Positions 1-64,000 of a stretch of DNA of 64,000 bases are shown here, in pieces. The stretch comes from Streptomyces violaceusniger Tu 4113. GTDB taxonomy: Bacteria; Actinomycetota; Actinomycetes; Streptomycetales; Streptomycetaceae. Where the stretch lies: NCBI RefSeq assembly GCF_000147815.2, contig NC_015957.1, forward strand, positions 4,464,001-4,528,000, written 5' to 3'. The notes beneath the pieces are model-generated. The model saw nothing but the letters and a program-made list of their open reading frames with translations, did not search any database and was not told where the DNA came from. Position 1 is the stretch's first letter; each line of letters begins with the position of its first letter. Made by a program: the position numbers and the translations under genes.

Positions 1-585
1 ACCACCGCCGAGGCGGCCCTGTTCACCCGGACCGACCCCGGGCTGCCCCGCCCCGACCTCGAGGTGTTCCTCTTTCACATCCCCTTCCACCCGAGGCTGC
101 TGCCGTTCCCGCGGAACACCTTCACCCTGACGGCCGCCGCGATGCAGCCCCACAGCCGGGGCACGGTCCGGCTCTCCGGCGCGGACCCCGAGGACCGGCC
201 GCTGATCGACCCCGGCTATCTCAGCGACGGAAGGGACCTCGCCACCCTGGTCCAGGGAGTCGAACTGGCCCGGTCGCTGGCCGCCACCGACGCGTTCGGG
301 GCGTGGCAGCCGCGCGAACTGCTGCCCGGCCCCGGTGTGAGCGGCCGGGACGGCCTGGCCGACTTCGTCCGCGAGAACACCGGCACCTACTTCCACCATG
401 TCGGCACCTGCCGGATGGGCGGGGACGAGGACTCCGTGGTGGACCCCCGGCTGCGCGTCCGGGGCGTCGAGGGGCTGCGGATCGCCGATGGATCGATCAT
501 GCCGTCGATCGTCTCGGCCAACACCAACGCGGCCTGCGTCATGATCGGCGAGATGGCCGCCGAGCTGATCCGCGCCGACGCCTGA
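1..585 (+). CDS. GMC family oxidoreductase, C-terminal part (5' truncated by window edge)
   Basis: This is the C-terminal domain of a GMC (glucose-methanol-choline) flavoprotein oxidoreductase; the reading frame is open from base 1, so the FAD-binding N-terminus lies outside the window. The HVGTCRMG motif carries the catalytic-site histidine region, and it is followed by the family's closing FAD-contact segment (IADGSIMP, then SANTNAACVMIGE). Such enzymes oxidise primary alcohols, choline or sugars with FAD. The substrate cannot be told from this part. It lies on the strand opposite the encapsulin genes downstream, so it is not co-transcribed with them. Confidence 0.9.
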   Translation, partial: TTAEAALFTRTDPGLPRPDLEVFLFHIPFHPRLLPFPRNTFTLTAAAMQPHSRGTVRLSGADPEDRPLIDPGYLSDGRDLATLVQGVELARSLAATDAFGAWQPRELLPGPGVSGRDGLADFVRENTGTYFHHVGTCRMGGDEDSVVDPRLRVRGVEGLRIADGSIMPSIVSANTNAACVMIGEMAAELIRADA

Positions 586-744
586 GACGGCTCGCCACGC
601 CCGCTCACCACCGAGGGGCGACCGCCGGGAATACCGAACAGCAGATCGGCACCCGTATGGAGCACCAGCCAGCAGCGTTTTAGGGGCGATTCTGGGCCAC
701 ACTGACGGCCGGATTCCGATGCTCCGTGGCCGAGGAGGCTCCCC

Positions 745-939
745 ATGGCCATTTCCATCTCCGTGGTCCTGCTGCTTCTGATCCTGACGGCGGTCTTTCT
801 CCGCAGCGGCGGATTGCGCATCTCGCATGCGCTGGTCTGCGCGACGCTGGGCTTCTACCTGGCGAGCAGCAGCGTGGCGCCCACCATCTCCGAGGGGCTC
901 GCCGCCACCGCGGACGTGGTCAGCAGCGTCCGCCCCTGA
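745..939 (+). CDS. Small membrane protein, 64 aa, unknown function
   Basis: A 64-residue protein starting at an ATG with a good ribosome binding site (GAGGAGG a few bases upstream). The N-terminus is one hydrophobic segment (about residues 2-18) followed by a second moderately hydrophobic stretch (about 28-45), which suggests one or two membrane passes. I do not recognise a named family. It ends 36 bases from the convergent end of the encapsulin operon. Small membrane proteins like this are common in Streptomyces, and its role is not predictable from sequence alone. Confidence 0.6.
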   Translation: MAISISVVLLLLILTAVFLRSGGLRISHALVCATLGFYLASSSVAPTISEGLAATADVVSSVRP

Positions 940-975
940 CCCACGCCCGCGGCGACCGGCAACCGCCGGCCGGGC

Positions 976-2364
976 TCAGCGGCCGATCTCGACGTCCTCC
1001 AGCACACCGACCGCATCGGGCACCAGAATCGCCGCCGAGTAGTAGGCGGAGACCAGATAGGACGTCACGGCCTGCTCGCTGATGCCCATGAACCGGACGT
1101 TCAGACTGGGCTCGTACTCGTCCGGGATACCGGTCTGATGCAGACCGATGACCCCCTGGCTCTCCTCCCCGGTGCGCATCGCCAGGATGGAGCTGGTGCC
1201 GGACTCGCTGACCGGGATCTTGTTGCAGGGCAGCAGCGGAACCCCGCGCCACGCCCGCACCGCGACCCCGGCCACCTCGATGCCCTGCGGATACAGACCA
1301 CGGTCGCTGCACTCACGCCCGAAGGCGGCGATGGTGCGCGGATGGGCCAGCAGATACTGGGTCTTGCGGCGCCGTGCCAGCAGCTCATCGAGGTCGTCGG
1401 GGGTGGGCGGTCCGCTGCGGGTGTGGATGCGCTGGGAAAGGTCGGCGTTGTGCAGCAGGCCGAATTCGCGGTTGTTGACGAGCTCGTGTTCCTGCCGTTC
1501 GCGCAGGGCTTCGATGGTGAGGCGGAGCTGCTGCTCGACCTGGTTCATGGGCTCGTTGTAGAGGTCGGCGACGCGGGTGTGGACGCGGAGGACGGTCTGG
1601 GCCACGCTCAGCTCGTACTCGCGCGGCGCCAGTTCGTAGTCCACGAACGTGCCCGGCAGGACCGGCTCGCCCGCGTGGCCGGACGCGACGGCGATATCGG
1701 CCTCACCGCGCCGGTTCTGAGCGGGGGTGGACCGCTCCGAAAGCCCCTGGAGATGGTCGCGCAGCGCGTCGGAGCGGTCGGCGGCCTCCTGGACGACGCG
1801 GCGGGGGAGGGTGAGCACCGTGGTCCGGGTGACGGCCCGGACGCTGAACTCCCAGGCGTGCTCCGGACCGGTCAGCACCGCGTCGCCGAAGTACTCCCCG
1901 TCGGCCAGCACCGCCAGCGTGGTGCCCTCGTCATAGGCGCCGGGGGCGACCTGCCGGACCTTGCCGTGGGCGATCAGGAACACCTGGTCGGCCGGGCGGC
2001 CCGCCTCCACCAGCACATCCCCGGGCGCGTACTCTCGCTGGACGCACCCGTCGGCCAGCGATTCCAGTACGGCGGTGTCCCCGAAGCCGCGCAGCGTCGG
2101 CAGCTCGCCCAGCTCCGGCGGGATGACCCGCACCTGCGATCCGGTGCTGATGAACTCCACCCGACCGTCTCCGACCGTGTACGTCAGTCGGCGGTTCACC
2201 CGGTACGTACCGGCCGACACCTGCACCCAGGGGAGGACGCGCAGCAGCCACCGGGAGGAGATGGCCTGCATCTGCGGAACGGACTTGGTGGTGGTCGCCA
2301 GATTCCGCGCGGCGGCCGTGCCCAGACTCAGCGGCTGCTCACCGGACTCCACGGAAGTGGTCAT
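976..2364 (-). CDS. Family 2B encapsulin-like shell protein with cyclic-nucleotide-binding domain (copy 2)
   Basis: A 462-residue protein often mislabelled as a Crp/Fnr regulator. The layout fits family 2B encapsulin nanocompartment shells: an N-terminal arm (about residues 1-60), a cyclic-nucleotide-binding-like beta-roll (about 95-205, with [14 protein letters not shown]), and then a long HK97-type capsid region containing [20 protein letters not shown]. No DNA-binding helix-turn-helix is seen, which argues against a Crp regulator. The beta-roll lacks a clear phosphate-binding arginine cassette. It is the second gene of a two-gene unit, 71 bases downstream of a close paralogue. Family knowledge suggests that two such proteins can co-assemble into one shell; co-assembly here is an inference. 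Confidence 0.85.
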
Positions 2365-2435
2365 AAGTGCTCATCACCCATTTCGGTAGATCTTCGGGAA
2401 GGTATGCGAAGGCCACGGGCCCGGTCGGGCGGGCG

Positions 2436-3848
2436 TCAGAGTCCGATTTCCACGTTCTCCAGAATTCCGAGCGCGTCCGGAACGAGCACGGCCGAGGAAT
2501 AGTAGGCGCTGACGAGATACGAGATGATGGCCTGCTCGCTGATTCCCATGAACCGCACCGAGAGGCTCGGCTGGTATTCGTCGGGAATTCCGGTGCGGTG
2601 GAGTCCGATGACCCCCTGGTTCTCCTCCCCGGTGCGCAGGACGAGAATCGAGGTCACCCCGCTCCGGGACACCGGAATCTTGTTGCACGGGAAGATGGGC
2701 ACGCCCCGCCAGGCCGGCATCGCATGGCCGTTCACCTCCGTGGGCTGCGGGGAGATGCCACGGCTGTTGAACTCGCGGCCGATCGCCGCGATGGCGCGCG
2801 GATGCGCCAGGATCAGCCCCGGGTCCTTCCAGACGGTGGCCAGCAGCGCGTCGAGGTCATCGGGGGTGGGTGGTCCGCTGCGGGTGTGGATGCGCTGGGA
2901 GAGGTCGGCGTTGTGCAGCAGGCCGATCTCGGGGTTGTTGACGAGCTCGTGTTCCTGGCGTTCGCGCAGGGCTTCGATGGTGAGGCGGAGCTGTTGCTCG
3001 ACCTGGTTCATGGGCTCGTTGTAGAGGTCGGCGACGCGGGTGTGGACGCGGAGGACGGTCTGGGCCACGCTCAGCTCGTACTCGCGCGGCGTCAGCTCGT
3101 ACTCCGCGAACGTGCCCGGCAGGATCGGCTCGCCGGAATGTCCCGAGGCCAGCGCGATGGCGGCCTCCCCGTGCTCGTTCTGCTCGGCCTCCGGCGCCGA
3201 GCGCACCCCCTCCACATGCGCCCGCAGGTGCGGTGAACGGTCCAACTGCTCCTCGAACTCCTGCCGGGGCAGGGCCAGCACCGTGCAGGAGGTCACGGCC
3301 TTCACGGTGCTCGCCCAGGTGCCCGCCTCGGCGGCGGTCAGCTCCGGCTCCCCGATGTGGTCGCCGCCGGCGGCCGAGCCGACCACCGCCGGCTCGTCGA
3401 ACGCGCCCTCGGTCAATTTGTCGACCTTGCCATGGGCGATGAGGAGAAGCTCATCGGCCGGGCGCCCGGCCTCGACCAGCACATCGCCCGGCGCGAATTC
3501 CCGCTGGGTGAAGCGGTCCGCCAGGGCCCCGAGCACCGAGGCGTCCTCGAAACCGCGCAGCAGCGGCAGCTCGCGCAGCTCGACCGGGATGACCCGCACC
3601 TCGGACCCGGTGGTGGTGAACTCCACCCGGCCGTCGCCGAGCGTATGGGACGCCCGGCGGTTCACACGATAGGAACCGCCCGGAACCTGCACCCACGGCA
3701 GCATGCGCAGCAGCCACCGGGAGCTGAGGCCCTGCATTTGCGGAACGGATTTGGTCGTCGTCGCCAGATTCCGCGCGGCCGCCGTGCCGAGACTCAACTG
3801 CGGCTGCGAATTTTCGGTACCGGAACCCGGTTCAACGGACGTCGTCAT
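2436..3848 (-). CDS. Family 2B encapsulin-like shell protein with cyclic-nucleotide-binding domain (copy 1)
   Basis: A 470-residue paralogue of the neighbouring shell gene. The N-terminal arm ([18 protein letters not shown]) and the capsid-core stretch from EYELSVAQ to [10 protein letters not shown] are identical or nearly so in the two proteins, while the cyclic-nucleotide-binding-like insert (about residues 100-215) has diverged. It is the first gene of the minus-strand pair, and the 401-base region upstream must hold its promoter. Family 2B shells in Streptomyces are known to package cargo such as terpene synthases with disordered N-termini. No such cargo gene is visible within this window. 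Confidence 0.85.
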
Positions 3849-4249
3849 CGTGAATGCTCACCCATCCCTGTACGGACCTTGAGGACAAATTCCGCTCGAG
3901 CAACTGCCAAGCTATCAGCGGATTTTAAGTGGTGCATTCACTCAAAAGAGTGCCTGGGTAATGGTTATGTCGGCGGTCGCGGACGGGTAAACCCTCCGAA
4001 TGCGCGCCGCAGGCCGACGGCCTTCGCGACCCCGCCCGTTCACCCGGTGCCCGCGCATCTGTCGCGCGTCCCCGCGGGCGGGCACCGCGGGCCATCGCCT
4101 CGGGACCTCGGGAACGGTGAGGAAATGGCCGGGGACCACCCGTGGAACTCTTCGCGCGGCACTGCCCTTTGGGCGTACGGCCGCCCGATACTCACTGGCG
4201 TCCATCCTGCGTATCCGGCACCGCGCCGGGACGAGAGCCGGGAGGCCCC
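3849..4249. promoter_or_regulatory. Divergent intergenic region upstream of the encapsulin pair
   Basis: About 400 bases with no convincing gene. The segment at 3890-3965 is markedly richer in A and T than its surroundings and probably holds the encapsulin promoter. It contains the small inverted repeat CACTC-AAAA-GAGTG at 3939-3952, a possible operator. A minus-strand frame across the right part has shadow-like composition and was not called. Confidence 0.4.
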
Positions 4250-5155
4250 ATGGTCCGCCGTACACGCCGTGCCTTTGTCGTCACCCTCGGAGCCGCTCTG
4301 GCGGGCGGCGCCGCCGCGCCCGCGTTCGCGAGCACGGCCAGCTCGCTCGGCACCACGTCCGTCTCGAAGGACAGCTCGAGGGACATCTCGAAGGGCAAGC
4401 GGCCGCTGGCCAGAGCCCACGCCCACAACGACTACGAGCACCCCCGTCCGCTCCTCGACGCGCTCTCCCACGGCTTCGGCAGCGTCGAGGCCGACATCTG
4501 GCTGGTCGACGGCCAGTTGCTGGTCGCGCACGACGCCGCCGACCTCGACCCCACCCGCACTCTGGAGTCGCTCTACCTCGACCCGCTGGCCCGGCGGGTG
4601 AAGGCCAACGGCGGCCGGGTCTACCGCGGCTACGACCTGTCGCTGCAGCTGCTGATCGACCTCAAGACCGCCGGGGAGGCCACCTACCTGGAGCTGGCCA
4701 AGCGGCTGCGCCACTACGGCCCCCTGTTCAGCGCCGCCTACGGCGGGGTGGACGGCCGGGTGCGCCGCGGCGCGGTGACGGCCGTCATTTCCGGCGACCG
4801 CGGCGCACGGGCCCCGATGGAGGCCGAGAAGGTGCGCCACGCCTTCTACGACGGCCGTCTGGAGGATCTCGGCTCGGGCGTGCCCGCCTCCTTCATCCCG
4901 CTCATCAGCGCCGACTGGACCAAGTCCTTCACCTGGACGGGAGCCGGTCCGATGCCGCGGGCGGAGCGCGAGACGCTGCACCGCCTCGTCGCCTCCGCAC
5001 ACGCCGCCCGGCAGACCGTGCGCTTCTGGGCCACCCCGGATGTGGCCGGGCCGGAGCGCGACGCCCTGTGGCGTGAGCTCCTGGCCGCCGATGTGGACTA
5101 CCTCAACACCGACGACCTGGCGGGGCTGGAGGCGTTCCTGCGCGCGGCCCGCTGA
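4250..5155 (+). CDS. Secreted PI-PLC/GDPD-like phosphodiesterase family protein
   Basis: A 301-residue protein with an exported N-terminus: MVRRTRRAFVV followed by a hydrophobic core and an AxA-type cleavage region (PAFAS) near residue 28, with a twin-arginine-like RRTRR. The mature part begins with RAHAHNDYEHPRP, the His/Asn/Asp/Glu start of the TIM-barrel PLC-like phosphodiesterase superfamily, and VEADIWLVDGQLLVAHD supplies the usual metal-ligand glutamate, aspartate and catalytic histidine. The start was chosen at the ATG preceded by GGGAGG rather than an upstream ATG with no ribosome site. It probably hydrolyses phosphodiester headgroups outside the cell; the substrate is unknown. Confidence 0.8.
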   Translation: MVRRTRRAFVVTLGAALAGGAAAPAFASTASSLGTTSVSKDSSRDISKGKRPLARAHAHNDYEHPRPLLDALSHGFGSVEADIWLVDGQLLVAHDAADLDPTRTLESLYLDPLARRVKANGGRVYRGYDLSLQLLIDLKTAGEATYLELAKRLRHYGPLFSAAYGGVDGRVRRGAVTAVISGDRGARAPMEAEKVRHAFYDGRLEDLGSGVPASFIPLISADWTKSFTWTGAGPMPRAERETLHRLVASAHAARQTVRFWATPDVAGPERDALWRELLAADVDYLNTDDLAGLEAFLRAAR

Positions 5156-5209
5156 CGCCTCGCGGGCGGCGGCCGGGAAAATTCCTCGCGCGCCGTCGCC
5201 CGCACCGCC

Positions 5210-5710
5210 ATGCTGGCCCGCATGCTCATCAGGACCGCCACCGTCGAGGACTGGCCCGCCATCTGGGCCTTCCTGCGCCGCATCGTCGCCGCGGGTGAGA
5301 CCTACACCTACCCTCGCGACCTGGACGAGGACCGGGCCCGCGACGTCTGGATGCCCGAGCCCCCGAGCCGTACCGTCGTCGCCACCGACCCCGACGGCAC
5401 CGTCCTGGGCTCGGCCAAGATGAACCCCAACCACATGGGACCCGCCGCGCATATCGCGGGGGCCAGTTTCATGGTCGCGCCCGAGCACGGCGGGCGCGGT
5501 GCGGGCCGGGCCCTGGGGGAGCATGTCCTGGAGTGGGCGCGCGCCGAGGGCTACAAGGCGATGCAGTTCAACGCCGTGGTGGAGAGCAACATCCGGGCGG
5601 TGGCGCTGTGGCGCTCACTGGGCTTCGAGGTCATCGGCACCGTCCCCAAGGCGTTCGACCACCCCACGAAGGGCTATGTGGGGCTGCACATCATGCATCG
5701 CTTCCTCTGA
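5210..5710 (+). CDS. GNAT family N-acetyltransferase
   Basis: A 166-residue single-domain acetyltransferase. The acetyl-CoA pyrophosphate-binding loop is visible as MVAPEHGGRGAGRALGEH, followed by a typical GNAT C-terminal half (FNAVVESNIRAVALWRSLGF, then VGTVP-like residues). It transfers an acetyl group to an amine that cannot be predicted. The start is either the ATG used here or another four codons later (MLIRTATVEDW), and the latter fits the usual family N-terminus. The last 20 bases overlap the end of the convergent ROK regulator gene. Confidence 0.85.
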   Translation: MLARMLIRTATVEDWPAIWAFLRRIVAAGETYTYPRDLDEDRARDVWMPEPPSRTVVATDPDGTVLGSAKMNPNHMGPAAHIAGASFMVAPEHGGRGAGRALGEHVLEWARAEGYKAMQFNAVVESNIRAVALWRSLGFEVIGTVPKAFDHPTKGYVGLHIMHRFL

Positions 5711-6956
5711 CCCCGGCCGGCTCTCCGGCTCCGGCCGGGTCCCTGAACCCCGCCGGATCGTCGAGGACCGCCTGCACCACCGAGTTGGCCGCGCCCAGCA
5801 GCGGACCGTCCGGGCCGAGCCGGGAGACGGTCACCGCGCCGCTGCCCGGACGGGCCGGGTCGGTGAGCCGCCGTCCCAACTCCCGCTCCAGGGCGGGCAG
5901 CAGCCAGGGCGCCAGCGGCGTCAGCGCGCCGCCGAGCACCACCTTCTCCGGGTCCAGGAGGTTCACCGCGCCCGCGAGGGCGATCCCGAGCGCCGAGCCC
6001 GCGCCACGCAGCGCACGCCGCACCTGCTGGTCGCCGCTCGCCGCCCTTACGGCCAGCACGGTGATACGGCCTCCGGGGCCCGGGTGCTGGGCCGCGGCCT
6101 GCTCGGGGGACAGGCCGCTCGCCCGCAGCACCGCCTCCTCACCCGCGTACTGCTCCAGACAGCCGCGGCCGCCGCAGGCGCACTCGGGCCCCTCGGGACG
6201 CACCGGCACATGGCCCAGCTCGCCCGCGAAACCGTGGGTGCCGCGCAGCAGTTGTCCCTCCAGCACGACCGCCGCGCCGATGCCGATCTCGGCCGAGACA
6301 TGGATGAAGTCCCGGGGTGCCGGGTCGTGGCCGCCCCGCCACAGCTCGGCGAGCGCGCTCAGATTCGCCTCGTTGTCGACGGTGACCGGCAGCCCGGGCA
6401 GCGCCGTGCGCAGCTCCGGGCCGATGTCCACCCCCTCCCAGCCCAGGTTGGGGGCGCGGACGACCAGCGACGAGTCCCGCGCCACCAGACCGGGCACCGC
6501 CACCGCGAGCCCCACCGGCCGCAGCCCGCCCAGTTCCGCCTCCGCCGCGACCTGCCGGACCAGGGAGGAGAGCTGGGTGAGCACCGGGGCCGGTGCACGG
6601 TCACGGTTCGCCGACGCGATCTCCGTACGGGCCCGTACTCGCCCGGCGAGGTCCACCGCGCACACCGCGAGATGGTCCACCCCGATTTCCGCGCCGAGTC
6701 CGGCCGGACCGCGCTCATTGAGCTGCAGGGCGCTGCCGGGGCGGCCGACCGTACCGGGCCGGGAGGGGCCCAACTCGACCAGCAGCCCGTCCCGGATCAG
6801 CTCGTCCACGAGCGTGGAGACGGCGGCCCGGGTGAGCCCCACACGGGCCGCCACCGACGCACGGGACAGCGGGCCGTGGGCGGCCACGGCGTGCAGCACG
6901 AGGGAGAGATTGCGCCGGCGCATCGCCTGCTGGGTGTTGGGCAGTGGCGCTGCCAC
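5691..6956 (-). CDS. ROK family transcriptional regulator, probable xylose repressor
   Basis: A 421-residue protein with an N-terminal winged helix-turn-helix (about residues 15-75, with SRASVAARVGLTRAAVSTLVDEL) and a ROK sugar-kinase-like domain. The ROK zinc motif is clear as CACGGRGCLEQY, and the sugar-site ExGH is present in FAGELGHVPV. It starts at a GTG behind GAGAGGAGA. It lies directly downstream of xylB on the same strand, with xylA divergent beyond it, so XylR-type repression of the xylose genes with xylose as inducer is the obvious inference. The kinase activity of the domain is usually lost in such regulators. Confidence 0.85.
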   Translation of the reverse strand: MAAPLPNTQQAMRRRNLSLVLHAVAAHGPLSRASVAARVGLTRAAVSTLVDELIRDGLLVELGPSRPGTVGRPGSALQLNERGPAGLGAEIGVDHLAVCAVDLAGRVRARTEIASANRDRAPAPVLTQLSSLVRQVAAEAELGGLRPVGLAVAVPGLVARDSSLVVRAPNLGWEGVDIGPELRTALPGLPVTVDNEANLSALAELWRGGHDPAPRDFIHVSAEIGIGAAVVLEGQLLRGTHGFAGELGHVPVRPEGPECACGGRGCLEQYAGEEAVLRASGLSPEQAAAQHPGPGGRITVLAVRAASGDQQVRRALRGAGSALGIALAGAVNLLDPEKVVLGGALTPLAPWLLPALERELGRRLTDPARPGSGAVTVSRLGPDGPLLGAANSVVQAVLDDPAGFRDPAGAGEPAGVRGSDA

Positions 6957-7047
6957 TTCAATCCGTCTCCTCTCACCCGATCGCCCGATCCGCTCATTGT
7001 GCCGGGCCGTTACGACACCGGTGTGCCCAGCCGCCGCCGTACGGCGC

Positions 7048-8505
7048 TCACGCGTGGCGCAGCAGGCCCTCCGCGTCCGCCAGCACCCGGGAGAGCCGCT
7101 CCAGCGCCGCCTCGTCGCGGGGCACCGGACCGTAGGACGGCCCTTCGGCGGTCGCCCAGCGCCGCGCCACCGCCGCCGGGTCCTCGCCGAGCACCAGCCC
7201 CGCGGCCTGCGCGGCGGCTCCGAGGGCGACCAACTCCTCGGCCCGGGGCACCTGTACCGGGCGTCCGCTCAGCCGCCGGACCGTCTCCCGCCACGCGGTG
7301 CCCTTGGCGCCACCCCCTATGAGCAACAGTGGGGCGTCGGGCGCCGCGTCCGCGTCCAGCACCTGGTCCAGCGCGGTGAGCAGGGCGAAGACGGCCCCGT
7401 CGTAGGCGGCCTGGAGCACCTGCCCCGGTGTGGTGTCGTGGCGCAGACCGTGCAGCAGCCCCGAGGCGTGCGGCAGATGGGGGGTGCGTTCGCCGTCGAG
7501 GAACGGCAGCAGCACGGCCGAGCCGCCCGTCTCCACCGCCTCCCGGTCGCGGCCCAGCAGCGCCGCGATCCGGTCCACCGCGAGCGTGCAGTTGAGCGTG
7601 CACGCCAGCGGCAGCCAGGCGTCCCGCGTGTCGGCGAACCCCGCGACCACCCCGGTGGGGTCGGCGGGCCGGTGGGCCGAGACGGCGTAGACGGTGCCGG
7701 AGGTGCCCAGGCTGAGCACCGGCTGCCCCGGGCGCAGGCCGAGCCCCAGGGCGGCCGCCATGTTGTCGCCCGTGCCGGTGGCCACCAGGGTGCCGGTGGG
7801 CAGCGGCAGATCGGGCAGCTCCCGTACGGTCCCGGCGGCCTCGCCGTGGCGCAGCACGCGCGGCAGCAGCTCGGGGGAGAGCCCGGCCCGGTCCAGGATC
7901 TCCTCGTCGTAGGACTCGGTGGCCGAGGACCACCAGCCGGTGCCCGACGCGTCGCCCCGGTCGGTGGTTCCGTAGCCGGTGAGCCGCTCGGTGAGGTAGT
8001 CGTGGGGGAGCCGGACGGCCGCGGTGGCGCGGGCCGCCTCCGGCTCGTTCTCCCTCAGCCAGGCCCACTTGGTGACGGTGAAGGCGGGCGCGGGCACACT
8101 GCCGACCCGCTCGGCCCATGCCTTCGGGCCGCCCAGCTCCTCGATGAGCCGGTCGCGCTGCGGCGCGGAGCGCACATCGTTCCACAGCAGCGCCGGCCGC
8201 ACCGAGCGGCCCGAGGCGTCCAGCGTGACCAGGCCGTGCTGCTGGCCGCCCACGGAGACCGCGGCCGCCTCCCGGGCCGGGGTCCCGCACTGGCGCAGCG
8301 CCTCGGTCAACGCCTCCCACCACTGCTCGGGGACGGACTCCTTACCGGTGCCGTCGCTGCCGCCGCCGACGGTGTGCGGGGCCTGTCCCCGGGCGACGAC
8401 CGCACCGGTCGCGGAGTCGACGACGAGCGCCTTGGTCGATTGCGTGGAGCTGTCCACGCCGACGACGAGTGGTCCTTGCGGCACGGGCACGGCTGCTGCT
8501 GCCAT
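7048..8505 (-). CDS. xylB: Xylulokinase
   Basis: A 485-residue FGGY-family kinase that phosphorylates D-xylulose to xylulose 5-phosphate, which enters the pentose phosphate pathway. The N-terminal phosphate-binding motif GVDSSTQSTKALVVD is present from about residue 15, and the second-domain nucleotide motifs appear as TGTGDNMAAALG and LSLGTSGTVYAV, with LLIGGGAKG near the C-terminus. The start ATG follows AAGGGAGAG. It is divergent from xylA across a 118-base promoter region and precedes the ROK regulator by 91 bases. It lacks the long disordered N-terminal extension expected of an encapsulin cargo. Confidence 0.93.
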   Translation of the reverse strand: MAAAAVPVPQGPLVVGVDSSTQSTKALVVDSATGAVVARGQAPHTVGGGSDGTGKESVPEQWWEALTEALRQCGTPAREAAAVSVGGQQHGLVTLDASGRSVRPALLWNDVRSAPQRDRLIEELGGPKAWAERVGSVPAPAFTVTKWAWLRENEPEAARATAAVRLPHDYLTERLTGYGTTDRGDASGTGWWSSATESYDEEILDRAGLSPELLPRVLRHGEAAGTVRELPDLPLPTGTLVATGTGDNMAAALGLGLRPGQPVLSLGTSGTVYAVSAHRPADPTGVVAGFADTRDAWLPLACTLNCTLAVDRIAALLGRDREAVETGGSAVLLPFLDGERTPHLPHASGLLHGLRHDTTPGQVLQAAYDGAVFALLTALDQVLDADAAPDAPLLLIGGGAKGTAWRETVRRLSGRPVQVPRAEELVALGAAAQAAGLVLGEDPAAVARRWATAEGPSYGPVPRDEAALERLSRVLADAEGLLRHA

Positions 8506-8580
8506 CTCGCGCTCTCCCTTGCGTCCATGGGTGGTGCGGTGTGCGGGTGGAACGGGGCTTCCCCGGAATGCTCGCGCATA

Positions 8581-8593
8581 CTAATTTGTTAAG
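8581..8593. promoter_or_regulatory. Candidate XylR/ROK operator between xylB and xylA
   Basis: An imperfect dyad CTAATTTGTTAAG (CT-A and T-AG half-sites around an AT-rich centre) in the 118-base divergent region, 30 bases before the xylA start. It is the most AT-rich spot of the region. ROK repressors usually bind AT-rich palindromes between divergent sugar genes. The assignment rests on position and symmetry only. Confidence 0.45.
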
Positions 8594-8623
8594 CGCCATG
8601 ACGAAATAGGCGAGGGAGCCGCG

Positions 8624-9796
8624 ATGAGCTACAACCCCACCCCCGAGGACAGGTTCACCTTCGGACTGTGGACGGTCGGCTGGCAGGGCCGGGACCCGTT
8701 CGGGGACGCCACCCGCCCGGCGCTCGACCCCGTGGAGTCCGTGACCCGGCTCGCCGAACTCGGCGCGTACGGCGTCACCTTCCACGACGACGACCTCATC
8801 CCCTTCGGGGCCTCGGCGACCGAGCGCGAATCGCATATCAAGCGCTTCCGGCAGGCCCTGGACGCCACCGGGATGACCGTGCCCATGGCCACCACCAACC
8901 TCTTCACCCATCCCGTCTTCAAGGACGGCGCCTTCACCGCCAACGACCGCGATGTGCGCCGCTACGCGCTGCGCAAGACCATGCGCAACATCGACCTCGC
9001 CGCCGAGCTGGGCGCCAAGACCTATGTGGCCTGGGGCGGCCGCGAGGGCGCGGAGTCCGGCGGCGCCAAGGACGTGCGCGCCGCGCTCGACCGGATGAAG
9101 GAGGCGTTCGACCTGCTCGGCGCCTACGTCACCGAGCAGGGCTACGATCTGCGCTTCGCCATCGAACCCAAGCCCAACGAGCCGCGCGGCGACATCCTGC
9201 TGCCGACCGTCGGCCACGCGCTGGCCTTCATCGAGCGGCTGGAGCGGCCCGAGCTGTACGGGGTCAACCCGGAGGTCGGCCACGAGCAGATGGCCGGGCT
9301 GAACTTCCCGCACGGCATCGCCCAGGCACTGTGGGCGGGCAAGCTCTTCCACATCGACCTCAACGGCCAGAACGGCATCAAGTACGACCAGGACCTGCGG
9401 TTCGGCGCGGGCGATCTGCGGGCCGCCTTCTGGCTGGTCGACCTGCTGGAGACGGGCGGCTACGAGGGGCCGCGCCACTTCGACTTCAAGCCCCCGCGCA
9501 CCGAGGACATCTCGGGCGTCTGGGCCTCGGCGGCGGGCTGCATGCGCAACTACCTCATCCTCAAGGAGCGGGCGGCCGCCTTCCGCGCCGACCCCGAGGT
9601 CCAGGAGGCGCTGCGCGCCTCGCGCCTGGACCAGCTCGGCGAGCCGACCCTCGGGGAGGGGGAGACCCCGGCGGCGCTGCTCGCGGACCGCACCGCCTTC
9701 GAGGACTTCGACGTCGAGGCGGCCGCCGAGCGCGGTATGGCCTTCGAGCGTCTGGACCAGCTCGCCATGGACCATCTGCTCGCCGCGCGCGGCTGA
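8624..9796 (+). CDS. xylA: Xylose isomerase
   Basis: A 390-residue protein that fits the Streptomyces xylose (glucose) isomerase class of about 388 residues. It interconverts D-xylose and D-xylulose using two divalent metal ions. Catalytic residues fall at the expected places: His54 and Asp57 in VTFHDDDL, the metal/substrate segment [21 protein letters not shown] and HIDLNGQNG. The ATG follows GAGGGA at 8612. It is transcribed away from xylB and ends just before a strong hairpin terminator. Expression is probably repressed by the nearby ROK protein. Confidence 0.96.
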
Positions 9797-9802
9797 CCGC
9801 GT

Positions 9803-9842
9803 CCGGCCGCCGGTCCCGCCCCCCGACGGGACCGGCGGCCGG
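9803..9842. terminator. Bidirectional hairpin between xylA and pectinesterase genes
   Basis: A perfect 16-base inverted repeat (9803-9818 with 9827-9842, starting CCGGCCGCCGG) around an 8-base loop, placed just after the xylA stop and just before the convergent pectinesterase stop. No U-tract follows, as is usual in Streptomyces. Confidence 0.8.
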
Positions 9843-9852
9843 GGCTCATCCG

Positions 9853-10956
9853 TCAGGCCGACGGCTGCCAGCCGCCGAGCCAGTCGGCGATCTCGTAGTC
9901 CGCGGCCTGGGCGTCGGTCAGCTGCGGCCGGTCGGTGCTCGCCGCACCGGAACCGGCGCCGGTGTTCTTGTACTCCCCGAAGCGGTCGTCCTTCCAGGAG
10001 AAGCCGCTCATGTCCGTCCACGGAGTGGTCTTGATCGCCGCTGACAGATCCGTATTGCGGACGATCGCCTGCGGATCGAGACTGGCGTCGCCGCCCGCGT
10101 GCCAGGGGCGGCCGAGGTAGAACGACCGGCTGCCGACATCCCCGGTGATGTTGCTGTTGATGAAGAGGAAGCCCTTCTTCCCGGCCGCCGTCGAGGGCGC
10201 CGCGACATAGCCGCCGGAGCTGCCGTCGTAGCGCTTGACGAGCCGGATCGCCGACTTGTTGATGACGGCGGAGGCACGGCCGAAGATGAAATCGACGTTC
10301 CCCTGGATCCAGGCGTTGTTGATGTACACCCGGCCGACGGTGGACTTGCTCGCGGAGTCCAGCAGCAGGGTGTCCTGGTCCCCGACCGTCCCGATGTTGT
10401 CCAGGACGATCCGGTCGCCCGCGGTGCGCAGCGCGACCGCCTGCTTGTCGGTGATGGCGCTGTTGGCCTCGTTGAAGTCGTTCACGAACTGCAGATTGCG
10501 GGCCTGGAAGTCATCGGCCTCGACGGCGACGGTCGCGCTGCCGCTGGTGCCGTAGGTGCCTCCGCCGGGCTTGGGGGTGCCGGAGGCATTGTTGTAGACG
10601 ATCGTCACATCGTTCTTGCCGCTCGTCGTGCCCACCAGCCGGATATGCGGCTTGTTGGCGGGGACCTTCACCGTCTCGCGGTACGTACCGGGCTTGACGG
10701 AGATGGTGACGGCGGACGGGTTGTTGGCCGGCACCGCGTCGACGGCCGCCTGCACGGTGGTGTAGTTACCGCTGCCGTCCTTGGCCACCACGATGGTGGC
10801 CGCCGCGGCCGCGGGCGTGGCGGCATGGGCCCGGGCGTCGCCGCCGAGCCAGCCGGCGGCCGGGGCGGCGACGAGCCCGACGCCGGTGGCCAGGGCCAGA
10901 GAGCCGATGAGCGAAGCGGGGCGGCGCCGCCGGGGGCGCCGTGGGCTGAGGGTCAT
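9853..10956 (-). CDS. Secreted pectinesterase (pectin methylesterase, CE8)
   Basis: A 367-residue exported enzyme that removes methyl esters from pectin. The signal peptide is MTLSPRRPRRRRPASL plus a hydrophobic stretch and an AHA cleavage region near residue 45. The mature right-handed beta-helix has the family signatures GSGNYTTVQAAVDAVP, QDTLL, GNVDFIFG (two catalytic aspartates region) and SFYLGRPW. The chosen ATG follows GGACGGAG; a longer frame upstream lacks signal-peptide character. Together with the xylose genes it suggests growth on plant cell-wall material. Confidence 0.92.
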   Translation of the reverse strand: MTLSPRRPRRRRPASLIGSLALATGVGLVAAPAAGWLGGDARAHAATPAAAAATIVVAKDGSGNYTTVQAAVDAVPANNPSAVTISVKPGTYRETVKVPANKPHIRLVGTTSGKNDVTIVYNNASGTPKPGGGTYGTSGSATVAVEADDFQARNLQFVNDFNEANSAITDKQAVALRTAGDRIVLDNIGTVGDQDTLLLDSASKSTVGRVYINNAWIQGNVDFIFGRASAVINKSAIRLVKRYDGSSGGYVAAPSTAAGKKGFLFINSNITGDVGSRSFYLGRPWHAGGDASLDPQAIVRNTDLSAAIKTTPWTDMSGFSWKDDRFGEYKNTGAGSGAASTDRPQLTDAQAADYEIADWLGGWQPSA

Positions 10957-11260
10957 GGTCGGTGACTCCGTCCCGTGGAGACGTGCCGAGGGGGTTGACG
11001 CCCTTACGGTCTCCACGACCCGCCCAAAGGTTGCCGCCCCGCCGCCTTCGGCCCGGCAGGATTTTCCACCCCTCCCGTCCGTCTTCACCGGCCACGGGAT
11101 GGCGGCCTGGACGGGGCAACCCCGAGGTGGCCTCCGCGATGGGCCGACGGCCGGGGGCCACTCACCGGCCCTTCTCCCTTACGGACGGCACCGTCGGCGC
11201 TGGCTTCTGCTCGCCGCGCGGCCGGTGGCGGAAGGATGCCGCCACCGGCCGCGCGCCGCG
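10957..11260. other. Intergenic region with a strong minus-strand hairpin
   Basis: About 300 bases between the start of the pectinesterase gene and the end of the SWIM gene. The right end is filled by the 17-base perfect hairpin listed separately, and the left end should hold the pectinesterase promoter. I see no gene in it. Confidence 0.5.
11215..11255 (-). terminator. Terminator hairpin downstream of the SWIM/SNF2 operon
   Basis: A perfect 17-base inverted repeat (11215-11231 with 11239-11255; core GGCCGGTGGCG) with loop AAGGATG, starting 6 bases past the stop codon of the minus-strand SWIM gene. It is well placed to end that operon. Confidence 0.75.
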
Positions 11261-12538
11261 TCAGCCGTCGGAGCCGGGCATCGCCAGCGCCGCCGCCGGG
11301 TCGTGTCCGGCCGGGCCCGCCGGCCACCAGCGGCCGTGTTCCTTGCGGTACGGCCACCAGCGGCCGTCGCGTCCGTAGCGCACCTGGAGATCGGCGCCCA
11401 CCACCGTCCAGCGGTTCCCCGCGGCGCGCAGCCCGGGCGCCCGCTCGTCCTCCTCCCAGGCGGCGGCGAGCTGCACGCGGGCACGCGCGAGGGCTGCCGC
11501 GTCCGGCGTCCACTCCTCCTCCAGAACGGTGAGCGCGGCGGCCCCGCCGTGCTCCCAGGCACGGACGGCCCGCGCCAGATCGGCGCGGTCACGCCCGCAA
11601 CCGGCCGCCAGCCGGGCGGCGATAGGCGCCGGGGGACCGGCGGCGGCCAGCCGCACCGTGTCCTGCCACACCGTCAGTACCGCCGGGACCGGGGAGGAGG
11701 CGTGGCCGGGCGAGAGGGCCTCGGCCAGCAGCCGCCGGGCGCGTACGGCGGCGTCCGCCGCCAGGAACTCCAGCGCGGCGACGTCCAGTCCCTCGGCCGG
11801 GTCCGTGCCGCTCGCCAGCGCCGGAGGACGGCCGGGCGCGGCGACGGCGGGCGGCGGTGCGGGCAGCGGCGGCCGACCGGGCGCGGCGAACGCCTCCCGG
11901 GCCGGTACGCCCTCGGGTGCCGCGGGAGAGGCGTCCTCCGCCGTTGGTGGGAGGTACGGGGCGGCCCGCGCCGCGCTGCGCACCTGGAGTTCGTCCAGCA
12001 GCTCCCGCTCCCCGCGTCCGCGCATCAGGAGCAGCAGATACGGATCCTCGTCCAGCAGCCGGGCCAGCTGGTAGCACAGCGCGGCGGTGTGCAGGCAGTG
12101 ATCCCACGCCTCGCAGCCGCACTCCGGTTCCAGATCGCCTATCCCCGGCAGCAGTTCGACGCCCACGGCCGCCGCGTCCTCGGCCAACTGCGGGGGCATG
12201 TCGCGGTCCAGCAGGGCGGCGATATGGCCGGAGCGGTCCGCGACCACCCCCAGCAGCCGGTCCCATTCCGCCTCCGTGAACTCCCGCAGCAGTACGTCGG
12301 ATCGGTAAGGCGTGCGGTCGCGGTCCCGCACCACGCCGGTGACCCGGCCCGGACGTACGCACACCGCGCCCACCGCGCCCTCGCGCGCCTGCTTGCGGCC
12401 GCGCTTCAACTGCTCTCCGTCCAGCGCGGTGTCCTCCAGGGCCTTCAGCCACGCCCGGCCCCACCAGGTGCCGGCGAAGCCGCGGCCGTGGGCGGGTGGC
12501 AGGGCGGCGAAGGTGCGCTCGACCTCGGCACGGCTCAT
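11261..12538 (-). CDS. SWIM zinc finger protein
   Basis: A 425-residue protein partnered with the SNF2 helicase gene. A SWIM-type zinc site is visible around residues 135-150 (ECGCEAWDHCLH, the CxC...CxH pattern). The centre (about 190-290) is rich in Ala and Pro and likely flexible; the C-terminus holds a WWPYRKEHGRWW repeat-like segment. SWIM proteins paired with SNF2 ATPases are thought to bind DNA or protein partners of the helicase. The start ATG overlaps the stop codon of the helicase by 4 bases, so the pair is translationally coupled. A much longer frame on this strand reaches into the helicase gene but is a shadow there. Confidence 0.85.
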   Translation of the reverse strand: MSRAEVERTFAALPPAHGRGFAGTWWGRAWLKALEDTALDGEQLKRGRKQAREGAVGAVCVRPGRVTGVVRDRDRTPYRSDVLLREFTEAEWDRLLGVVADRSGHIAALLDRDMPPQLAEDAAAVGVELLPGIGDLEPECGCEAWDHCLHTAALCYQLARLLDEDPYLLLLMRGRGERELLDELQVRSAARAAPYLPPTAEDASPAAPEGVPAREAFAAPGRPPLPAPPPAVAAPGRPPALASGTDPAEGLDVAALEFLAADAAVRARRLLAEALSPGHASSPVPAVLTVWQDTVRLAAAGPPAPIAARLAAGCGRDRADLARAVRAWEHGGAAALTVLEEEWTPDAAALARARVQLAAAWEEDERAPGLRAAGNRWTVVGADLQVRYGRDGRWWPYRKEHGRWWPAGPAGHDPAAALAMPGSDG

Positions 12539-15471
12539 CGTTCGGTCCCCCGCAGCTCCACGAGCTCTGCCAGCTCGGCGTCGGTCAGTTCGGTCAGCGC
12601 GCCCTCGCCGGAGCCGAGCACGGCGTCCGCCAGCTCCTGCTTGCGTGTCAGCATCGCGGCGATGCGGTCCTCCACGGTCCCCTCCGCGATGATGCGGTGG
12701 ACCTGCACCGGCTGGGTCTGGCCGATGCGGTACGCGCGGTCGGTGGCCTGGGCCTCGACGGCCGGGTTCCACCAGCGGTCGTAGTGCACGACATGCCCGG
12801 CCCGGGTGAGATTGAGCCCCGTGCCCGCCGCCTTCAGCGACAGCAGGAACACCGGGACCTCGCCGTCCTGGAAGCTCCGCACCATCTCCTCGCGCCGCGC
12901 CACCGGCGTACCGCCGTGCAGGAGCTGGGTCGGCACCCCGCGCGCGGCCAGATGGCCCTCGAGGATGCGCGCCATCTGGACGTACTGGGTGAAGACCAGA
13001 ACGCTCGCGCCCTCGGCCAGGATGGTGTCCAGCAACTCGTCGAGCAGCTCCAGCTTGCCGGAGCGCCCGGGGATCACGGGCCGGTCCTCCTTCAGATACT
13101 GCGCCGGGTGATTGCAGATCTGCTTCAGCCCGGTGAGGAGCTTGACGATGAGCCCGCGCCGGACGAGACCGCCGGTGCCGGAGATCTCGGCGAGGATTTC
13201 GCGCACCACCGCCTCGTAGAGCCCGGCCTGCTCCTTGGTGAGCGCGACGGCCCGGTCCGTCTCGGTCTTCGGCGGCAGCTCCGGGGCGATACCGGGGTCG
13301 GACTTGCGGCGCCTGAGCAGAAAGGGCCGGACCAGTTTCGCCAGCCGCGCGGCCGCCTCGGGGTCGCTTCCGCTCTCCACGGCCTGGGCGTAGCGCCTGC
13401 GGAACGCACCGTGGGTGCCCAGCACTCCTGGCGTGGTCCAGTCGAGGATCGCCCACAGCTCGGAGAGGTTGTTCTCGATGGGGGTTCCGGAGAGCGCCAC
13501 GCGCGCCTGTGCGCCGATGGTGCGGAGCTGCCGCGCCGTCGCCGAGAACGGGTTCTTCACATGCTGGGCCTCGTCCGCGACCACCATGCCCCATGGCCCG
13601 GCCTCGGCCAGCCGCTGTGCGTCCAGCCGCATCGTGCCGTAGGTGGTGAGGACGAACTCGCCGTCCGCGAGGCCGTCCAGGCTGCGCGCGGGGCCGTGGA
13701 AACGGCGCACCGGGGTGCCCGGCGCGAACCTCTCGATCTCGCGCCGCCAATTGCCCATCAGGGAGGTGGGGCAGACCACCAGAGTGGGTCCGGAGGCTTC
13801 GGGGATGGATCGGCGGTGCAGATGGAGGGCGATCAGGGTGATGGTCTTGCCGAGCCCCATGTCGTCGGCGAGACAGCCGCCGAGGCCGATCGAGGTCATA
13901 CGGACCAGCCAGTCCAGGCCGCGCAGCTGATAGTCGCGCAGCGTGGCGGCCAGAGCGGCCGGCTGGGACACGGGCGGTGGCTGTGCGCCGGCGGTCCCCT
14001 CGGGGTCGGCGAGGTGGTCCCGCAGGGCCTCCAGCCAGCCGGTGGGCCGTACCTCCACCTCGCTGCCGTCGGCTTCCGCGCGACCGGTAAGGACGGCACC
14101 GAGGGCGTCGGCGGGGGTGAGCTTGCGGTCCTGCCGGTCGCGGACGCGGCGGGCCGCCTCGGGGTCGAGGAGGACCCATTGGTCGCGCAACCGCACCACC
14201 GGCCGGCTGGCCTCGGCGAGCTGGTCCAGCTCGGCGCGGGTGAGCTCCTGGTCGCCCACGGCGAACCGCCAGCTGAAGCGCAGCAGCGCGTCGGCGGAGA
14301 GAAAGGCGGGGAACCGGGGCCCGCCGTCGTCCTGAGCCTCGTCGTCGTCCGGGCCGATGACGGCACGTGCGGTGAGCCCACGGGCCAGCTCCCTGGGCCA
14401 GTGCACCTGGACCCCGGCGGCGTCCAGCGCCCCGGCCGCAGGGCCGAGCAGCTCGGCGACCTCCTCGTCGGCGAGGTCCAGGGCGTCCGGCACGGCGGCC
14501 GACAGCAGCGGGGCGAGCGGCGCCCAGGCGCGGGCCGCGCGCCGCAGGGTCAGCAGCGCGTCCATACGGGCGCGCGGACCGAGGGCCGGGATGACGGGCG
14601 AGGTGCCCGCCCAGACATCGGCGGCGTCCGCGACCAGCGCCGGGTCGGTGAGGCTGTGCAGCTGGAGGACGGCACGGAAGTGCGGCCTGTCCGCCTTACC
14701 GTTCCCACCGCCGCCGTGCAGCAGCTCGATACGGACCGAGAGCCGCACCCCCGCGTCATGCCCGGCGGCCACGTCGGCGGCCCAGGCCCGCTGTTCGGGC
14801 AGCCGCCGTGGCGCGGTGGCGGCGAAGGCGGGGCCGCCCGCGGCCAGCGCCGCGGCGGGCGAGCGCGGCAGGCCGTCCGCCACCGCGTCCAGGAACGCGC
14901 GCAGCTGCCGCTCGGGCTCGGGCAGCAGCACCGGGCCGGAGGCGGGCAGCGGCGTCGCGTGCGCGCTGGGCGGCATGGCGGCGGCCAGTTCACGCACCCG
15001 TGTCAGGTCGTCGGGGGTGAGCGGGCCGACGCGCCAGGCGTCGTGGTCGGTGGCGGTGAGCCCGGGCAGCAGCTTTCCGCGGGCCGCGAGTTGGAGGGCG
15101 AGTACGGCGGCGGCGCCCCAGAAGGCCGTGGCGGGGTCGCACTGGCCCGGACCGGCCTGGGCAGCCCGCGCCCGGGCGCGGGTGAGCACCGGCAGCGCCT
15201 CGCCCATGGGCAGCACGAGCGCCTGTACGGTCCGGGTCCGGACGTCGAGACCGGTGGGGGCGGGGCCGGTGGAGCCGTCGTCGGGGGCGTCCACCGGGAC
15301 GGCGACCGTCAGCTCCTCGGCCGAGCCGGTGGCGGGACCGGAAGGGGTGGAGCCGTCCGGCCGCCAGAACGCGATCCGGCCGGTGCGTGCCGGATCACCG
15401 GGAAGGAAGACCGCGGTGCAGCGGGAGAGTTCGGCGACGTCGGAGGGTGTTGCCGCGGAGGGTGGGGTCAC
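12535..15471 (-). CDS. SNF2/HepA-family DEAD/DEAH-type helicase
   Basis: A 978-residue SNF2-family ATPase. The N-terminal half is an actinobacterial SNF2 accessory region; the motor follows, with Walker A DDMGLGKT near residue 540, DEAQHVKN near 630, LSGTPIENNLSELWAILDW, and the second RecA lobe with VLVFTQYVQMARIL and ATDRAYRIGQTQPVQVHR. Such enzymes translocate on double-stranded DNA to remodel bound protein (RNA polymerase in the HepA/RapA group). It is the first gene of an operon with the SWIM protein. Its exact target is unknown. Confidence 0.9.
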   Translation of the reverse strand: MTPPSAATPSDVAELSRCTAVFLPGDPARTGRIAFWRPDGSTPSGPATGSAEELTVAVPVDAPDDGSTGPAPTGLDVRTRTVQALVLPMGEALPVLTRARARAAQAGPGQCDPATAFWGAAAVLALQLAARGKLLPGLTATDHDAWRVGPLTPDDLTRVRELAAAMPPSAHATPLPASGPVLLPEPERQLRAFLDAVADGLPRSPAAALAAGGPAFAATAPRRLPEQRAWAADVAAGHDAGVRLSVRIELLHGGGGNGKADRPHFRAVLQLHSLTDPALVADAADVWAGTSPVIPALGPRARMDALLTLRRAARAWAPLAPLLSAAVPDALDLADEEVAELLGPAAGALDAAGVQVHWPRELARGLTARAVIGPDDDEAQDDGGPRFPAFLSADALLRFSWRFAVGDQELTRAELDQLAEASRPVVRLRDQWVLLDPEAARRVRDRQDRKLTPADALGAVLTGRAEADGSEVEVRPTGWLEALRDHLADPEGTAGAQPPPVSQPAALAATLRDYQLRGLDWLVRMTSIGLGGCLADDMGLGKTITLIALHLHRRSIPEASGPTLVVCPTSLMGNWRREIERFAPGTPVRRFHGPARSLDGLADGEFVLTTYGTMRLDAQRLAEAGPWGMVVADEAQHVKNPFSATARQLRTIGAQARVALSGTPIENNLSELWAILDWTTPGVLGTHGAFRRRYAQAVESGSDPEAAARLAKLVRPFLLRRRKSDPGIAPELPPKTETDRAVALTKEQAGLYEAVVREILAEISGTGGLVRRGLIVKLLTGLKQICNHPAQYLKEDRPVIPGRSGKLELLDELLDTILAEGASVLVFTQYVQMARILEGHLAARGVPTQLLHGGTPVARREEMVRSFQDGEVPVFLLSLKAAGTGLNLTRAGHVVHYDRWWNPAVEAQATDRAYRIGQTQPVQVHRIIAEGTVEDRIAAMLTRKQELADAVLGSGEGALTELTDAELAELVELRGTER

Positions 15472-15613
15472 AGCGCTGAGCGTTCCTCAAATTTGACTAG
15501 TGGAGCCCGGGCCGCCCGAGGGTACAGGATGACGGCGCGAGGAGGAACCGGGTGCCGTCGGCGTCCGTTGTGTGGAGTGAGTGCGGCTATGGGCCGTGAA
15601 GGAGGCGGGTGAA

Positions 15614-15796
15614 ATGTCCACACGCGCGAAGGTCGCCACCGGTGGTGTGGTGGCAGGTGTGATCCTGCTCTGGGTGTTGCCCTTCTGGGCGGCGCTGCTG
15701 GTGATCGTGGGAGTGCCGGCGGCGGCCTATCTGCTGCTTGACTCCTCCCAGCGCCGCAGGTTGCACAGGGTCTCCCGTAAGCAGCTGGGCCGCTGA
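15614..15796 (+). CDS. Small membrane protein, 60 aa
   Basis: A 60-residue protein, start ATG 8 bases after GGAGG. It has two closely spaced hydrophobic segments (about residues 10-40, GGVVAGVILLWVLPFWAALLVIVGVP) and a basic C-terminal tail (SSQRRRLHRVSRKQLGR), so it probably forms a small hairpin in the membrane with the tail in the cytoplasm. A longer frame with 11 extra N-terminal residues lacks a ribosome site. The function is unknown. A hairpin terminator follows directly. Confidence 0.7.
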   Translation: MSTRAKVATGGVVAGVILLWVLPFWAALLVIVGVPAAAYLLLDSSQRRRLHRVSRKQLGR

Positions 15797-16107
15797 AGCA
15801 GCCGCGGCCGCCGAGCGCGGCCGCGGAAGGCGGCCGGCCGGGCTCGGGGCCACGGGCGGCGCGCAGCCGGGAGTGACCGTGCAGTACCGATCGCGGACCG
15901 CTCGCGACCCCGTTTCGGGGCCCGGCCGGCTGGGGGAGCAGTCATGTCCCGCTGAGGCCCGGGGCCGGGACGCAGTGGGCCGTGGCGACCGTAAGGACGG
16001 CGGGCCATGTACTCGTCGTCCGTGACCTGCCTGGACGGGGGAGGGTGCTCAGGTTCTCAGTGGGGGCGCGCACGGCCGGCCGCTCAGGTCTTGGCGCGGG
16101 CGCGCTC
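15797..16107. other. Intergenic region with terminator and a short near-repeat
   Basis: Convergent region of about 310 bases. It holds the hairpin at 15802-15826. It also holds a second, imperfect copy of the 3' end of the next gene: TCTCAGTGGGG plus following bases at 16055-16077 resembles 16106-16126, which contains that gene's stop codon. A small local duplication is likely. No gene is seen. Confidence 0.5.
15802..15826 (+). terminator. Hairpin terminator after the small membrane protein gene
   Basis: A perfect 10-base stem, CCGCGGCCGC with GCGGCCGCGG, around loop CGAGC, 5 bases past the stop codon. Confidence 0.7.
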
Positions 16108-16905
16108 TCAGTGGGGTCGCACGGCCAGCTTGTCGAGGGCCGTCAGCAGCTCCGGCAGCTCGGGGCCACGGCCGACCGGCAGCACCTCGCCCGGAGCGTC
16201 GTCCAGCAGCACGAAGGCGATGTCGTCGGTCCGGGCCACCATGCTCCAGCCCGGCCCGTCGGCCCGGAGTGTCCGCGCGTCACCGGAGGCGAACGCCGAA
16301 CGGATCCGGCCCGTCGGCGGGGGCGAGGCCAGATAGCCGCGCGCCTCCTCGAGCACCCGCCGTACGCCCCCATGCGGCTTCTCGCCCGGGGCCACGAACG
16401 TCACATCGCTGTCGACCTGCTCACGCCAGATCGCCCACTGGAGCGCGATCTCATCGGCGCCGAGCCGCCGCTGGGCCGGGCCCCACCGCTCGGAGTCCGG
16501 CGGCGTCAGCGGCGCCCGGGAGGCGTCCGCCCCCAGCTCGGCGCCGGGAGCGGGGTCATGGGGAGCCGGTACGCCCGGGGCGGCCACGGCCACCGCGAGC
16601 GGCCAGCCGGGAAGGGAGGCGACCACCGTCCGGTCGTCGATGGCCAAGGCGTACTCCATACCGCAGTCCCAGGTCGCGATGGCGCACGCCACGAGTGACA
16701 CATCGTCGGTGACCACCGTCCAGCGGGCACCGCCGCCGTCCTGCCCCAGCACCAGTCCGTAGCCGGTCTCGTACGGCTCCAGCCCGAGCACGGCACATGC
16801 CTCGGGATAGTCGTCACCGAGCACGCTCGGGAATTGAGCGGGTGTCAGCAGCACCGCGGTCAGCACATACAGTGCCTCGTCGCCTGACTCCTCCGTGGCG
16901 GGCAC
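16108..16905 (-). CDS. Hypothetical protein, 265 aa
   Basis: A 265-residue soluble protein with no family that I recognise. The GTG start is strongly supported by AGGAGG five bases upstream, so a longer frame that adds 24 residues is unlikely. It is acidic, with a Gly/Ala/Pro-rich loop near the middle (about 125-160) and a C-terminal half containing WSMVARTDDIAFVLLDD. The pattern of alternating beta-rich segments recalls actinobacterial proteins of unknown function. It has no operon partner. Confidence 0.65.
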   Translation of the reverse strand: MPATEESGDEALYVLTAVLLTPAQFPSVLGDDYPEACAVLGLEPYETGYGLVLGQDGGGARWTVVTDDVSLVACAIATWDCGMEYALAIDDRTVVASLPGWPLAVAVAAPGVPAPHDPAPGAELGADASRAPLTPPDSERWGPAQRRLGADEIALQWAIWREQVDSDVTFVAPGEKPHGGVRRVLEEARGYLASPPPTGRIRSAFASGDARTLRADGPGWSMVARTDDIAFVLLDDAPGEVLPVGRGPELPELLTALDKLAVRPH

Positions 16906-17007
16906 GACAGCCTCCTCTTGCGCATGCGGATCCGAAGGGCGATCCGTCGTCGCGCACCTTAACCACCCAGTAGCCATGGAGTCGAGACATCGGGTCGCGG
17001 TCGGTCC

Positions 17008-17544
17008 TCAGTCGTCGGTCGCCGCGCGGAGCGTGTCGAGCGTGCGCCGCAGCCAGGACAGTTCGGCCTGGCTGGTGGCCCGGGCGATGGTGAGGATGCC
17101 ACGCCGGAAGGGGTCCTCCACCTCCTCGGCCCGCAGCGGACGGTCGCCCTCGTAGAAGAAGCTCGACGGCTGCCGCAGAAAGGCCATCCGGCGCGACAGC
17201 AGCTCCGCCTGTGCCGAGGGGTCGTCGAGATGCCGCAGGAACGCCAGCAGGGTGAACCAGCGGTTCTCGTCGGTGATGTCGATGTCCGCCGGATGCGCGA
17301 GGCGGCGGCGCAGCTCCGCATGTCCCTCGGGGGTCAGCGTGAGGACATGCCGGGGCGCCGCCCCCGCGCCCGGCTGGGTCCGGCGGGCCAGCAGCCCGGC
17401 CTTCTCCAGCCGCTTGATCGCCGGGTAGAGGGTGCTCTCGGCCACGGGTTTCACATGTCCGGTCAGCGCGGCGATGCGCTTGCGCAACTCGTAACCGTGC
17501 AGGGGGGCGTCGTGGAGGAAGCCCAGGATGGCGAGTTCGAGCAT
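17008..17544 (-). CDS. PadR family transcriptional regulator
   Basis: A 178-residue regulator with the PadR winged-helix domain at residues 1-85 (MLELAILGFLHDAPLHGYELRKRI, then ESTLYPAIKRLEKAGLL) and a Vir-like C-terminal dimerisation helix region. PadR proteins are repressors that release DNA on binding small molecules. The start is either this ATG or one six codons earlier (MRHNAI); neither has a strong ribosome site. A near-perfect 26-base palindrome of PadR type lies 39 bases upstream. The neighbour on the other side of the palindrome is a decayed alpha/beta hydrolase, so the original target may have been lost. Confidence 0.88.
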   Translation of the reverse strand: MLELAILGFLHDAPLHGYELRKRIAALTGHVKPVAESTLYPAIKRLEKAGLLARRTQPGAGAAPRHVLTLTPEGHAELRRRLAHPADIDITDENRWFTLLAFLRHLDDPSAQAELLSRRMAFLRQPSSFFYEGDRPLRAEEVEDPFRRGILTIARATSQAELSWLRRTLDTLRAATDD

Positions 17545-17582
17545 GATCGCATTATGCCGCATGACCGCTGTACCTCGCAGAC

Positions 17583-17608
17583 GCAATACATCGGGCCCGT
17601 TGTATTGC
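17583..17608. promoter_or_regulatory. Candidate PadR operator
   Basis: A palindrome with arms GCAATACA (17583-17590) and TGTATTGC (17601-17608) and a CGGGCCCG core, mismatched at only one symmetric base pair over 26 bases. ATACA/TGTAT half-sites with about 10-base spacing are typical of PadR operators. It sits between the PadR gene and the divergent hydrolase remnant. Confidence 0.7.
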
Positions 17609-17611
17609 CAG

Positions 17612-18249
17612 GTGTCCGACCCGATCCGTAAGGGGGAGTCAGGGCATCCAGCACGCTTCATTCGGCCCGGAGAGGGCCGCATCGGATGGACCGGCACGGC
17701 CGGGGCCGGGGACGGCGGCCCGCCGCGGGTCTATGTCCATGGGCTCGGCGCGTCATCGGCCGTCTATCACGCCCATATAGCCGCCGTCCCGGCTCTCGCG
17801 GGCCGTCGGTCGCTCTTCGTGGACCTGCCCGGCCACGGGATCAACGACCGCCCCGCCGATTTCGGCTACACGCTGGAGGACCACGCCGACGCGCCGGCCG
17901 CGACCCTCGACGCGGCCGGGATGTGGGGCGCCGAGCTCATCGGGCACAGCGTGGAGACCCTGGAACGGATCGGGCCGGTGTGGCGGGCGACGATGCGGCT
18001 CGCCGACCCGACCGCCCTGCACCGCAGCGCGTGCGCGCCGGCCACGGCACCCGGCCGACCATGCGGGCGATGCTCCTCGGCCCGGAGATCCCCCGCACAT
18101 ATCTCGTCGGCGGGAACGGCGAGGAGCTCACCGGGCGCGAGGAGCTGACGGCGGCCGGGGTGACGGTCCGCACCGTGCCCGGAGCGGGGCACAACGTGAT
18201 GTTCGACAACGCCCCCGGCTTCGCGGCGGCGATCGCGGATCAGCCCTGA
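17612..18249 (+). pseudogene. Alpha/beta hydrolase remnant (frameshift plus internal deletion)
   Basis: The first part, read from a GTG at 17612, carries hydrolase-fold motifs: VYVHGLGASS (oxyanion HG), FVDLPGHGIND and a nucleophile elbow GHS. The lid and following helices that should come after GHS are missing: the text jumps to ETLERIGPVWRATMRLADP. Near 18030 the homology shifts to the +2 frame and continues as RPTMRAMLLGPEIPRTYLVG to VPGAGHNVMFDN, which contains the catalytic histidine. One deletion and one frameshift therefore make this a non-functional remnant. It was probably regulated by the divergent PadR protein. Confidence 0.75.
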
Positions 18250-18278
18250 CCGGACCGATCCGGCTGACCGGTCCGGTC
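18248..18278. terminator. Hairpin between hydrolase remnant and methyltransferase
   Basis: A perfect 10-base stem, GACCGGACCG with CGGTCCGGTC, and an 11-base loop in the short convergent gap. Confidence 0.55.
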
Positions 18279-18285
18279 GGCCCGT

Positions 18286-18906
18286 CTAGTCGATTTGGCG
18301 GACGGCGAGCGCCAGAAAGCGTGTGTCCTCGTCGGCGTACGACTCCAGGCGCCAGCCGGCGCCCGCCAGCAACGGCCGTAGCTGGGGCTCCGCCCGCAGG
18401 TCGTCGGGGGTGAGGGAGCGGCCGTGGCGGGCGGCGAGAGCGGCCCGCCCCACCGGATGGAACAGCGCGAGCCGCCCGCCGGGGCGCACCACCCGGGCCA
18501 GCTCCCGCAAGCCCGGCCCTGGCTCGGCGAGATGGGAGATCAGCCCGGCGGCGAACACCGCGTCGAGGCAGCCGTCGCGCAGCGGCAGCCGCGCCACATC
18601 GGCGAGGGCGAGGCCCGCGAAGCCGTCCCGGCCCTGGCGTACGGCGGCGTCCAGCATGGCGGGCGTGAGGTCCACGCCGAGAACGGTCCCCGCGGGGCCG
18701 ACCGCGGCGCGCAGCGCAGGCAGCGCGCGCCCCGTCCCGCACCCCGCGTCGAGGACCGCGTCCCCGGTCCGCGGTCCCAGGTCGGCGACGGCGCCGGCGT
18801 AGGCGGGGCCGTCGTCCGGGAAGCGGCTGTCCCAGTCGGCCGACCGGGGAGTGAAGAAGTCCCTCACGTCGGCCGCACTGTTTCCGTGGGAGGGCTCATG
18901 TGGCAC
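18286..18906 (-). CDS. Class I SAM-dependent methyltransferase
   Basis: A 206-residue methyltransferase of the Methyltransf_11 type. Motif I is VLDAGCGTGRALPAL, motif II GVDLTPAML with acidic Asp, and the post-motifs LPLRDGCLDAVFAAGLISHL and ELARVVRPGGRLALF follow. The substrate cannot be predicted. The GTG start chosen follows GAGGAG; another GTG six codons upstream has no ribosome site. It stands alone, divergent from a roadblock gene. Confidence 0.85.
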   Translation of the reverse strand: MPHEPSHGNSAADVRDFFTPRSADWDSRFPDDGPAYAGAVADLGPRTGDAVLDAGCGTGRALPALRAAVGPAGTVLGVDLTPAMLDAAVRQGRDGFAGLALADVARLPLRDGCLDAVFAAGLISHLAEPGPGLRELARVVRPGGRLALFHPVGRAALAARHGRSLTPDDLRAEPQLRPLLAGAGWRLESYADEDTRFLALAVRQID

Positions 18907-19146
18907 GGGAACTCCTCGGGACACCTGGGGTACGACGGTGAAGCGATGCGATGAGCAAGCAGCCTACGCCCGCATCGAGTGCAGATTCGGACGCTGACCG
19001 ATCGCTCTGGCATCTGACTCTGTCAAATTTCAACAGGTTCCGTAATGCGCCCCCAAGGTGCACCCCTGCCGGGTCTAGCGTCCCTGGCCCAAAGGGGACC
19101 TGGAGCGCCGCCCGGCGCGGCGCATCCCGACCGAGGGAGACCGCCC

Positions 19147-19665
19147 ATGACCAAGCCCCGCAGTGCCGCCGCACGCTCCATGGCCGATCTCGACCGGATC
19201 CTGGACGATCTGGTGGCCGGGGCCGGAGGCGTACGCCATGCCGTGGTGCTCTCCCGGGACGGGGCGACCGTCAGCGCGTCCCATGGGCTCTCCCGTCAGG
19301 AGGCCGAGCACCTGGCCGTCGTCGCCTCCGGATTCCACCGCGTCGCCGCGAGCGCGGGGCGCCGGGGGCGCGGCGGCCCGCCCCGGCGGACGATGATCGA
19401 GATGGCGGCGGGCCTCCTCTGCGTCGCGGCGCTGGCGGACGGCGCGTGCCTGGCCGTTCTGAGCACCGCGGGCGCCGAGACGGGCGTGGTCGCCGAGGAG
19501 ACATCCCGGCTCGTGGACCTGGTGGAGCGGCGGCGCGGGCCGTGGTCCCGCCGACGCTTCGGCCGGATTCGCCGGGGTACCCGGAACGGCTCCCGGAAGA
19601 CCATGCCGACGACCACGGCGAAGGGATGCGGCGATGCGAGCGGTGACCTGGCAGGGCCGACATGA
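19147..19665 (+). CDS. Roadblock/LC7 domain protein (diverged copy)
   Basis: A 172-residue protein with a roadblock/LC7 fold over about residues 12-120 (HAVVLSRDGATVSASHGLSRQEAEHLAVVASGF). In Streptomyces these proteins (CvnB type) modulate small Ras-like GTPases in conservons. The core resembles the second roadblock gene at 21.4 kb, but the usual AYEMALLV helix is altered (AEETSRLVDL), and the C-terminal 45 residues are basic, Ser/Thr-rich and unlike the family. The tail overlaps the next gene by 32 bases, so it may have arisen by frameshift. No conservon kinase or GTPase gene is nearby. Confidence 0.75.
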   Translation: MTKPRSAAARSMADLDRILDDLVAGAGGVRHAVVLSRDGATVSASHGLSRQEAEHLAVVASGFHRVAASAGRRGRGGPPRRTMIEMAAGLLCVAALADGACLAVLSTAGAETGVVAEETSRLVDLVERRRGPWSRRRFGRIRRGTRNGSRKTMPTTTAKGCGDASGDLAGPT

Positions 19666-20827
19666 TGTGCGGGTCGAGACGGTGCCGGACCCCATCCTCA
19701 AGGAGCCGACGGACGCGGTCGTCCGGATCACCACCACCGGGCTGTGCGGCTCCGATCTGCATCTGTACGAGGTGCTCACGCCCTTCATGACCCCCGGCGA
19801 CATCCTCGGCCACGAGCCGATGGGCATCGTGGAGGAGACCGGTCCTGAGGTGACGCACATCAGCCCCGGCGACCGCGTGGTGGTCCCGTTCCAGATCGCC
19901 TGCGGACACTGCTGGATGTGCCGCTCCGGTCTGCCGACGCAGTGCGAGACCACCCAGGTCGCCGAGCACGGCATGGGGGCGGAACTCTTCGGCTACACCA
20001 AGCTCTACGGTGCGGTGGCCGGCGGCCAGGCGGAGTATCTGCGGGTGCCGCAGGCCCAGTACGGCCCGATCAAGGTGCCCGAAGGAGTCCAGGACGACCG
20101 CTACGTCTATCTGTCCGACGTGCTGCCCACGGCATGGCAGGCCGTCGAGTACGCGGAGATTCCGCGCGGCGGCACGCTCGCGGTCCTGGGACTGGGCCCC
20201 ATCGGAATCATGGCCTGCCGGGTGGCGAAGGTCCGGGATACGGCCGACCGGGTCATCGGAGTGGATCTCGTCCCCGAACGGCTGCGCCGAGCGCGCGCCG
20301 ACGGCGTCCAGGCGTATGACCTCAATGACTTCTCCCGTCAGGAGGACCTGGTCGAGGCCATCCTCTCGACCACCGGCGGCCGCGGACCGGACGCGGTCAT
20401 CGACGCGGTGGGAGCGGAGGCCCACGGCAGCCCGCTCGGCCGGACCGCCCAGCGGGTCGCGGGCTTCCTTCCGAGGGACTGGGCCGCCAAGCTCACGGAG
20501 AAGGCCGGGGTCGACCGGCTGGCGGCGCTGCGGCTGGCCATCGCGCTGGTGCGGCGCGGTGGCACGATCTCCCTCAGCGGGGTGTACGGGGGCATGGCCG
20601 ATCCGCTGCCGCTGATGACCATGTTCGACAAGCAGATCCAGCTACGGATGGGCCAGGCGAACGTGCGGCGCTGGGCCGACGACATCTTTCCGCTGCTGAC
20701 GGACGACGACCCGCTGGGCGTCCACGGATTCGCCACCCATCGCATGCCGCTGGAGGAGGCACCCCGCGCCTATGAGATGTTCCAGCACAAGGAGGACGGT
20801 GCGATAAAGATCCTCATGCGCCCGTAA
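19634..20827 (+). CDS. Zinc-dependent alcohol dehydrogenase (formaldehyde dehydrogenase-like)
   Basis: A 397-residue medium-chain dehydrogenase. Catalytic zinc ligands lie in GLCGSDLHLYE and GHEPMG; the structural zinc loop is CGHCWMCRSGLPTQC; the nucleotide-binding Rossmann motif is VLGLGPIG. Length and the loop between zinc sites fit the glutathione-independent formaldehyde dehydrogenase-like group, but the substrate is not certain. It overlaps the end of the roadblock gene and may be translated with it. Confidence 0.88.
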   Translation: MRAVTWQGRHDVRVETVPDPILKEPTDAVVRITTTGLCGSDLHLYEVLTPFMTPGDILGHEPMGIVEETGPEVTHISPGDRVVVPFQIACGHCWMCRSGLPTQCETTQVAEHGMGAELFGYTKLYGAVAGGQAEYLRVPQAQYGPIKVPEGVQDDRYVYLSDVLPTAWQAVEYAEIPRGGTLAVLGLGPIGIMACRVAKVRDTADRVIGVDLVPERLRRARADGVQAYDLNDFSRQEDLVEAILSTTGGRGPDAVIDAVGAEAHGSPLGRTAQRVAGFLPRDWAAKLTEKAGVDRLAALRLAIALVRRGGTISLSGVYGGMADPLPLMTMFDKQIQLRMGQANVRRWADDIFPLLTDDDPLGVHGFATHRMPLEEAPRAYEMFQHKEDGAIKILMRP

Positions 20828-20880
20828 ACGTCGGATGGGCGGGGGTGCGTCTTGAAGGAATGGATTTCGGTCGAATCTCG

Positions 20881-21309
20881 CTAGTCGGTGACTCCGGCGA
20901 GCGCGAGTACCTTGTCGATGCGCACCCTGACCAGCAGTTCGCCCGGCACGCCGTTGCGGTCGCCGAACTCCTTCGCCCGATCCTCACCCATGTAACGGGC
21001 GGCGATCCGGGTCGCCCAGTCGCGGACCTGCTGCAGATCGTCGATGAGTTCGGCCTGGCCCCGCAGCGTGACGAAGGCGAACGGCGGCCTGTCGTCGTCC
21101 ACGCAAATGGCGACCCGGCCGTCGCGGGCCAAGTTGCGTCCCTTGACCGTCTCCTGACCTGTGTTGAAGAGAAGATCGTCACCGTCCAGCAGGAACCACA
21201 CGGGGGCGATGTGCGGGCTTCCGTCGGCCCGCACGGTCGACAGCTTCGCGGTGCGGGTGCCCTCCATGAGGAACTTCTGCCACTGATCCTTGGTCATGTT
21301 CTGTGCCAT
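20881..21309 (-). CDS. PPOX class F420-dependent-type oxidoreductase
   Basis: A 142-residue split-barrel flavin/deazaflavin-binding protein of the pyridoxamine phosphate oxidase superfamily. The N-terminal core is TAKLSTVRADGSPHIAPVWFLLDGDDLLFNTG, followed by KGRNLARDGRVAICVDDD, which fits the actinobacterial F420-binding subgroup. The ATG used follows GGATGGGG; a TTG six codons earlier is less likely. Convergent with the alcohol dehydrogenase. The substrate is unknown. Confidence 0.85.
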   Translation of the reverse strand: MAQNMTKDQWQKFLMEGTRTAKLSTVRADGSPHIAPVWFLLDGDDLLFNTGQETVKGRNLARDGRVAICVDDDRPPFAFVTLRGQAELIDDLQQVRDWATRIAARYMGEDRAKEFGDRNGVPGELLVRVRIDKVLALAGVTD

Positions 21310-21428
21310 GTCCCCATCCTGCGTCAATCAGCGCACAACCGTGGGGTGCCGGGCGGGGCGGGTTGCCCAGACGGCGGCAGTGAGAAAGGCTGGCACGCAG
21401 CTGAAGGGGAATCGGGGAGGAATCGGAT

Positions 21429-21833
21429 ATGGCAGTGAACAAGGGGCTCGACTGGTTACTGGACGACCTGACCGAGCGGATCGCGGAGATACGGCATGCG
21501 CTGGTGCTGTCCAACGACGGGCTGGTGACGGGGGCGAGTTCCACACTGGTGCGCCAGGACGCCGAGCACCTGGCCGCGGTGGCCTCGGGACTGCACAGTC
21601 TCGCCAAGGGGTCCGGGCACCACTTCCGGACGGGCCGGGTGCGGCAGACGATGGTCGAATTCGACGAGGGCGTCCTCTTCGTCACAGCGGCGGGGGACGG
21701 CAGCTGTCTGTGTGTGCTCACCGGGCCGGACTCCGATGTGGGGCAGGTCGCCTACGAGATGGCGCTGCTGGTCAACCGGGTGGGGGAGCACTTGGGAGTC
21801 GAGGCCAGGCAGGAGACCGGCACACCCGGCTGA
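21429..21833 (+). CDS. Roadblock/LC7 domain protein
   Basis: A 134-residue complete roadblock/LC7 protein, covering HALVLSNDGLVTGASSTL through AYEMALLVNRVGEHL, which matches conservon CvnB proteins closely. It should dimerise and act on a Ras-like GTPase partner, yet no CvnA, CvnC or CvnD gene is seen beside it. The start ATG follows GGGAGGA. It is the better-preserved of two roadblock genes in this region. Confidence 0.88.
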   Translation: MAVNKGLDWLLDDLTERIAEIRHALVLSNDGLVTGASSTLVRQDAEHLAAVASGLHSLAKGSGHHFRTGRVRQTMVEFDEGVLFVTAAGDGSCLCVLTGPDSDVGQVAYEMALLVNRVGEHLGVEARQETGTPG

Positions 21834-21932
21834 TGCCGCGCGGAAGTTATCCACAGGGCTGACCGACCGTCTTGCTTCGCGGCTATCGTCGTCACTGTCA
21901 GTGATTGAGGCAGTGCGGGGGAGGACGTCGCC

Positions 21933-22895
21933 ATGGCAGTGCGGATGGATCAGGAGCTGCGGGAGAGCCAGGGGCCGTGGAGCCTGGAGTGGCTCGGGGA
22001 GCCGAGCGTACCGGGACAGGCGAGCGGGCCGGGAGACCCCGGCGGGCCGGCGGAGCCGGGCGGACCGGGCGAGAGTGTCGCGTTCGGCGCGGCGGCCCGG
22101 GCGCTGGGGCTCAAACCGCGAGAGTTCGAGCTGGCCGTGCAGTTGGGAGAGGTGCGCACCGTCACCACCGGCCTCGGCCGGCGGGTGGGGTGCGAGGAGT
22201 TGCGGCGGGTGACCGCCGCCGAGGGCTTCCCGGAGGCGCTCATCGTCCGCCTGCGCGTGGTCGGCACGGCGGAGGGCGCGGAGCTGCTCGGCATCAGCCA
22301 GGGCCGGCTCACCCGTCTCGCGCGCGGGGGCTTCTTCGCCCCCGTCCGGTTCTATATCAATCGCTATCGGGCCGTCGTATGGCTCTATCCGGCATCGGAG
22401 CTGACCGAGTTCGCCATCAGGCAGCCGGAGTTGCTGAGCGGCCGCACGCCGCCTGGGCTGAGCGTCGCATTGGCCGCCGGGGAGGACTGGCGGGCCGCGA
22501 AATGGCGCGGCCGCAGGATCGGCCAGTTGCTCGCCCAGACCGAGGACCCCTGGGAGCGGGCCGCGGTCCTGGCCTCGGTGCTGCGTTCCGTCGAACTGGC
22601 CTCGGCCGTGGCCGATCCGTACGAGCGGGCACATCTGCGGGCGCTGCGCCCCGCGCTCGTCCGGATGCGCCCCGAGGCCGGCGCGGTCCGGGACGTCATC
22701 GACGCGGTGGTCACGGCCGACGACCCACGGGAGATCCGGCGCTATCGGGCCGCCCTTGCTTCCTCACTGGGCGATGCCCGTCGGGCCCGGCCGGCGCCGC
22801 GCCCGGACGCCGGGGCGGAGCGGCCGCTCGAGGATCGCACCCCGGCCCCGGGCCGCCCGCGGAGCCTGTGGCAGAAGCTGGTCGGCAGGCGATGA
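21933..22895 (+). CDS. Streptomyces hypothetical protein (DUF6397-like)
   Basis: A 320-residue cytoplasmic protein, start ATG behind GGGGGAGG. After a Gly/Pro/Glu-rich N-terminal 45 residues there are two helix-turn-helix-like units (AFGAAARALGLKPREFELAVQLGEV and GTAEGAELLGISQGRLTRLARGGFFAPV), the second looking like an excisionase/MerR-type fold. The C-terminus (about 275-320) is basic and disordered. A DNA-binding role is possible; the family name is from memory of similar Streptomyces proteins and is uncertain. Confidence 0.7.
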   Translation: MAVRMDQELRESQGPWSLEWLGEPSVPGQASGPGDPGGPAEPGGPGESVAFGAAARALGLKPREFELAVQLGEVRTVTTGLGRRVGCEELRRVTAAEGFPEALIVRLRVVGTAEGAELLGISQGRLTRLARGGFFAPVRFYINRYRAVVWLYPASELTEFAIRQPELLSGRTPPGLSVALAAGEDWRAAKWRGRRIGQLLAQTEDPWERAAVLASVLRSVELASAVADPYERAHLRALRPALVRMRPEAGAVRDVIDAVVTADDPREIRRYRAALASSLGDARRARPAPRPDAGAERPLEDRTPAPGRPRSLWQKLVGRR

Positions 22896-22925
22896 GACAC
22901 GGCGCGGCACACACCCCGGGGGCGC

Positions 22926-23852
22926 TCAGCCGCCGTCGATGGCTTCTCCGGCCGCTCCTTCGGCCGCGCCTCCGGCGGCACCTTCGGCGGGCCTTAGCGG
23001 GCGGAACAACCCCTCCTGCACCACCGACACCAGAAGCCGGCCCGCACGGTCGTAGATCCGGCCGCGCGCCAGTCCCCGGCCGCCCGTGGCCACGGGCGAC
23101 TCCTGGTCGTAGAGAAACCACTCATCCGTGCGGAACGGCCGGTGGAACCACATGGCGTGATCCAGCGAGGCCATGTCGAAGCCCCGTGGGCCCCACAGCG
23201 GCTCGACCGGCATCCGCACCGCGTCCAGCAGCATCATGTCGCTCGCATAGGTGAGCGCGCAGGTGTGCACCAGCGGGTCGTCCCCGAGCGGCCCCACCGC
23301 GCGCATCCATACGGCGCTGCGCGGCTCCACGCCCTTGAGTTCCTCGTCCGTCCAGCGCAGCCGCTCCACATAGCGGACGTCGAAGGGCTGCCGGCGCTCC
23401 ATGCGGGCGAACGCCTCGGGGAGCGCTCCCAGATGGGAGCGGACCTCGTCGGCGAGGGTCGGCAGACCTTCCGGCCCGGGCACCTCGGGCATCGGAAGCT
23501 GCTGCTCGATACCCGGCTCAGCAGCATGAAAGGAGGCCGTCAGATTGAAGATCGTGCGACCCTGCTGGATGGCGACGACCCGGCGGGTGGTGAAGGAGCG
23601 CCCGTCCCGGATCCGCTCCACCTGGTACACGATGGGCACACCCGGCCGCCCCGGCCGCAGGAAGTACGCGTGCAGCGAGTGCACCGGACGCAGCCCGTCG
23701 GTGGTCCGCCCGGCGGCCACCAGCGCCTGGCCCGCCACCTGCCCGCCGAACACCCGCTGCAGCGACTCATCGGGGCTGAGGCCGCGGAAGATGTCCTGCT
23801 CGATCCGTTCCAGATCGAGCAGATCGACCAGGCGCTCGGCGGGATTGGTCAT
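22926..23852 (-). CDS. tesB: Acyl-CoA thioesterase II (TesB family)
   Basis: A 308-residue double-hotdog thioesterase that hydrolyses acyl-CoA to free fatty acid and CoA. The first hotdog contains VFGGQVAGQALVAAG and RPVHSLHAYFLRPG; the second holds the catalytic Asp/Thr/Gln region (ASDMMLLD, SLDHAMWFHRPFR, VSVVQEGLFR). The start ATG follows GAAGGAG. An Ala/Gly/Glu-rich tail of about 18 residues at the C-terminus is extra to the family. It lies just downstream of, and on the same strand as, the RNA helicase gene. Confidence 0.92.
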   Translation of the reverse strand: MTNPAERLVDLLDLERIEQDIFRGLSPDESLQRVFGGQVAGQALVAAGRTTDGLRPVHSLHAYFLRPGRPGVPIVYQVERIRDGRSFTTRRVVAIQQGRTIFNLTASFHAAEPGIEQQLPMPEVPGPEGLPTLADEVRSHLGALPEAFARMERRQPFDVRYVERLRWTDEELKGVEPRSAVWMRAVGPLGDDPLVHTCALTYASDMMLLDAVRMPVEPLWGPRGFDMASLDHAMWFHRPFRTDEWFLYDQESPVATGGRGLARGRIYDRAGRLLVSVVQEGLFRPLRPAEGAAGGAAEGAAGEAIDGG

Positions 23853-23913
23853 CGGTGGTGCTCCTTCACTGAGGGGGCCGTGCCGGTCCTCGGCGTGGAC
23901 CGCGTCCAGGAGG

Positions 23914-26442
23914 CTACAGTTGGCCCACGTCGGTGACCCGGACCACCGCCCGGCCCTCCTCGTCGGAGGCGGCGAGATCCACCTCCGCCGAGATGCCCCA
24001 GTCGTGGTCGCCGTTCGGGTCGTCGAAAGTCTGACGCACCCGCCACAGGCCGTGCTCGGGGTCCTCCTCGATCAGCAGCAGCTTCGGCCCGCGGGCCTGC
24101 GGCCCGGTGCCGAGCTCCTCGTACTCCTCCCAGTACCCGTCCATCGCCTCCGCCCAGGCATCCTCGTCCCAGCCGGAGTCCGCGTCCATCTCCCCGAGCT
24201 CGGCGACCTTGTCCAGAGCGGCCAGCTCCACCCGGCGGAACATCGCGTTGCGCACCAGCACACGGAAGGCGCGGGCGTTCGCGGTGACCGGCCTGACCTG
24301 GTCGGCGCGCTCCTGCGCCTCCTCCGCCGACTCGTCCTCCGGGTTGGCCAGCTGCTCCCACTCATCCAGGAGGCTGGAGTCGACCTGCCGCACCATCTCG
24401 CCGAGCCAGGCGACGATGTCCTGGAAATCGTCGGACTTCAGATCGTCCGGCACGGTGTGGTCCAGGGCCTTGTAGGAGCTGGCCAGGTAGCGCAGCACAA
24501 TGCCCTCGGTCCGCGCCAGGTCGTAGAACGAGGTGAACTCGGTGAAGGTCATCGCCCGCTCGTACATGTCGCGGATCACCGACTTGGGCGACAGCGGGTG
24601 GTCGCCGACCCAGGGATGGCTCTTGCGGTAGAGCCCGTACGCGTGGAAGAGCAGCTCCTCCAGCGGCTTGGGGTAGGTGATGTCCTGGAGCCGCTCCATG
24701 CGCTCCTCGTACTCGACACCGTCCGCCTTCATCGCGGCGACCGCCTCACCGCGCGCCTTGTTCTGCTGCGCCGCCAGGATCTGCCGGGGATCGTCCAGCG
24801 TCGACTCGACGACCGAGACCATGTCCAGGGCGTAGGAGGGCGATTCGGGGTCCAGCAGCTCGAAGGCGGCCAGCGCGAAGGTGGACAGCGGCTGGTTGAG
24901 CGCGAAGTCCTGCTGCAGATCCACCGTCAGCCGGACGATCGGGGCGGCCCCGTCCGCACCGTCGGCGCCCGGTGGCTCCACCTGCTCGACCACCCCGCCG
25001 TCCAGCAGCGACCGGTAGATCGCGATCGCCCGGCGGATGTGCCGGAGCTGGTTCTTGCGCGGCTCGTGGTTGTCCTCCAGCAGGTGGCGCATCCCCTCGA
25101 AGGCGTTGCCGGGCCGGGCGATGACCGACAGCAGCATCGCGTGGGTGACCCGGAACCGGGAGATGAGCGGCTCGGGTTCGGAGGCGATGAGCTTCTCGAA
25201 GGTGTTCTGGCCCCAGTTGACGAAGCCCTCCGGCGCCTTCTTGCGGACCACCTTGCGGCGCTTCTTCGGATCGTCCCCGGCCTTCGCGAGCGCCTTCTCG
25301 TTCTCGACGACGTGCTCGGGCGCCTGGGCCACCACAAAGCCCGCGGTGTCGAAGCCGGCCCGGCCGGCCCGGCCCGCGATCTGGTGGAACTCCCGGGCCC
25401 GCAGCGTCCGCACCCGCTGACCGTCGTACTTGGTCAGCGCGGTGAACAGGACGGTGCGGATGGGCACATTGACGCCCACGCCGAGGGTGTCCGTACCGCA
25501 GATGACCTTGAGCAGCCCGGCCTGCGCCAGCTTCTCCACCAGCCGCCGGTACTTGGGCAGCATGCCCGCATGGTGCACGCCGATCCCGTGCCGGACGTAA
25601 CGGGACAGATTCCGGCCGAACTTGGTGGTGAACCGGAAATTGCCGATCAGCGCGGCGATCTCGTCCTTCTCGGCGCGCGAGCACATATTGATGCTCATCA
25701 GCGCCTGGGCCCGCTCGACCGCCGCCGCCTGTGTGAAGTGCACGATGTAGACCGGCGCCTGCTGGGTCTCCAGCAGCTCGGTCAGCGTTTCGGTCAGCGG
25801 CGTCGTCCGGTATTCGTAGCTCAGCGGCACCGGCCGGGTCGCGGACCGCACGACCGCGGTGGGCCGCCCGGTGCGCCGGGTCAGATCCCCCTCGAACCGG
25901 CTCACATCACCGAGCGTCGCCGACATCAGGATGAACTGCGCCTGCGGCAGCTCCAGCAGAGGGATCTGCCACGCCCAGCCCCGGTCCGGCTCCGCATAGA
26001 AGTGGAACTCGTCCATCACCACCTGGCCGATATCGGCGTCCTTGCCGTCCCGCAGGGCGATGGACGCCAGCACCTCGGCCGTACAGCAGATGACCGGCGC
26101 GTCCGCGTTGACCGACGCGTCCCCGGTCAGCATCCCGACGTTCTCGGTGCCGAATGCCTTGCACAGCTCGAAGAACTTCTCCGATACCAGGGCCTTGATC
26201 GGCGCGGTGTAGAAGGTGACCTGGTCCCGCGCGAGCGCGGCGAAGTGGGCGCCGGCCGCCACCAGGCTCTTGCCCGATCCGGTGGGTGTGGACAGGATGA
26301 CATTCGCCCCGGACACCACCTCGATCAGCGCTTCCTCCTGGGCGGGGTACAGCGAGATGCCCCGCTCCTCGACCCAGGTGGAGAACGCCTCGAAAAGTGC
26401 GTCGGGGTCGGCGTCGCTCGGCAGCTGATCGATAAGAGTCAC
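23914..26442 (-). CDS. DEAD/DEAH-box RNA helicase with DUF3516 C-terminus
   Basis: An 842-residue superfamily 2 helicase related to the Ski2/Mtr4 type. Walker A TPTGSGKS is at residues 52-59, Walker B DEFH at 144-147, motif III SAT at 174-176, and motif VI QIAGRAGRAGFD further on. The C-terminal about 400 residues match the DUF3516 extension of actinobacterial homologues. It probably unwinds structured RNA during turnover or ribosome handling. It starts at a GTG and is divergent from a membrane hydrolase gene. Confidence 0.92.
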   Translation of the reverse strand: MTLIDQLPSDADPDALFEAFSTWVEERGISLYPAQEEALIEVVSGANVILSTPTGSGKSLVAAGAHFAALARDQVTFYTAPIKALVSEKFFELCKAFGTENVGMLTGDASVNADAPVICCTAEVLASIALRDGKDADIGQVVMDEFHFYAEPDRGWAWQIPLLELPQAQFILMSATLGDVSRFEGDLTRRTGRPTAVVRSATRPVPLSYEYRTTPLTETLTELLETQQAPVYIVHFTQAAAVERAQALMSINMCSRAEKDEIAALIGNFRFTTKFGRNLSRYVRHGIGVHHAGMLPKYRRLVEKLAQAGLLKVICGTDTLGVGVNVPIRTVLFTALTKYDGQRVRTLRAREFHQIAGRAGRAGFDTAGFVVAQAPEHVVENEKALAKAGDDPKKRRKVVRKKAPEGFVNWGQNTFEKLIASEPEPLISRFRVTHAMLLSVIARPGNAFEGMRHLLEDNHEPRKNQLRHIRRAIAIYRSLLDGGVVEQVEPPGADGADGAAPIVRLTVDLQQDFALNQPLSTFALAAFELLDPESPSYALDMVSVVESTLDDPRQILAAQQNKARGEAVAAMKADGVEYEERMERLQDITYPKPLEELLFHAYGLYRKSHPWVGDHPLSPKSVIRDMYERAMTFTEFTSFYDLARTEGIVLRYLASSYKALDHTVPDDLKSDDFQDIVAWLGEMVRQVDSSLLDEWEQLANPEDESAEEAQERADQVRPVTANARAFRVLVRNAMFRRVELAALDKVAELGEMDADSGWDEDAWAEAMDGYWEEYEELGTGPQARGPKLLLIEEDPEHGLWRVRQTFDDPNGDHDWGISAEVDLAASDEEGRAVVRVTDVGQL

Positions 26443-26578
26443 GCACCTATACTGCCTGGTTTCCCCGCCGGGACGGGAACCGGCTGTGCGGACGAAGATC
26501 GCCCGCCGCTAGGCTGTGCCGGGCCGAAGCAGTCAACTCCCGCACGGAAGCGGGAAAGAACAGGGGCGGGGTACGACC

Positions 26579-27370
26579 ATGATGGGACCGGCGCATTCGC
26601 TGTCCGGAGCGGCGGCCTGGCTGGGGGTGGGGGCGGCGGCCGCGGCGGCCGGCCACTCGATGCCCTGGCCGGTGCTGGTCGCCGGCGCGCTGATCTGCGC
26701 GGGAGCTGCGCTCGCCCCCGACCTCGACCACAAGGCGGCGACCATATCGCGCGCCTTCGGGCCCATCTCAAAGGGACTGTGCGAGGTGATCGACAAGCTC
26801 TCGTACTCCGTCTACAAGGCGACCAGGAAGCAGGGCGACCCGCGCCGCTCGGGCGGCCACCGCACCCTCACCCACACCTGGGTATGGGCGGTGCTGATCG
26901 GCGCCGGAGCCTCGGCGCTCGCCATGGTCGGCGGGCGGTGGGCGGTGCTGGGCATCCTCTTCGTGCATATGGTGCTGGCCGTCGAGGGGCTGCTGTGGCG
27001 CGCGGCCCGGGTCTCCAGCGATGTCCTGGTATGGCTGCTCGGCGCGGCCAGCGCCTGGATCCTCGCCGATGTGCTGCACCAGCCGGGCAACGGCTCGGAC
27101 TGGCTGTTCAGCGCACCGGGCCAGGAGTACCTCTGGCTCGGCCTGCCGATCGTCCTCGGCGCCCTGATCCACGACATCGGGGACGCGCTCACCGTCTCCG
27201 GCTGCCCGATCCTGTGGCCCATCCCGATCGGCCGCAAGCGCTGGTACGCGCTCGGCCCGCCGAAGGGGATGCGGTTCCGGGCCGGCAGCTGGGTCGAGTT
27301 GAAGGTGCTGATGCCGGTCTTCATGCTGCTGGGCGGCGTGGGTGGGCTGGCCGCCCTCGGCGTCATCTGA
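26579..27370 (+). CDS. Membrane-bound metal-dependent hydrolase (YdjM/LexA-binding-like)
   Basis: A 263-residue multi-pass membrane protein of the YdjM-type metal-dependent hydrolase family. Signature metal-ligand motifs are visible: HSLSGAAAWLG at the N-terminus, APDLDHKAATISR, and GGHRTLTHTWVW, within about five hydrophobic segments. The substrate is unknown. The first of two consecutive ATG codons was used as the start. The gene is followed by a strong bidirectional terminator. Confidence 0.85.
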   Translation: MMGPAHSLSGAAAWLGVGAAAAAAGHSMPWPVLVAGALICAGAALAPDLDHKAATISRAFGPISKGLCEVIDKLSYSVYKATRKQGDPRRSGGHRTLTHTWVWAVLIGAGASALAMVGGRWAVLGILFVHMVLAVEGLLWRAARVSSDVLVWLLGAASAWILADVLHQPGNGSDWLFSAPGQEYLWLGLPIVLGALIHDIGDALTVSGCPILWPIPIGRKRWYALGPPKGMRFRAGSWVELKVLMPVFMLLGGVGGLAALGVI

Positions 27371-27386
27371 ATCCCGGACGGTACCG

Positions 27387-27414
27387 GGGTGGCCGCGCCT
27401 GGGCGCGGCCACCC
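27387..27414. terminator. Bidirectional hairpin terminator
   Basis: A perfect inverted repeat, GGGTGGCCGCGCC with GGCGCGGCCACCC, and a minimal loop between the convergent hydrolase and ABC transporter genes. Confidence 0.8.
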
Positions 27415-29196
27415 TCACTGATGCCAGGAGCGCCACAGCGCGGCGTAGGCCCCGTCCGCCGCGACGAGTTCGTCATGGCTGCCCAGCTCGGTGATCCGGC
27501 CGCTCTCGACCACGGCGATCACATCCGCGTCATGCGCGGTGTGCAGCCGGTGGGCGATCGCCACCACGGTCCTGCCCTCCAGCACCCGGCCCAGCGACCG
27601 CTCCAGATGGCGCGCCGCCCGCGGGTCCAGCAGCGAGGTGGCCTCGTCCAGCACCAGCGTATGCGGATCGGCCAGCACCAGCCGGGCCAGCGCGATCTGC
27701 TGTGCCTGTGCGGGGGTGAGCGCGAGACCGCCCGATCCGACCTCGGTTTCCAGGCCCTCGTCCAGCGCGCGGGCCCAGCCGTCGGCGTCCACCGCGCCCA
27801 GCGCCGCCCACAGCTCGGCGTCCTTGGCGACGGCGCGGGCCAGCAGCAGATTGTCACGCAGCGAGCCCACGAAGACATGGTGCTCCTGGTTGACCAGGGC
27901 CACATGCTCACGGACCCGCTCGGCGGGCATCCGCGCCAGCTCCGCCCCGCCCAGCGTCACCCGGCCGGTGCGCGGGGAATAGATCCCGGCCAGCAGCCGC
28001 CCCAGGGTGGACTTCCCCGCCCCGGACGGGCCCACCAGCGCCAGCCGCGTCCCCGGCGGCACCTTCATGGACACCTCGTGCAGCACATCGCTGCCCTCGT
28101 GGTATCCGAACCGCACCTCGTCCGCCCGCACCTCACGGCCGCCGGGGACCACCCCCTTGTCGGCGGGGCCCTCCTCGATCTCCCGCACCCCCACCAGCCG
28201 GGCCAGCGACACCTGAGCGACCTGCAGCTCGTCGTACCAGCGCAGGATGAGCCCGATCGGCTCGACCAGCATCTGCGACAGCAGTGCACCGGTGGTCAGA
28301 TCGCCGATCGACATCCAGCCCCGCATCACGCACACGCCGCCGATCATCAGCACCGAACCGGTGATCAGCGTGTAGCTCACATTGATCACCGGGAAGAGCA
28401 CCGAGCGCAGCCAGAGCGTGTAGCGCTCCCACGCCGTCCACTGCTTGATACGCAGCTCGGACTGGGCGATCCGCCGGTCGCCCAGCCGATGGGCCTCGAT
28501 GGTCCGCCCGGCGTCCACGCTCTCGGTGAGGGACGCGGACACCGCCGCGTAGCCGGCTGCCTCGGAGCGGTAGGCGCTCGGCGCGCGGCGGTAGTACCAG
28601 CGACAGCCGACCACCAGCACCGGAAGGGCCACCAGCACTGCGAGCCCCAGTGGGGGAGCGGTCAGGGTCAGCGCGCCGAGCAGCAGCCCGGTCCACACCA
28701 CGCCGATGGCCAGCTGCGGCACGGCCTCGCGCATCGCGTTCGCCAGCCGGTCGATATCGGTGGTGATCCGGGACAGCAGATCCCCGGTCCCGGCCCGCTC
28801 CAGCACCCCCGGAGGCAGACCCACCGACCGGACGAGAAAGTCCTCCCGCAGATCCGCCAGCATTTCCTCGCCCAGCACCGCCCCGCGCAGCCGCACCATC
28901 CGGACGAACACGGTCTGCACCACCAGCGCCACCGTGAACAGCGCCACGATGCGGCCGATGTGGAGGTCATCCTCGCCCTGGGAGAGGTCCTCGACCAGGC
29001 CCCCCAGCAGCTGGGGGCCGACCATGGAGGCGATCACCGCGGTCGCGTTCACGACCATCAGCACGGTGAACGCGGCCCGATGCCGCCGCAGCAGCTCACG
29101 CACATAGGCCCGCACGGTGGTGGGTGTGCCGACCGGCAGCGTCGTCGCCGACTCCGGTGCGGCCGGGTCATGGACGGGGGGTGCCACGCCGATCAT
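27415..29196 (-). CDS. ABC exporter half-transporter (active Walker A, degenerate signature)
   Basis: A 593-residue protein with an N-terminal six-helix ABC exporter membrane domain (about residues 30-330) and a nucleotide-binding domain (about 350-590). Walker A GPSGAGKST, Q-loop NQEHH, Walker B LVLDEATS with catalytic Glu, and H-loop AHRL are intact, but the LSGGQ signature is replaced by LTPAQAQQ. It is the second gene of an operon; its start overlaps the partner's stop by 4 bases. With the partner it should form a heterodimeric exporter with one working ATP site. The substrate is unknown. Confidence 0.9.
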   Translation of the reverse strand: MIGVAPPVHDPAAPESATTLPVGTPTTVRAYVRELLRRHRAAFTVLMVVNATAVIASMVGPQLLGGLVEDLSQGEDDLHIGRIVALFTVALVVQTVFVRMVRLRGAVLGEEMLADLREDFLVRSVGLPPGVLERAGTGDLLSRITTDIDRLANAMREAVPQLAIGVVWTGLLLGALTLTAPPLGLAVLVALPVLVVGCRWYYRRAPSAYRSEAAGYAAVSASLTESVDAGRTIEAHRLGDRRIAQSELRIKQWTAWERYTLWLRSVLFPVINVSYTLITGSVLMIGGVCVMRGWMSIGDLTTGALLSQMLVEPIGLILRWYDELQVAQVSLARLVGVREIEEGPADKGVVPGGREVRADEVRFGYHEGSDVLHEVSMKVPPGTRLALVGPSGAGKSTLGRLLAGIYSPRTGRVTLGGAELARMPAERVREHVALVNQEHHVFVGSLRDNLLLARAVAKDAELWAALGAVDADGWARALDEGLETEVGSGGLALTPAQAQQIALARLVLADPHTLVLDEATSLLDPRAARHLERSLGRVLEGRTVVAIAHRLHTAHDADVIAVVESGRITELGSHDELVAADGAYAALWRSWHQ

Positions 29197-31097
29197 GCCG
29201 ACTCCTCGATCTGTTCCTCGATCCGCCCGATGTCCTTCAGGCCGTGTCCGGCCGGGCCTGTGCCCCGCCCGGCCCGCCGCACGGCGGCCCCGTCCTCCGT
29301 CTCCCGGGTGACGACCGCGCGATACGCGGGATCGGTGCCCAGCAGCTCACGATGGGTGCCCACCCCCGCCGCCTCGCCGTCGGGCACGAACACCACCCGG
29401 TCGGCCCGGTCCAGCAGCAGCGGGCTGGAGGTGAGCACGATGGTCGTCCGGCCCGCCCGCAGCCCCCGCAACCCGTCGGCGATCCGCGCCTCGGTGTGCG
29501 AGTCCACCGCCGAGGTCGGCTCGTCCAGCACCAGCACCTCCGGATCGGTCACCAGCGAGCGGGCCAGTGCCAGCCGCTGCCGCTGGCCACCCGACAGCGA
29601 GCGGCCGCGCTCGGTGATCCGGGTGCGCATGGGGCCGGCGTCATCCGCCTCGGCCGCCGACGCCTGCGCCAGCGCGTCCAGCACATCTCCGCACTGGGCC
29701 GCCTCGAGCGCTTTCTCCGCCGTGACCTCGCCGGACCTCGGCACATCCAGCAGCTCGGCGAGCGCCCCCGAGAGCAGCACTGGATCCTTGTCCTGCACCA
29801 GCACCGCCGCGCGCGCCGTGGTCAGCGGCACCTTGTCCAGGGCGACGCCGCCCAGCAGCGCCGACGGCGCCCCGCCGGGGTCCCCGTCGCCCGGGCCGTC
29901 GTGGGTGGGATGTCCGCCGAGCCGGTCGGCCAGCCGCCCCGCCGCGTCCGGGTCGCCGCACACCACCGCGGTCAGCAGCCCGCTGGGCGCCAGCATCCCG
30001 CTCGCCGGGTCGTACAGATCCCCGCCGAGCGGCCCGGTGGCCTCCTGCACCTCGCCGCGCTCACCGCCGTTCACGGCGGCCGCGCCCTTGCTGTCCGGGG
30101 AGGAGCGCCGCAGCGCCAGCACCCGGGCCGCGCGCCGCGCCGAGGGCCGGGAGAAGGAGTACGCCATGGCGATCTCCTCGAAGTGCCGCAGTGGGAAGAG
30201 CAGAAAGGTCACCGCGCTGTAGACGGTGACCAGCTCGCCCACCTCGATCCGTCCGTCGCGGGCCAGCGACGCCCCGTACCAGACGACACCGATCAGCAGC
30301 AGCCCCGGCAGCGCGACCTGCACGGCCGCGATCAGCGCCCACATCCGCGCGCTGCGCACCGCCGCGATCCGCACCTCCTGCGAGGCATGCCGGTAGCGGC
30401 CCAGGAACAGCTCCTCCCCGCCGATGCCCCGCAGCACCCGCAGCCCGGCCACGGTGTCCGAGGCCAGCTCGGTCGCCCGGCCCGCCTTCTCCCGCTGTTC
30501 ATCGGCTCGGCGCGCCGCGCGCGGCAGCAGCGGCAGCACGGCCAGCGCCAGCGCGGGCACCCCGACCGCCACCACCGCTCCCAGCGCCGGCTGGTAGAGG
30601 ATCAGGGCCACGCAGACCGCGACGGTGGTGATCGCGGCAGCCGTGAAGCGGGAGAGGGCCTCCACAAACCAGCCGATCTTCTCGACATCGCCCGTGGAGA
30701 CGGCGACGACCTCACCGGCCGCCACCTTCCGGGTGAGGGCGGAGCCCAGCTCCACCGCCTTGCGGGCCAGCAACTGCTGCACCCGTGCCGCCGCCGTGAT
30801 CCAGTTGGTGACCGCCGCGCGGTGCAGCATGGCGTCCCCCAGCGCGGTGAGCACGGTGAGCCCCACCATCAGCGCTCCGGCCATCGCCAGCCGGGAGCCG
30901 GAGCGGTCCACGACCGCCTGCACACCGAAGCCGATGGCGATGGGGAAGGACACCAGCGCGGCCATGTGCACCAGACCCCACAGGGCCGCCTTGACCTGCC
31001 CGCCCAACTGATTCCTGCCCAGCCAGAAGAGAAACCGCGGACCTGACCGTACGTCGGGTCGGCCGGGGTCGGGATACGGAAGATCGCGAATGTGCAT
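29193..31097 (-). CDS. ABC exporter half-transporter (degenerate Walker A, intact signature)
   Basis: A 634-residue partner of the next gene, with an exporter-type membrane domain (about residues 30-320) and a modified nucleotide-binding domain. Where Walker A should be, the sequence reads VVCGDPDAAGRLAD with no GKS/T; the H-loop histidine is also replaced (LTSSPL). The signature LSGGQRQR and Walker B VLVLDEPTS are intact. The domain therefore cannot bind ATP normally at its own P-loop but can supply the signature to the partner's site. The ATG start (MHIRDLPYPD) was chosen over a longer frame whose first 114 residues overlap the divergent lipoprotein gene. Confidence 0.88.
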   Translation of the reverse strand: MHIRDLPYPDPGRPDVRSGPRFLFWLGRNQLGGQVKAALWGLVHMAALVSFPIAIGFGVQAVVDRSGSRLAMAGALMVGLTVLTALGDAMLHRAAVTNWITAAARVQQLLARKAVELGSALTRKVAAGEVVAVSTGDVEKIGWFVEALSRFTAAAITTVAVCVALILYQPALGAVVAVGVPALALAVLPLLPRAARRADEQREKAGRATELASDTVAGLRVLRGIGGEELFLGRYRHASQEVRIAAVRSARMWALIAAVQVALPGLLLIGVVWYGASLARDGRIEVGELVTVYSAVTFLLFPLRHFEEIAMAYSFSRPSARRAARVLALRRSSPDSKGAAAVNGGERGEVQEATGPLGGDLYDPASGMLAPSGLLTAVVCGDPDAAGRLADRLGGHPTHDGPGDGDPGGAPSALLGGVALDKVPLTTARAAVLVQDKDPVLLSGALAELLDVPRSGEVTAEKALEAAQCGDVLDALAQASAAEADDAGPMRTRITERGRSLSGGQRQRLALARSLVTDPEVLVLDEPTSAVDSHTEARIADGLRGLRAGRTTIVLTSSPLLLDRADRVVFVPDGEAAGVGTHRELLGTDPAYRAVVTRETEDGAAVRRAGRGTGPAGHGLKDIGRIEEQIEESA

Positions 31098-31251
31098 GAC
31101 GTCCCAAGGTCGGGCGGGCTGAGGAGGGCTGGTAGGAGAGGTGAAAGGCTGACGTTCCCACGGTGCGGAATTCAACTGGTTTTCCCGGGAGCGGCCGGAA
31201 CACGCCAATCCCGCATACGGCACTGTCCTACGCAGGTGGGACCATGGGGAC

Positions 31252-31992
31252 ATGCGAATCTCCGGCACGATGTCCATGCGCGCGGCGGCCGCGGCCGCCG
31301 CGGCCCTTGTCCTTCTCACTGCCTGCGGCGACGGCGGCGGGGACAGCGGCGGTGACAAGGGCGGAAGCTCGGGCAAACAGGCGCTGCGCAGCGGGGCGCC
31401 CGCGCCGGATCCCACGCGTATCCCGGATGTGGGGGACACGCTCCAGTCCCGGATCCCGGACCAGTCCCGTCAGGTCGTGGCGGTCTACGGCAAAGGGGTG
31501 AACTCCGCGGACGCCACCGTGGTCCTCTATACCAAGCAGGGCAAGGCATGGGAGCGGACACACAGTTGGACGGCGCACAACGGCAAGGGCGGCTGGACGA
31601 CGAGCCATCACGAGGGCGACAAGCGCAGCCCGGTCGGCGTCTACACGCTCAGCGACGCGGGCGGGGTGCTGCCCGACCCCGGCGCCCGGCTGCCGTACAC
31701 CGCCTCCGGCTCCTTCGCGGCGCCCCACTACTGGCCCAAGTCCCACTGGACGGACTTCAACTACGTCATCGCCATTGACTACAACCGGGTCAAGGGCGCC
31801 TCGCCGCTCGACCAGACCCGGCCCGAAGGGCAGAGCAAGGGCGGCAGCATCTGGCTGCACATGGATCACGGCAGCGGCACCTCGGCCTGTGTCAGCCTCT
31901 CCAAGTCCGGTATGGAGTATCTGCTGAAGAACCTCGACCCCAAGCTGCACCCGGTGGTGGTCATGGGGGACAAGGCGCATCTGGCCGCCTGA
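31252..31992 (+). CDS. L,D-transpeptidase-like (YkuD-type) lipoprotein
   Basis: A 246-residue lipoprotein. The signal peptide ends in the lipobox LTAC with the lipidated Cys at 25, followed by a Gly/Ser/Asp-rich linker. The catalytic domain shows the YkuD-type late motif WLHMDHGSGTSACVSLS, with His and the nucleophile Cys; the usual SHGC reads TSAC. Such enzymes cross-link or trim cell-wall peptides outside the membrane. It is divergent from the ABC exporter operon and separated by about 150 bases. Confidence 0.78.
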   Translation: MRISGTMSMRAAAAAAAALVLLTACGDGGGDSGGDKGGSSGKQALRSGAPAPDPTRIPDVGDTLQSRIPDQSRQVVAVYGKGVNSADATVVLYTKQGKAWERTHSWTAHNGKGGWTTSHHEGDKRSPVGVYTLSDAGGVLPDPGARLPYTASGSFAAPHYWPKSHWTDFNYVIAIDYNRVKGASPLDQTRPEGQSKGGSIWLHMDHGSGTSACVSLSKSGMEYLLKNLDPKLHPVVVMGDKAHLAA

Positions 31993-32229
31993 GCGCGGCG
32001 CCGGCCGTGTCCGGGCGTCCTTCGTGCGGCTCGCGCCGCCCGCGGTCTTCGGCGCCATGGCCCGGCTCGTCGGGGGGTACGGCTTGAAGGCCGGGTGGGC
32101 GCAGGGGAAGTTGGTCGCGCTGTGATACGGCTTCGCGCCGCTCTTCCCTCGCGTCCAGCTGCGCTTTCACCGCGGTCAGCCGCTCTTTCGCCGCGTCCGG
32201 ATGCCCGTCACATGCCCGTCACCGCGACC

Positions 32230-32670
32230 TCAGCAGCGGTGGTCCGGGGTGGCGGAGAGGGTGTCCAGCAGCTCGCCCAGCGCGTCGCGCTGCTGATCGC
32301 TGAGCGGTGCCAGGATGTCCTCCGCGGCGGCTCGGCGCGCCTCGCGCAGTGCGCGCAGCGTCGCCCGCCCGGCGTCGGTGAGCTTGATGCGCACCACCCG
32401 GCGGTTGGACGGATCCGGTACGCGGCGCACCGAGCCATGCGCCTCCAGGGCGTCCACCAGCGTCGTCACGGCGCGCGGGACCACCTCGAGGCGCTGCGCC
32501 AGGTCCGCCATCCGCGGCGGCTGGTCGCTGTGGGACACGGTGCGCAGCAGGCGGGACTGGGCGGGGGTGATGCCCAGTGGCTCCATATGGCGCTTCTGGG
32601 CGCGATGCAGTCTGCGGGTCAGGCGCAGCAACTGCTCCGCGAGGAGGCCGGATGTCTCGGGGGTGGGCAT
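32230..32670 (-). CDS. MarR family transcriptional regulator
   Basis: A 146-residue winged-helix regulator: helices GITPAQSRLLRTVSHSDQPPRMADLAQRLEVVPRAVTTLVDALEAHG form the DNA-binding core (about residues 33-80) and DPSNRRVVRIKLTDAGR forms the wing. MarR proteins repress neighbouring efflux genes until a ligand binds. The gene is divergent from an ABC exporter, and a 7-base-arm palindrome lies between the two, so local control of that exporter is likely. Confidence 0.92.
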   Translation of the reverse strand: MPTPETSGLLAEQLLRLTRRLHRAQKRHMEPLGITPAQSRLLRTVSHSDQPPRMADLAQRLEVVPRAVTTLVDALEAHGSVRRVPDPSNRRVVRIKLTDAGRATLRALREARRAAAEDILAPLSDQQRDALGELLDTLSATPDHRC

Positions 32671-32694
32671 GATCGCAGTTTATCAGGACCCCGT

Positions 32695-32719
32695 TCATTG
32701 TGAGTATAGGTAACAATGA
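32695..32719. promoter_or_regulatory. Candidate MarR operator
   Basis: Perfect inverted arms TCATTGT (32695-32701) and ACAATGA (32713-32719) with an 11-base spacer, 24 bases from the MarR start and within the AT-rich divergent region. The size fits MarR operators. Confidence 0.6.
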
Positions 32720-32805
32720 GCTATGCTCTCAAAGTCCGCGCCGCCGCGATCACGGCTCGACCATGCCGTCACTCGCGGCGGCCTCCCTGACTCCAGAAGG
32801 AGCCC

Positions 32806-34659
32806 ATGCACCCCGACACACCACCGTCATGGATCCCGTCCGCCCAGGAGCCCGAGCGGCCCGCCCAAGTGCGGCGCATCCTCCGGCTTTTCCGTCCCTA
32901 CCGCGGCCGCCTCACCGTGGTCGGCCTGCTGGTCGCCGCCTCCGCGCTGGTCTCGGTCGCCACCCCGTTCCTGCTCCGGGAAATCCTCGACACCGCCATC
33001 CCCGACGGCCGCACCGGACTGCTCACCCTGCTCGCCCTCGGCATGATCGCCACGGCCGTCGTCAACAGCGTCTTCGGCGTTCTGCAGACCCTGATCTCCA
33101 CCACCGTCGGCCAGCGCGTCATGCACGATCTGCGCACCGCCGTCTACGACCGGCTGCAGCGCATGCCGCTCGCCTTCTTCACCCGCACCCGCACCGGCGA
33201 GGTGCAGTCCCGTATCGCCAATGACATCGGCGGTATGCAGGCCACCGTCACCTCCACCGCGACCTCGCTGGTCTCCAATCTCACCAGCGTGGTCGCCACC
33301 GTCGTCGCGATGCTCGCGCTCGACTGGCGGCTGACCATCGTCTCGCTGCTCCTGCTGCCGGTGTTCGTCTGGATCAGCCGCCGTGTCGGCGCGGAGCGCA
33401 AGAAGATCACCTCGCAGCGCCAGAAGCAGATGGCGACCATGTCCGCGATGGTCACCGAGTCGCTGTCGGTGAGCGGAATCCTGCTCGGCCGCAGCATGGG
33501 CCGGTCCGAGTCGCTCACCCAGCAGTTCGCCGAGCAATCCGAGCGTCTCGTGGGCCTGGAAGTGCGCTCCAACATGGCAGGCCGCTGGCGGATGTCCACC
33601 ATCGGCATCGTCATGGCCGCCATGCCCGCGCTGATCTACTGGGCCGCGGGAATCGCCCTCCAGGCCGGTGGCCCGACCGTCTCGATCGGCACGCTCGTCG
33701 CCTTTGTCTCGCTCCAGCAGGGGCTGCTCCGGCCCACGGTGAGCCTGCTGTCCACCGGTGTGCAGGTGCAGACCTCCCTCGCCCTCTTCGCCCGCATCTT
33801 CGAGTACCTCGACCTGCCGATCGACATCACCGAGCCGGCCGACCCGGTGCGGCTGGAGAAGGTGCGCGGCGAAGTCCGCTTCGACGGTGTCGACTTCGAC
33901 TACGACGGCACGGCCCCCGGCGCGTCGAAGAGCACCCTGTCAAAGGGCGGCGCGTCGAAGGGCACCCTGCGCGGCATCGATCTGACCGTCCCCGCGGGCG
34001 GCAGCCTGGCCGTCGTCGGGCCGACCGGTTCCGGCAAGACGACCCTCAGCTATCTGGTGCCCCGGCTCTACGACGTGACCGGCGGCCGGGTGCTGGTCGA
34101 CGGCGTGGATGTCCGCGACCTCGACTTCGACACCCTCGCCCGGGCCATCGGCGTCGTCTCCCAGGAGACCTATCTCTTCCACGCCTCCGTCGCCGAGAAC
34201 CTGCGCTTCGCCAAGCCCGACGCGACCGATGAGGAGATCGTGGCGGCGGCCGAGGCCGCCCAGATCCACGACCACATCGCCTCCCTCCCGGACGGCTATG
34301 ACACCCTGGTGGGAGAGCGCGGCTATCGCTTCTCCGGCGGGGAGAAGCAGCGTCTGGCCATAGCCCGCACCATTCTGCGCGACCCGCCCGTCCTCATCCT
34401 CGACGAGGCCACCAGCGCCCTGGACACCCGCACCGAGCAGGCCGTTCAGCAGGCCATCGACGCCCTCTCGGCCGGTCGCACCACGATCACCATCGCCCAC
34501 CGGCTCTCCACCGTGCGCGACGCCGACCAGATCGTCGTCCTCGACGGCGGCCGAATCGCCGAGCGGGGCACTCACGAGGAGCTGCTGGCCAGGGACGGTC
34601 GCTACGCCGCACTGGTACGGCGCGACACCCACCTCGCGCCAGTGGTCCCTGCCGTCTAG
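32806..34659 (+). CDS. ABC multidrug exporter (homodimeric type)
   Basis: A 617-residue half-transporter with six membrane helices (about residues 35-330) and an intact ATPase domain: Walker A GPTGSGKTT, Q-loop SQETYLF, signature FSGGEKQR, Walker B LILDEATS and H-loop AHRLST. All motifs are complete, so it can work as a homodimer. An in-frame 30-base duplication just before the ATPase core (residues about 372-391, GASKSTLSKG then GASKGTL) lengthens the linker. The ATG follows AGAAGGAG. Export of a toxic compound under MarR control is the likely role. Confidence 0.92.
   Translation: MHPDTPPSWIPSAQEPERPAQVRRILRLFRPYRGRLTVVGLLVAASALVSVATPFLLREILDTAIPDGRTGLLTLLALGMIATAVVNSVFGVLQTLISTTVGQRVMHDLRTAVYDRLQRMPLAFFTRTRTGEVQSRIANDIGGMQATVTSTATSLVSNLTSVVATVVAMLALDWRLTIVSLLLLPVFVWISRRVGAERKKITSQRQKQMATMSAMVTESLSVSGILLGRSMGRSESLTQQFAEQSERLVGLEVRSNMAGRWRMSTIGIVMAAMPALIYWAAGIALQAGGPTVSIGTLVAFVSLQQGLLRPTVSLLSTGVQVQTSLALFARIFEYLDLPIDITEPADPVRLEKVRGEVRFDGVDFDYDGTAPGASKSTLSKGGASKGTLRGIDLTVPAGGSLAVVGPTGSGKTTLSYLVPRLYDVTGGRVLVDGVDVRDLDFDTLARAIGVVSQETYLFHASVAENLRFAKPDATDEEIVAAAEAAQIHDHIASLPDGYDTLVGERGYRFSGGEKQRLAIARTILRDPPVLILDEATSALDTRTEQAVQQAIDALSAGRTTITIAHRLSTVRDADQIVVLDGGRIAERGTHEELLARDGRYAALVRRDTHLAPVVPAV
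33919..33978 (+). repeat. In-frame 30-base tandem duplication in ABC exporter gene
   Basis: GGCGCGTCGAAG recurs at 33919 and 33949, and the following GCACCCTG recurs with the same 30-base period. The second unit has diverged at its end into the conserved sequence LRGIDL. It adds ten residues to the ATPase-domain entrance. Confidence 0.7.
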
Positions 34660-34681
34660 TCCGTCCAGTCCGCTGGTCCGC

Positions 34682-34710
34682 GCACCGCGCCCGTTACGCG
34701 GGCACGGTGC
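34682..34710. terminator. Convergent hairpin terminator
   Basis: A 12-base stem with one mismatch (GCACCGCGCCCG with CGGGCACGGTGC) and loop TTACG. The loop contains the TAA stop codon of the minus-strand SARP gene, and the hairpin lies 22 bases past the exporter gene. Confidence 0.6.
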
Positions 34711-35515
34711 CCGCCGGGGCCGATGTGTCGGTGTCCTGTGCCGGGACGTCGCTCACCGGGCGGGAGACGATCCGGCGCGCCGGGGGCTCTGGGGTGGCAC
34801 CACCCCCAGGTGGCACCAGGTTCCTCAGCGTCGGGGAGGGCTCCAGGCCCAGCTCGTCGAGCAGGACGCGGCGGCATTGCTCGTACTGCCGCAGTGCCGC
34901 ACCTCGGTTGCCGGCCGCGAGATGCGCGTTCATGAGCACGCGATGAGCGCTTTCCCGCAGGGGCTCCGCGCGCACGGCGGCGAGCCCGGCGGCGACGGCC
35001 TCGCCATGGCGGCCCGCCGCCGTCAGCCGTTCGGTCATCGCCTCCAGGGCGTACAGCCGCAGTTCGTGGTACTGCTCATGCTCGACCAGCACCCACTCGT
35101 TCTCCGACCACTCGGGTAAGAGGTCGGCCGAGAGATCCTCCCGCATCTGCGTGGTGAGGATGTCGTCGCACGGGCGTGACATGTCGAGCAGCCGGTGTGC
35201 GCGCGTCGCCGCCGCGTGGATGTCCACGGTGATGTGCTTGCAGATCGCCAATTCCTGTGCGGACGCGTCGATGACCTGATGGCCCGTACGCGTGGCGCGC
35301 CATAACGACGAGCGGAGGTTGGCGTTGGCACGGGACGCCGTGACGTCCGGCCACAGCGTGCCGGCCACGTAGGTACGGCTCCGTGGCATGTTCTGCAGGG
35401 CGAGGAACGCGAGAAGGCGCTGGGCGCTGGAGGATATCGGAACGCGTTTGTGATCGACCGACAACGCGAAACTCTTGAGCAGTCTCAACGTCATGACATG
35501 GCCTTCTGCGCTCAT
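34694..35515 (-). CDS. SARP-type (BTAD) transcriptional regulator
   Basis: A 273-residue activator of the AfsR/SARP group. Residues about 8-100 form the OmpR-like winged helix (LRLLKSFALSVDHKRVPISSSAQRL to NANLRSSLWR), and about 105-250 form the bacterial transcriptional activation domain with helical repeats (ESAHRVLMNAHLAAGNRGAALRQYEQCRRVLLDELGLEPSPTL). SARP proteins bind direct repeats and activate adjacent clusters. It is the first gene left of the injection-system operon and divergent from it, so control of that operon is plausible but inferred. The first ATG is used because it follows GGGGGG. Confidence 0.88.
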   Translation of the reverse strand: MSAEGHVMTLRLLKSFALSVDHKRVPISSSAQRLLAFLALQNMPRSRTYVAGTLWPDVTASRANANLRSSLWRATRTGHQVIDASAQELAICKHITVDIHAAATRAHRLLDMSRPCDDILTTQMREDLSADLLPEWSENEWVLVEHEQYHELRLYALEAMTERLTAAGRHGEAVAAGLAAVRAEPLRESAHRVLMNAHLAAGNRGAALRQYEQCRRVLLDELGLEPSPTLRNLVPPGGGATPEPPARRIVSRPVSDVPAQDTDTSAPAGTVPA

Positions 35516-35669
35516 CGGCCCCCCGGGGCGATATTGGCTTCAGCGACCCATCCCATGCGTCCCATCGGGATGCCCTAAAGCCATGTTACGAGCAGATCAT
35601 GATCGTGTGTCCGGCCTTCCCGCTAAAGGACGCTATATGGCCAGGCATCACCGGGACGTCGCGGCAACG

Positions 35670-35867
35670 TCACCTGTCGGGCTCGATGAACTGATCGAGC
35701 CAGGCGCGCACGGCGGTGAGTGCGTCGTCGACCGCGCTCACCGCGGTGGGGGGCGCCTGGTGCCGGTCCTCCGTCCGCACGATGCGAGCACGGAATCCGT
35801 CCGGCCTGCCGCCTTCCACCCAGACCCGGAGGATCAGGACACCGGTCCGTTCTGAGGGGATTTCCAT
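35670..35867 (-). CDS. Small conserved-looking protein, 65 aa, unknown function
   Basis: A 65-residue protein beginning MEIPSERTGVLILRVWVEGG and ending with the amphipathic helix AVRAWLDQFIEPDR. The pattern of two beta strands, a polar loop and a helix looks like a compact folded unit. I recall similar short proteins beside actinobacterial regulatory and injection-system genes but cannot name a family. No strong ribosome site is seen before the ATG. It lies between the SARP gene and the injection operon. Confidence 0.6.
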   Translation of the reverse strand: MEIPSERTGVLILRVWVEGGRPDGFRARIVRTEDRHQAPPTAVSAVDDALTAVRAWLDQFIEPDR

Positions 35868-36045
35868 GAAAAGAAGATATGCCTCCCCGTGTCACCTCGG
35901 CGTTGTCGGTGTGTGTCTGGATTCGTCATCGTCGGCAGCGAAAACGGACCGGTGACGCTCGTGTGATGAGCGCATCGCGGTCCGGCCACGCCGGGACCGG
36001 CATTCTCTCGAAGCACGCTTTCGAGCGCGGAGAGGGGGGATTCGC
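35868..36045. promoter_or_regulatory. Upstream region of the contractile injection system operon
   Basis: The only sizeable gap before the 24-kb operon, so it should contain the main promoter. It has a GC-rich hairpin-like segment (35978-36000) and an inverted repeat CTCGAA-7-TTCGAG (36007-36025) that ends just before the ribosome site GAGAGGGGGG. The repeat could be an operator or affect translation of the first gene. Confidence 0.5.
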
Positions 36046-36624
36046 ATGGGGGACTTCGGCGTCATCGCCGACGTCTCGACGGTCATCGTGGAGAGCCTGA
36101 CCCAATCCCTGCGCGGGCTCAGCCAGGTGGAACCGCCGATCGCGGAACTCAACGACCTCTCCGAGACGGTACAGACACCGCCGCCGAAGCTCACGGTGTT
36201 CCTCTACGAGATCGCCGAGGACCCCACCTCGCGCAACCGGCCGCCGGTGCGCTCCCAGCCACCCGACCCACCGACCACCCGCAAGCCGCCGATGGCCCTG
36301 CTGCTGCGCTATCTGGTCACCCCCTGGGGCGGCGACCAGGCGACCCAGCACCGGATGCTCGGACGGGCCCTGCAGACCTTCTACGACGACGCGATCCTGG
36401 ACGGCGTACAACTGTCCGGCAGCCTGGCGGCGAGCACCGACTCGCTGAACCTCAGCCTGACCCCGCTCACCTTGGACCAGAAGTCCTGGGTCTGGTACGC
36501 GATTCAGAAGCCGTACCGGCTGTCGCTGAACTACGAGGTCCGCGTCGTCAACCTGGACTCCGCCGTCGAGACCCCGGTCCGCCCGGTGCACAGCCGGGTC
36601 ATCAGCGGGACGGCGATGCCATGA
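36046..36624 (+). CDS. DUF4255 protein, tail terminator/cap (Pvc16/Afp16-like)
   Basis: A 192-residue protein of the DUF4255 family, which caps the sheath-tube of extracellular contractile injection systems. The N-terminal IADVSTVIVESLTQSL and central PKLTVFLYEIAEDPTSRNRPP are typical, followed by a conserved ALLLRYLVTPWGGD block. In AFP/PVC systems the homologue sets the end of the tail. It is the first gene of the operon and is coupled to the next gene by a 4-base overlap. Confidence 0.88.
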   Translation: MGDFGVIADVSTVIVESLTQSLRGLSQVEPPIAELNDLSETVQTPPPKLTVFLYEIAEDPTSRNRPPVRSQPPDPPTTRKPPMALLLRYLVTPWGGDQATQHRMLGRALQTFYDDAILDGVQLSGSLAASTDSLNLSLTPLTLDQKSWVWYAIQKPYRLSLNYEVRVVNLDSAVETPVRPVHSRVISGTAMP

Positions 36625-37346
36625 GCCGCTTCGTACCGCTGGAGCGGTCGACGCTCCACAGCCCGGTCTGGTTCATCCCCTTCGACGACTACGCCCGGGG
36701 GGTGCGCGGCGCCGGGGTGACGGTCCAACTGGACCGCTACGAGGACGGCGACTGGCTGCCGCTGGACGACCTGGCGGTGCGCACCCCCAGCGCCGCCTTC
36801 GCCTATCCGGGTCTTGGCCGGTGCGCCGAGCCGTGGGCGAAGCGGCCACGGCGCCACCGGGCCCGCTTCGCGGCCGCCGGCTATCAGCCGCTGTATCCGG
36901 CCGACGGCCAGCCGTTCTCGGCCGCCCTGGTGGGCGTCGAGTTCCTGGTGCACCCGTATGACGACGCCCACCCGCCGCCGGTGGTGACCGAGCCGCGGCT
37001 GGTCCGGCTGCTGCCGAGCGTCTCCTTCCCCTACCCGACGGGTCTGCGCACGGTGCACGGCGCCGTGATCGACGCGGCCACGCGGGCGCCGGTCGCGGGC
37101 GCGCTGGTCGAGGCCAGGGGACGGACCAGCCGGGACCTGACGCCATGGCATGAGCGCACCCTGTCCGACGCCACGGGCGCCTTCCGGCTGGCCCTGCGGT
37201 GGGAGGGCGAGAAGGCCGAAGAACACGCCGTCGAGGAGATATTCCGCTTGCAGGCCACCGAGCGGCCGGGCCGGACCGGATCGCTGGTCGTGCGGCTGCC
37301 CCAGGACATCGAGCGCCGGCACGTCATAGAGATCCGCGAGAGTTAA
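36621..37346 (+). CDS. Injection-system protein with carboxypeptidase-regulatory-like domain
   Basis: A 241-residue protein of unknown role inside the operon. The C-terminal half (about residues 140-235) reads as a carboxypeptidase-regulatory-like beta-sandwich (VHGAVIDAATRAPVAGALVEARGR, then SDATGAFRLAL). The N-terminal half is beta-rich and contains a family-like SVSFPYPTGLRTVHG. Such small sandwich domains often decorate tails or bind surface ligands. Its ATG overlaps the stop of the cap gene by 4 bases, so it is made together with the cap and sheath. Confidence 0.6.
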   Translation: MSRFVPLERSTLHSPVWFIPFDDYARGVRGAGVTVQLDRYEDGDWLPLDDLAVRTPSAAFAYPGLGRCAEPWAKRPRRHRARFAAAGYQPLYPADGQPFSAALVGVEFLVHPYDDAHPPPVVTEPRLVRLLPSVSFPYPTGLRTVHGAVIDAATRAPVAGALVEARGRTSRDLTPWHERTLSDATGAFRLALRWEGEKAEEHAVEEIFRLQATERPGRTGSLVVRLPQDIERRHVIEIRES

Positions 37347-37356
37347 GGAGCCGTCC

Positions 37357-39621
37357 ATGGCGGAGTATCTGAGCCCCGGGGTCTACATCGAGGAGATCGA
37401 TGCGGGCCCACGGCCGATCGCGGGGGTGAGCACCAGTACGGCGGGTATGGCCGGGGTCACCGTACGCGGTCCGTATACCGGCAAGCCCAAGCTGGTCACC
37501 AACTTCCTGGAGTTCCAGAACACCTTCGGCGGATTTCTCCGTGAGCCGGACCCGCTGATCCGGGACACCTGGGCGAACGACCCGGCGGAAGGCGGCCGTT
37601 GGTGGCTGTTCCCGCTGGCGGTCAAGGGCTTCTTCGACAACGGCGGCCAGCGGCTGTACATCAAGCGGGTCGCCAGCAGGCAGGCGAGCCCGTCCTCGGG
37701 CGTGCTGGGCCACGGCCTGGTGAGCCCGGTCGCCCGCGACGCCGCCAAGGGCGCGACCCGTCTGGAGCTCGGCCACCTGATCGGGTTCTCCGGCGTCGGA
37801 CAGCAGATCCAGCTCTTCCGCGGCGACGACCAGCAGTCGATCCACACCGCCGGTGTCGCCGCGTACGACGCCACCGCCCGCCGGATCGAGCTGGACGCCC
37901 CGCTGCCCGCGGAGGTGAGGGCGGGCCGCGGCGACTACGTACAGATCGGGACGCGCAACGCGGAGGAGACACTGGAGTTCGCCGCCGTCAGCCCCGGCTC
38001 ATGGGGCGACGGGGTACAGGTCCGGATCCAGCCGATGGCCTCGGCCGCGCTGCCGGTGCTGCCGGATCCGCAGGAGGGCGCGCTGTTCGTCACGCGGCTG
38101 GCCGCGGACGCCGCCGCGGACAGTGAGACGGTCGAGGTCGCGGCGGTGACCGGGCTCGACCCCGACGAACTGCCGCCCGACGTCTGGGTGCAGATCGGCT
38201 CCAGCCGGTTCAAGGTCCAGCTCAGCCAGCCCGCGGACGGGAAGGTCACGCTGACCCTGCCGTCCGGCACCGCACATGAGGCGTGGCGGAGCGGGCTGCT
38301 GGTGCGCCGCGTGCGCCGGGGCACGACCTCGGCGGGGCCGACGCTGCGGATCGGCGGAGCGAGCCGACTGTACGAGGGCGCCGTCGTCCAGCTCGACGAC
38401 GGCACCCATCTGACCATCCGCACCGTCGAGTCGATCGCCGCGGACGTCGTCACCCTGGACGGGAACGTGCCCGGGACGCTGTTCGAAACCGACCGGCTGC
38501 AACTGGTCGAGGCGCAGGTCGACGCCCGGTTCACCGATCCGTCCGGGGCCGTGGAGACGGAGACGCACCGCAACCTCCGGCTCACCGGTGACACCGCGGC
38601 GAACCTGGTGACCACCCTGGCAGTGCGCTCCCGGCTGGTGCGGGCGACGGCTCTGGGCGCCCTGTCCACCGACCCGGCGAAGTTCCCCCTGCCCGCGGTC
38701 GGCTCCTGGCTGACGCTGGGAGGCGGGGACGACGCCTACGGGAGCCTGAGCGTGGCCGACTTCGTCGGCGAGGACGGCGGCAGCGGCAAGCGCACCGGGA
38801 TCAACGCGCTGGAGGACATCGACGAGGTCGCGGTCTGCGCGGTGCCGGGCATGTGGTCAGGGACGGTCGAATCGGCCCTGGTCACCCACTGCGAGCTGCT
38901 CAGGGACCGGTTCGCGATCCTCGACCCGCAGGACGGTCTGGACATCGAGGGCGTCCAGGCGTTCCGCGAGCGGTTCGACACCAAGTACGCCGCGCTCTAC
39001 CACCCGTGGCTGGTCACCCGCGATCTGTCGGTGGGCCGCGATGCCGAGGTGCCGCCCTCGGGCCATATGGCAGGGATCTACGCCCGCGTGGATGTGGAGC
39101 GGGGGGTGCACAAGGCGCCCGCCAACACGGTCATCCGGGGCATCCGGCTGACCGACGGCATCGCCCAGGACATCACCAAGCGCCATCAGGACGTGCTCAA
39201 CCCCAAGGGCATCAACGCGCTGCGGTTCTTCCCCGGGCTCGGCCACCGGGTCTGGGGCGCGCGCACGCTCTCCTCGGACAGCTCGTGGAAGTACGTCAAC
39301 GTCCGGCGGCTGTTCCTCTACCTGGAGGAGTCGATCGAAGAGGGCACCCAGTGGGTGGTGTTCGAGCCGAATGACGAGGCGCTGTGGTCCCTGGTCCGCC
39401 AGACGGTCACGAACTTCCTCACCACGGTCTGGCGCAGCGGCGCCCTCGCCGGCACCACCGCCGACGAGGCGTTCTTCGTCGCCTGTGACCGCACCACGAT
39501 GACCGAGGACGACCTCGCGAACGGCCGTCTGATCTGCGCCATCGGCGTCGCGCCGGTCTTCCCGGCGGAGTTCGTGATCTTCCGGATCCAGCAGAAGAGC
39601 CGCGAGACCCAACTCGCCTGA
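37357..39621 (+). CDS. Contractile sheath protein, large (Pvc2/3-like)
   Basis: A 754-residue tail sheath protein. The N-terminus (LSPGVYIEEIDAGPRPIAGVSTS) and C-terminal domain (INALRFFPGLGHRVWGARTLS, NVRRLFLYLEESIEEGTQWVVFEPNDE, FRIQQKS) match phage_sheath families. An inserted region of about 300 residues in the middle (about 130-440) makes it much longer than T4-like or AFP sheaths, and this insert should lie on the outer surface. The sheath contracts to drive the tube. It follows AAGGAG and a 10-base gap from the previous gene. Confidence 0.95.
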   Translation: MAEYLSPGVYIEEIDAGPRPIAGVSTSTAGMAGVTVRGPYTGKPKLVTNFLEFQNTFGGFLREPDPLIRDTWANDPAEGGRWWLFPLAVKGFFDNGGQRLYIKRVASRQASPSSGVLGHGLVSPVARDAAKGATRLELGHLIGFSGVGQQIQLFRGDDQQSIHTAGVAAYDATARRIELDAPLPAEVRAGRGDYVQIGTRNAEETLEFAAVSPGSWGDGVQVRIQPMASAALPVLPDPQEGALFVTRLAADAAADSETVEVAAVTGLDPDELPPDVWVQIGSSRFKVQLSQPADGKVTLTLPSGTAHEAWRSGLLVRRVRRGTTSAGPTLRIGGASRLYEGAVVQLDDGTHLTIRTVESIAADVVTLDGNVPGTLFETDRLQLVEAQVDARFTDPSGAVETETHRNLRLTGDTAANLVTTLAVRSRLVRATALGALSTDPAKFPLPAVGSWLTLGGGDDAYGSLSVADFVGEDGGSGKRTGINALEDIDEVAVCAVPGMWSGTVESALVTHCELLRDRFAILDPQDGLDIEGVQAFRERFDTKYAALYHPWLVTRDLSVGRDAEVPPSGHMAGIYARVDVERGVHKAPANTVIRGIRLTDGIAQDITKRHQDVLNPKGINALRFFPGLGHRVWGARTLSSDSSWKYVNVRRLFLYLEESIEEGTQWVVFEPNDEALWSLVRQTVTNFLTTVWRSGALAGTTADEAFFVACDRTTMTEDDLANGRLICAIGVAPVFPAEFVIFRIQQKSRETQLA

Positions 39622-39641
39622 GTGCCCGAGGAGAGTCCACC

Positions 39642-40097
39642 ATGCCGCCTGTGACCAGGGACGATCCGTACGCGTCCTATAACTTCAAGATCTTCGTGTT
39701 CAACGTCAGCGACGACGGGCTCGCGGTGAGCGGGTCCTTCACCGAGGCGAGCGGGCTGGAGCTGGAGATCCCGCCGATCGAATACCGCAACGGGAGCGAG
39801 GACATCACCGTCCGCAAGATCCCGGGACTGAAGAAGTTCACCAACCTCACCTTCAAACGCGGCATCACCGGCCACGCCGCCTTCTGGAAGTGGGTGGCCG
39901 ACGCGCTCAACGGCACGGTGAAGCGCACCCACGGCTCGATCGTGCTGTGCGACGAGAACCGCAACGACGTGATGCGCTGGAACTTCGACCGTGGCTGGCC
40001 CACCAAGTACACCGGCCCGACGCTCAGCGCCACCAAGAACGAGATCGCCATGGAGACACTCGTCCTGGCGGTCGAGAAGCTGGAGATCGAAGTCTGA
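39642..40097 (+). CDS. Inner tube protein (Pvc1/gp19-like)
   Basis: A 151-residue T4-gp19-like tail tube protein: MPPVTRDDPYASYNFKIFVFN, ASGLELEIPPIEYRNGSEDIT, GLKKFTNLTFKRGITGHAAFWKWV. It forms the rigid tube that is driven out of the contracting sheath and carries cargo inside. The order sheath-then-tube, with GAGGAG before the ATG, is conserved in this class. Confidence 0.95.
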   Translation: MPPVTRDDPYASYNFKIFVFNVSDDGLAVSGSFTEASGLELEIPPIEYRNGSEDITVRKIPGLKKFTNLTFKRGITGHAAFWKWVADALNGTVKRTHGSIVLCDENRNDVMRWNFDRGWPTKYTGPTLSATKNEIAMETLVLAVEKLEIEV

Positions 40098-40098
40098 C

Positions 40099-41592
40099 AT
40101 GGCAGGCGAAGCGCTCCCCGGCGTATCCCTCGCGTTCGCGCCACGCGACTCCGACACGGAGCCGCTGCGCACCGATGTGGCGGCGTTCCTGGGCCGGCTC
40201 CGCCGCGGCCCGGTCGCCACTCCGGTCCGCGTGGAGAGCTGGAACGACGTCGTGGGCACCTTCGGGCCGCCGGAGGGCGCCTTCGCCACCCCGTACGCAC
40301 TGCGCGGCTTCTTCGAGAACGGCGGCCGCACCGCCTGGGTGCTCCGCGTGTCCGGGCCGGCCACCACGGGCCGGACAGCGTGGACGGCCGGGCCGCTGAG
40401 CGGCTGGGACACCACGCGCTACCAGGTGGTCGCCACCAGCCCGGGCGCCTGGGCCAACGGCGGGCGCGTCGCCATCCGTTACCAGGCCAGCACCGTCGCC
40501 GGGCCGCCCACCGTGGGCGTACGGGTCATGATGCCCGGTGAGCCGCCCGAGACCTTCCCCGGACTGCCGCCCGCCGGGCTGGCCGACCGGCTGATCGCAT
40601 CCCGCTACATCCGGCTGGTCCCGGACGGGCCGCCACCGCCACCGGGGCGGCCCGGCCCGATCTCGATGTCCTGGGACCTGACGCTCGCGGGCGGCGCCGA
40701 CGCTGCGCCCACCCGCGACGCGTACACGGACGCCGTGGCCGTACAGGCCGAACTGCCGGAACCGGCGCTGGTGGCGCTGCCGGACCTGGGCGCGGACCTG
40801 TCCGGCGCCGCCCACACCGACGCGGTGCTCGAACTGCTGCGGAGCGTACAGCCGTTGCACGACCGCCTCGCCGTGCTGGACGTGCCGCCCGGGCTGTCCT
40901 CCGTGGACCAGGCGGTCGACTGGGTGGGCGCTCTCGCGGCCACCGGCGACAGCGGGCTGCTCGGCTGCGCCGCCGTCTACCACCCGCCGCTGCGCACCCC
41001 CGACGGGCAGGACGTGCGCACCGTCCCGGCGTCCGGCCACGTCCTGGGCGTCATCGCCCGCCTCGACGGCGAGCGCGGGGCGCACCACACGCCCGCGGGC
41101 GCCGTGATCCTGGAGGCGGTCGACCTCGCCGCCGAATACCCCGAGCCGCAGCAGATCCGGCTGTTCGACGCGGGACTCGACCTGATCCGCTGCACCCGCG
41201 GGCGGGGGCTGGTGGTGTGGGGCGGGCGCACCCTGTCCGCCGACCCGGGCACCCGCTACGTCGCCCACCGCCGGCTGGTGCATCTGCTGGTGCGCGCGAT
41301 CCGGCGGGCGGCGAGCCCGCTGGTGTTCGACGTCAACTCGGCCGAGCTGCGGCTGACGTTGGTACGCGCGCTGACCTCCGTGCTCCTCTCGGCCTACCGG
41401 GCCGGGGCCCTCGCCGGCGCCCGGCCCGAGCAGGCGTTCCGAGTGGTGTGCGACGACACGAACAACCCGCCCGAGCAGGACCCGGGGCAACTGGTCTGCG
41501 AGATCGAGGTCGCCCCGGCCGTCCCCATGGAGTTCATCCGGCTGCGTCTCGTACTCGGCCAGGACCGAGGTCTGGAGGTGATCGAGGCGTGA
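40099..41592 (+). CDS. Second sheath-like protein (Pvc4-like)
   Basis: A 497-residue protein with the sheath N-terminal topology (LPGVSLAFAPRDS, ALRGFFENGGRTAWVLRV) and the sheath C-terminal domain (QIRLFDAGLDLIRCTRGRGLVVWGGRTLS, RRLVHLLVRAIRRAA). It lacks the large insert of the main sheath. Position between the two tube genes matches the baseplate-proximal sheath of AFP/PVC. Its ATG is 1 base past the tube stop. It probably nucleates the sheath on the baseplate. Confidence 0.85.
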   Translation: MAGEALPGVSLAFAPRDSDTEPLRTDVAAFLGRLRRGPVATPVRVESWNDVVGTFGPPEGAFATPYALRGFFENGGRTAWVLRVSGPATTGRTAWTAGPLSGWDTTRYQVVATSPGAWANGGRVAIRYQASTVAGPPTVGVRVMMPGEPPETFPGLPPAGLADRLIASRYIRLVPDGPPPPPGRPGPISMSWDLTLAGGADAAPTRDAYTDAVAVQAELPEPALVALPDLGADLSGAAHTDAVLELLRSVQPLHDRLAVLDVPPGLSSVDQAVDWVGALAATGDSGLLGCAAVYHPPLRTPDGQDVRTVPASGHVLGVIARLDGERGAHHTPAGAVILEAVDLAAEYPEPQQIRLFDAGLDLIRCTRGRGLVVWGGRTLSADPGTRYVAHRRLVHLLVRAIRRAASPLVFDVNSAELRLTLVRALTSVLLSAYRAGALAGARPEQAFRVVCDDTNNPPEQDPGQLVCEIEVAPAVPMEFIRLRLVLGQDRGLEVIEA

Positions 41593-42107
41593 GCCTGGAT
41601 CCGCTGCCGAAATACCGCTTCCTGGTCACCCTCGACCCCGGCGACGCGTATCTGCCCGCCGCGCAGGCGCTGCTGCTGCCCCTGGCCGCCTCCGGCGCGT
41701 TCCAGGAGGTCACGGGGCTCGGCGCACAGCTCGAGGTGACGAGCTACGCGGAGGGCGGCCGCAACGACTCGGTCCACCAACTGCCCCTGCGCCACTCATG
41801 GAACCGGATCACGCTCAAGCGCGGGGTGGTGCGCGACCCGGGGTTGTGGTCCTGGTACCGGACCGGGCTCGCCGACTCGCTCGGCGCCCGCCGCGACGGA
41901 GCGGTGATCGTGCTCGGCCCGGACGGGGTGCCCGGCGCGGCGTGGGCCTTCCACGGCGGACTCGCCGCCAAGTGGACCGGCCCGGACCTGCACGCGGAGC
42001 AGAACGCGATCGCCATCGAGTCGCTGGAGATCGCGCACGAGGGGCTGACGAAGGTCCTGCAGGACGCCGCGGCGAGCGCCTTGCCGCGCCTGAGCCAAGG
42101 GAGGTGA
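41589..42107 (+). CDS. Second tube-like protein, tube-baseplate adaptor (Pvc5-like)
   Basis: A 172-residue tail-tube-fold protein (LPKYRFLVTL, ASGAFQEVTGLGAQLEV, WNRITLKRGVVRDPGLWSWY). In AFP/PVC a second tube-like protein joins the tube to the spike hub. It starts at a GTG that overlaps the previous stop codon. Its sequence departs from the main tube in the loops, which fits an adaptor role. Confidence 0.85.
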   Translation: MSLDPLPKYRFLVTLDPGDAYLPAAQALLLPLAASGAFQEVTGLGAQLEVTSYAEGGRNDSVHQLPLRHSWNRITLKRGVVRDPGLWSWYRTGLADSLGARRDGAVIVLGPDGVPGAAWAFHGGLAAKWTGPDLHAEQNAIAIESLEIAHEGLTKVLQDAAASALPRLSQGR

Positions 42108-42112
42108 CCGAG

Positions 42113-42298
42113 GTGCCGAAGGTGACCATTCACCATCTCGAGGTCCGGTTCCAGGTGGACGGCGACGACGGCGCCGTGTTCACCCGCCTGTTCAACAAGC
42201 ACATCCAGGCGTGGGCGAGGTTGTACGAGGACCAGTGCGCGCGCGCCCAACACACCCAGGGCGAACGCAGCTTCGGCGACGGGGAGGTCCACCTATGA
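42113..42298 (+). CDS. Small tail protein (Pvc6-like position)
   Basis: A 61-residue protein: MPKVTIHHLEVRFQVDGDD, then FTRLFNKHIQAWARLYEDQ. The GTG start at 42113 lies 8 bases after AAGGGAGG, a better spacing than the GTG at 42104. Its place between the second tube and the LysM gene matches Pvc6. Its size and helix-strand makeup fit a small baseplate component. Its C-terminus overlaps the next start by 4 bases. Confidence 0.75.
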   Translation: MPKVTIHHLEVRFQVDGDDGAVFTRLFNKHIQAWARLYEDQCARAQHTQGERSFGDGEVHL

Positions 42299-42966
42299 GC
42301 GTGACGCCCGTGTCCTTCGCCCGACAGGGCGCCGCCAAGGCCCGGCTGGAGATCGTGCGGCCGGTGATCGCCGACGAGCGGCAGCGGCGGATCCCGCTGC
42401 GGTTCAACCCCACCGACTACAAGCTCAGCAAGAGCAACACCTTCGCCGAGATCACCATCCCCGGCCTGGAGACACCGCCCCTGCAGTACGTCCGCGGCGG
42501 CACGGAGACCCTCACCGTGCAGGCGCTGGTGGACACCTCCGACACGCTGGAGAACGTACGGAAGCTCTACGTCAACGCGGTGCGCAACCTGCTGCGGCCC
42601 GACAGCCGCGAACACGCCCCGCCGGTCGTCCGGTTCGTCTGGGACGAGGAGGTCTTCACCGGCGTCGTGGAGAAGCTGGACGTCAACTACCAGCTCTTCC
42701 GGCCGGACGGCGTGCCGCTGCGGGCCATGCTGGACCTCTCGCTCAAGGAGTTCCGTACGGCCGCCGTACAGGTCGCCGAGACCCCGCGCTCGTCGCCCAC
42801 GGTGGAGAAGAGCTATGTGGTGCGCCGCGGCGACACGCTCAGCTCCATCTCCGCCGCACTGTACCGGCGGCCCGACGCCTGGCGGGAGCTGGCCCGCGCC
42901 AATGGCATCAGCGACCCGCGGGAGCTGCGGCCGGGCCGTGTGCTGACCGTGCCCCGGCTGCCGTGA
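42295..42966 (+). CDS. LysM domain baseplate protein (Pvc7/gp53-like)
   Basis: A 223-residue baseplate protein with a C-terminal LysM domain (about residues 170-220, YVVRRGDTLSSISAALYRRPDAWRELARANGI and LRPGRVLTVPRL). The N-terminal part (LRFNPTDYKLSKSNTFAEI, LETPPLQYVRGGTETL) is the conserved tube-contacting domain. In related particles this protein closes the joint between tube and baseplate hub. Coupled by ATGA to the preceding gene. Confidence 0.9.
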   Translation: MSVTPVSFARQGAAKARLEIVRPVIADERQRRIPLRFNPTDYKLSKSNTFAEITIPGLETPPLQYVRGGTETLTVQALVDTSDTLENVRKLYVNAVRNLLRPDSREHAPPVVRFVWDEEVFTGVVEKLDVNYQLFRPDGVPLRAMLDLSLKEFRTAAVQVAETPRSSPTVEKSYVVRRGDTLSSISAALYRRPDAWRELARANGISDPRELRPGRVLTVPRLP

Positions 42967-42976
42967 GGAGCGCCCG

Positions 42977-44158
42977 ATGAGCACCCCCACACCCGAGGTC
43001 GCGTCGCCCGACCGGTACGCGCCCGAGTTCGATGTGCGCATCGAGGGCCTGGAGATGGACCCGTCCACCAAGAACGACATCATCGACATCAAGGTGAACC
43101 GGGACATCGACGAGTTGTCCGGGTTCGACCTCACCCTGAACAACTGGGACGACGCCCATCTGCGGTTCAAGCACAGCGATTCGCCGCGCTTCCGGCTCGG
43201 CGGCCGGGTCTCGGTGCGGCTCGGCTACGCCGACAAACTGCTCACCGTCGCCACCGGCACCATCTCCACGCTCAGCCCGAAGTTCACCGACGGCGCGTCG
43301 CCGACCGTCCAGGTCAGCGGGGTGGACGGGCTGCTGCGGCTCAAGGACCGCAAGCCCACCGAGAACGAGACCAAGATCTACCGCAATCTGCCCGACTGGC
43401 GGATCGCCGAGCAGATCGCCCAGCGCAACCACCTGCGCATCGAGGTCACCAGGGAAGGGCCCACCCACGACCGGGTGGTGCAGAAGAACCAGGACGACGC
43501 GACGTTCCTGCTGGAGCGGGCCAAGCGGCTCGACTTCGACTGCTACATCCTCCCCGACGCCACGACCGGCGAGGACACGCTGTACTTCATCAAGCCGACC
43601 GACGGCCGCGATGGCCGCCCGATCCGGCTGTACCGGCTGGCGTACGCGCCGGGGCTGAGCACCGGCCCCACCGGCCGGCCCGCTGGGCTGATCCCCAACC
43701 TGATCGAGTTCACCCCGACCCTGACCGTCTCCCAGCAGGTCAGCAAGGTCACCGTGCGCGGCTGGGACCCCCGTGCCAAACAGCCGATCGCGTTCACCGC
43801 GACCGCCGAGAACCTTCCCGCCGGGCAGAACACGGCGGATGGGCAGAGCGGGCCGCAGGCCGCCGAATCCACTCTGCAGGGCCGCCAGGAGGTCGTGGTC
43901 GACGCGCCCGTCGGCAGCGACCAGGAGGCCCGCGAACTGGCGATCAGCCTGTTGCGCGAGCGGGCGTACGAGTTCATCACCGCGACCGGCAAGGTGGCGG
44001 GCCTGCCCGAGCTGCGGCCCGGCGACAACCTGGAGATCTACGGCCTCGGCCGCCGCTTCTCGGGCACCTACTTCGTCAAGCGGGTCGAGCACACCCTCAA
44101 CACCAGTGGTTTCTTCACCCAGTTCACCGCTCGGCGGATCCATCAGGGGGACCAGTGA
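42977..44158 (+). CDS. Spike hub protein, gpD/late control protein-like (Pvc8 N-terminal part)
   Basis: A 393-residue homologue of phage late control D and the N-terminal base of VgrG. Beta-barrel motifs appear as LSGFDLTLNNWDD, VRLGYADKLLTVATGTISTLSPKF, and the C-terminal PELRPGDNLEIYGLGRRFSGTYFVKRVEHTL. It forms the trimeric hub on which the spike sits. In AFP/PVC this domain is fused to the spike; here it is a separate gene next to the gpV gene. Start ATG follows GAGGAG. Confidence 0.92.
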   Translation: MSTPTPEVASPDRYAPEFDVRIEGLEMDPSTKNDIIDIKVNRDIDELSGFDLTLNNWDDAHLRFKHSDSPRFRLGGRVSVRLGYADKLLTVATGTISTLSPKFTDGASPTVQVSGVDGLLRLKDRKPTENETKIYRNLPDWRIAEQIAQRNHLRIEVTREGPTHDRVVQKNQDDATFLLERAKRLDFDCYILPDATTGEDTLYFIKPTDGRDGRPIRLYRLAYAPGLSTGPTGRPAGLIPNLIEFTPTLTVSQQVSKVTVRGWDPRAKQPIAFTATAENLPAGQNTADGQSGPQAAESTLQGRQEVVVDAPVGSDQEARELAISLLRERAYEFITATGKVAGLPELRPGDNLEIYGLGRRFSGTYFVKRVEHTLNTSGFFTQFTARRIHQGDQ

Positions 44159-44856
44159 CCATGAGGGGCACGCCACGCGCCCGCTCCACCGACAGGCGCT
44201 ACTACGGCGTCGTCGAAGCGCTCGTGGTGGAGAACGAGGGCGATGACGAAGGCCAGGTCAAGCTGAAGTTCCCCTGGTTCGACGACACCACGGTCACCGA
44301 CTGGGTCCGGGTCGGTCAGCTCTACGCGGGCGGCGGCTACGGCTCGGTGTTCGTCCCCGAGAAGGGCGATGAGGTGCTCGTCGCCTTCGTCCACGGGGAC
44401 ATGCGCTACCCGATCGTGCTCGGCGGCCTCTACAACGGCGAGGACAAGCCGCCGACCGCCCGCACCGAGGGCCGCGACCAGAAGATGATCCGGACCCGGC
44501 ACGGCCATGAAGTGCTCCTGGACGACACCGAGTCCAAGGCCGCCGTACGCATCACCTCCGCCGCCGGACACGTGGTGGAACTGGACGACCAGGGCAAGGC
44601 GCTCCGGATCACCGCGGCCGAGGGCGGCAGCGTCACCGTGACCGCACAGGGCGAGATCACCCTCAAGGCGCCGAAGGTGACGGTCGACTCCCCCTCCATC
44701 GACCTCGGCGGCGGCGCCACCGAACCGCTGGTGCTCGGCAACGCGCTGCTCCAGGCGTTCAACACCCACGCCCACCCCTCCGCCGCCGGGCCGACCGGCC
44801 CGCCCACCCCGCCGCTCACCCCCGCCGTACTGGCCAAGAAGGCGAGGACGGCATGA
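44155..44856 (+). CDS. Spike protein, gpV/gp5-like (Pvc8 C-terminal part)
   Basis: A 233-residue baseplate assembly protein V. The N-terminal OB-fold (YYGVVEALVVENEGDDEGQVKLKFPWFDDTTVTDWVRVGQ, GSVFVPEKGDEVLVAFVHGDMRYPIVLGGLYNGED) is diagnostic; the C-terminal part has the short repeats of a beta-helix spike (RITSAAGHVVELDDQGKALRITAAEGG) and ends NTHAHP...TPPLTP. No PAAR tip protein is encoded beside it. The start is the overlapping GTG or an ATG 6 bases later. Confidence 0.92.
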   Translation: MTMRGTPRARSTDRRYYGVVEALVVENEGDDEGQVKLKFPWFDDTTVTDWVRVGQLYAGGGYGSVFVPEKGDEVLVAFVHGDMRYPIVLGGLYNGEDKPPTARTEGRDQKMIRTRHGHEVLLDDTESKAAVRITSAAGHVVELDDQGKALRITAAEGGSVTVTAQGEITLKAPKVTVDSPSIDLGGGATEPLVLGNALLQAFNTHAHPSAAGPTGPPTPPLTPAVLAKKARTA

Positions 44857-45275
44857 GCGAGGAGTTCCTCGGGACCGGCTGGCGGTTCCCGATCCTGCCC
44901 GACGCGTCCGGGCGGCTCGGGTACGCCGTCGGGGAGGAGAGCATCGAGCACTGTCTGCGGGCACTGCTGCTCACCGGCACCGGCGAGCGGGTCATGCGGC
45001 CCGAACTGGGCACCCGCGCCCACGAGTTGGTGTTCGCGCCCGGCAGTGTGCAGAACCTGCGCGATCTGGAGCAGTCGATCGCCGCCGCCGTCCGTGACCA
45101 TGAGCCCCGGGTGGACCTGGAGGAGGTCCGCGCGGAGGCCGACCCGGCCGACGAGTCGCGGATCACCGTCTCGGTCGTCTACCGCATCCGGCGCAGCAAC
45201 ACCAAGGCCAACCTGGTGTTCCCGTTCTACACCGGACTCACCGGACTCACCGGCTTCACCGGGGGCACCTCATGA
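44853..45275 (+). CDS. GPW/gp25-family baseplate wedge protein (Pvc9-like)
   Basis: A 140-residue gp25-like protein; the family core ESIEHCLRALLLTGTGERVMRPELGTRAHELVF is complete. It initiates sheath assembly at the baseplate. The last dozen residues (TGLTGLTGFTGG) are a short repetitive tail outside the fold. Overlaps neighbours by 4 bases on both sides. Confidence 0.93.
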   Translation: MSEEFLGTGWRFPILPDASGRLGYAVGEESIEHCLRALLLTGTGERVMRPELGTRAHELVFAPGSVQNLRDLEQSIAAAVRDHEPRVDLEEVRAEADPADESRITVSVVYRIRRSNTKANLVFPFYTGLTGLTGFTGGTS

Positions 45276-47221
45276 CCCTGCCCGCACCGAAGCTGGACGA
45301 TCTCACCTGGGCCGACATGATGGCGGCCATCCGCCGCCGGATCCCCGCCGAGTCCGACGGCACCTGGACGCTGCACGCGCCCGTGGACCCCGGCGTCACC
45401 CTTCTCGAACTCTTCGCCTACCTCCTCGAACAGCGGCTGTACTGGCTCGACCAGGTGCCGGACGCGCTCGTGGTCGCCATACTGCGGCTGCTCGGCCTCG
45501 AACCGCCGCGCCCCGCCCGCCCCGCCGCCACCGTGCTGCGCCTCGCCGCCCGGCAGGAGGGCACCGACGTACCCGTGGTCCCCGCCGGGACGGCGCTGAC
45601 CCGGGACCCCACCGGGCAGATCGTCTTCACCCTCGACGACGACGTGGCCGTCCTCCCGCTCGCCGAGGGCGGTGAGGTCACCGTGCGGACCGACCGCGAC
45701 CGCACGGCGGACCTGCGGGCTCGCCGCGGCATCGCGCTGCTGGCGAGCGACGGCGCCCCGGCACAGGTCCGGTTCACCCTGCCGCTCACCGGGGCGCACC
45801 CCGCGCCCGGCCCCATCGGCCTGCTCGTCGAGCTGGACGCGCCCGCCGCGTCCACGCCCTCTTGGCTGCCCGGGGCGGTCGCCGACGTACCGCCTCCGGC
45901 GGAGCTGACCTGGTCCTGGTTCCGGCCGGGCACGGAGGTCTCCGGCGGATTCGCGAGGGTCGAGGACGGCACGGCCGGGCTCAGACGGTCCGGTGTCGTC
46001 CGGCTCCATCCCTCGGCCGGCTGGACCACACAGGACACCGGGCTCCTGGTCTCCACCCCGGCCGCCACCTACACAGCCCCGCCCCGGCTCCTCCAGCTCG
46101 CCGTCAACGTGTCCGCCGCACACCACCACACGTACCGCACCGCGAGCGGCGCCGACCTCCGGGACCAGATCGACGCCTGGCTCAGACTGCCCGGCCAGCA
46201 CCTCATCCTGCCGGACGCCGCAGGCCGCCTCCTGGCGGCGACCCTGCGGCTGGCGGGCCGGGAGTGGCTGCCGGTGCCGGACTTCACCTTCGGCGCACCG
46301 GCCGACCGGATCTTCGTGCTCGACCGGGCCGAGGGCGCGCTGGTGTTCGGCGACGGACTCACCGGGCGCATCCCCCGCCCGGACCCGGACGCGCACATCG
46401 ACTACGTCACCGGCGGCGGCCGGGGCGGCAACGGCGGAATGACCGGCAACTGGCTGCCGGCCGAGGACCCTCCGGCCCCGCCGGGGGCGGTCTCGGCCGC
46501 CAACCTGGTACGGGCCGAAGGCGGCGCGGACCCGGAGACGATCACCGAGGCGCGTCAACGCGCCGCCGCGTCCCTGGGGGAGGTGACCCGCGCGGTCACC
46601 GCCGACGACCACGTCACCCTGGCCCGTACGACACCGGGTGTCGCCATCGCCCGCGCCCACCCGGCCGTCGGCGAGCACCCCGGCTTCCCGTGCGCCACGG
46701 TGCCCGGCGCGGTGACCGTCCACATCGTCCCGGCCGCGCCCCGCGACGACCTCGCCCGCGAGGACTTCGTCGCCGCGCCGCTCCCCGACCCCGGCATGCT
46801 GTGCGCGGCCGCCGCCCGCCTCGAACAGACGCGGCTGCTCACCTCCGAGGTCTTCGTCCGCGCGCCCCGCTACCGCGAGGTGACGCTGCGCGTCACCCTG
46901 TCCGGCGACCCGGCCGACCGCACCCGCGTGTCCACCGCGCTCACCGCCGCGCTGCGCCGCTTCCTCGACCCGCTGGTGGGCGGTGAGGGCCAGGACGGCT
47001 GGCCGTTCGGACAGCCGCTGCGGCCCTCGGCCCTGCTGCGGGCCGCGCAGCGGTCGCTGGGCGACCTCGCGGACATCGCCGCCGTGGCGATCGGCCTGGA
47101 CGGGGCCGAACCGGACGAGGAGTGCGACGAGGTGCCGCTCGGCCCGGGGGAGCTTCCCGTCCTGCGGACGGTCCACACCCGGATCGTGCCCGCCGCCCAA
47201 CCGGGGGAGGGGCTGTCATGA
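45272..47221 (+). CDS. Baseplate wedge protein, gpJ/gp6-like, copy 1 (Pvc11-like)
   Basis: A 649-residue putative baseplate assembly protein. N-terminal DPGVTLLELFAYLLEQRLYWLDQVPD and a central core DRAEGALVFGDGLTGRIPRP plus AASLGEVTRAVTADDHVTLARTTPGVA match the gp6/J fold that forms the wedge ring. It joins gp25 and the next gene product. Its last four bases overlap the next ATG. Confidence 0.88.
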   Translation: MTLPAPKLDDLTWADMMAAIRRRIPAESDGTWTLHAPVDPGVTLLELFAYLLEQRLYWLDQVPDALVVAILRLLGLEPPRPARPAATVLRLAARQEGTDVPVVPAGTALTRDPTGQIVFTLDDDVAVLPLAEGGEVTVRTDRDRTADLRARRGIALLASDGAPAQVRFTLPLTGAHPAPGPIGLLVELDAPAASTPSWLPGAVADVPPPAELTWSWFRPGTEVSGGFARVEDGTAGLRRSGVVRLHPSAGWTTQDTGLLVSTPAATYTAPPRLLQLAVNVSAAHHHTYRTASGADLRDQIDAWLRLPGQHLILPDAAGRLLAATLRLAGREWLPVPDFTFGAPADRIFVLDRAEGALVFGDGLTGRIPRPDPDAHIDYVTGGGRGGNGGMTGNWLPAEDPPAPPGAVSAANLVRAEGGADPETITEARQRAAASLGEVTRAVTADDHVTLARTTPGVAIARAHPAVGEHPGFPCATVPGAVTVHIVPAAPRDDLAREDFVAAPLPDPGMLCAAAARLEQTRLLTSEVFVRAPRYREVTLRVTLSGDPADRTRVSTALTAALRRFLDPLVGGEGQDGWPFGQPLRPSALLRAAQRSLGDLADIAAVAIGLDGAEPDEECDEVPLGPGELPVLRTVHTRIVPAAQPGEGLS

Positions 47222-49269
47222 CCGGCGAGGTGTGGTGGGAGAAGGACGCGCGGGAACGGGAGAGGGAGGACGGGCGGATCGTGCCCGGCCCCGGACCGAC
47301 CGGCGGCCGGCCCGAACTGGTCGACGCGACCCGCGAGGCCGTCCGCGCCGACGTCCGCGGCAGGATCGCGGGCTACACCCCCGACTGGACCGACCCCGAC
47401 CGGCAGGACGCCGGTGTCGCCCTCGTCCGCCTCTTCGGCACCCAGGCCGAACCCGTACTCGGCCGCGTCAACCGGCTGCCGGAGAAGGTCCTGGCCGAGC
47501 ATCTGGCGACGGCGGGCGTGCGCAGGCGCCCGGCCGGTGCGGCGGCGGCGCTGCTGGAGTTCACCGTCAACCCGCCGGACGGCGCCTCCGTGCTCGTCCC
47601 AGCCGGGTTCCAGAGCGCCGCCTCGACCCCGGCGGGGCAGGTCGTCTACGAGACGGATCAGGATCTGTACGCCACCCCGGCCACCCTCGCCGACCTCGCC
47701 GTCCAGGAGGCCGGAACGCTGCAGGCCCTGCCGCTGGGGCCGGCCGGGCCCAGCCGCCCCTTCGAGCCCTTCGGCCGCGACCCGGAGCCCGGCAACGCGC
47801 TGTGGATCGGACTCGCCGGGCCGACCGCCCCCTACCCGCGGCTGTCGCTGGGCTTCGTGGTCGTCGCCGCTCCCCCCGCTCCCGCGGCCTCCGGCGGCGC
47901 GGCGCCCCTGCCGCTGCCGCCCGCACCGCTGCTGCGCTGGGACGTGCTGGACGGCGCCCGGCTCGTACCGGCCGAGGTGATGCGGGACTCCACGGCCGGG
48001 CTCGGCGCCGACGGGACCGTCGAGCTGAGGATCCCGCGCTCCTGGGAGCCGGGCAGTCCGTCCGGCACCCGGCCCCGGCTGCGCTGGCTGCGGCTGCGGA
48101 TCGCCCACGGCGCCTTCGCCGGACCGGCCCCGGTGCTGTCCGGCCTGCGGCTGAACGTGGTCGCCGCCACCGCCGCCCGCACCATCCGGGACGAACCGCT
48201 GCAGCCCGTCCAGGACCTCGCCGCGACCGGACGGCGACGCATGAAGCTCAGTCAGGTGCCCATCCTCGCCGGATCGGTGGTCATCGAGGTGGATGACGAC
48301 ACGGGCGGCGATGTGTTCGGCACCACGAACGGCACCTCGTCCCGGTGGCGTGAGGTGGAGAGCCTGGCCGGGTACGGCGCCGACGACCGGGTGTTCACCG
48401 TGGACCACGAGAGCGGCGAGGTGACCTTCGGGGACGGCGTCAGCGGCGCGGCCGTCCCGCCCGGCTTCCGCAACGTCCGCGCCGTGCGCTACCGCGTGGG
48501 CGGCGGCAGCGCGGGCGCCGTACCGGCGGGCGCGGTGAACGGGGTGGTGACCGCGCTGCCGTTCGTCACCGGCGTGGGCAACCCCTTCCCGGCCTCCGGC
48601 GGAACGGACGCCGAGCCCGACGCCGACGCCATGCGCCGCGGCGCCGGTGAACTGCGCGCCCGCGGCCGCGCCGTGGCCCCGGCCGACTACGGGCAGCTCG
48701 CCACCCGCGCGCCCGGCGCCTCCGTGGCCCGCGCCCGGGGCGTGCCCGGCCTGCACCCCGACTTCGCCGGGGTGCCGATCCCCGGCGTGGTGGGAGTCCT
48801 CGTCGTACCGCCGCTACCGCCGGGCGACGACGCGGGCGAACCGCCGGTCCCCACCGCCGCGACCCTGCGGGCGGTCGCCGACTTCCTCATCCGTGAAGCC
48901 GCCCCCGCCGGAGTCACGGTGGTCGCCGCCCCCGCGCCGTACCGCCGCGTCGCCGTGGAGTCCTGGGTCTCCCTCGACCCCGACCTCGACCGGGCCGCGG
49001 TCCTGGCGCGGGCCGGGGACGCGGTGCGCACCTATCTGGATCCGCTGCGCGGCGGGGAGGACGGCGCGGGCTGGCCGTTCGGCGGCGCGTTGCGCCACAC
49101 GGCGCTGGTCCGGCGGCTGCTGGCGGTCGACGGGGTGCTGGCCGTCACCCGGCTCGCGCTCACCGTCGACGGAGTGCGCCGCCCGCCCTGCACCGACCAC
49201 ACCCTCCCGCCCCACACCCTGATCTGGCCGGAGCGCCCGCTGCTGATCCCGGTAGGAGACCGGCCATGA
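47218..49269 (+). CDS. Baseplate wedge protein, gpJ/gp6-like, copy 2 (Pvc11/12-like)
   Basis: A 683-residue paralogue of the preceding wedge gene: the core FTVDHESGEVTFGDGVSGAAVPPGF and GELRARGRAVAPADYGQLATRAPGASVARARG correspond to the same fold, with a distinct N-terminal domain (WTDPDRQDAGVALVRLFGTQAEPVLGRVNRLP). Two such proteins can form a heteromeric wedge ring. The ATG lies inside the previous stop overlap. Confidence 0.85.
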   Translation: MTGEVWWEKDAREREREDGRIVPGPGPTGGRPELVDATREAVRADVRGRIAGYTPDWTDPDRQDAGVALVRLFGTQAEPVLGRVNRLPEKVLAEHLATAGVRRRPAGAAAALLEFTVNPPDGASVLVPAGFQSAASTPAGQVVYETDQDLYATPATLADLAVQEAGTLQALPLGPAGPSRPFEPFGRDPEPGNALWIGLAGPTAPYPRLSLGFVVVAAPPAPAASGGAAPLPLPPAPLLRWDVLDGARLVPAEVMRDSTAGLGADGTVELRIPRSWEPGSPSGTRPRLRWLRLRIAHGAFAGPAPVLSGLRLNVVAATAARTIRDEPLQPVQDLAATGRRRMKLSQVPILAGSVVIEVDDDTGGDVFGTTNGTSSRWREVESLAGYGADDRVFTVDHESGEVTFGDGVSGAAVPPGFRNVRAVRYRVGGGSAGAVPAGAVNGVVTALPFVTGVGNPFPASGGTDAEPDADAMRRGAGELRARGRAVAPADYGQLATRAPGASVARARGVPGLHPDFAGVPIPGVVGVLVVPPLPPGDDAGEPPVPTAATLRAVADFLIREAAPAGVTVVAAPAPYRRVAVESWVSLDPDLDRAAVLARAGDAVRTYLDPLRGGEDGAGWPFGGALRHTALVRRLLAVDGVLAVTRLALTVDGVRRPPCTDHTLPPHTLIWPERPLLIPVGDRP

Positions 49270-51230
49270 CGTGCACCCCGCACCCCGCGACCTTCCGGCT
49301 GCTCGACGCCTACGTCGGCTGGGACGAGCCGACCGGCGGCGAGCCGGGCGTGGACGGCATCGTCGGCTTCGACGACCCGGCCGGTCTCCGGCTCGCCCAC
49401 CAGGGCGCCGACCCGGAAGGACCCACCCGGAGCCAGCTACTGCCGTGGTTCCCCGGCCCCCGCCTCGCGCCCGGATGCGGGCCGTGTGGCTGGTACCTGC
49501 TCGTTCCCGGCGAGCGGCGGCTGCTGCGCCGCGATAGGTGCAGCGGTGCCTTCACCCCCGTCTGGCCTCCCGACTGCGACCCCGGCCCGCCGCGCGAACC
49601 GGTCTCCGTCGCCGCGCGCGGACACCGGCTGGCCGTGGTGGAGTCCGACCGGGTCCTGGTGTGGCGCCGCGAAGGCGAGCAACTCGCCGGTGTGATCCGG
49701 GCCGAGCGGCCCCGGTGGGCCGCCCTCGGCCCCGGCGACGACGTCCTGGTGGCCTGTCAGGGCGGCACGGACCTGCGGCGGTTCGACTCGACCGGCGGCT
49801 TCCGCGGTGTGCTGCGCACCGGCGCGCCCGGCGAGGTCATCGGCCTGCGCACCGGCCCGGAGCGGACCGTGTGGCTGCTCACCGACGACGGCGGACGGCT
49901 CGGGATCCACCGGGGCGGTCATGGCCGCCCCTTCCGCCCCGTCACCGTGGACGAACTGGCCGCGGCCCTGCCGCCGTCCGGGCTCACCTCGGCGGACGAG
50001 GACGGGTTCTGCCTGAGCGAGAAGGGCCCGGAGGGCCCCGAGAACGTGTGCTTCACCTGGCAGGGCCGGCCCCGGGACCCCGCGCCGCCCGCCACCGACG
50101 CCTATGTGACCAGCGGGTCGTACCTCACCACCCTGATCGACAGCGGCATCTCGCGGTGCCGCTGGCACCGGGTGCGCGTGGACGCCGAGGTGCCCGCCGG
50201 GACGGCGGCCGCCGTCGAGATCGTGGTGAGCGAGGACGGGCGGTACGAGGAGAGCGACTGGCAGGCGTCGGCTCCCGGCGCCACGGACTTCCTCGTCGAC
50301 CAGCCGCCCGGCCGCTTCCTGCGGCTGCGGCTGCGGCTGTCGGGTGACGGCGGCTCGACTCCGGTCGTCCGCCGGATCCGGCTGGACTTCCCCCGGGTCA
50401 CCAGCGCCGATCTGCTGCCGCCCGCCTTCCGCGAGGACCCCGCTGCCGACGACTTCACCGAGCGTTTCCTGTCGCTGTTCGACGCCACGCTCGCCCAGCT
50501 CGACCGGGTGATCGAGCGGTATCCGTCGCTCCTCGACCCGGCCGGCATCCCGGATCAGGCGCTGCCGTGGCTGGCCGGTCTGCTGGGCCTGTCGTTCGAG
50601 GCGGGCTGGGACGCCCGCACCCGGCGGGCGCTGCTGGCCGCGGCCCCGGAGCTGTACCGGCGCCGGGGCACACCGTGGGCGCTGCGGGAGGCGGTGCGCA
50701 TCGTGTTCGGGGTGACTCCGGTCGTCGACGAGCTGGCGACCGACCGCCGCTGGGCATGGCTGCGCGAGGCGCGGCAAGCAGGCGGACCGGCCCAAGGGCT
50801 CGGCGCCGTGCGGCTGTTCGGCCGGTCGGCGAGCCGCTTCCGGGTCGGCGGCACAGCACTGGGCGCGGCGCCGCTGCGCGCGTTCGGCACACCGGACAGC
50901 GACCCGTTCACCGTGCATGCGCACCGGTTCCGGCTGCTCCTGCCCGCCGGATCGGCGGACGTGGCGGCGCTGCGGCGGCTGGTGGAGCGGCAGGCGCCCG
51001 CGCACACGGTGGGGTCGGTACGCACCGGCGGCGCGGGGTTCGTGGTCGGTTCGCGGTCCACGGTCGGCGTGGACACCGCGTTCGTCCCGCTCCCGGCGCC
51101 CGTACTGGGCGGTGCGCATCCCGTGCGGCTGAACCGCGACGGGGTGCTGAGGCCAGGACCGAGAGGGTTGCGCCGAGGGGTAGGCGTGGGAGTCGTCTCC
51201 GCCGTCGGCATTCAGACACAAATGTCGTGA
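49266..51230 (+). CDS. Phage tail protein, gpI-like with beta-propeller-like N-terminus (Pvc12-like)
   Basis: A 654-residue protein. Residues about 380-490 match the TIGR02242-type tail protein (LLPPAFREDPAADDFTERFLSLFDATLAQLD, LLDPAGIPDQALPWLAGLLGLSFEAGW, YRRRGTPWALREAVRI), the wedge-fibre joint. The N-terminal 300 residues contain repeated strand motifs suggesting a small beta-propeller. The C-terminus (about 560-654) is another beta domain. It probably links wedges to the fibre proteins encoded next. Confidence 0.85.
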   Translation: MTCTPHPATFRLLDAYVGWDEPTGGEPGVDGIVGFDDPAGLRLAHQGADPEGPTRSQLLPWFPGPRLAPGCGPCGWYLLVPGERRLLRRDRCSGAFTPVWPPDCDPGPPREPVSVAARGHRLAVVESDRVLVWRREGEQLAGVIRAERPRWAALGPGDDVLVACQGGTDLRRFDSTGGFRGVLRTGAPGEVIGLRTGPERTVWLLTDDGGRLGIHRGGHGRPFRPVTVDELAAALPPSGLTSADEDGFCLSEKGPEGPENVCFTWQGRPRDPAPPATDAYVTSGSYLTTLIDSGISRCRWHRVRVDAEVPAGTAAAVEIVVSEDGRYEESDWQASAPGATDFLVDQPPGRFLRLRLRLSGDGGSTPVVRRIRLDFPRVTSADLLPPAFREDPAADDFTERFLSLFDATLAQLDRVIERYPSLLDPAGIPDQALPWLAGLLGLSFEAGWDARTRRALLAAAPELYRRRGTPWALREAVRIVFGVTPVVDELATDRRWAWLREARQAGGPAQGLGAVRLFGRSASRFRVGGTALGAAPLRAFGTPDSDPFTVHAHRFRLLLPAGSADVAALRRLVERQAPAHTVGSVRTGGAGFVVGSRSTVGVDTAFVPLPAPVLGGAHPVRLNRDGVLRPGPRGLRRGVGVGVVSAVGIQTQMS

Positions 51231-51242
51231 GAGGACGGGGCG

Positions 51243-52499
51243 ATGACCGAGCCAGGAACACCGAGGACCGAGGAGTTCGACGCGCCACCACTGCGCCGGC
51301 TGCGGTACTTCCACGGCCAGATGCTGGGCGCACGGGACTTCCAGCGCGAACAGGAGTACCACCGTGAGAAGTCGAGACTGCGCATGCGCTGTCTGCTCGG
51401 CTACGGCGTGGTGTGCGGCCTGCACGTGGAGCCGGTGCCGCGGGACGAGGACGACTGCCCGCCGGACGACGATGGCGAGGAGTCCACGCGGCCCGGGGAG
51501 AGCGCGGAAGAGGGCGGTACCGAGCCGGAGCGCACCCGGCGCAGGGCCAAGGTGCGGATCACTCCCGGTCTCGCCGTGGACTGCGAGGGCAACGAGGTCG
51601 TGGTGCGCGGCGGGTGTGTGATCGACCTGTGGAAGGCGCTGCCCCCGCACGAACGGGACACCGACACCGTCTGGGTCGGCATCGAATACGCCGAGCGGCC
51701 CGTCGAGCCCACCCGCGCCGTCTACAACGACGCCTGTGCGGACACCTCCGACTGCGAGTTCGGCTGGACGGAGGAGTGCTACACGGTGCGGGTCACCGGG
51801 TGCGAGCCACCGGTGGACGAGCGCTGTGACACCTGCTGCTCGGCGTGCGAGCACACGGTGCTGTGGCTGGCCAGGATCGACCGCGTCGACTGGTGCGAGC
51901 CGGTGCGCCGCGACCAGATCCATATGAACGTACGCCGCCCGTTCGGCCGCCATCTGCCCACGGTGATCACCGGTATCAACTGGATCCACGGACACACCTA
52001 CACCATCGACGAGGCCAAGGACCTCCTCGGCACCCAGAACGAGGACGGCGGGCTCGTGGTGCGGTTCTCCGCCGACGTACGGTCGGACACCCTGCGGCCC
52101 GGCGTGGTGGAACTCCAGGTGATCGAGGGCGGCAGCGGCCGCAACGCCTCCACCTGGTACATGGGCGGCGCCTTCACCGAACCGGACCCGGATGCCGACG
52201 AATGCGACGAGTTCACCCGGGAGTTCCGCTACCGCCAGATCACCCGCGAGACGCTGCAGGACGGCGACCGCGTACTGATCACCGTCCGCGCCGCGTTCCT
52301 CCTCGACCGCTGCTGCCGCCCGGTCGACGGCACCCACGTCGGCGGACGCGTCCCGGTCATCCACACGGGTGCGACCTTGTCGGCCGCGCACGGCGACGAG
52401 TGCTGCGACCTCCCGCCCTCGGGCATCGGGCCCTGGACGTCCGGCACCGGCGCGGGCGGGGACGTCTTCGAGAGCTGGTTCTTCGTGAAGGAGCGCTGA
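51243..52499 (+). CDS. Fibre-like tail protein 1, cysteine-rich, shared N-terminal module
   Basis: A 418-residue protein of unknown function. Residues about 20-60 (YFHGQMLGARDFQREQEYHREKSRL, GYGVVCGLHVEPV) form a module repeated in the next two genes. About 19 cysteines are present, clustered at 160-205 (NDACADTSDCEFGWTEECY, DERCDTCCSACEH), which is unusual for a cytoplasmically assembled particle and could bind metal. By position after the gpI-like gene it is probably a tail fibre or fibre adaptor, but no receptor-binding domain is recognised. Confidence 0.75.
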   Translation: MTEPGTPRTEEFDAPPLRRLRYFHGQMLGARDFQREQEYHREKSRLRMRCLLGYGVVCGLHVEPVPRDEDDCPPDDDGEESTRPGESAEEGGTEPERTRRRAKVRITPGLAVDCEGNEVVVRGGCVIDLWKALPPHERDTDTVWVGIEYAERPVEPTRAVYNDACADTSDCEFGWTEECYTVRVTGCEPPVDERCDTCCSACEHTVLWLARIDRVDWCEPVRRDQIHMNVRRPFGRHLPTVITGINWIHGHTYTIDEAKDLLGTQNEDGGLVVRFSADVRSDTLRPGVVELQVIEGGSGRNASTWYMGGAFTEPDPDADECDEFTREFRYRQITRETLQDGDRVLITVRAAFLLDRCCRPVDGTHVGGRVPVIHTGATLSAAHGDECCDLPPSGIGPWTSGTGAGGDVFESWFFVKER

Positions 52500-52501
52500 T
52501 C

Positions 52502-54568
52502 ATGCGAACAGACTGCGGATGCGGCTGCGGTGGCGACGCCACCCGGACCTCCGCCTTCGTACGTCCTCGCTTCTTCGCAGGGCAACTGCTGACCGAGGAC
52601 GATCTCAGCCTGCTGGTCGAGTACACGACGGCGAAGGCCAGACTGCACAACCGCTCCCTGTACGGGCCGGGCGTCATCTGCGGCCTCGGCGTCACCTGCG
52701 ACCCGTGCGGCGGCGGAACCGTGGCGGTGCACCCCGGACACGCGCTGGACTGCGCCGGAAACGACATCGTGGTGCCCTGCACCGAGCGGGTCGACGTCCA
52801 GGCACTGGTGCGCGAGCGGCGCATCAGCGGCCTCGGTGTGGACTGTGGGGAAGACTGCGCCAACAACGCCGATGACGGCGGGCGCCGCTACGGGCTCTAC
52901 GTGCGCTACCGGGAGCTGCCCGTCGAGCCGGTGGCCCCGTACGCCACGGAGGAGCCCTGCCCCTCACCGGGATGCGTCCCCTCCAGGATCCAGGAGGGGT
53001 CCCAATTCGTCGTCAAGTGCGACGACTTCGAGGACCACCGCCACAACCCCGGCACCCGGCTCCTGATGAGCCTCGGCGACCTCGCACGGGCCGACCGGGC
53101 CCGCACCCGCGACCGGCGGCTCGGGTACTACGCCGACGCGCTGACCGTCGCCTCGCTCGCCACGGGCCGGGCCTTCCGCTTCGACGCCGCCGACGCGGGG
53201 CGGTACGCCACCGCCCTCGCCTGGCTGCGCGAGAACGCGGGCGGGGAGGGCCCGCCCTCCCCGCCGACGGCCCGCGAGATGACCGAGCACGTGCGCGCGC
53301 TGGCCGCCGCCGTCGCCCGGTACGACACCTACGACCCGGCCGGGCAGGAGCAGCTCGGGAGGGACTACCCGGACCTCGCCACCGTGCGGGAGGCCCGCGG
53401 CGTCCTGGGCACGGCGTGCGAGCGGCTCAGGGGCGCCGACATGGAAGCCTCGTGGCCGGACCCGCTGCGCCGTACGATCGCCCACGCCGTCGTCACCGAG
53501 ACCGCGGCCCGCGTCGTACCGGAGCGGGGCGACCCGGACGCGCCGCTGGAAGTACGCATGCTGGCCCAGGGCACACCGCTCGCTCACGCGCTGCGGGTGG
53601 AGTTCCGCGCGGACCTCGGCCTGATCCGGGGGTGGCTGCTGTGCCGGCTGGACCAGGCCGCCGACCTCGCCGACTGCGCGCTGCGCACGGACGTCGCCGC
53701 CGCCGACGTACCCCCGCTGCTGCCGCCCCCGCCGCCGGACAGCACCGAGAAGGCGACCGTCGCCGAGGTGCAGCAGATCGCGGAGGCGGCCACGGCTCTG
53801 GGCACCGCGCTGCGCAGGTTCCTGACCGACGCGGCGTGCGCCACGCTCAACCCGCCGTGCGGTGACTGCACCGACACCGATGTCCTGCTCGCGCGTCTGG
53901 AACTGGACGGCTGCGATGTCGTACGGGTCTGCTCGGCCACCCGGGAGCAGGTGCTGCCGGGCGGATCGGCGTACGGCGAGTGGCTGCCCAAGCTCTACCG
54001 GCTGCGGGAACTCGCCGAGCGCGTGTGCTGCCTGCCCGTGCCCCAGCACCAGAAGCCGACGCTCCCGTCCGAGGGCCCGGTGGCGCGCCCGTACCCGGAC
54101 GACCTGCTCGGCGACTGGCCGCGCACCGGGGACCTGGAGGAGATGCTGTCCCTGCTGCTGACCCCCGCACCCGGCGAGACACCGCCCAAGGCGCTGCACG
54201 AACAGGTCTACACGACCCCCAGCGAAGTCACCGACAGCATGCAGGAGCTCGCCCGGCTCAGGACCCAGGTCTTGGACCTCACCGCCGCCGTGGAGGGGCT
54301 GCGCGCCCAACTGGGCAGCGCCCGGACGCACATGACCCAGCTGGAGGGGCAGGTGCCGGAACGGCTCGGGCCCCGCCTCGCGGACCTTGAAGGCACATCG
54401 GACCGAGCGGCGGACCAGGGACCGGATCAGGGACCGGATCAGGGACCGGGCCAGCCGGACCAGCCCGACCAACCTGGCCAGGCGCCGGAGCAGGGGGACG
54501 AACCCGCCAAGCCCCCGGCCAAGCGCAGCCGGTCGCCCCGTACCCGGAAGCCCGGTGAGACGCCATGA
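52502..54568 (+). CDS. Fibre-like tail protein 2, cysteine-rich, with repeat tail
   Basis: A 688-residue protein. It begins MRTDCGCGCGG and carries the shared module FFAGQLLTEDDLSLLVEYTTAKARL, GPGVICGLGVTCD. About 23 cysteines, several in CxxC-like pairs, suggest metal sites. The C-terminal 110 residues comprise a predicted coiled coil (SMQELARLRTQVLDLTAAVEGLRAQL) and a Pro/Gly/Asp/Gln repeat followed by a basic end. This makes it the longest fibre candidate; trimerisation through the coiled coil is likely. The ATG follows GAAGGAG. Confidence 0.72.
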   Translation: MRTDCGCGCGGDATRTSAFVRPRFFAGQLLTEDDLSLLVEYTTAKARLHNRSLYGPGVICGLGVTCDPCGGGTVAVHPGHALDCAGNDIVVPCTERVDVQALVRERRISGLGVDCGEDCANNADDGGRRYGLYVRYRELPVEPVAPYATEEPCPSPGCVPSRIQEGSQFVVKCDDFEDHRHNPGTRLLMSLGDLARADRARTRDRRLGYYADALTVASLATGRAFRFDAADAGRYATALAWLRENAGGEGPPSPPTAREMTEHVRALAAAVARYDTYDPAGQEQLGRDYPDLATVREARGVLGTACERLRGADMEASWPDPLRRTIAHAVVTETAARVVPERGDPDAPLEVRMLAQGTPLAHALRVEFRADLGLIRGWLLCRLDQAADLADCALRTDVAAADVPPLLPPPPPDSTEKATVAEVQQIAEAATALGTALRRFLTDAACATLNPPCGDCTDTDVLLARLELDGCDVVRVCSATREQVLPGGSAYGEWLPKLYRLRELAERVCCLPVPQHQKPTLPSEGPVARPYPDDLLGDWPRTGDLEEMLSLLLTPAPGETPPKALHEQVYTTPSEVTDSMQELARLRTQVLDLTAAVEGLRAQLGSARTHMTQLEGQVPERLGPRLADLEGTSDRAADQGPDQGPDQGPGQPDQPDQPGQAPEQGDEPAKPPAKRSRSPRTRKPGETP
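54412..54454 (+). repeat. 12-base tandem repeat encoding Asp-Gln-Gly-Pro
   Basis: Unit CAGGGACCGGAT repeated about three times in the fibre 2 gene, giving D-Q-G-P runs after the coiled coil. In-frame copy number could vary without breaking the gene. Confidence 0.75.
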
Positions 54569-55701
54569 CGGGCCCCCTGCGCCCCGCCTTCCACGAGGGC
54601 CAGGTGCTGGCCGCCGCGGACCTGTCGGCCACCGTGGAGTACGCGCGCGCCGGGGCCGCCCGGCACGCGCGGCACCTCCACGAGTGGGGCATCGTCGAAG
54701 GGCTCGGCCTCGCCACCGAGCCCCGTACCGACCCGCTGACGGGCGTCCGCCATGTCGAGGTGAGCGTCTCGGCGGGGATCGCCGTCGACGGGACGGGCCG
54801 CGAAGTGGTCGTCACCGAGCCGGTCGTGCTGCGCGAGAGCGACTTCGAAGAGGTCAACGGCGCGGACCAGTCGACGGACGAGCCCTACCCGGTCTTCCTC
54901 ACCGCGGCCGACCGGGAACCGGCCCAGCTTCCGGGGCCGGTCTCCTGCTCCGGCAGCGCCACGAAGACCCGGGTGGAGGAGTCGTACCAGATCCTCTTCG
55001 GGCGTCGCGGCGACGAGCGGCTGGCGGCGGAGCAGCAGCCGCCCGCGATCGGCGCCCCACCGGCCGACCCGCCCGCCCGCTGGCTCGTTCTGCTGGGCTA
55101 TGTCCACTGGGCGGACGGCCACTTCAGCGGCGTCGAGACCACGGCGCGCGGCGTCGCGGCGCGGTTCGCCGGAGTGCGCGCGGACACCGTCTCGGCCCGG
55201 TCGGGCGCGCTGACCCTGCGGACCGGCACGGAGGCCGAGGAGGGCAAGCCCGCCCTCGTCGTGTCCGGCGGCGATCGGCCCACCCTGGTCTTCGGCCTCT
55301 ACCAGGGCGGCGGCGCGGTCGCCCCGCTGATGACCGTGGCGGCCAACGGCAACCTGACGATCGAGGGCAGCTTCAGCGGCCGGATGCCGGCCGGCAGCAC
55401 GCTGGTGACCTCCGGGACCGCCACCGACGGAATGCTGCTGCCGCTGCCGTCCGGCATCACCCCGGAACAGGTCGCCGACGGGCGGGTCGTGATCCATGCC
55501 CATCTCACCCCGCGCACACCGCCCCTCGGCGGCACGACGCTGTACAGCCCGGTGGAGGCCACCGTGGACGGAGACCGGCGGGTCCGCTGCCGGGTGCGCC
55601 TGTACGACCCCCTGAAGGCCACCCCCGAGGTCGTCGAACAGCCCGGTGCGGTCGACTTCCTCGTCCTGGCGACGGTCGCGCCCACGAACGGCGGTGGCTG
55701 A
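54565..55701 (+). CDS. Fibre-like tail protein 3, shared N-terminal module
   Basis: A 378-residue protein with the same N-terminal module (AFHEGQVLAAADLSATVEYARAGAARHARHLHEWGIVEGLGLA) but no cysteine clusters. The centre contains LTLRTGTEAEEGKPALVVSGGDRPTLVFGLYQG and LMTVAANGNLTIEGSFSGRM, beta-rich text resembling phage fibre shaft repeats. Ends VDFLVLATVAP. It starts by 4-base overlap with fibre 2. A role in receptor binding or shaft formation is inferred. Confidence 0.75.
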   Translation: MTGPLRPAFHEGQVLAAADLSATVEYARAGAARHARHLHEWGIVEGLGLATEPRTDPLTGVRHVEVSVSAGIAVDGTGREVVVTEPVVLRESDFEEVNGADQSTDEPYPVFLTAADREPAQLPGPVSCSGSATKTRVEESYQILFGRRGDERLAAEQQPPAIGAPPADPPARWLVLLGYVHWADGHFSGVETTARGVAARFAGVRADTVSARSGALTLRTGTEAEEGKPALVVSGGDRPTLVFGLYQGGGAVAPLMTVAANGNLTIEGSFSGRMPAGSTLVTSGTATDGMLLPLPSGITPEQVADGRVVIHAHLTPRTPPLGGTTLYSPVEATVDGDRRVRCRVRLYDPLKATPEVVEQPGAVDFLVLATVAPTNGGG

Positions 55702-55703
55702 CC

Positions 55704-56234
55704 ATGGCACTTTCCGTGGTGTACGCCATCGACACCGGCCACGTCGTGGGCGCGCTGGCCCTGACCGGCGCCGGTGCCCCGGACGAGGTGGCCGCGCTCG
55801 TCGGCCGCGCACTGCCGTTACGCGTGTCTCTGGACGGAGGCCGCGTCGCGACCCTTCCGCTCAGCGCCCGGGACCTCGCCGTGGCGGCCGTGGACGACGA
55901 ACCGGCCGCCCTCGCCGAGCCGTTGGCCTTCGGGGTCGAGATGACGCCCGAGGGCAAACCCAAACCGGCGCTGGTGCGGCTCGCCTCGTGGACCGAGGGC
56001 ATCGCGCTGGCCACGGACGGGCTCACCGTCACCGTGAAGGTCGCCGTGGCCCGCCCCACCCCCGTGGTCGCCCTGGTCTCCGACGAGCAGGACACCCATG
56101 TGCTCGCCGGGGAGATCCCCGCACAGCAGACCCAGGGGAAACTGCCGGTGACCCTCGTGGCGGGCAGCGTGCACGGTGTGCTGGTGCTCGCGGCCGGCTG
56201 GGCGGGCCACCTGGGGAAGGTGAGGGTGACGTGA
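55704..56234 (+). CDS. Orphan injection-system protein, 176 aa
   Basis: A 176-residue beta-rich, mostly hydrophobic-alternating protein (MALSVVYAIDTGHVVGALALTG, ATDGLTVTVKVAVARPTPVVALVSDEQ) with no family that I can name. It lies between the fibre trio and the CIS_TMP-like gene, so it may belong to the fibre network or to assembly. The C-terminus overlaps the next GTG start. Confidence 0.7.
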   Translation: MALSVVYAIDTGHVVGALALTGAGAPDEVAALVGRALPLRVSLDGGRVATLPLSARDLAVAAVDDEPAALAEPLAFGVEMTPEGKPKPALVRLASWTEGIALATDGLTVTVKVAVARPTPVVALVSDEQDTHVLAGEIPAQQTQGKLPVTLVAGSVHGVLVLAAGWAGHLGKVRVT

Positions 56235-58123
56235 GCGCGCCCACCGCGCCGACCGTCGGCGGCACCGGCGGCACCGGCGGCACCGGCGGGACCGGCGACG
56301 AGGGTGAGCCCGGCGAGATCACGGTGCACCGGTGCACCGTGACGGTGGTCCGGCGCGGTGGGTGGAGCTGGGGGCCCGAGCCACGCGGTCTGGTCCGCCA
56401 GGTGGTCGAGGCCCTGCCGGAGTTGCTGGCGGACCACTTCGCCGAGCGGCTGGCGGCCGACGGGCCGGATGTGGAGATCACCGAGCCGCTGACCGTCACC
56501 GTCCGGCCGGGCCGGGACGGCTGGTCCGGCCGGACGGCGGGCGGCGGGCCGCCCGTCGAGGTCCACTTCGCGCCGGTGCCGATGGTGGAGGTCCCCGCCG
56601 AGGCGCCCGACACCGACGCCGTGTCGTTCGAGGAGTCCTTCGCGGCGGCGCCGGATCCGTGGACCGCCCCGAACGCCGCCGCGCTCTTCGCCGAACTCGC
56701 GGAGCGCGGCGAACTGGACGCGCTGCTCGCGCTGTTGCCGGACGCGTCGGTACGGGCGTATCTGCCGGCCCTGCTCGGCGTGGACGACACGGCGGCCGCC
56801 CGGCTGCTCGCCGAACTCGTCGGGCGCGCCCTCGCGGCAGACCCTCCGCCCGCCGGTCCGCACGGCGAGACCGCCCGTCCCGGGCCTGCCGAGCCGCTGC
56901 CCGAGCGGCTGCGCGCGGCGGTCGCGGGCGCCGACGCGGCGGACCTGCCGCGGCTGCTCGCCGACTTCCTGACGTCGGCGGACCGCGCGGAGGCGGTACG
57001 GCTGACCCGGCCCCCGGCCGGTCCGTACGACCCGGGCGCCGAGGAGCCGTCCGGCGCGGCGGGCGGCACCGGCGCGGTGGGTGGTGCCCCCGCCGGGGCG
57101 AGCACCGCCGCCGGGGTGCGCACCACCGGTGAGGTGCAGGTGTGGTCCGCCCTGCCCTTCCTGCTCGCCGGGCCGCTGGCCCGCATCGGATACCTCGACG
57201 CGATCGGGCCAGCCCTGTCCGGTGTCGAACTGGCCGAGGACGCCCCGCTGTTCGCGGCGGCCCTGGCGTACAAGGTGCTGGGCGCCACCGCACGCGGCTG
57301 GCGGCGCGCCGAACGGGACAGCGAGGCCGCGGCCGCCTTCGCCGGTCTCTCCCCGCCCCTCGACGAGGCGCGGCTGACCGCCTTCACCCGCCAGGTGCGC
57401 CCCGCGCTGCCGGTCCTCGACGGCGTCCTGGCGCTGGCCGTGTGCCGCGGCCACGACCCCGCCGACCCGCTGCTGCTCACGGGCGCCGACGACGGGCTGC
57501 TTCTCATCGACGCCCACGGCATGTTCCCGATCGCCTGGGCCGCGGAGGCCGCCGGGCTGCTGCCGCACTGGCAATCGTGCGGGCGGCCGCCCGTGCTGCT
57601 CTGCGACGGGCCCCTGCCCCCGGGCACCCTGCGCGACCTCGCCTCGGCGGGCGTGCCGTTCCTCACCGGCGTACGGCCGCTGCGCGGCGACCCGGTGGCG
57701 CGGCTGCCCTGGCGCACACCGCTGTGGAGCGCGCCGGGCGCCGCACCGGACCTGCGTCTCGCCGCGGAGCTGCCCGCCCACGCCCGGCGGTGCGCGGGCC
57801 TGGTGACCGCCCTGGTCACCGAGCGCCGGGCGGTGCCGCTCGCCCAGGACGGCGGTCTGGAGCGCACCGTCACCCTGGCCGCCGCGCTCGGCCTGTCCAC
57901 GATCGCCTGGACGCTCTGGCGCGAGCGCGAGACCCCGGATCCGCTCCTGGCCCTGGGCCGCTTCGCCGACCTGGCGGCCACGGTGCGGTTCGAGGCCGCG
58001 GCCGTCCGGGTGCGCGTCCCGATGGGACGGCGCCATGCGGACCTCCTGCGCGGCGGCCTGCTCGCCGATGTGCCCGACGTGGCCTGGCTGGGCGGCCGGA
58101 CCCTGACCTTCTCGGCCGGGTGA
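56231..58123 (+). CDS. CIS_TMP-like protein (annotated as tape measure family)
   Basis: A 630-residue protein. It starts with a Gly/Thr repeat (VGGTGGTGGTGG) and then the CIS_TMP-like N-terminal domain (ITVHRCTVTVVRRGGWSW, VVEALPELLADHFAERL, VEITEPLTVTV). The rest is two helical regions split by a Gly/Ala linker near residues 275-300; the second (about 300-520) includes VWSALPFLLAGPLARIGYLDAI and LLIDAHGMFPIAWAAEAAG. No long coiled coil typical of a classical tape measure is present, so it may be an assembly factor rather than the ruler. It precedes the ATPase gene, as Pvc14 precedes Pvc15. Confidence 0.7.
   Translation: MSAPTAPTVGGTGGTGGTGGTGDEGEPGEITVHRCTVTVVRRGGWSWGPEPRGLVRQVVEALPELLADHFAERLAADGPDVEITEPLTVTVRPGRDGWSGRTAGGGPPVEVHFAPVPMVEVPAEAPDTDAVSFEESFAAAPDPWTAPNAAALFAELAERGELDALLALLPDASVRAYLPALLGVDDTAAARLLAELVGRALAADPPPAGPHGETARPGPAEPLPERLRAAVAGADAADLPRLLADFLTSADRAEAVRLTRPPAGPYDPGAEEPSGAAGGTGAVGGAPAGASTAAGVRTTGEVQVWSALPFLLAGPLARIGYLDAIGPALSGVELAEDAPLFAAALAYKVLGATARGWRRAERDSEAAAAFAGLSPPLDEARLTAFTRQVRPALPVLDGVLALAVCRGHDPADPLLLTGADDGLLLIDAHGMFPIAWAAEAAGLLPHWQSCGRPPVLLCDGPLPPGTLRDLASAGVPFLTGVRPLRGDPVARLPWRTPLWSAPGAAPDLRLAAELPAHARRCAGLVTALVTERRAVPLAQDGGLERTVTLAAALGLSTIAWTLWRERETPDPLLALGRFADLAATVRFEAAAVRVRVPMGRRHADLLRGGLLADVPDVAWLGGRTLTFSAG
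56257..56296 (+). repeat. 9-base tandem repeat encoding Gly-Gly-Thr
   Basis: GGCGGCACC repeated about four times with slight variation at the start of the CIS_TMP-like gene. Confidence 0.7.
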
Positions 58124-58128
58124 GGCAC

Positions 58129-60231
58129 ATGGGCGAACCAGCGCTTGAGCATCTGCGGATCCGGCTGGCGGGCCTGCACCGGGCGCTCAGGACCGCCGTC
58201 GAGCGCCAGGCGGCGCTCGCCGCCCGGCTCACCAGGCCCGACCTCACCCCGTACTGCGTGACCGACGAACAGGTCGACGTGCTGCTGGGCGAGGTGCACG
58301 CCTTCGCCGACACCATGGCCGAGCCGTACACCCCCCGGCAACCGGAGCCGGAAGCCGAACGGGACCTGAGGCGGCGCGCGTCCGCCGGGGGCACGACCCT
58401 GCCGCTGGACGCGCTCGCCACCCGATTCGGCCTGACCCGCGCGGAGCAGGACGCCCTGCTCCTGGCCGCCGCGCCCGAACTGGACCGCGGCTATGAGCGG
58501 ATCTACGCCTACGTCGTGGACAACCTGAACCGGCGGCTGCCGAGCGTGGAGTTGCTGGTGGCCGTGGGCGCGGACCATGCGGCGGCCCGCCTCACCCTGC
58601 GCCGCTCCCTCGGTCCGGCCGGGCCACTGCGCCGGTACGGCCTGCTGCGCGCGCACGGCGAGGCCGCGGTCGAACTCGCCCAGGAACTGGTCCCCGGCCC
58701 CGGGGTGTTGGACTTCCTGCTGGGCTGGGGCGGGGATGTGGGACTGCTCGGCCACGACCCCGGCGAGGTCGCACCGCCGGAGCCGCGCGTGCTGTCCCCG
58801 TACCTCTCCTCGGACCGGCTCATCCGGCTGGGCCGGGCGCTGGGCTCCGGCGATCTCGACCTGGCCGGGCTGTGGGGCTGCCCGCCCGACGGCCAGCTCG
58901 ACGCCGTACAGGCGCTGGCCCGGGCCGCCGGAGCGCCGCTGCGCACCCTGACCGCCGACCCCGAGGCCGATCTGCGGACGGCCGCCGTGCTGGGCGCCGT
59001 GCTGTGGATCCCCACCGACGACCTGTACGGCGAGCAGCAGCGGCCCGCCGCCGACGCGGTGTCCGCCGCGCTGCTGCGCTCGCGTGTGCCGGTGTGCCTG
59101 ACCGGCCTGAAGCCCTGGCGCCCGGCGGGCCTGCTCGCCGCGCGCACGTACGCCGAACTCACCGTGCCCGTCCCCGGGTTCACCGAGCGCCGGGCGATGT
59201 GGTCGGCCGCGCTCCCGGACCTGAACGGCACCCTCCTCGAAGACCTCGCCGTCCGCTACCGGATGAGCGGCGGCGAACTGCGCGCCGTCGCCTCGGTCGC
59301 GGACGCCGGGGCACGCCTGGCCGGCAACGGACACCCGGAGCCGGTCGCCGACCACGTCGAGCCCGCCATCGCCACCGTCACCCGAGGCCGCGGCGGCAGC
59401 GCCGTGCACGCGATCACGCCCCGGCGCACCGTCGGGGACCTGGTCCTGCCCGATGTCCAGTTCCGCCAGATCCTGGAGATCGCGTCGGCCTTCCGCGCCT
59501 GGCCCCGGATCGCCGAGAGCTGGGGCTTCGCCCGCCGCTCGGGGCACGGCGGGGTCAAGGCGCTCTTCACCGGGGAGCCCGGAACCGGCAAGACCATGTC
59601 CGCCGAGATCGTCACCGGCATGCTCGGCCTGGAACTGCTCAAGGTGGACCTCGCCCAGGTCGTCTCCAAATGGGTGGGGGAGACGGAGAAGAACATGGAG
59701 ATCGCGTTCCGGCAGGCCGAGGAGAGCCAGGCCGTGCTGCTCTTCGACGAGGCCGACGCCCTGTTCGGCAAGCGCGGCGAGGTGAAGCACGGCACCGACC
59801 GCTACGCCAACCTGGAAGTCGGCTATCTGCTGCAACGCCTGGAGGCCAGCGACGGCCTGGTCATCCTGACCAGCAACCTGAAGGACAACATCGACCCGGC
59901 CTTCACCCGGCGCTTCCACTTCGTCGTCCACTTCCCCCGCCCGGCCGCCGCCGAACGCCGCAGACTGTGGCGCCTCGCCTTCCCCGAGGAGGCCCCGCTC
60001 GCGCCCGACGTGGACCTCGACGCCCTGGCCCGCCTGGACATGACGGGCGCCGCCATCGCCGCGGCGGCCCGCACGGCGGCACTGGCGGCGGCGGACGGAA
60101 GCGGCGACACGATTGCCATGCGCCATGTCGTACGTGGTGTGGCACGCCAGTTCCAACGCGAGGCCCGCCTGCTCCGCCCGGCCGAACTGGGCCCGCACGC
60201 CCATCTGCTCGACGACGGAACCCCGCGGTGA
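58129..60231 (+). CDS. AAA+ ATPase of the injection system (Pvc15-like)
   Basis: A 700-residue protein with an N-terminal helical domain (residues about 1-440, including a winged-helix-like LPLDALATRFGLTRAEQDALLLAAAPELD and a degenerate first AAA-like region) and a C-terminal AAA+ motor. Walker A is GEPGTGKT at 482-489, the pore-like KWVGETEKN at 514-522, Walker B LLFDEAD at 537-543, and arginine finger FTRRF. In AFP/PVC this ATPase is needed for particle assembly or cargo loading. The ATG start is used; a GTG three codons earlier overlaps the previous stop. Confidence 0.93.
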   Translation: MGEPALEHLRIRLAGLHRALRTAVERQAALAARLTRPDLTPYCVTDEQVDVLLGEVHAFADTMAEPYTPRQPEPEAERDLRRRASAGGTTLPLDALATRFGLTRAEQDALLLAAAPELDRGYERIYAYVVDNLNRRLPSVELLVAVGADHAAARLTLRRSLGPAGPLRRYGLLRAHGEAAVELAQELVPGPGVLDFLLGWGGDVGLLGHDPGEVAPPEPRVLSPYLSSDRLIRLGRALGSGDLDLAGLWGCPPDGQLDAVQALARAAGAPLRTLTADPEADLRTAAVLGAVLWIPTDDLYGEQQRPAADAVSAALLRSRVPVCLTGLKPWRPAGLLAARTYAELTVPVPGFTERRAMWSAALPDLNGTLLEDLAVRYRMSGGELRAVASVADAGARLAGNGHPEPVADHVEPAIATVTRGRGGSAVHAITPRRTVGDLVLPDVQFRQILEIASAFRAWPRIAESWGFARRSGHGGVKALFTGEPGTGKTMSAEIVTGMLGLELLKVDLAQVVSKWVGETEKNMEIAFRQAEESQAVLLFDEADALFGKRGEVKHGTDRYANLEVGYLLQRLEASDGLVILTSNLKDNIDPAFTRRFHFVVHFPRPAAAERRRLWRLAFPEEAPLAPDVDLDALARLDMTGAAIAAAARTAALAAADGSGDTIAMRHVVRGVARQFQREARLLRPAELGPHAHLLDDGTPR

Positions 60232-60545
60232 AGCCGATGCTGCCCACCGAACCCCCGCTCCCCCTCCACCGCCTGGTGGCCCCGATCCCACCGGCCCGCC
60301 CCCGGGAGGTCGCGGCCGCCACCCACCAGGTACCGGCTCCGGCGCCGGTACAGGCAGTGCCGGTGCCGGTGAGCAACGCGACGGTGGCCCACGGCATGCA
60401 CGCGCCGGCCAAGACACCACCGACTGCTGCCCAGGACCAGCTCGGCAACGCAGCCACAACCAAAGCGGCCGCACAGGCGACCCCGGCTGCACCGCTGCTC
60501 GTCATGCCGATGAAGACGCGTTGCGAGGACGCGCCGAGTCGGTAG
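60228..60545 (+). CDS. Proline/alanine-rich short protein, possible truncated gene
   Basis: A 105-residue low-complexity protein (Pro, Ala, Val; PVQAVPVPVSNATVAHG), start GTG overlapping the ATPase stop. No fold is recognised. In many eCIS clusters a cargo or DUF4157 gene follows the ATPase, so this could be the N-terminal remnant of one. Its last 20 residues (KTRCEDAPSR end) lie over an antisense fragment of a different gene, so the true C-terminus may have been lost. Alternatively it is a natural disordered signal or scaffold peptide. Confidence 0.5.
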   Translation: MKPMLPTEPPLPLHRLVAPIPPARPREVAAATHQVPAPAPVQAVPVPVSNATVAHGMHAPAKTPPTAAQDQLGNAATTKAAAQATPAAPLLVMPMKTRCEDAPSR

Positions 60546-60659
60546 CCGCAGAGAAGCCGAGGGGTCGGCTGCCTGCGAACGAAGGTAGTCGAACGCCAAC
60601 TTATAGGCCCCGACGTCTTCTGCATCGTCCAGATACAGGCCACGACGACGCAACTCGAG
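60537..60659 (-). pseudogene. Fragment resembling the C-terminus of a DUF5753/Scr1-type regulator
   Basis: The minus strand reads RRRGLYLDDAEDVGAYKLAFDYLRSQAADPSASL, the pattern seen at the C-terminus of Streptomyces Scr1/DUF5753 helix-turn-helix proteins (LYLE..DV..Y...FD.LR..ALSP). No helix-turn-helix part precedes it; upstream sequence is the kinase fragment in another frame. It is read as a remnant joined by recombination. Confidence 0.5.
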
Positions 60660-60951
60660 TCCAGAGGCCGCCGTAGGCGTTCTTGGGGCGGCCGGCCTTG
60701 CGTGCCGCGACCGCTTCGGGCGTGGGGGCGAGGGCGACCAGGTAGAGGGGTCTGTTCGTCACGGCGTCGAGGTAGGCGTCGAGGCGCTTGCGGAGGACCA
60801 CGTCTTGGACGGCGACGGTCCATCCTGCCTGTGCGTACAGATCTGCGAGCGCGGCGGATGCTTGGTAGCGCAGTCGCAACTGTGCCGTCGCCTCAGCGGT
60901 TGGCTGGGGCGTGAACTCCTCGCGACCGGACACGATCATCCGCCGGAAGCT
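60658..60951 (-). pseudogene. P-loop kinase/phosphotransferase fragment, truncated at both ends
   Basis: The minus strand encodes SFRRMIVSGREEFTPQPTAE, LRLRYQASAALADLYAQAGWTVAVQDVV, and RPLYLVALAPTPEAVAARKAG ending AYGGLWT. This matches the middle of actinobacterial P-loop phosphotransferase/zeta-toxin-like kinases. The N-terminal Walker A is missing: homology stops at about 60951, exactly where the next gene ends at 60950. After AYGGLWT, homology passes to the unrelated DUF5753-like text. A frame with an ATG at 60939 exists but would lack the ATP-binding site, so the product should be inactive. Confidence 0.65.
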
Positions 60952-61579
60952 ATGCCTCGACCTTGCGCCGCAGCTCCTCGACCCGCTCGACCAATTCTCG
61001 TGCCGCTCCCAGAAGCTCCTCCTCGGCGCCGGGGTCCCAGTCGCTCACCTGACGCTCCGTCTCGCGCAGTTCCTCGAGATGAAGTTCCTCCAGCACCGTC
61101 ATCAGGGATTCGCCCCGCCGTTTGACCCTGTCGCGACGAGCGGTCTTCTCTCGCAGCCTGAAGACGGTCGGCCGCCCTGCGGCGAGCTCGGACAGCCGGT
61201 AGCAGAGCACCTCCTTGTTTTCCCAGGATGGGCTCTGCGTGCCGAGCGTGTAGCCGAGAGGTAGGAGATCGGGGTCGAGCGCGAGGAGCTTTTGCTCCGT
61301 CCCGTCGGATGGGTCCGGGGCGGCCACCGGACCGCCCCGGGCCGGTGGGACGGCCAGCCACCACGGCTGATGGGTGCACACGAGCAGGAGGCCGAGACGC
61401 CACAGGTCGGCCTCGGCGAGTACGAGGAACTCTCTCGGCAGGTCGACTCCGTAGCACTCGCGCATGACCTCCGGCACGGACAGACCATTCTCGTACAGGG
61501 CGTGCGCCAGACTGGCCATCGAGGAGTAGTCCTCGCGGGACGCCTCCGCCCGCAGCTGCCGGAGTGCGGACTCGTCCAC
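60950..61579 (-). CDS. Partner protein of the large cargo-like gene, 209 aa, unknown function
   Basis: A 209-residue soluble protein, starting at a GTG directly after the TAA of the large upstream gene, with GGGAAGAAG as ribosome site. Two halves are seen: an N-terminal part with hydrophobic helices (EFLVLAEADLWRLGLLLVCTHQPWWL) and a highly charged C-terminal coiled-coil (LTVLEELHLEELRETERQV to ELVERVEELRRKVEA). It is not a known immunity family. Tight coupling to the cargo-like gene suggests an immunity protein, chaperone or loading adaptor. Its stop codon coincides with the break in the kinase fragment. Confidence 0.7.
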   Translation of the reverse strand: MDESALRQLRAEASREDYSSMASLAHALYENGLSVPEVMRECYGVDLPREFLVLAEADLWRLGLLLVCTHQPWWLAVPPARGGPVAAPDPSDGTEQKLLALDPDLLPLGYTLGTQSPSWENKEVLCYRLSELAAGRPTVFRLREKTARRDRVKRRGESLMTVLEELHLEELRETERQVSDWDPGAEEELLGAARELVERVEELRRKVEA

Positions 61580-64000
61580 TTACTTCTTCCCCGCTTCCGT
61601 GTTCTTCGCTGCTTCCGCGTTCTGCATGGCCTCGGCCTTGGCCTTCTTCAGTAGGAGGGACAGCTTCCGCCAGACGCTCTTGAGTTCGTCTGCAGTCAAT
61701 GCGGTGATGATCTCGCGCGTCATGGCTTCCGCTCTCACGAGGATGTCGTGCAGTCTTTGCTCCCCGGATTTGCGGTTCGCCTGCGGCGGGAGCTTCCCGA
61801 GGTATTCCCGGACTGATTTTTCCATGGTCGCGATGCGTTGCTGGATCTTCGGGTCGTCCACCGTCAGGTCCGGGTTGTCGACCATCATCTTGACGGTGGC
61901 CTCCACATGAGAGAAGACGTCCGCCCGAACGAAGTTCTTGGCCGGGAGGCCCAAGCCCTGGTTCGCCAGGAAGAGCTCGTTGGCCAGCACTTGCGCGTTT
62001 GCCATCGACTGCGACTGCAGCATGATCGCGTACGCCATGTGGCGTTTGCTGCGCGTGCTCAGCCCGCGTACCGCGAGTTTGCGGCCGAGGTCGTTCAGCT
62101 TCGCGTCGGTGCTGACGGACGCGCTCTGGTCATGGACGATGGAGAAGGCGCTGCCGTAGAGACGCAACAGCCACTTGCGGAAGCTGCGCCCTTCCCCTTC
62201 GCCGAAACCAAAGGGAAGTTCGTCCTTGGCCGCTGCGTCGGCCCGATGCTGCATCATCTGGAAAACGCCGTTCCGGCGATTCTCGTCCCAGACCTTTACC
62301 AGGGTGTTGGGCTCGGTGGGGTACGTCATCTCCGGGATGTGCCGGGCGACGGCCGCCCGGACCGCCCGGTCGATCGCGTTGGCGAGCTGCGTCAGCTGGA
62401 CCACCCGCTCCTGCGCACCCTCCTCCCACTTGAGCTCCTCGAAGTCATAGCCACCGACGATCAAGACCGGGTCGCCGTCGATGTTGCGGAGGATCTGGTC
62501 GTATGCGGCCAGTACGCCGCGGCCCTTGGGGGCGCGGACGCCGCCGTCGGGGTCCTGGCTCAGGACCTGCACCTGCCGGTTGACCTTGCTGAGGACGGAT
62601 ACCGCCTGCTTGGTGTGCGAGGACGTGAAGACGTGTCCGCGCAGGAGCCCGTACGGTACCGCCTTCGCCCGCTTGCTGCCGATGCCCTTCGCCTCCTCGG
62701 CACGTGCGGCTGTCTTGTGCGCGTTGTCCAAGCCGTCGTACGCGTTTTTCACCGTGCTGAACGGAGCGGTCTTCTTGCTGTTGATGTCGAACCATTGCGG
62801 AGTCCAGACGAAGCCAAACGCGATCATGCGCAGCTTGTCCGGGCGCACAATCGCCCCCAGTGCCTGGGAGATCGCGGGGACGCCGCTCTTCGAGCGAGTC
62901 GGGTCCAGGCGTTCGGCGGAGTTGACGCCGATGATGACGGCGGTCCTGGCCCAGGCCACCTTCTTTTCCGGAGAGCCGGTCCATGCCTCTTCGAGATAGC
63001 GTGCGGCGATCCTCGGCTTTCCCTTCACCTCGTTGGGTGTCGCCACCATGGTGATGACGAAGGCGGCCGGATGCTTCTCCCGCATGGGGGGGTCGATGTC
63101 GTGAAGAGCGCCGGCCGACACACCGGCCTCGGTGAGCTCGGTCGACGCCGTGGCTTTGCCGATTTTGTAAGGGAAGAGCGTCTTGAGTGGGGTCTTTTTC
63201 TTGGGATTGATAGAGACGGTGATGAAGTAGGTATTTTGGGCCGATTTTCCGAGTTCGATGCGGGAGAGGCCGTGGCGCGCTTTGATGGCCGGAAGCCCTC
63301 GCCGTATGGTCTCCTCCGTCGCCGACTTGGCGTCCAGCAGACGCATCGCCTCGCGTACGGCGGCGTCGAGGGCCCGCAGCATGTTCTTCTTGGACCGTTT
63401 GCCGGGCCGCTTCCTCTTCGGGTCGCGCCGCCGCTTGGGCCTGCGCCGGTCGGGACGGCGCCGCTGGTCCGGACGCTTCCGTCGGCGTGGGCCGCCCGGC
63501 CGCTTCCGGTCCGGGCGGCGCTTCGGTTTCGGCTTGGGCTTCTTCTTGTCGAAGGCGGACTTGATCTTGGACCACAGCTTCTTCACCAGGCCCACGATCT
63601 TGTCGATCACCCAGTCCACCGCCCGGTTCACCGGTTTGGACATGGCCTGGACGATCCCCTTGACGCGGGACGCGATCCCGCCCACGCCCAGGATCGCGGC
63701 GAGGACGCCCAGCAGGACCGGGATGGAGCGGGCCAGGGCCTGCTCGATCAGGCCAGGGACGCCGCCCTGGCCGCCCCTGGCGATCGCGATGACCGCGTCG
63801 AGCACGGCGTTCACGAACTCGAAGATCTGGCGGGCCTGGGTGACGATGAACCGCACGATGTCGATGATCAGCTTCACCGCCCGCACGAACGCCGACGCGG
63901 GATTGAGCAGCGAGATCACCCACATGATCCCGGCGACGACGATCGTCGGCGTGACATAGGCGATGACCTTGTCCAGCAGGTCCTTGCGCAGATCGCCCAC
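61580..64000 (-). CDS. Large eCIS cargo-like protein, C-terminal 806 aa (5' end beyond window)
   Basis: The frame is open at the right edge, so the N-terminus (often a DUF4157 metallopeptidase-like domain in this class) is not visible. Visible residues 1-150 form hydrophobic helices (LLDKVIAYVTPTIVVAGIMW, LIEQALARSIPVLLGVLAAILGVGGIASRVK), as in the middle region of DUF4157 eCIS cargo and other polymorphic toxins. Residues 151-206 are an extremely Lys/Arg/Pro-rich linker. About 207-270 is a small helix-strand domain. Residues about 271-806 form a C-terminal domain I cannot assign; it contains SQDPD (481-485), GGYDFEE (516-522) and YPTEPNT (560-566). It is probably a delivered effector of the nearby injection system. 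Confidence 0.75.
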   Translation of the reverse strand: MGDLRKDLLDKVIAYVTPTIVVAGIMWVISLLNPASAFVRAVKLIIDIVRFIVTQARQIFEFVNAVLDAVIAIARGGQGGVPGLIEQALARSIPVLLGVLAAILGVGGIASRVKGIVQAMSKPVNRAVDWVIDKIVGLVKKLWSKIKSAFDKKKPKPKPKRRPDRKRPGGPRRRKRPDQRRRPDRRRPKRRRDPKRKRPGKRSKKNMLRALDAAVREAMRLLDAKSATEETIRRGLPAIKARHGLSRIELGKSAQNTYFITVSINPKKKTPLKTLFPYKIGKATASTELTEAGVSAGALHDIDPPMREKHPAAFVITMVATPNEVKGKPRIAARYLEEAWTGSPEKKVAWARTAVIIGVNSAERLDPTRSKSGVPAISQALGAIVRPDKLRMIAFGFVWTPQWFDINSKKTAPFSTVKNAYDGLDNAHKTAARAEEAKGIGSKRAKAVPYGLLRGHVFTSSHTKQAVSVLSKVNRQVQVLSQDPDGGVRAPKGRGVLAAYDQILRNIDGDPVLIVGGYDFEELKWEEGAQERVVQLTQLANAIDRAVRAAVARHIPEMTYPTEPNTLVKVWDENRRNGVFQMMQHRADAAAKDELPFGFGEGEGRSFRKWLLRLYGSAFSIVHDQSASVSTDAKLNDLGRKLAVRGLSTRSKRHMAYAIMLQSQSMANAQVLANELFLANQGLGLPAKNFVRADVFSHVEATVKMMVDNPDLTVDDPKIQQRIATMEKSVREYLGKLPPQANRKSGEQRLHDILVRAEAMTREIITALTADELKSVWRKLSLLLKKAKAEAMQNAEAAKNTEAGKK
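63383..63550 (-). repeat. Low-complexity Lys/Arg/Pro-rich linker in the cargo-like gene
   Basis: Encodes about 56 residues made almost only of K, R, P and D in RRPDRRRPKRRR-like runs. It separates the hydrophobic region from the C-terminal domains. Confidence 0.85.

Follow-up and report, generated by a model that had tools for sequence, protein, structure and literature searches.

The locus raises the question of what protein Streptomyces violaceusniger Tu 4113 encodes beside a contractile injection system (CIS), and of what the small gene that directly abuts it contributes. An earlier note on the window (the whole 64,000-nucleotide stretch of DNA that was analysed) likened the first product to DUF4157 eCIS cargo, took the second for an immunity protein, chaperone or loader, and thought the pair a possible new effector type. 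Both frames are real, i.e., they abut with zero gap and show the codon-position GC of genes, and the complete injection system reported next to them is there as well, with sheaths, tube, spike, baseplate and AAA ATPase. The landmarks are as follows:

37357..39621, + strand: CIS sheath (Pfam Phage_sheath_1C 4e-20, Phage_sheath_1 7e-15)
39642..40097, + strand: CIS tube (Pfam Phage_T4_gp19 1.4e-37)
39991..41592, + strand: frame with the second sheath (Phage_sheath_1 at 40858-41235, E 1.1e-8); its start is not fixed and it overlaps the tube gene
57970..60231, + strand: CIS AAA ATPase (Pfam AAA 1.5e-24, WHD 8.8e-25), convergent with the effector pair
60228..60545, + strand: 105-aa protein rich in Pro and Ala, whose frame overlaps the stop of the ATPase
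60950..61579, - strand: p209 (209 aa), probably the cognate immunity protein; adjoins the stop of the effector
61580..64000, - strand: C-terminal 806 residues of the effector, whose gene continues past the window

The pair thus follows the ATPase, with about 20 kb between it and the sheaths, and the repeats near it were not telling. The GTG at 64000 is the window edge and not the gene start: the effector ORF has 1562 codons and extends to contig position 4530268 (L002:2580-7268), so that the first residue encoded in the window is number 757 of the full protein. Where the ORF truly starts is uncertain: in two homologues, L014 and L019, the frame opens at the position that corresponds to Met20. 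In full-length numbering, the part of the effector that lies in the window is built as follows:

63650..63979, - strand: hydrophobic segments of the tape-measure-like chassis, residues 764-809 and 843-873 (Kyte-Doolittle)
63389..63553, - strand: basic linker, residues 906-960 (34 K/R within 906-962)
63191..63388, - strand: short module, residues 961-1026, common to the L015, L016 and L017 effectors, which have other C-termini
61583..63142, - strand: T1, toxin-like domain from sequence analysis, residues 1043-1562, putative GT-A-like transferase

The hydrophobic-helix region and the basic linker had both been predicted correctly. The assignment to DUF4157 cargo stood in part: the protein is CIS cargo-like, but its N-terminus is tape-measure-like instead. 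PHROG tape-measure profiles matched within residues 366-908 (best E 2.5e-11), and the DUF4157 domain (eCIS_core) expected to the right of the window was matched nowhere in the full 1562 aa, with hits up to E 1 considered. A DUF4157 domain in the effector or its locus was therefore rejected; the one eCIS_core found in the genome is located elsewhere, at C3:6300057, 1.8 Mb from the effector, in a 2182-aa Tme-like protein (P0002) that belongs to a second CIS. The locus holds no DUF4157 partner that would account for the loading of the effector. The 105-aa protein coupled to the ATPase carries a QDQLGNAA peptide similar to one in the effector N-terminus.

A tape-measure-like N-terminal part without DUF4157, a CIS-adjacent position and variable C-termini are the features of the Sle1-type effectors (Sle1/Sle2, Streptomyces lividans SLP), which are described as CIS cargo with highly variable C-termini (PMC13277306), and our likeness is drawn from that description rather than from the Sle1 sequence (SLIV_17115). 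Because so similar a chassis class is already in print there, a "new effector type" is too strong a term; what we have not found described in that account (PMC13277306) is the T1 domain and its p209 partner. The locus also differs from the Sle1 type as published, since the latter has a small adjacent DUF4157 partner (Sle2), absent here, and a gene that adjoins the sheath, whereas the present effector is at the ATPase end. Tme of Streptomyces davawensis is alike in being tape-measure-related, with hydrophobic helices, a cell-penetrating-peptide-like segment and a C-terminal enzyme, but it carries DUF4157 and an EndA-like nuclease (PMC11126660). Among chassis relatives of 54-59% identity (L071-L096), a sheath frame was found on the effector start side in 23 of 26.

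Polymorphic toxin-immunity systems combine a conserved delivery part with a swapped C-terminal domain and an adjacent cognate gene. The effector follows this plan on a CIS tape-measure-like chassis, with domain families that are unassigned: it is modular, its carrier is conserved, and its C-terminus is exchanged together with the partner gene. The chassis (residues 1-905) was recovered from 49 of the 392 genus genomes searched, where 3 to 7 candidates per genome were scored and misses are soft, and across 56 loci it bears C-termini of 27 clusters. L012-L014 share 81-94% identity over the chassis, against just 36-41% over T1. T1 and p209 occur together in 12 of the 14 distinct loci whose ATPase is at least 80% identical; in the other two, at the same position beside the same type of CIS, L016 has a T2 C-terminus with a 222-aa partner and L069 a T4 C-terminus with a third partner. 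The T2 partner, 73% identical between L015 and L016, is unrelated to p209, and within the loose T2 cluster a related partner was found in only 4 of 8 loci. A partner missing outside the T1 loci is not to be read as a true absence, because the downstream-gene finder kept only frames with GC3 >0.7.

As the earlier note had stated, the large C-terminal domain is unmatched: T1, the last ~520 residues of the effector, found no credible counterpart in Pfam, in NCBIfam or among PDB sequences, glycosyltransferases included. The Pfam hits in the T1 sets were weak and confined to 1-2 members (best CHASE3, E 0.0021, 1 of 17 members), and the best PDB profile match, a leucine-rich repeat protein (E 0.0041), covered the alpha-helical tail of the domain only; both were taken as chance. 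The motifs SQDPD, GGYDFEE and YPTEPNT, singled out as distinctive, are not due to chance, since they fall on residues that are invariant in 20 aligned sequences:

62546..62554, - strand: DPD, the invariant DxD (T1 D197 and D199, within SQDPD)
62447..62455, - strand: GGY (T1 230-232; G230 and Y232 invariant)
62306..62323, - strand: YPTEPN (T1 274-279; Y274, E277 and P278 invariant)

In addition, E317 is invariant, a PYGxxR motif precedes the DxD and an invariant EG follows it. The crudely predicted order of elements is beta-alpha-beta-alpha-beta-alpha-beta(DxD)-alpha-beta, which puts the DxD on the fourth, conserved strand. A DxD on the fourth strand, with PYGxxR upstream and EG downstream, is the arrangement of GT-A sugar transferases, and GT-A glycosyltransferase toxins share the DxD and the strand order with T1. 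The earlier guess of a glycosyltransferase hence gains from the invariant DxD and the GT-A-like strand order, which make a sugar transferase plausible, but not from profile comparison: hhalign against GT2, the sole GT-A family compared (26 sequences from 29 loci), gave Prob 0.1-0.4, not significant and no better than the 0.1-0.6 of a GT-B control (17 sequences from 21 loci). It is possible, if somewhat doubtful, that the effector-immunity pair is what it seems and T1 is another metal-dependent enzyme (a nucleotidyltransferase, a phosphotransferase or nuclease-like) with a DxD-bearing alpha/beta fold. Several metal enzymes would accommodate the DxD together with the invariant residues E277 and E317, NTP transferases have the GT-A fold too, and the missing glycosyltransferase family match points the same way; the position of the DxD and its flanking PYGxxR and EG argue for the sugar transferase.

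Relatives of T1 are fused to DUF4157 (L032, L160), WXG100 (L030) and M91 (L018) and stand in tandem in L161, a variety of carriers that suggests a domain mobile as toxin domains are. With the own genome included, T1 was detected in 7 of 295 genomes of the genus (4 full-length, 3 partial), 3 of 394 of the class and 2 of 396 of the phylum, where misses are soft because scoring was limited to 3-7 candidates in each genome. The window query matched no plasmid or phage record, the L030 relative gave two plasmid matches and the L032 relative no phage match, and none of 16 pattern matches in IMG/VR was confirmed.

p209 is linked to T1. Every one of the 15 distinct T1 loci that have downstream DNA carries it, against none of 39 other loci; these counts omit L020 (the contig ends inside T1), L068 (the L023 locus), L097 (a fragment) and L026 (the same locus as L014). 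A profile search of 392 genus genomes, again with 3 to 7 candidates scored in each and soft misses, returned seven strong matches, all adjoining T1, and one marginal match. Furthermore, p209 diverges along with T1 and not with the chassis (distance correlation r 0.91 vs 0.31; 0 of 5000 permutations). Since it is both linked to T1 and co-diverges with it, p209 behaves as an immunity gene would and is probably the cognate immunity protein of T1, the first of the three roles offered in the earlier note. It is unlikely that p209 serves T1 as a dedicated chaperone, adaptor or loader: a cognate chaperone would also track T1 and be coupled to it, but p209 does not keep step with the chassis, the part that would load into the tube if Sle1 is a guide, unrelated proteins occupy the equivalent place beside other C-termini, and a downstream immunity gene has been demonstrated for a Sle1-type effector of Micromonospora eburnea (RS14790/RS14785; PMC13277306).

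In Pfam, p209 found nothing better than E 0.047 across 13 members. A SUKH (SMI1/KNR4) identity, guessed from the sequence pattern, was rejected, with an hhalign Prob of 1.1 against a self-assembled set (29 sequences from 30 loci, some frames picked by hand) and no SUKH match in the Pfam scans. Where relatives of T1 stand in a different setting (L018, L030 and L032), the DNA examined held no p209 match, which counts against the reading preferred below.

It is improbable that T1, instead of being a toxin, acts on the producer itself as a modulator of development or membranes, in the manner of the published Sle1 C-terminus. Such a role would agree with the action of Streptomyces CIS within the producing cell, in cell death and in sporulation (PMC10066040; PMC13277306), but the constant partner gene, the polymorphic C-termini and the occurrence of T1-related domains in WXG100 and DUF4157 proteins speak for a toxin, and Sle1 itself is without an immunity gene (PMC13277306).

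The reading we prefer, to which we give about an even chance, is that of a Sle1-like polymorphic CIS effector in which T1 is a toxin, most likely a GT-A sugar transferase, and p209 its cognate immunity protein. The effector would be a tape-measure-like cargo of the neighbouring CIS, its putative coiled-coil and hydrophobic chassis lying inside the tube, a position suggested by the work on Sle1, and being ejected upon contraction. The hydrophobic helices and the basic linker may carry T1 to or across a membrane, where T1, as a metal-dependent GT-A-fold sugar transferase, would modify a target in the recipient or in hyphae of kin; inside the producer, p209 would bind T1, as linkage and co-divergence suggest. 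More tentatively, T1 might represent a new family of GT-A sugar-transferase toxins across CIS tape-measure-like, DUF4157 and WXG100 proteins and p209 a new immunity family in the CIS lineage, and the CIS might load without a DUF4157 partner by way of an N-terminal QDxxGNxAV peptide that the small protein coupled to the ATPase displays as well.

In one large survey, most newly verified antibacterial eCIS toxins were without a recognisable immunity gene (PMC8213781). The present cargo class, with a toxin-partner pair that can be tracked by sequence, would allow a direct test of whether Streptomyces CIS of this kind act on other bacteria or kin. The effector may also be an example of loading in the absence of DUF4157, and T1, a toxin-domain family unnamed in the libraries searched, may be used for finding effectors in both CIS and WXG100 settings.

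The effector gene, on the minus strand, is longer than the 806-residue frame of the earlier note: the window (C3:4464001-4528000 of the genome) cuts the gene at its edge, and the full frame runs on to contig position 4530268, giving 1562 codons with a GTG start. Translation may instead begin at Met20, because the frames of two homologues start at the equivalent position. The chassis (residues 1-905) has hydrophobic, helical and Pro/Ala-rich parts and is matched by several tape-measure profiles of phage origin (lowest E 2.5e-11, PHROG). A basic linker and then a short module (961-1026) connect it to the C-terminal toxin-like domain T1 (1043-1562). The protein had been proposed as DUF4157-type cargo, but once the gene was extended rightward past the window, no DUF4157 was matched in the 1562-codon product by a Pfam scan. 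The 209-aa partner frame, p209, a probable immunity protein, directly abuts the effector stop, as had been noted, with a gap of 0. If the partner is taken to begin at whichever start codon lies closest to the effector stop, the two frames overlapped by 4 bases in 10 of 12 homologous loci, and in the other two the partner started 0 and 2 bases past the stop, which suggests that effector and partner are translationally coupled.

A search of 392 genus genomes with chassis residues 401-905 recovered the chassis in 49, our own genome counted. From a sample of 57 chassis loci (a first set of 17 and a further 40; L097, a fragment, was left out of clustering), the C-termini of 56 formed 27 clusters (single linkage on blastp matches at E 1e-5 over 80 aa or more, after trimming of the first 130 residues). 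T1 was the largest cluster, with 17 loci, 15 of them distinct after L020, cut by a contig end, and L068, the same locus as L023, were dropped. An ATPase at least 80% identical to our own occurred in 14 distinct loci, 12 of which carried T1 and p209; L016 carried the alternative C-terminus T2 with a partner unrelated to p209, and L069 a further one, T4, with a third partner. The T2 partners are 73% identical to each other:
L015:4291-4929, minus strand, T2 module partner, unrelated to p209
L016:7796-8464, plus strand, T2 module partner, unrelated to p209
Weaker relatives of the T2 partner (35-36%) were seen in L079 and L082. The T4 C-termini at the effector ends of L069 and L071 have an HNH-nuclease-like CxxCN motif and a shared partner cluster in 2/2 loci. 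At L017:8672-9481 and L098:13547-14818 (minus strand), DUF4157 was found as a separate frame directly adjoining the chassis gene, which is what might be expected of a pair like the published effector Sle1 and its DUF4157 partner Sle2.

The partner p209 was found at the effector stop, at most 48 bases away, in all 15 distinct T1 loci, and in 0 of 39 non-T1 chassis loci (blastp E 1e-4; Fisher 1.2e-13, relatedness of loci ignored). When the 392 genus genomes were searched with a p209 alignment profile, strong matches were obtained in 7, T1 being adjacent each time, together with one marginal match in G157 (E 0.001, 48 residues). Across the 15 loci, p209 and T1 distances correlated with r 0.91 (partial given chassis 0.91; 0/5000 permutations), and p209 and chassis distances with r 0.31 (partial given T1 0.40). 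Divergence of p209 tracks T1 far more than the chassis, and T1 and p209 are one unit. In L025 this pair lies beside a more distant contractile injection system (CIS; partial sheath match 54%, partial ATPase match 47%), as if it had moved between CIS types. No CIS markers were found in the DNA examined for L022 and L029, so that linkage to a CIS is putative for these two.

A scan of 84,980 species genomes with T1 gave 29 pattern matches and 12 confirmed loci, in Streptomyces, Actinophytocola, Actinacidiphila, Streptosporangium and Saccharopolyspora. Distant T1 relatives follow DUF4157 in L032 and L160, WXG100 in a Saccharopolyspora protein (L030) and an M91 peptidase-like domain in L018, L036 being similar by sequence alone. 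A further gene carries two such domains:
L161:2629-13053, plus strand, plasmid gene of 5316 codons with two T1-like domains, near an FtsK/SpoIIIE gene
In an alignment of 20 T1 sequences from 19 loci, 22 residues were invariant, including D197, D199, G230, Y232, Y274, E277, P278 and E317, and the motifs previously singled out as distinctive (SQDPD, GGYDFEE and YPTEPNT) all sit on invariant residues. The domain had been described as one without a recognisable match, and profile searches agreed: Pfam and NCBIfam named no family, with scattered weak matches at most, and matches to PDB sequences were weak, the best (E 0.0041) being to a leucine-rich repeat protein over the helical tail only.

From a rough estimate of propensities across the 20 aligned sequences, the predicted order in T1 is strand-helix-strand-helix-strand, PYGxxR, helix, strand ending in DxD, helix, GGY, helix and a strand before EPN. 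GT-A enzymes have a similar strand-helix order, and because of this match a metal-dependent sugar transferase would be our first choice for T1; that it is a GT-A protein we consider about one half probable. The glycosyltransferase-like activity guessed at in the earlier note keeps the invariant DxD and the GT-A-like predicted order in its favor, but it gained nothing from profile comparison: hhalign of T1 against 26 GT2 sequences of our own genome reached a Prob of 0.1-0.4, and a control comparison with 17 GT-B sequences did at least as well (Prob 0.1-0.6).

The injection system reported next to the effector was borne out by genes for a Pvc16-type protein, sheaths, tube, CIS_tube/LysM protein, spike, gp25, baseplate J and an AAA ATPase; the hub match was weak, and the CIS12 and CIS13 models matched partially, below their cut-offs. 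Two sheath genes flank the tube gene, one on each side (window 37357-41592, plus strand). Between the effector/p209 pair and the ATPase sits a 112-aa frame (window 60601-60939, minus strand), which gave weak Pfam matches, all below cut-off, and had no relatives among the other 56 chassis loci (blastp E 0.01). The genome yielded a single eCIS_core, carried by P0002 (2182 aa; DUF4157 and Endonuclea_NS_2), which lies some 6 kb from the other sheath of the genome and resembles Tme as presented in PMC11126660:
L003:1866-8414, minus strand, second CIS with the Tme-like DUF4157 and endonuclease effector P0002

In PMC13277306, Sle1-type effectors are tape-measure-related, lack DUF4157, have dissimilar C-termini and are associated with Sle2, and one Micromonospora case has an immunity protein downstream. 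Our effector is like them in its tape-measure-like, DUF4157-free part and its swapped ends, but differs in that a Sle2-like partner is absent. Extracellular CIS toxins are described in PMC8213781, with some immunity genes, and in PMC11297309, and other Streptomyces effectors, Sco4256-4258, in PMC10066040. The word "glycosyltransferase" is absent from the main text of PMC13277306 and has 0 occurrences in PMC8213781 and PMC11297309, and no description of T1 or p209 was found in literature titles and abstract starts. The proposed "new effector type" goes too far: T1, p209 and the missing DUF4157 partner were not found described, but the chassis class and the swapped-end principle are already known from PMC13277306.

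A small protein is encoded beside the ATPase gene:
60228-60545 of the window, plus strand, 105-aa protein rich in Pro/Ala, its frame overlapping the stop codon of the ATPase gene
Of the 14 distinct loci of our CIS type, 13 (our own among them) encode a relative, and none was found in L070. All 13 contain a [QH][DNH][QR]xGNAA peptide, in the form QDxxGNAA in 8, and the effector N-terminus carries Q[DN]xxGNxA in 14/14 loci; both the 105-aa protein and the effector N-terminus are of biased composition, and the resemblance may be due to chance. We speculate that the common peptide might be a docking peptide in place of Sle2. If true, a shared docking peptide standing in for Sle2 would account for effector loading.
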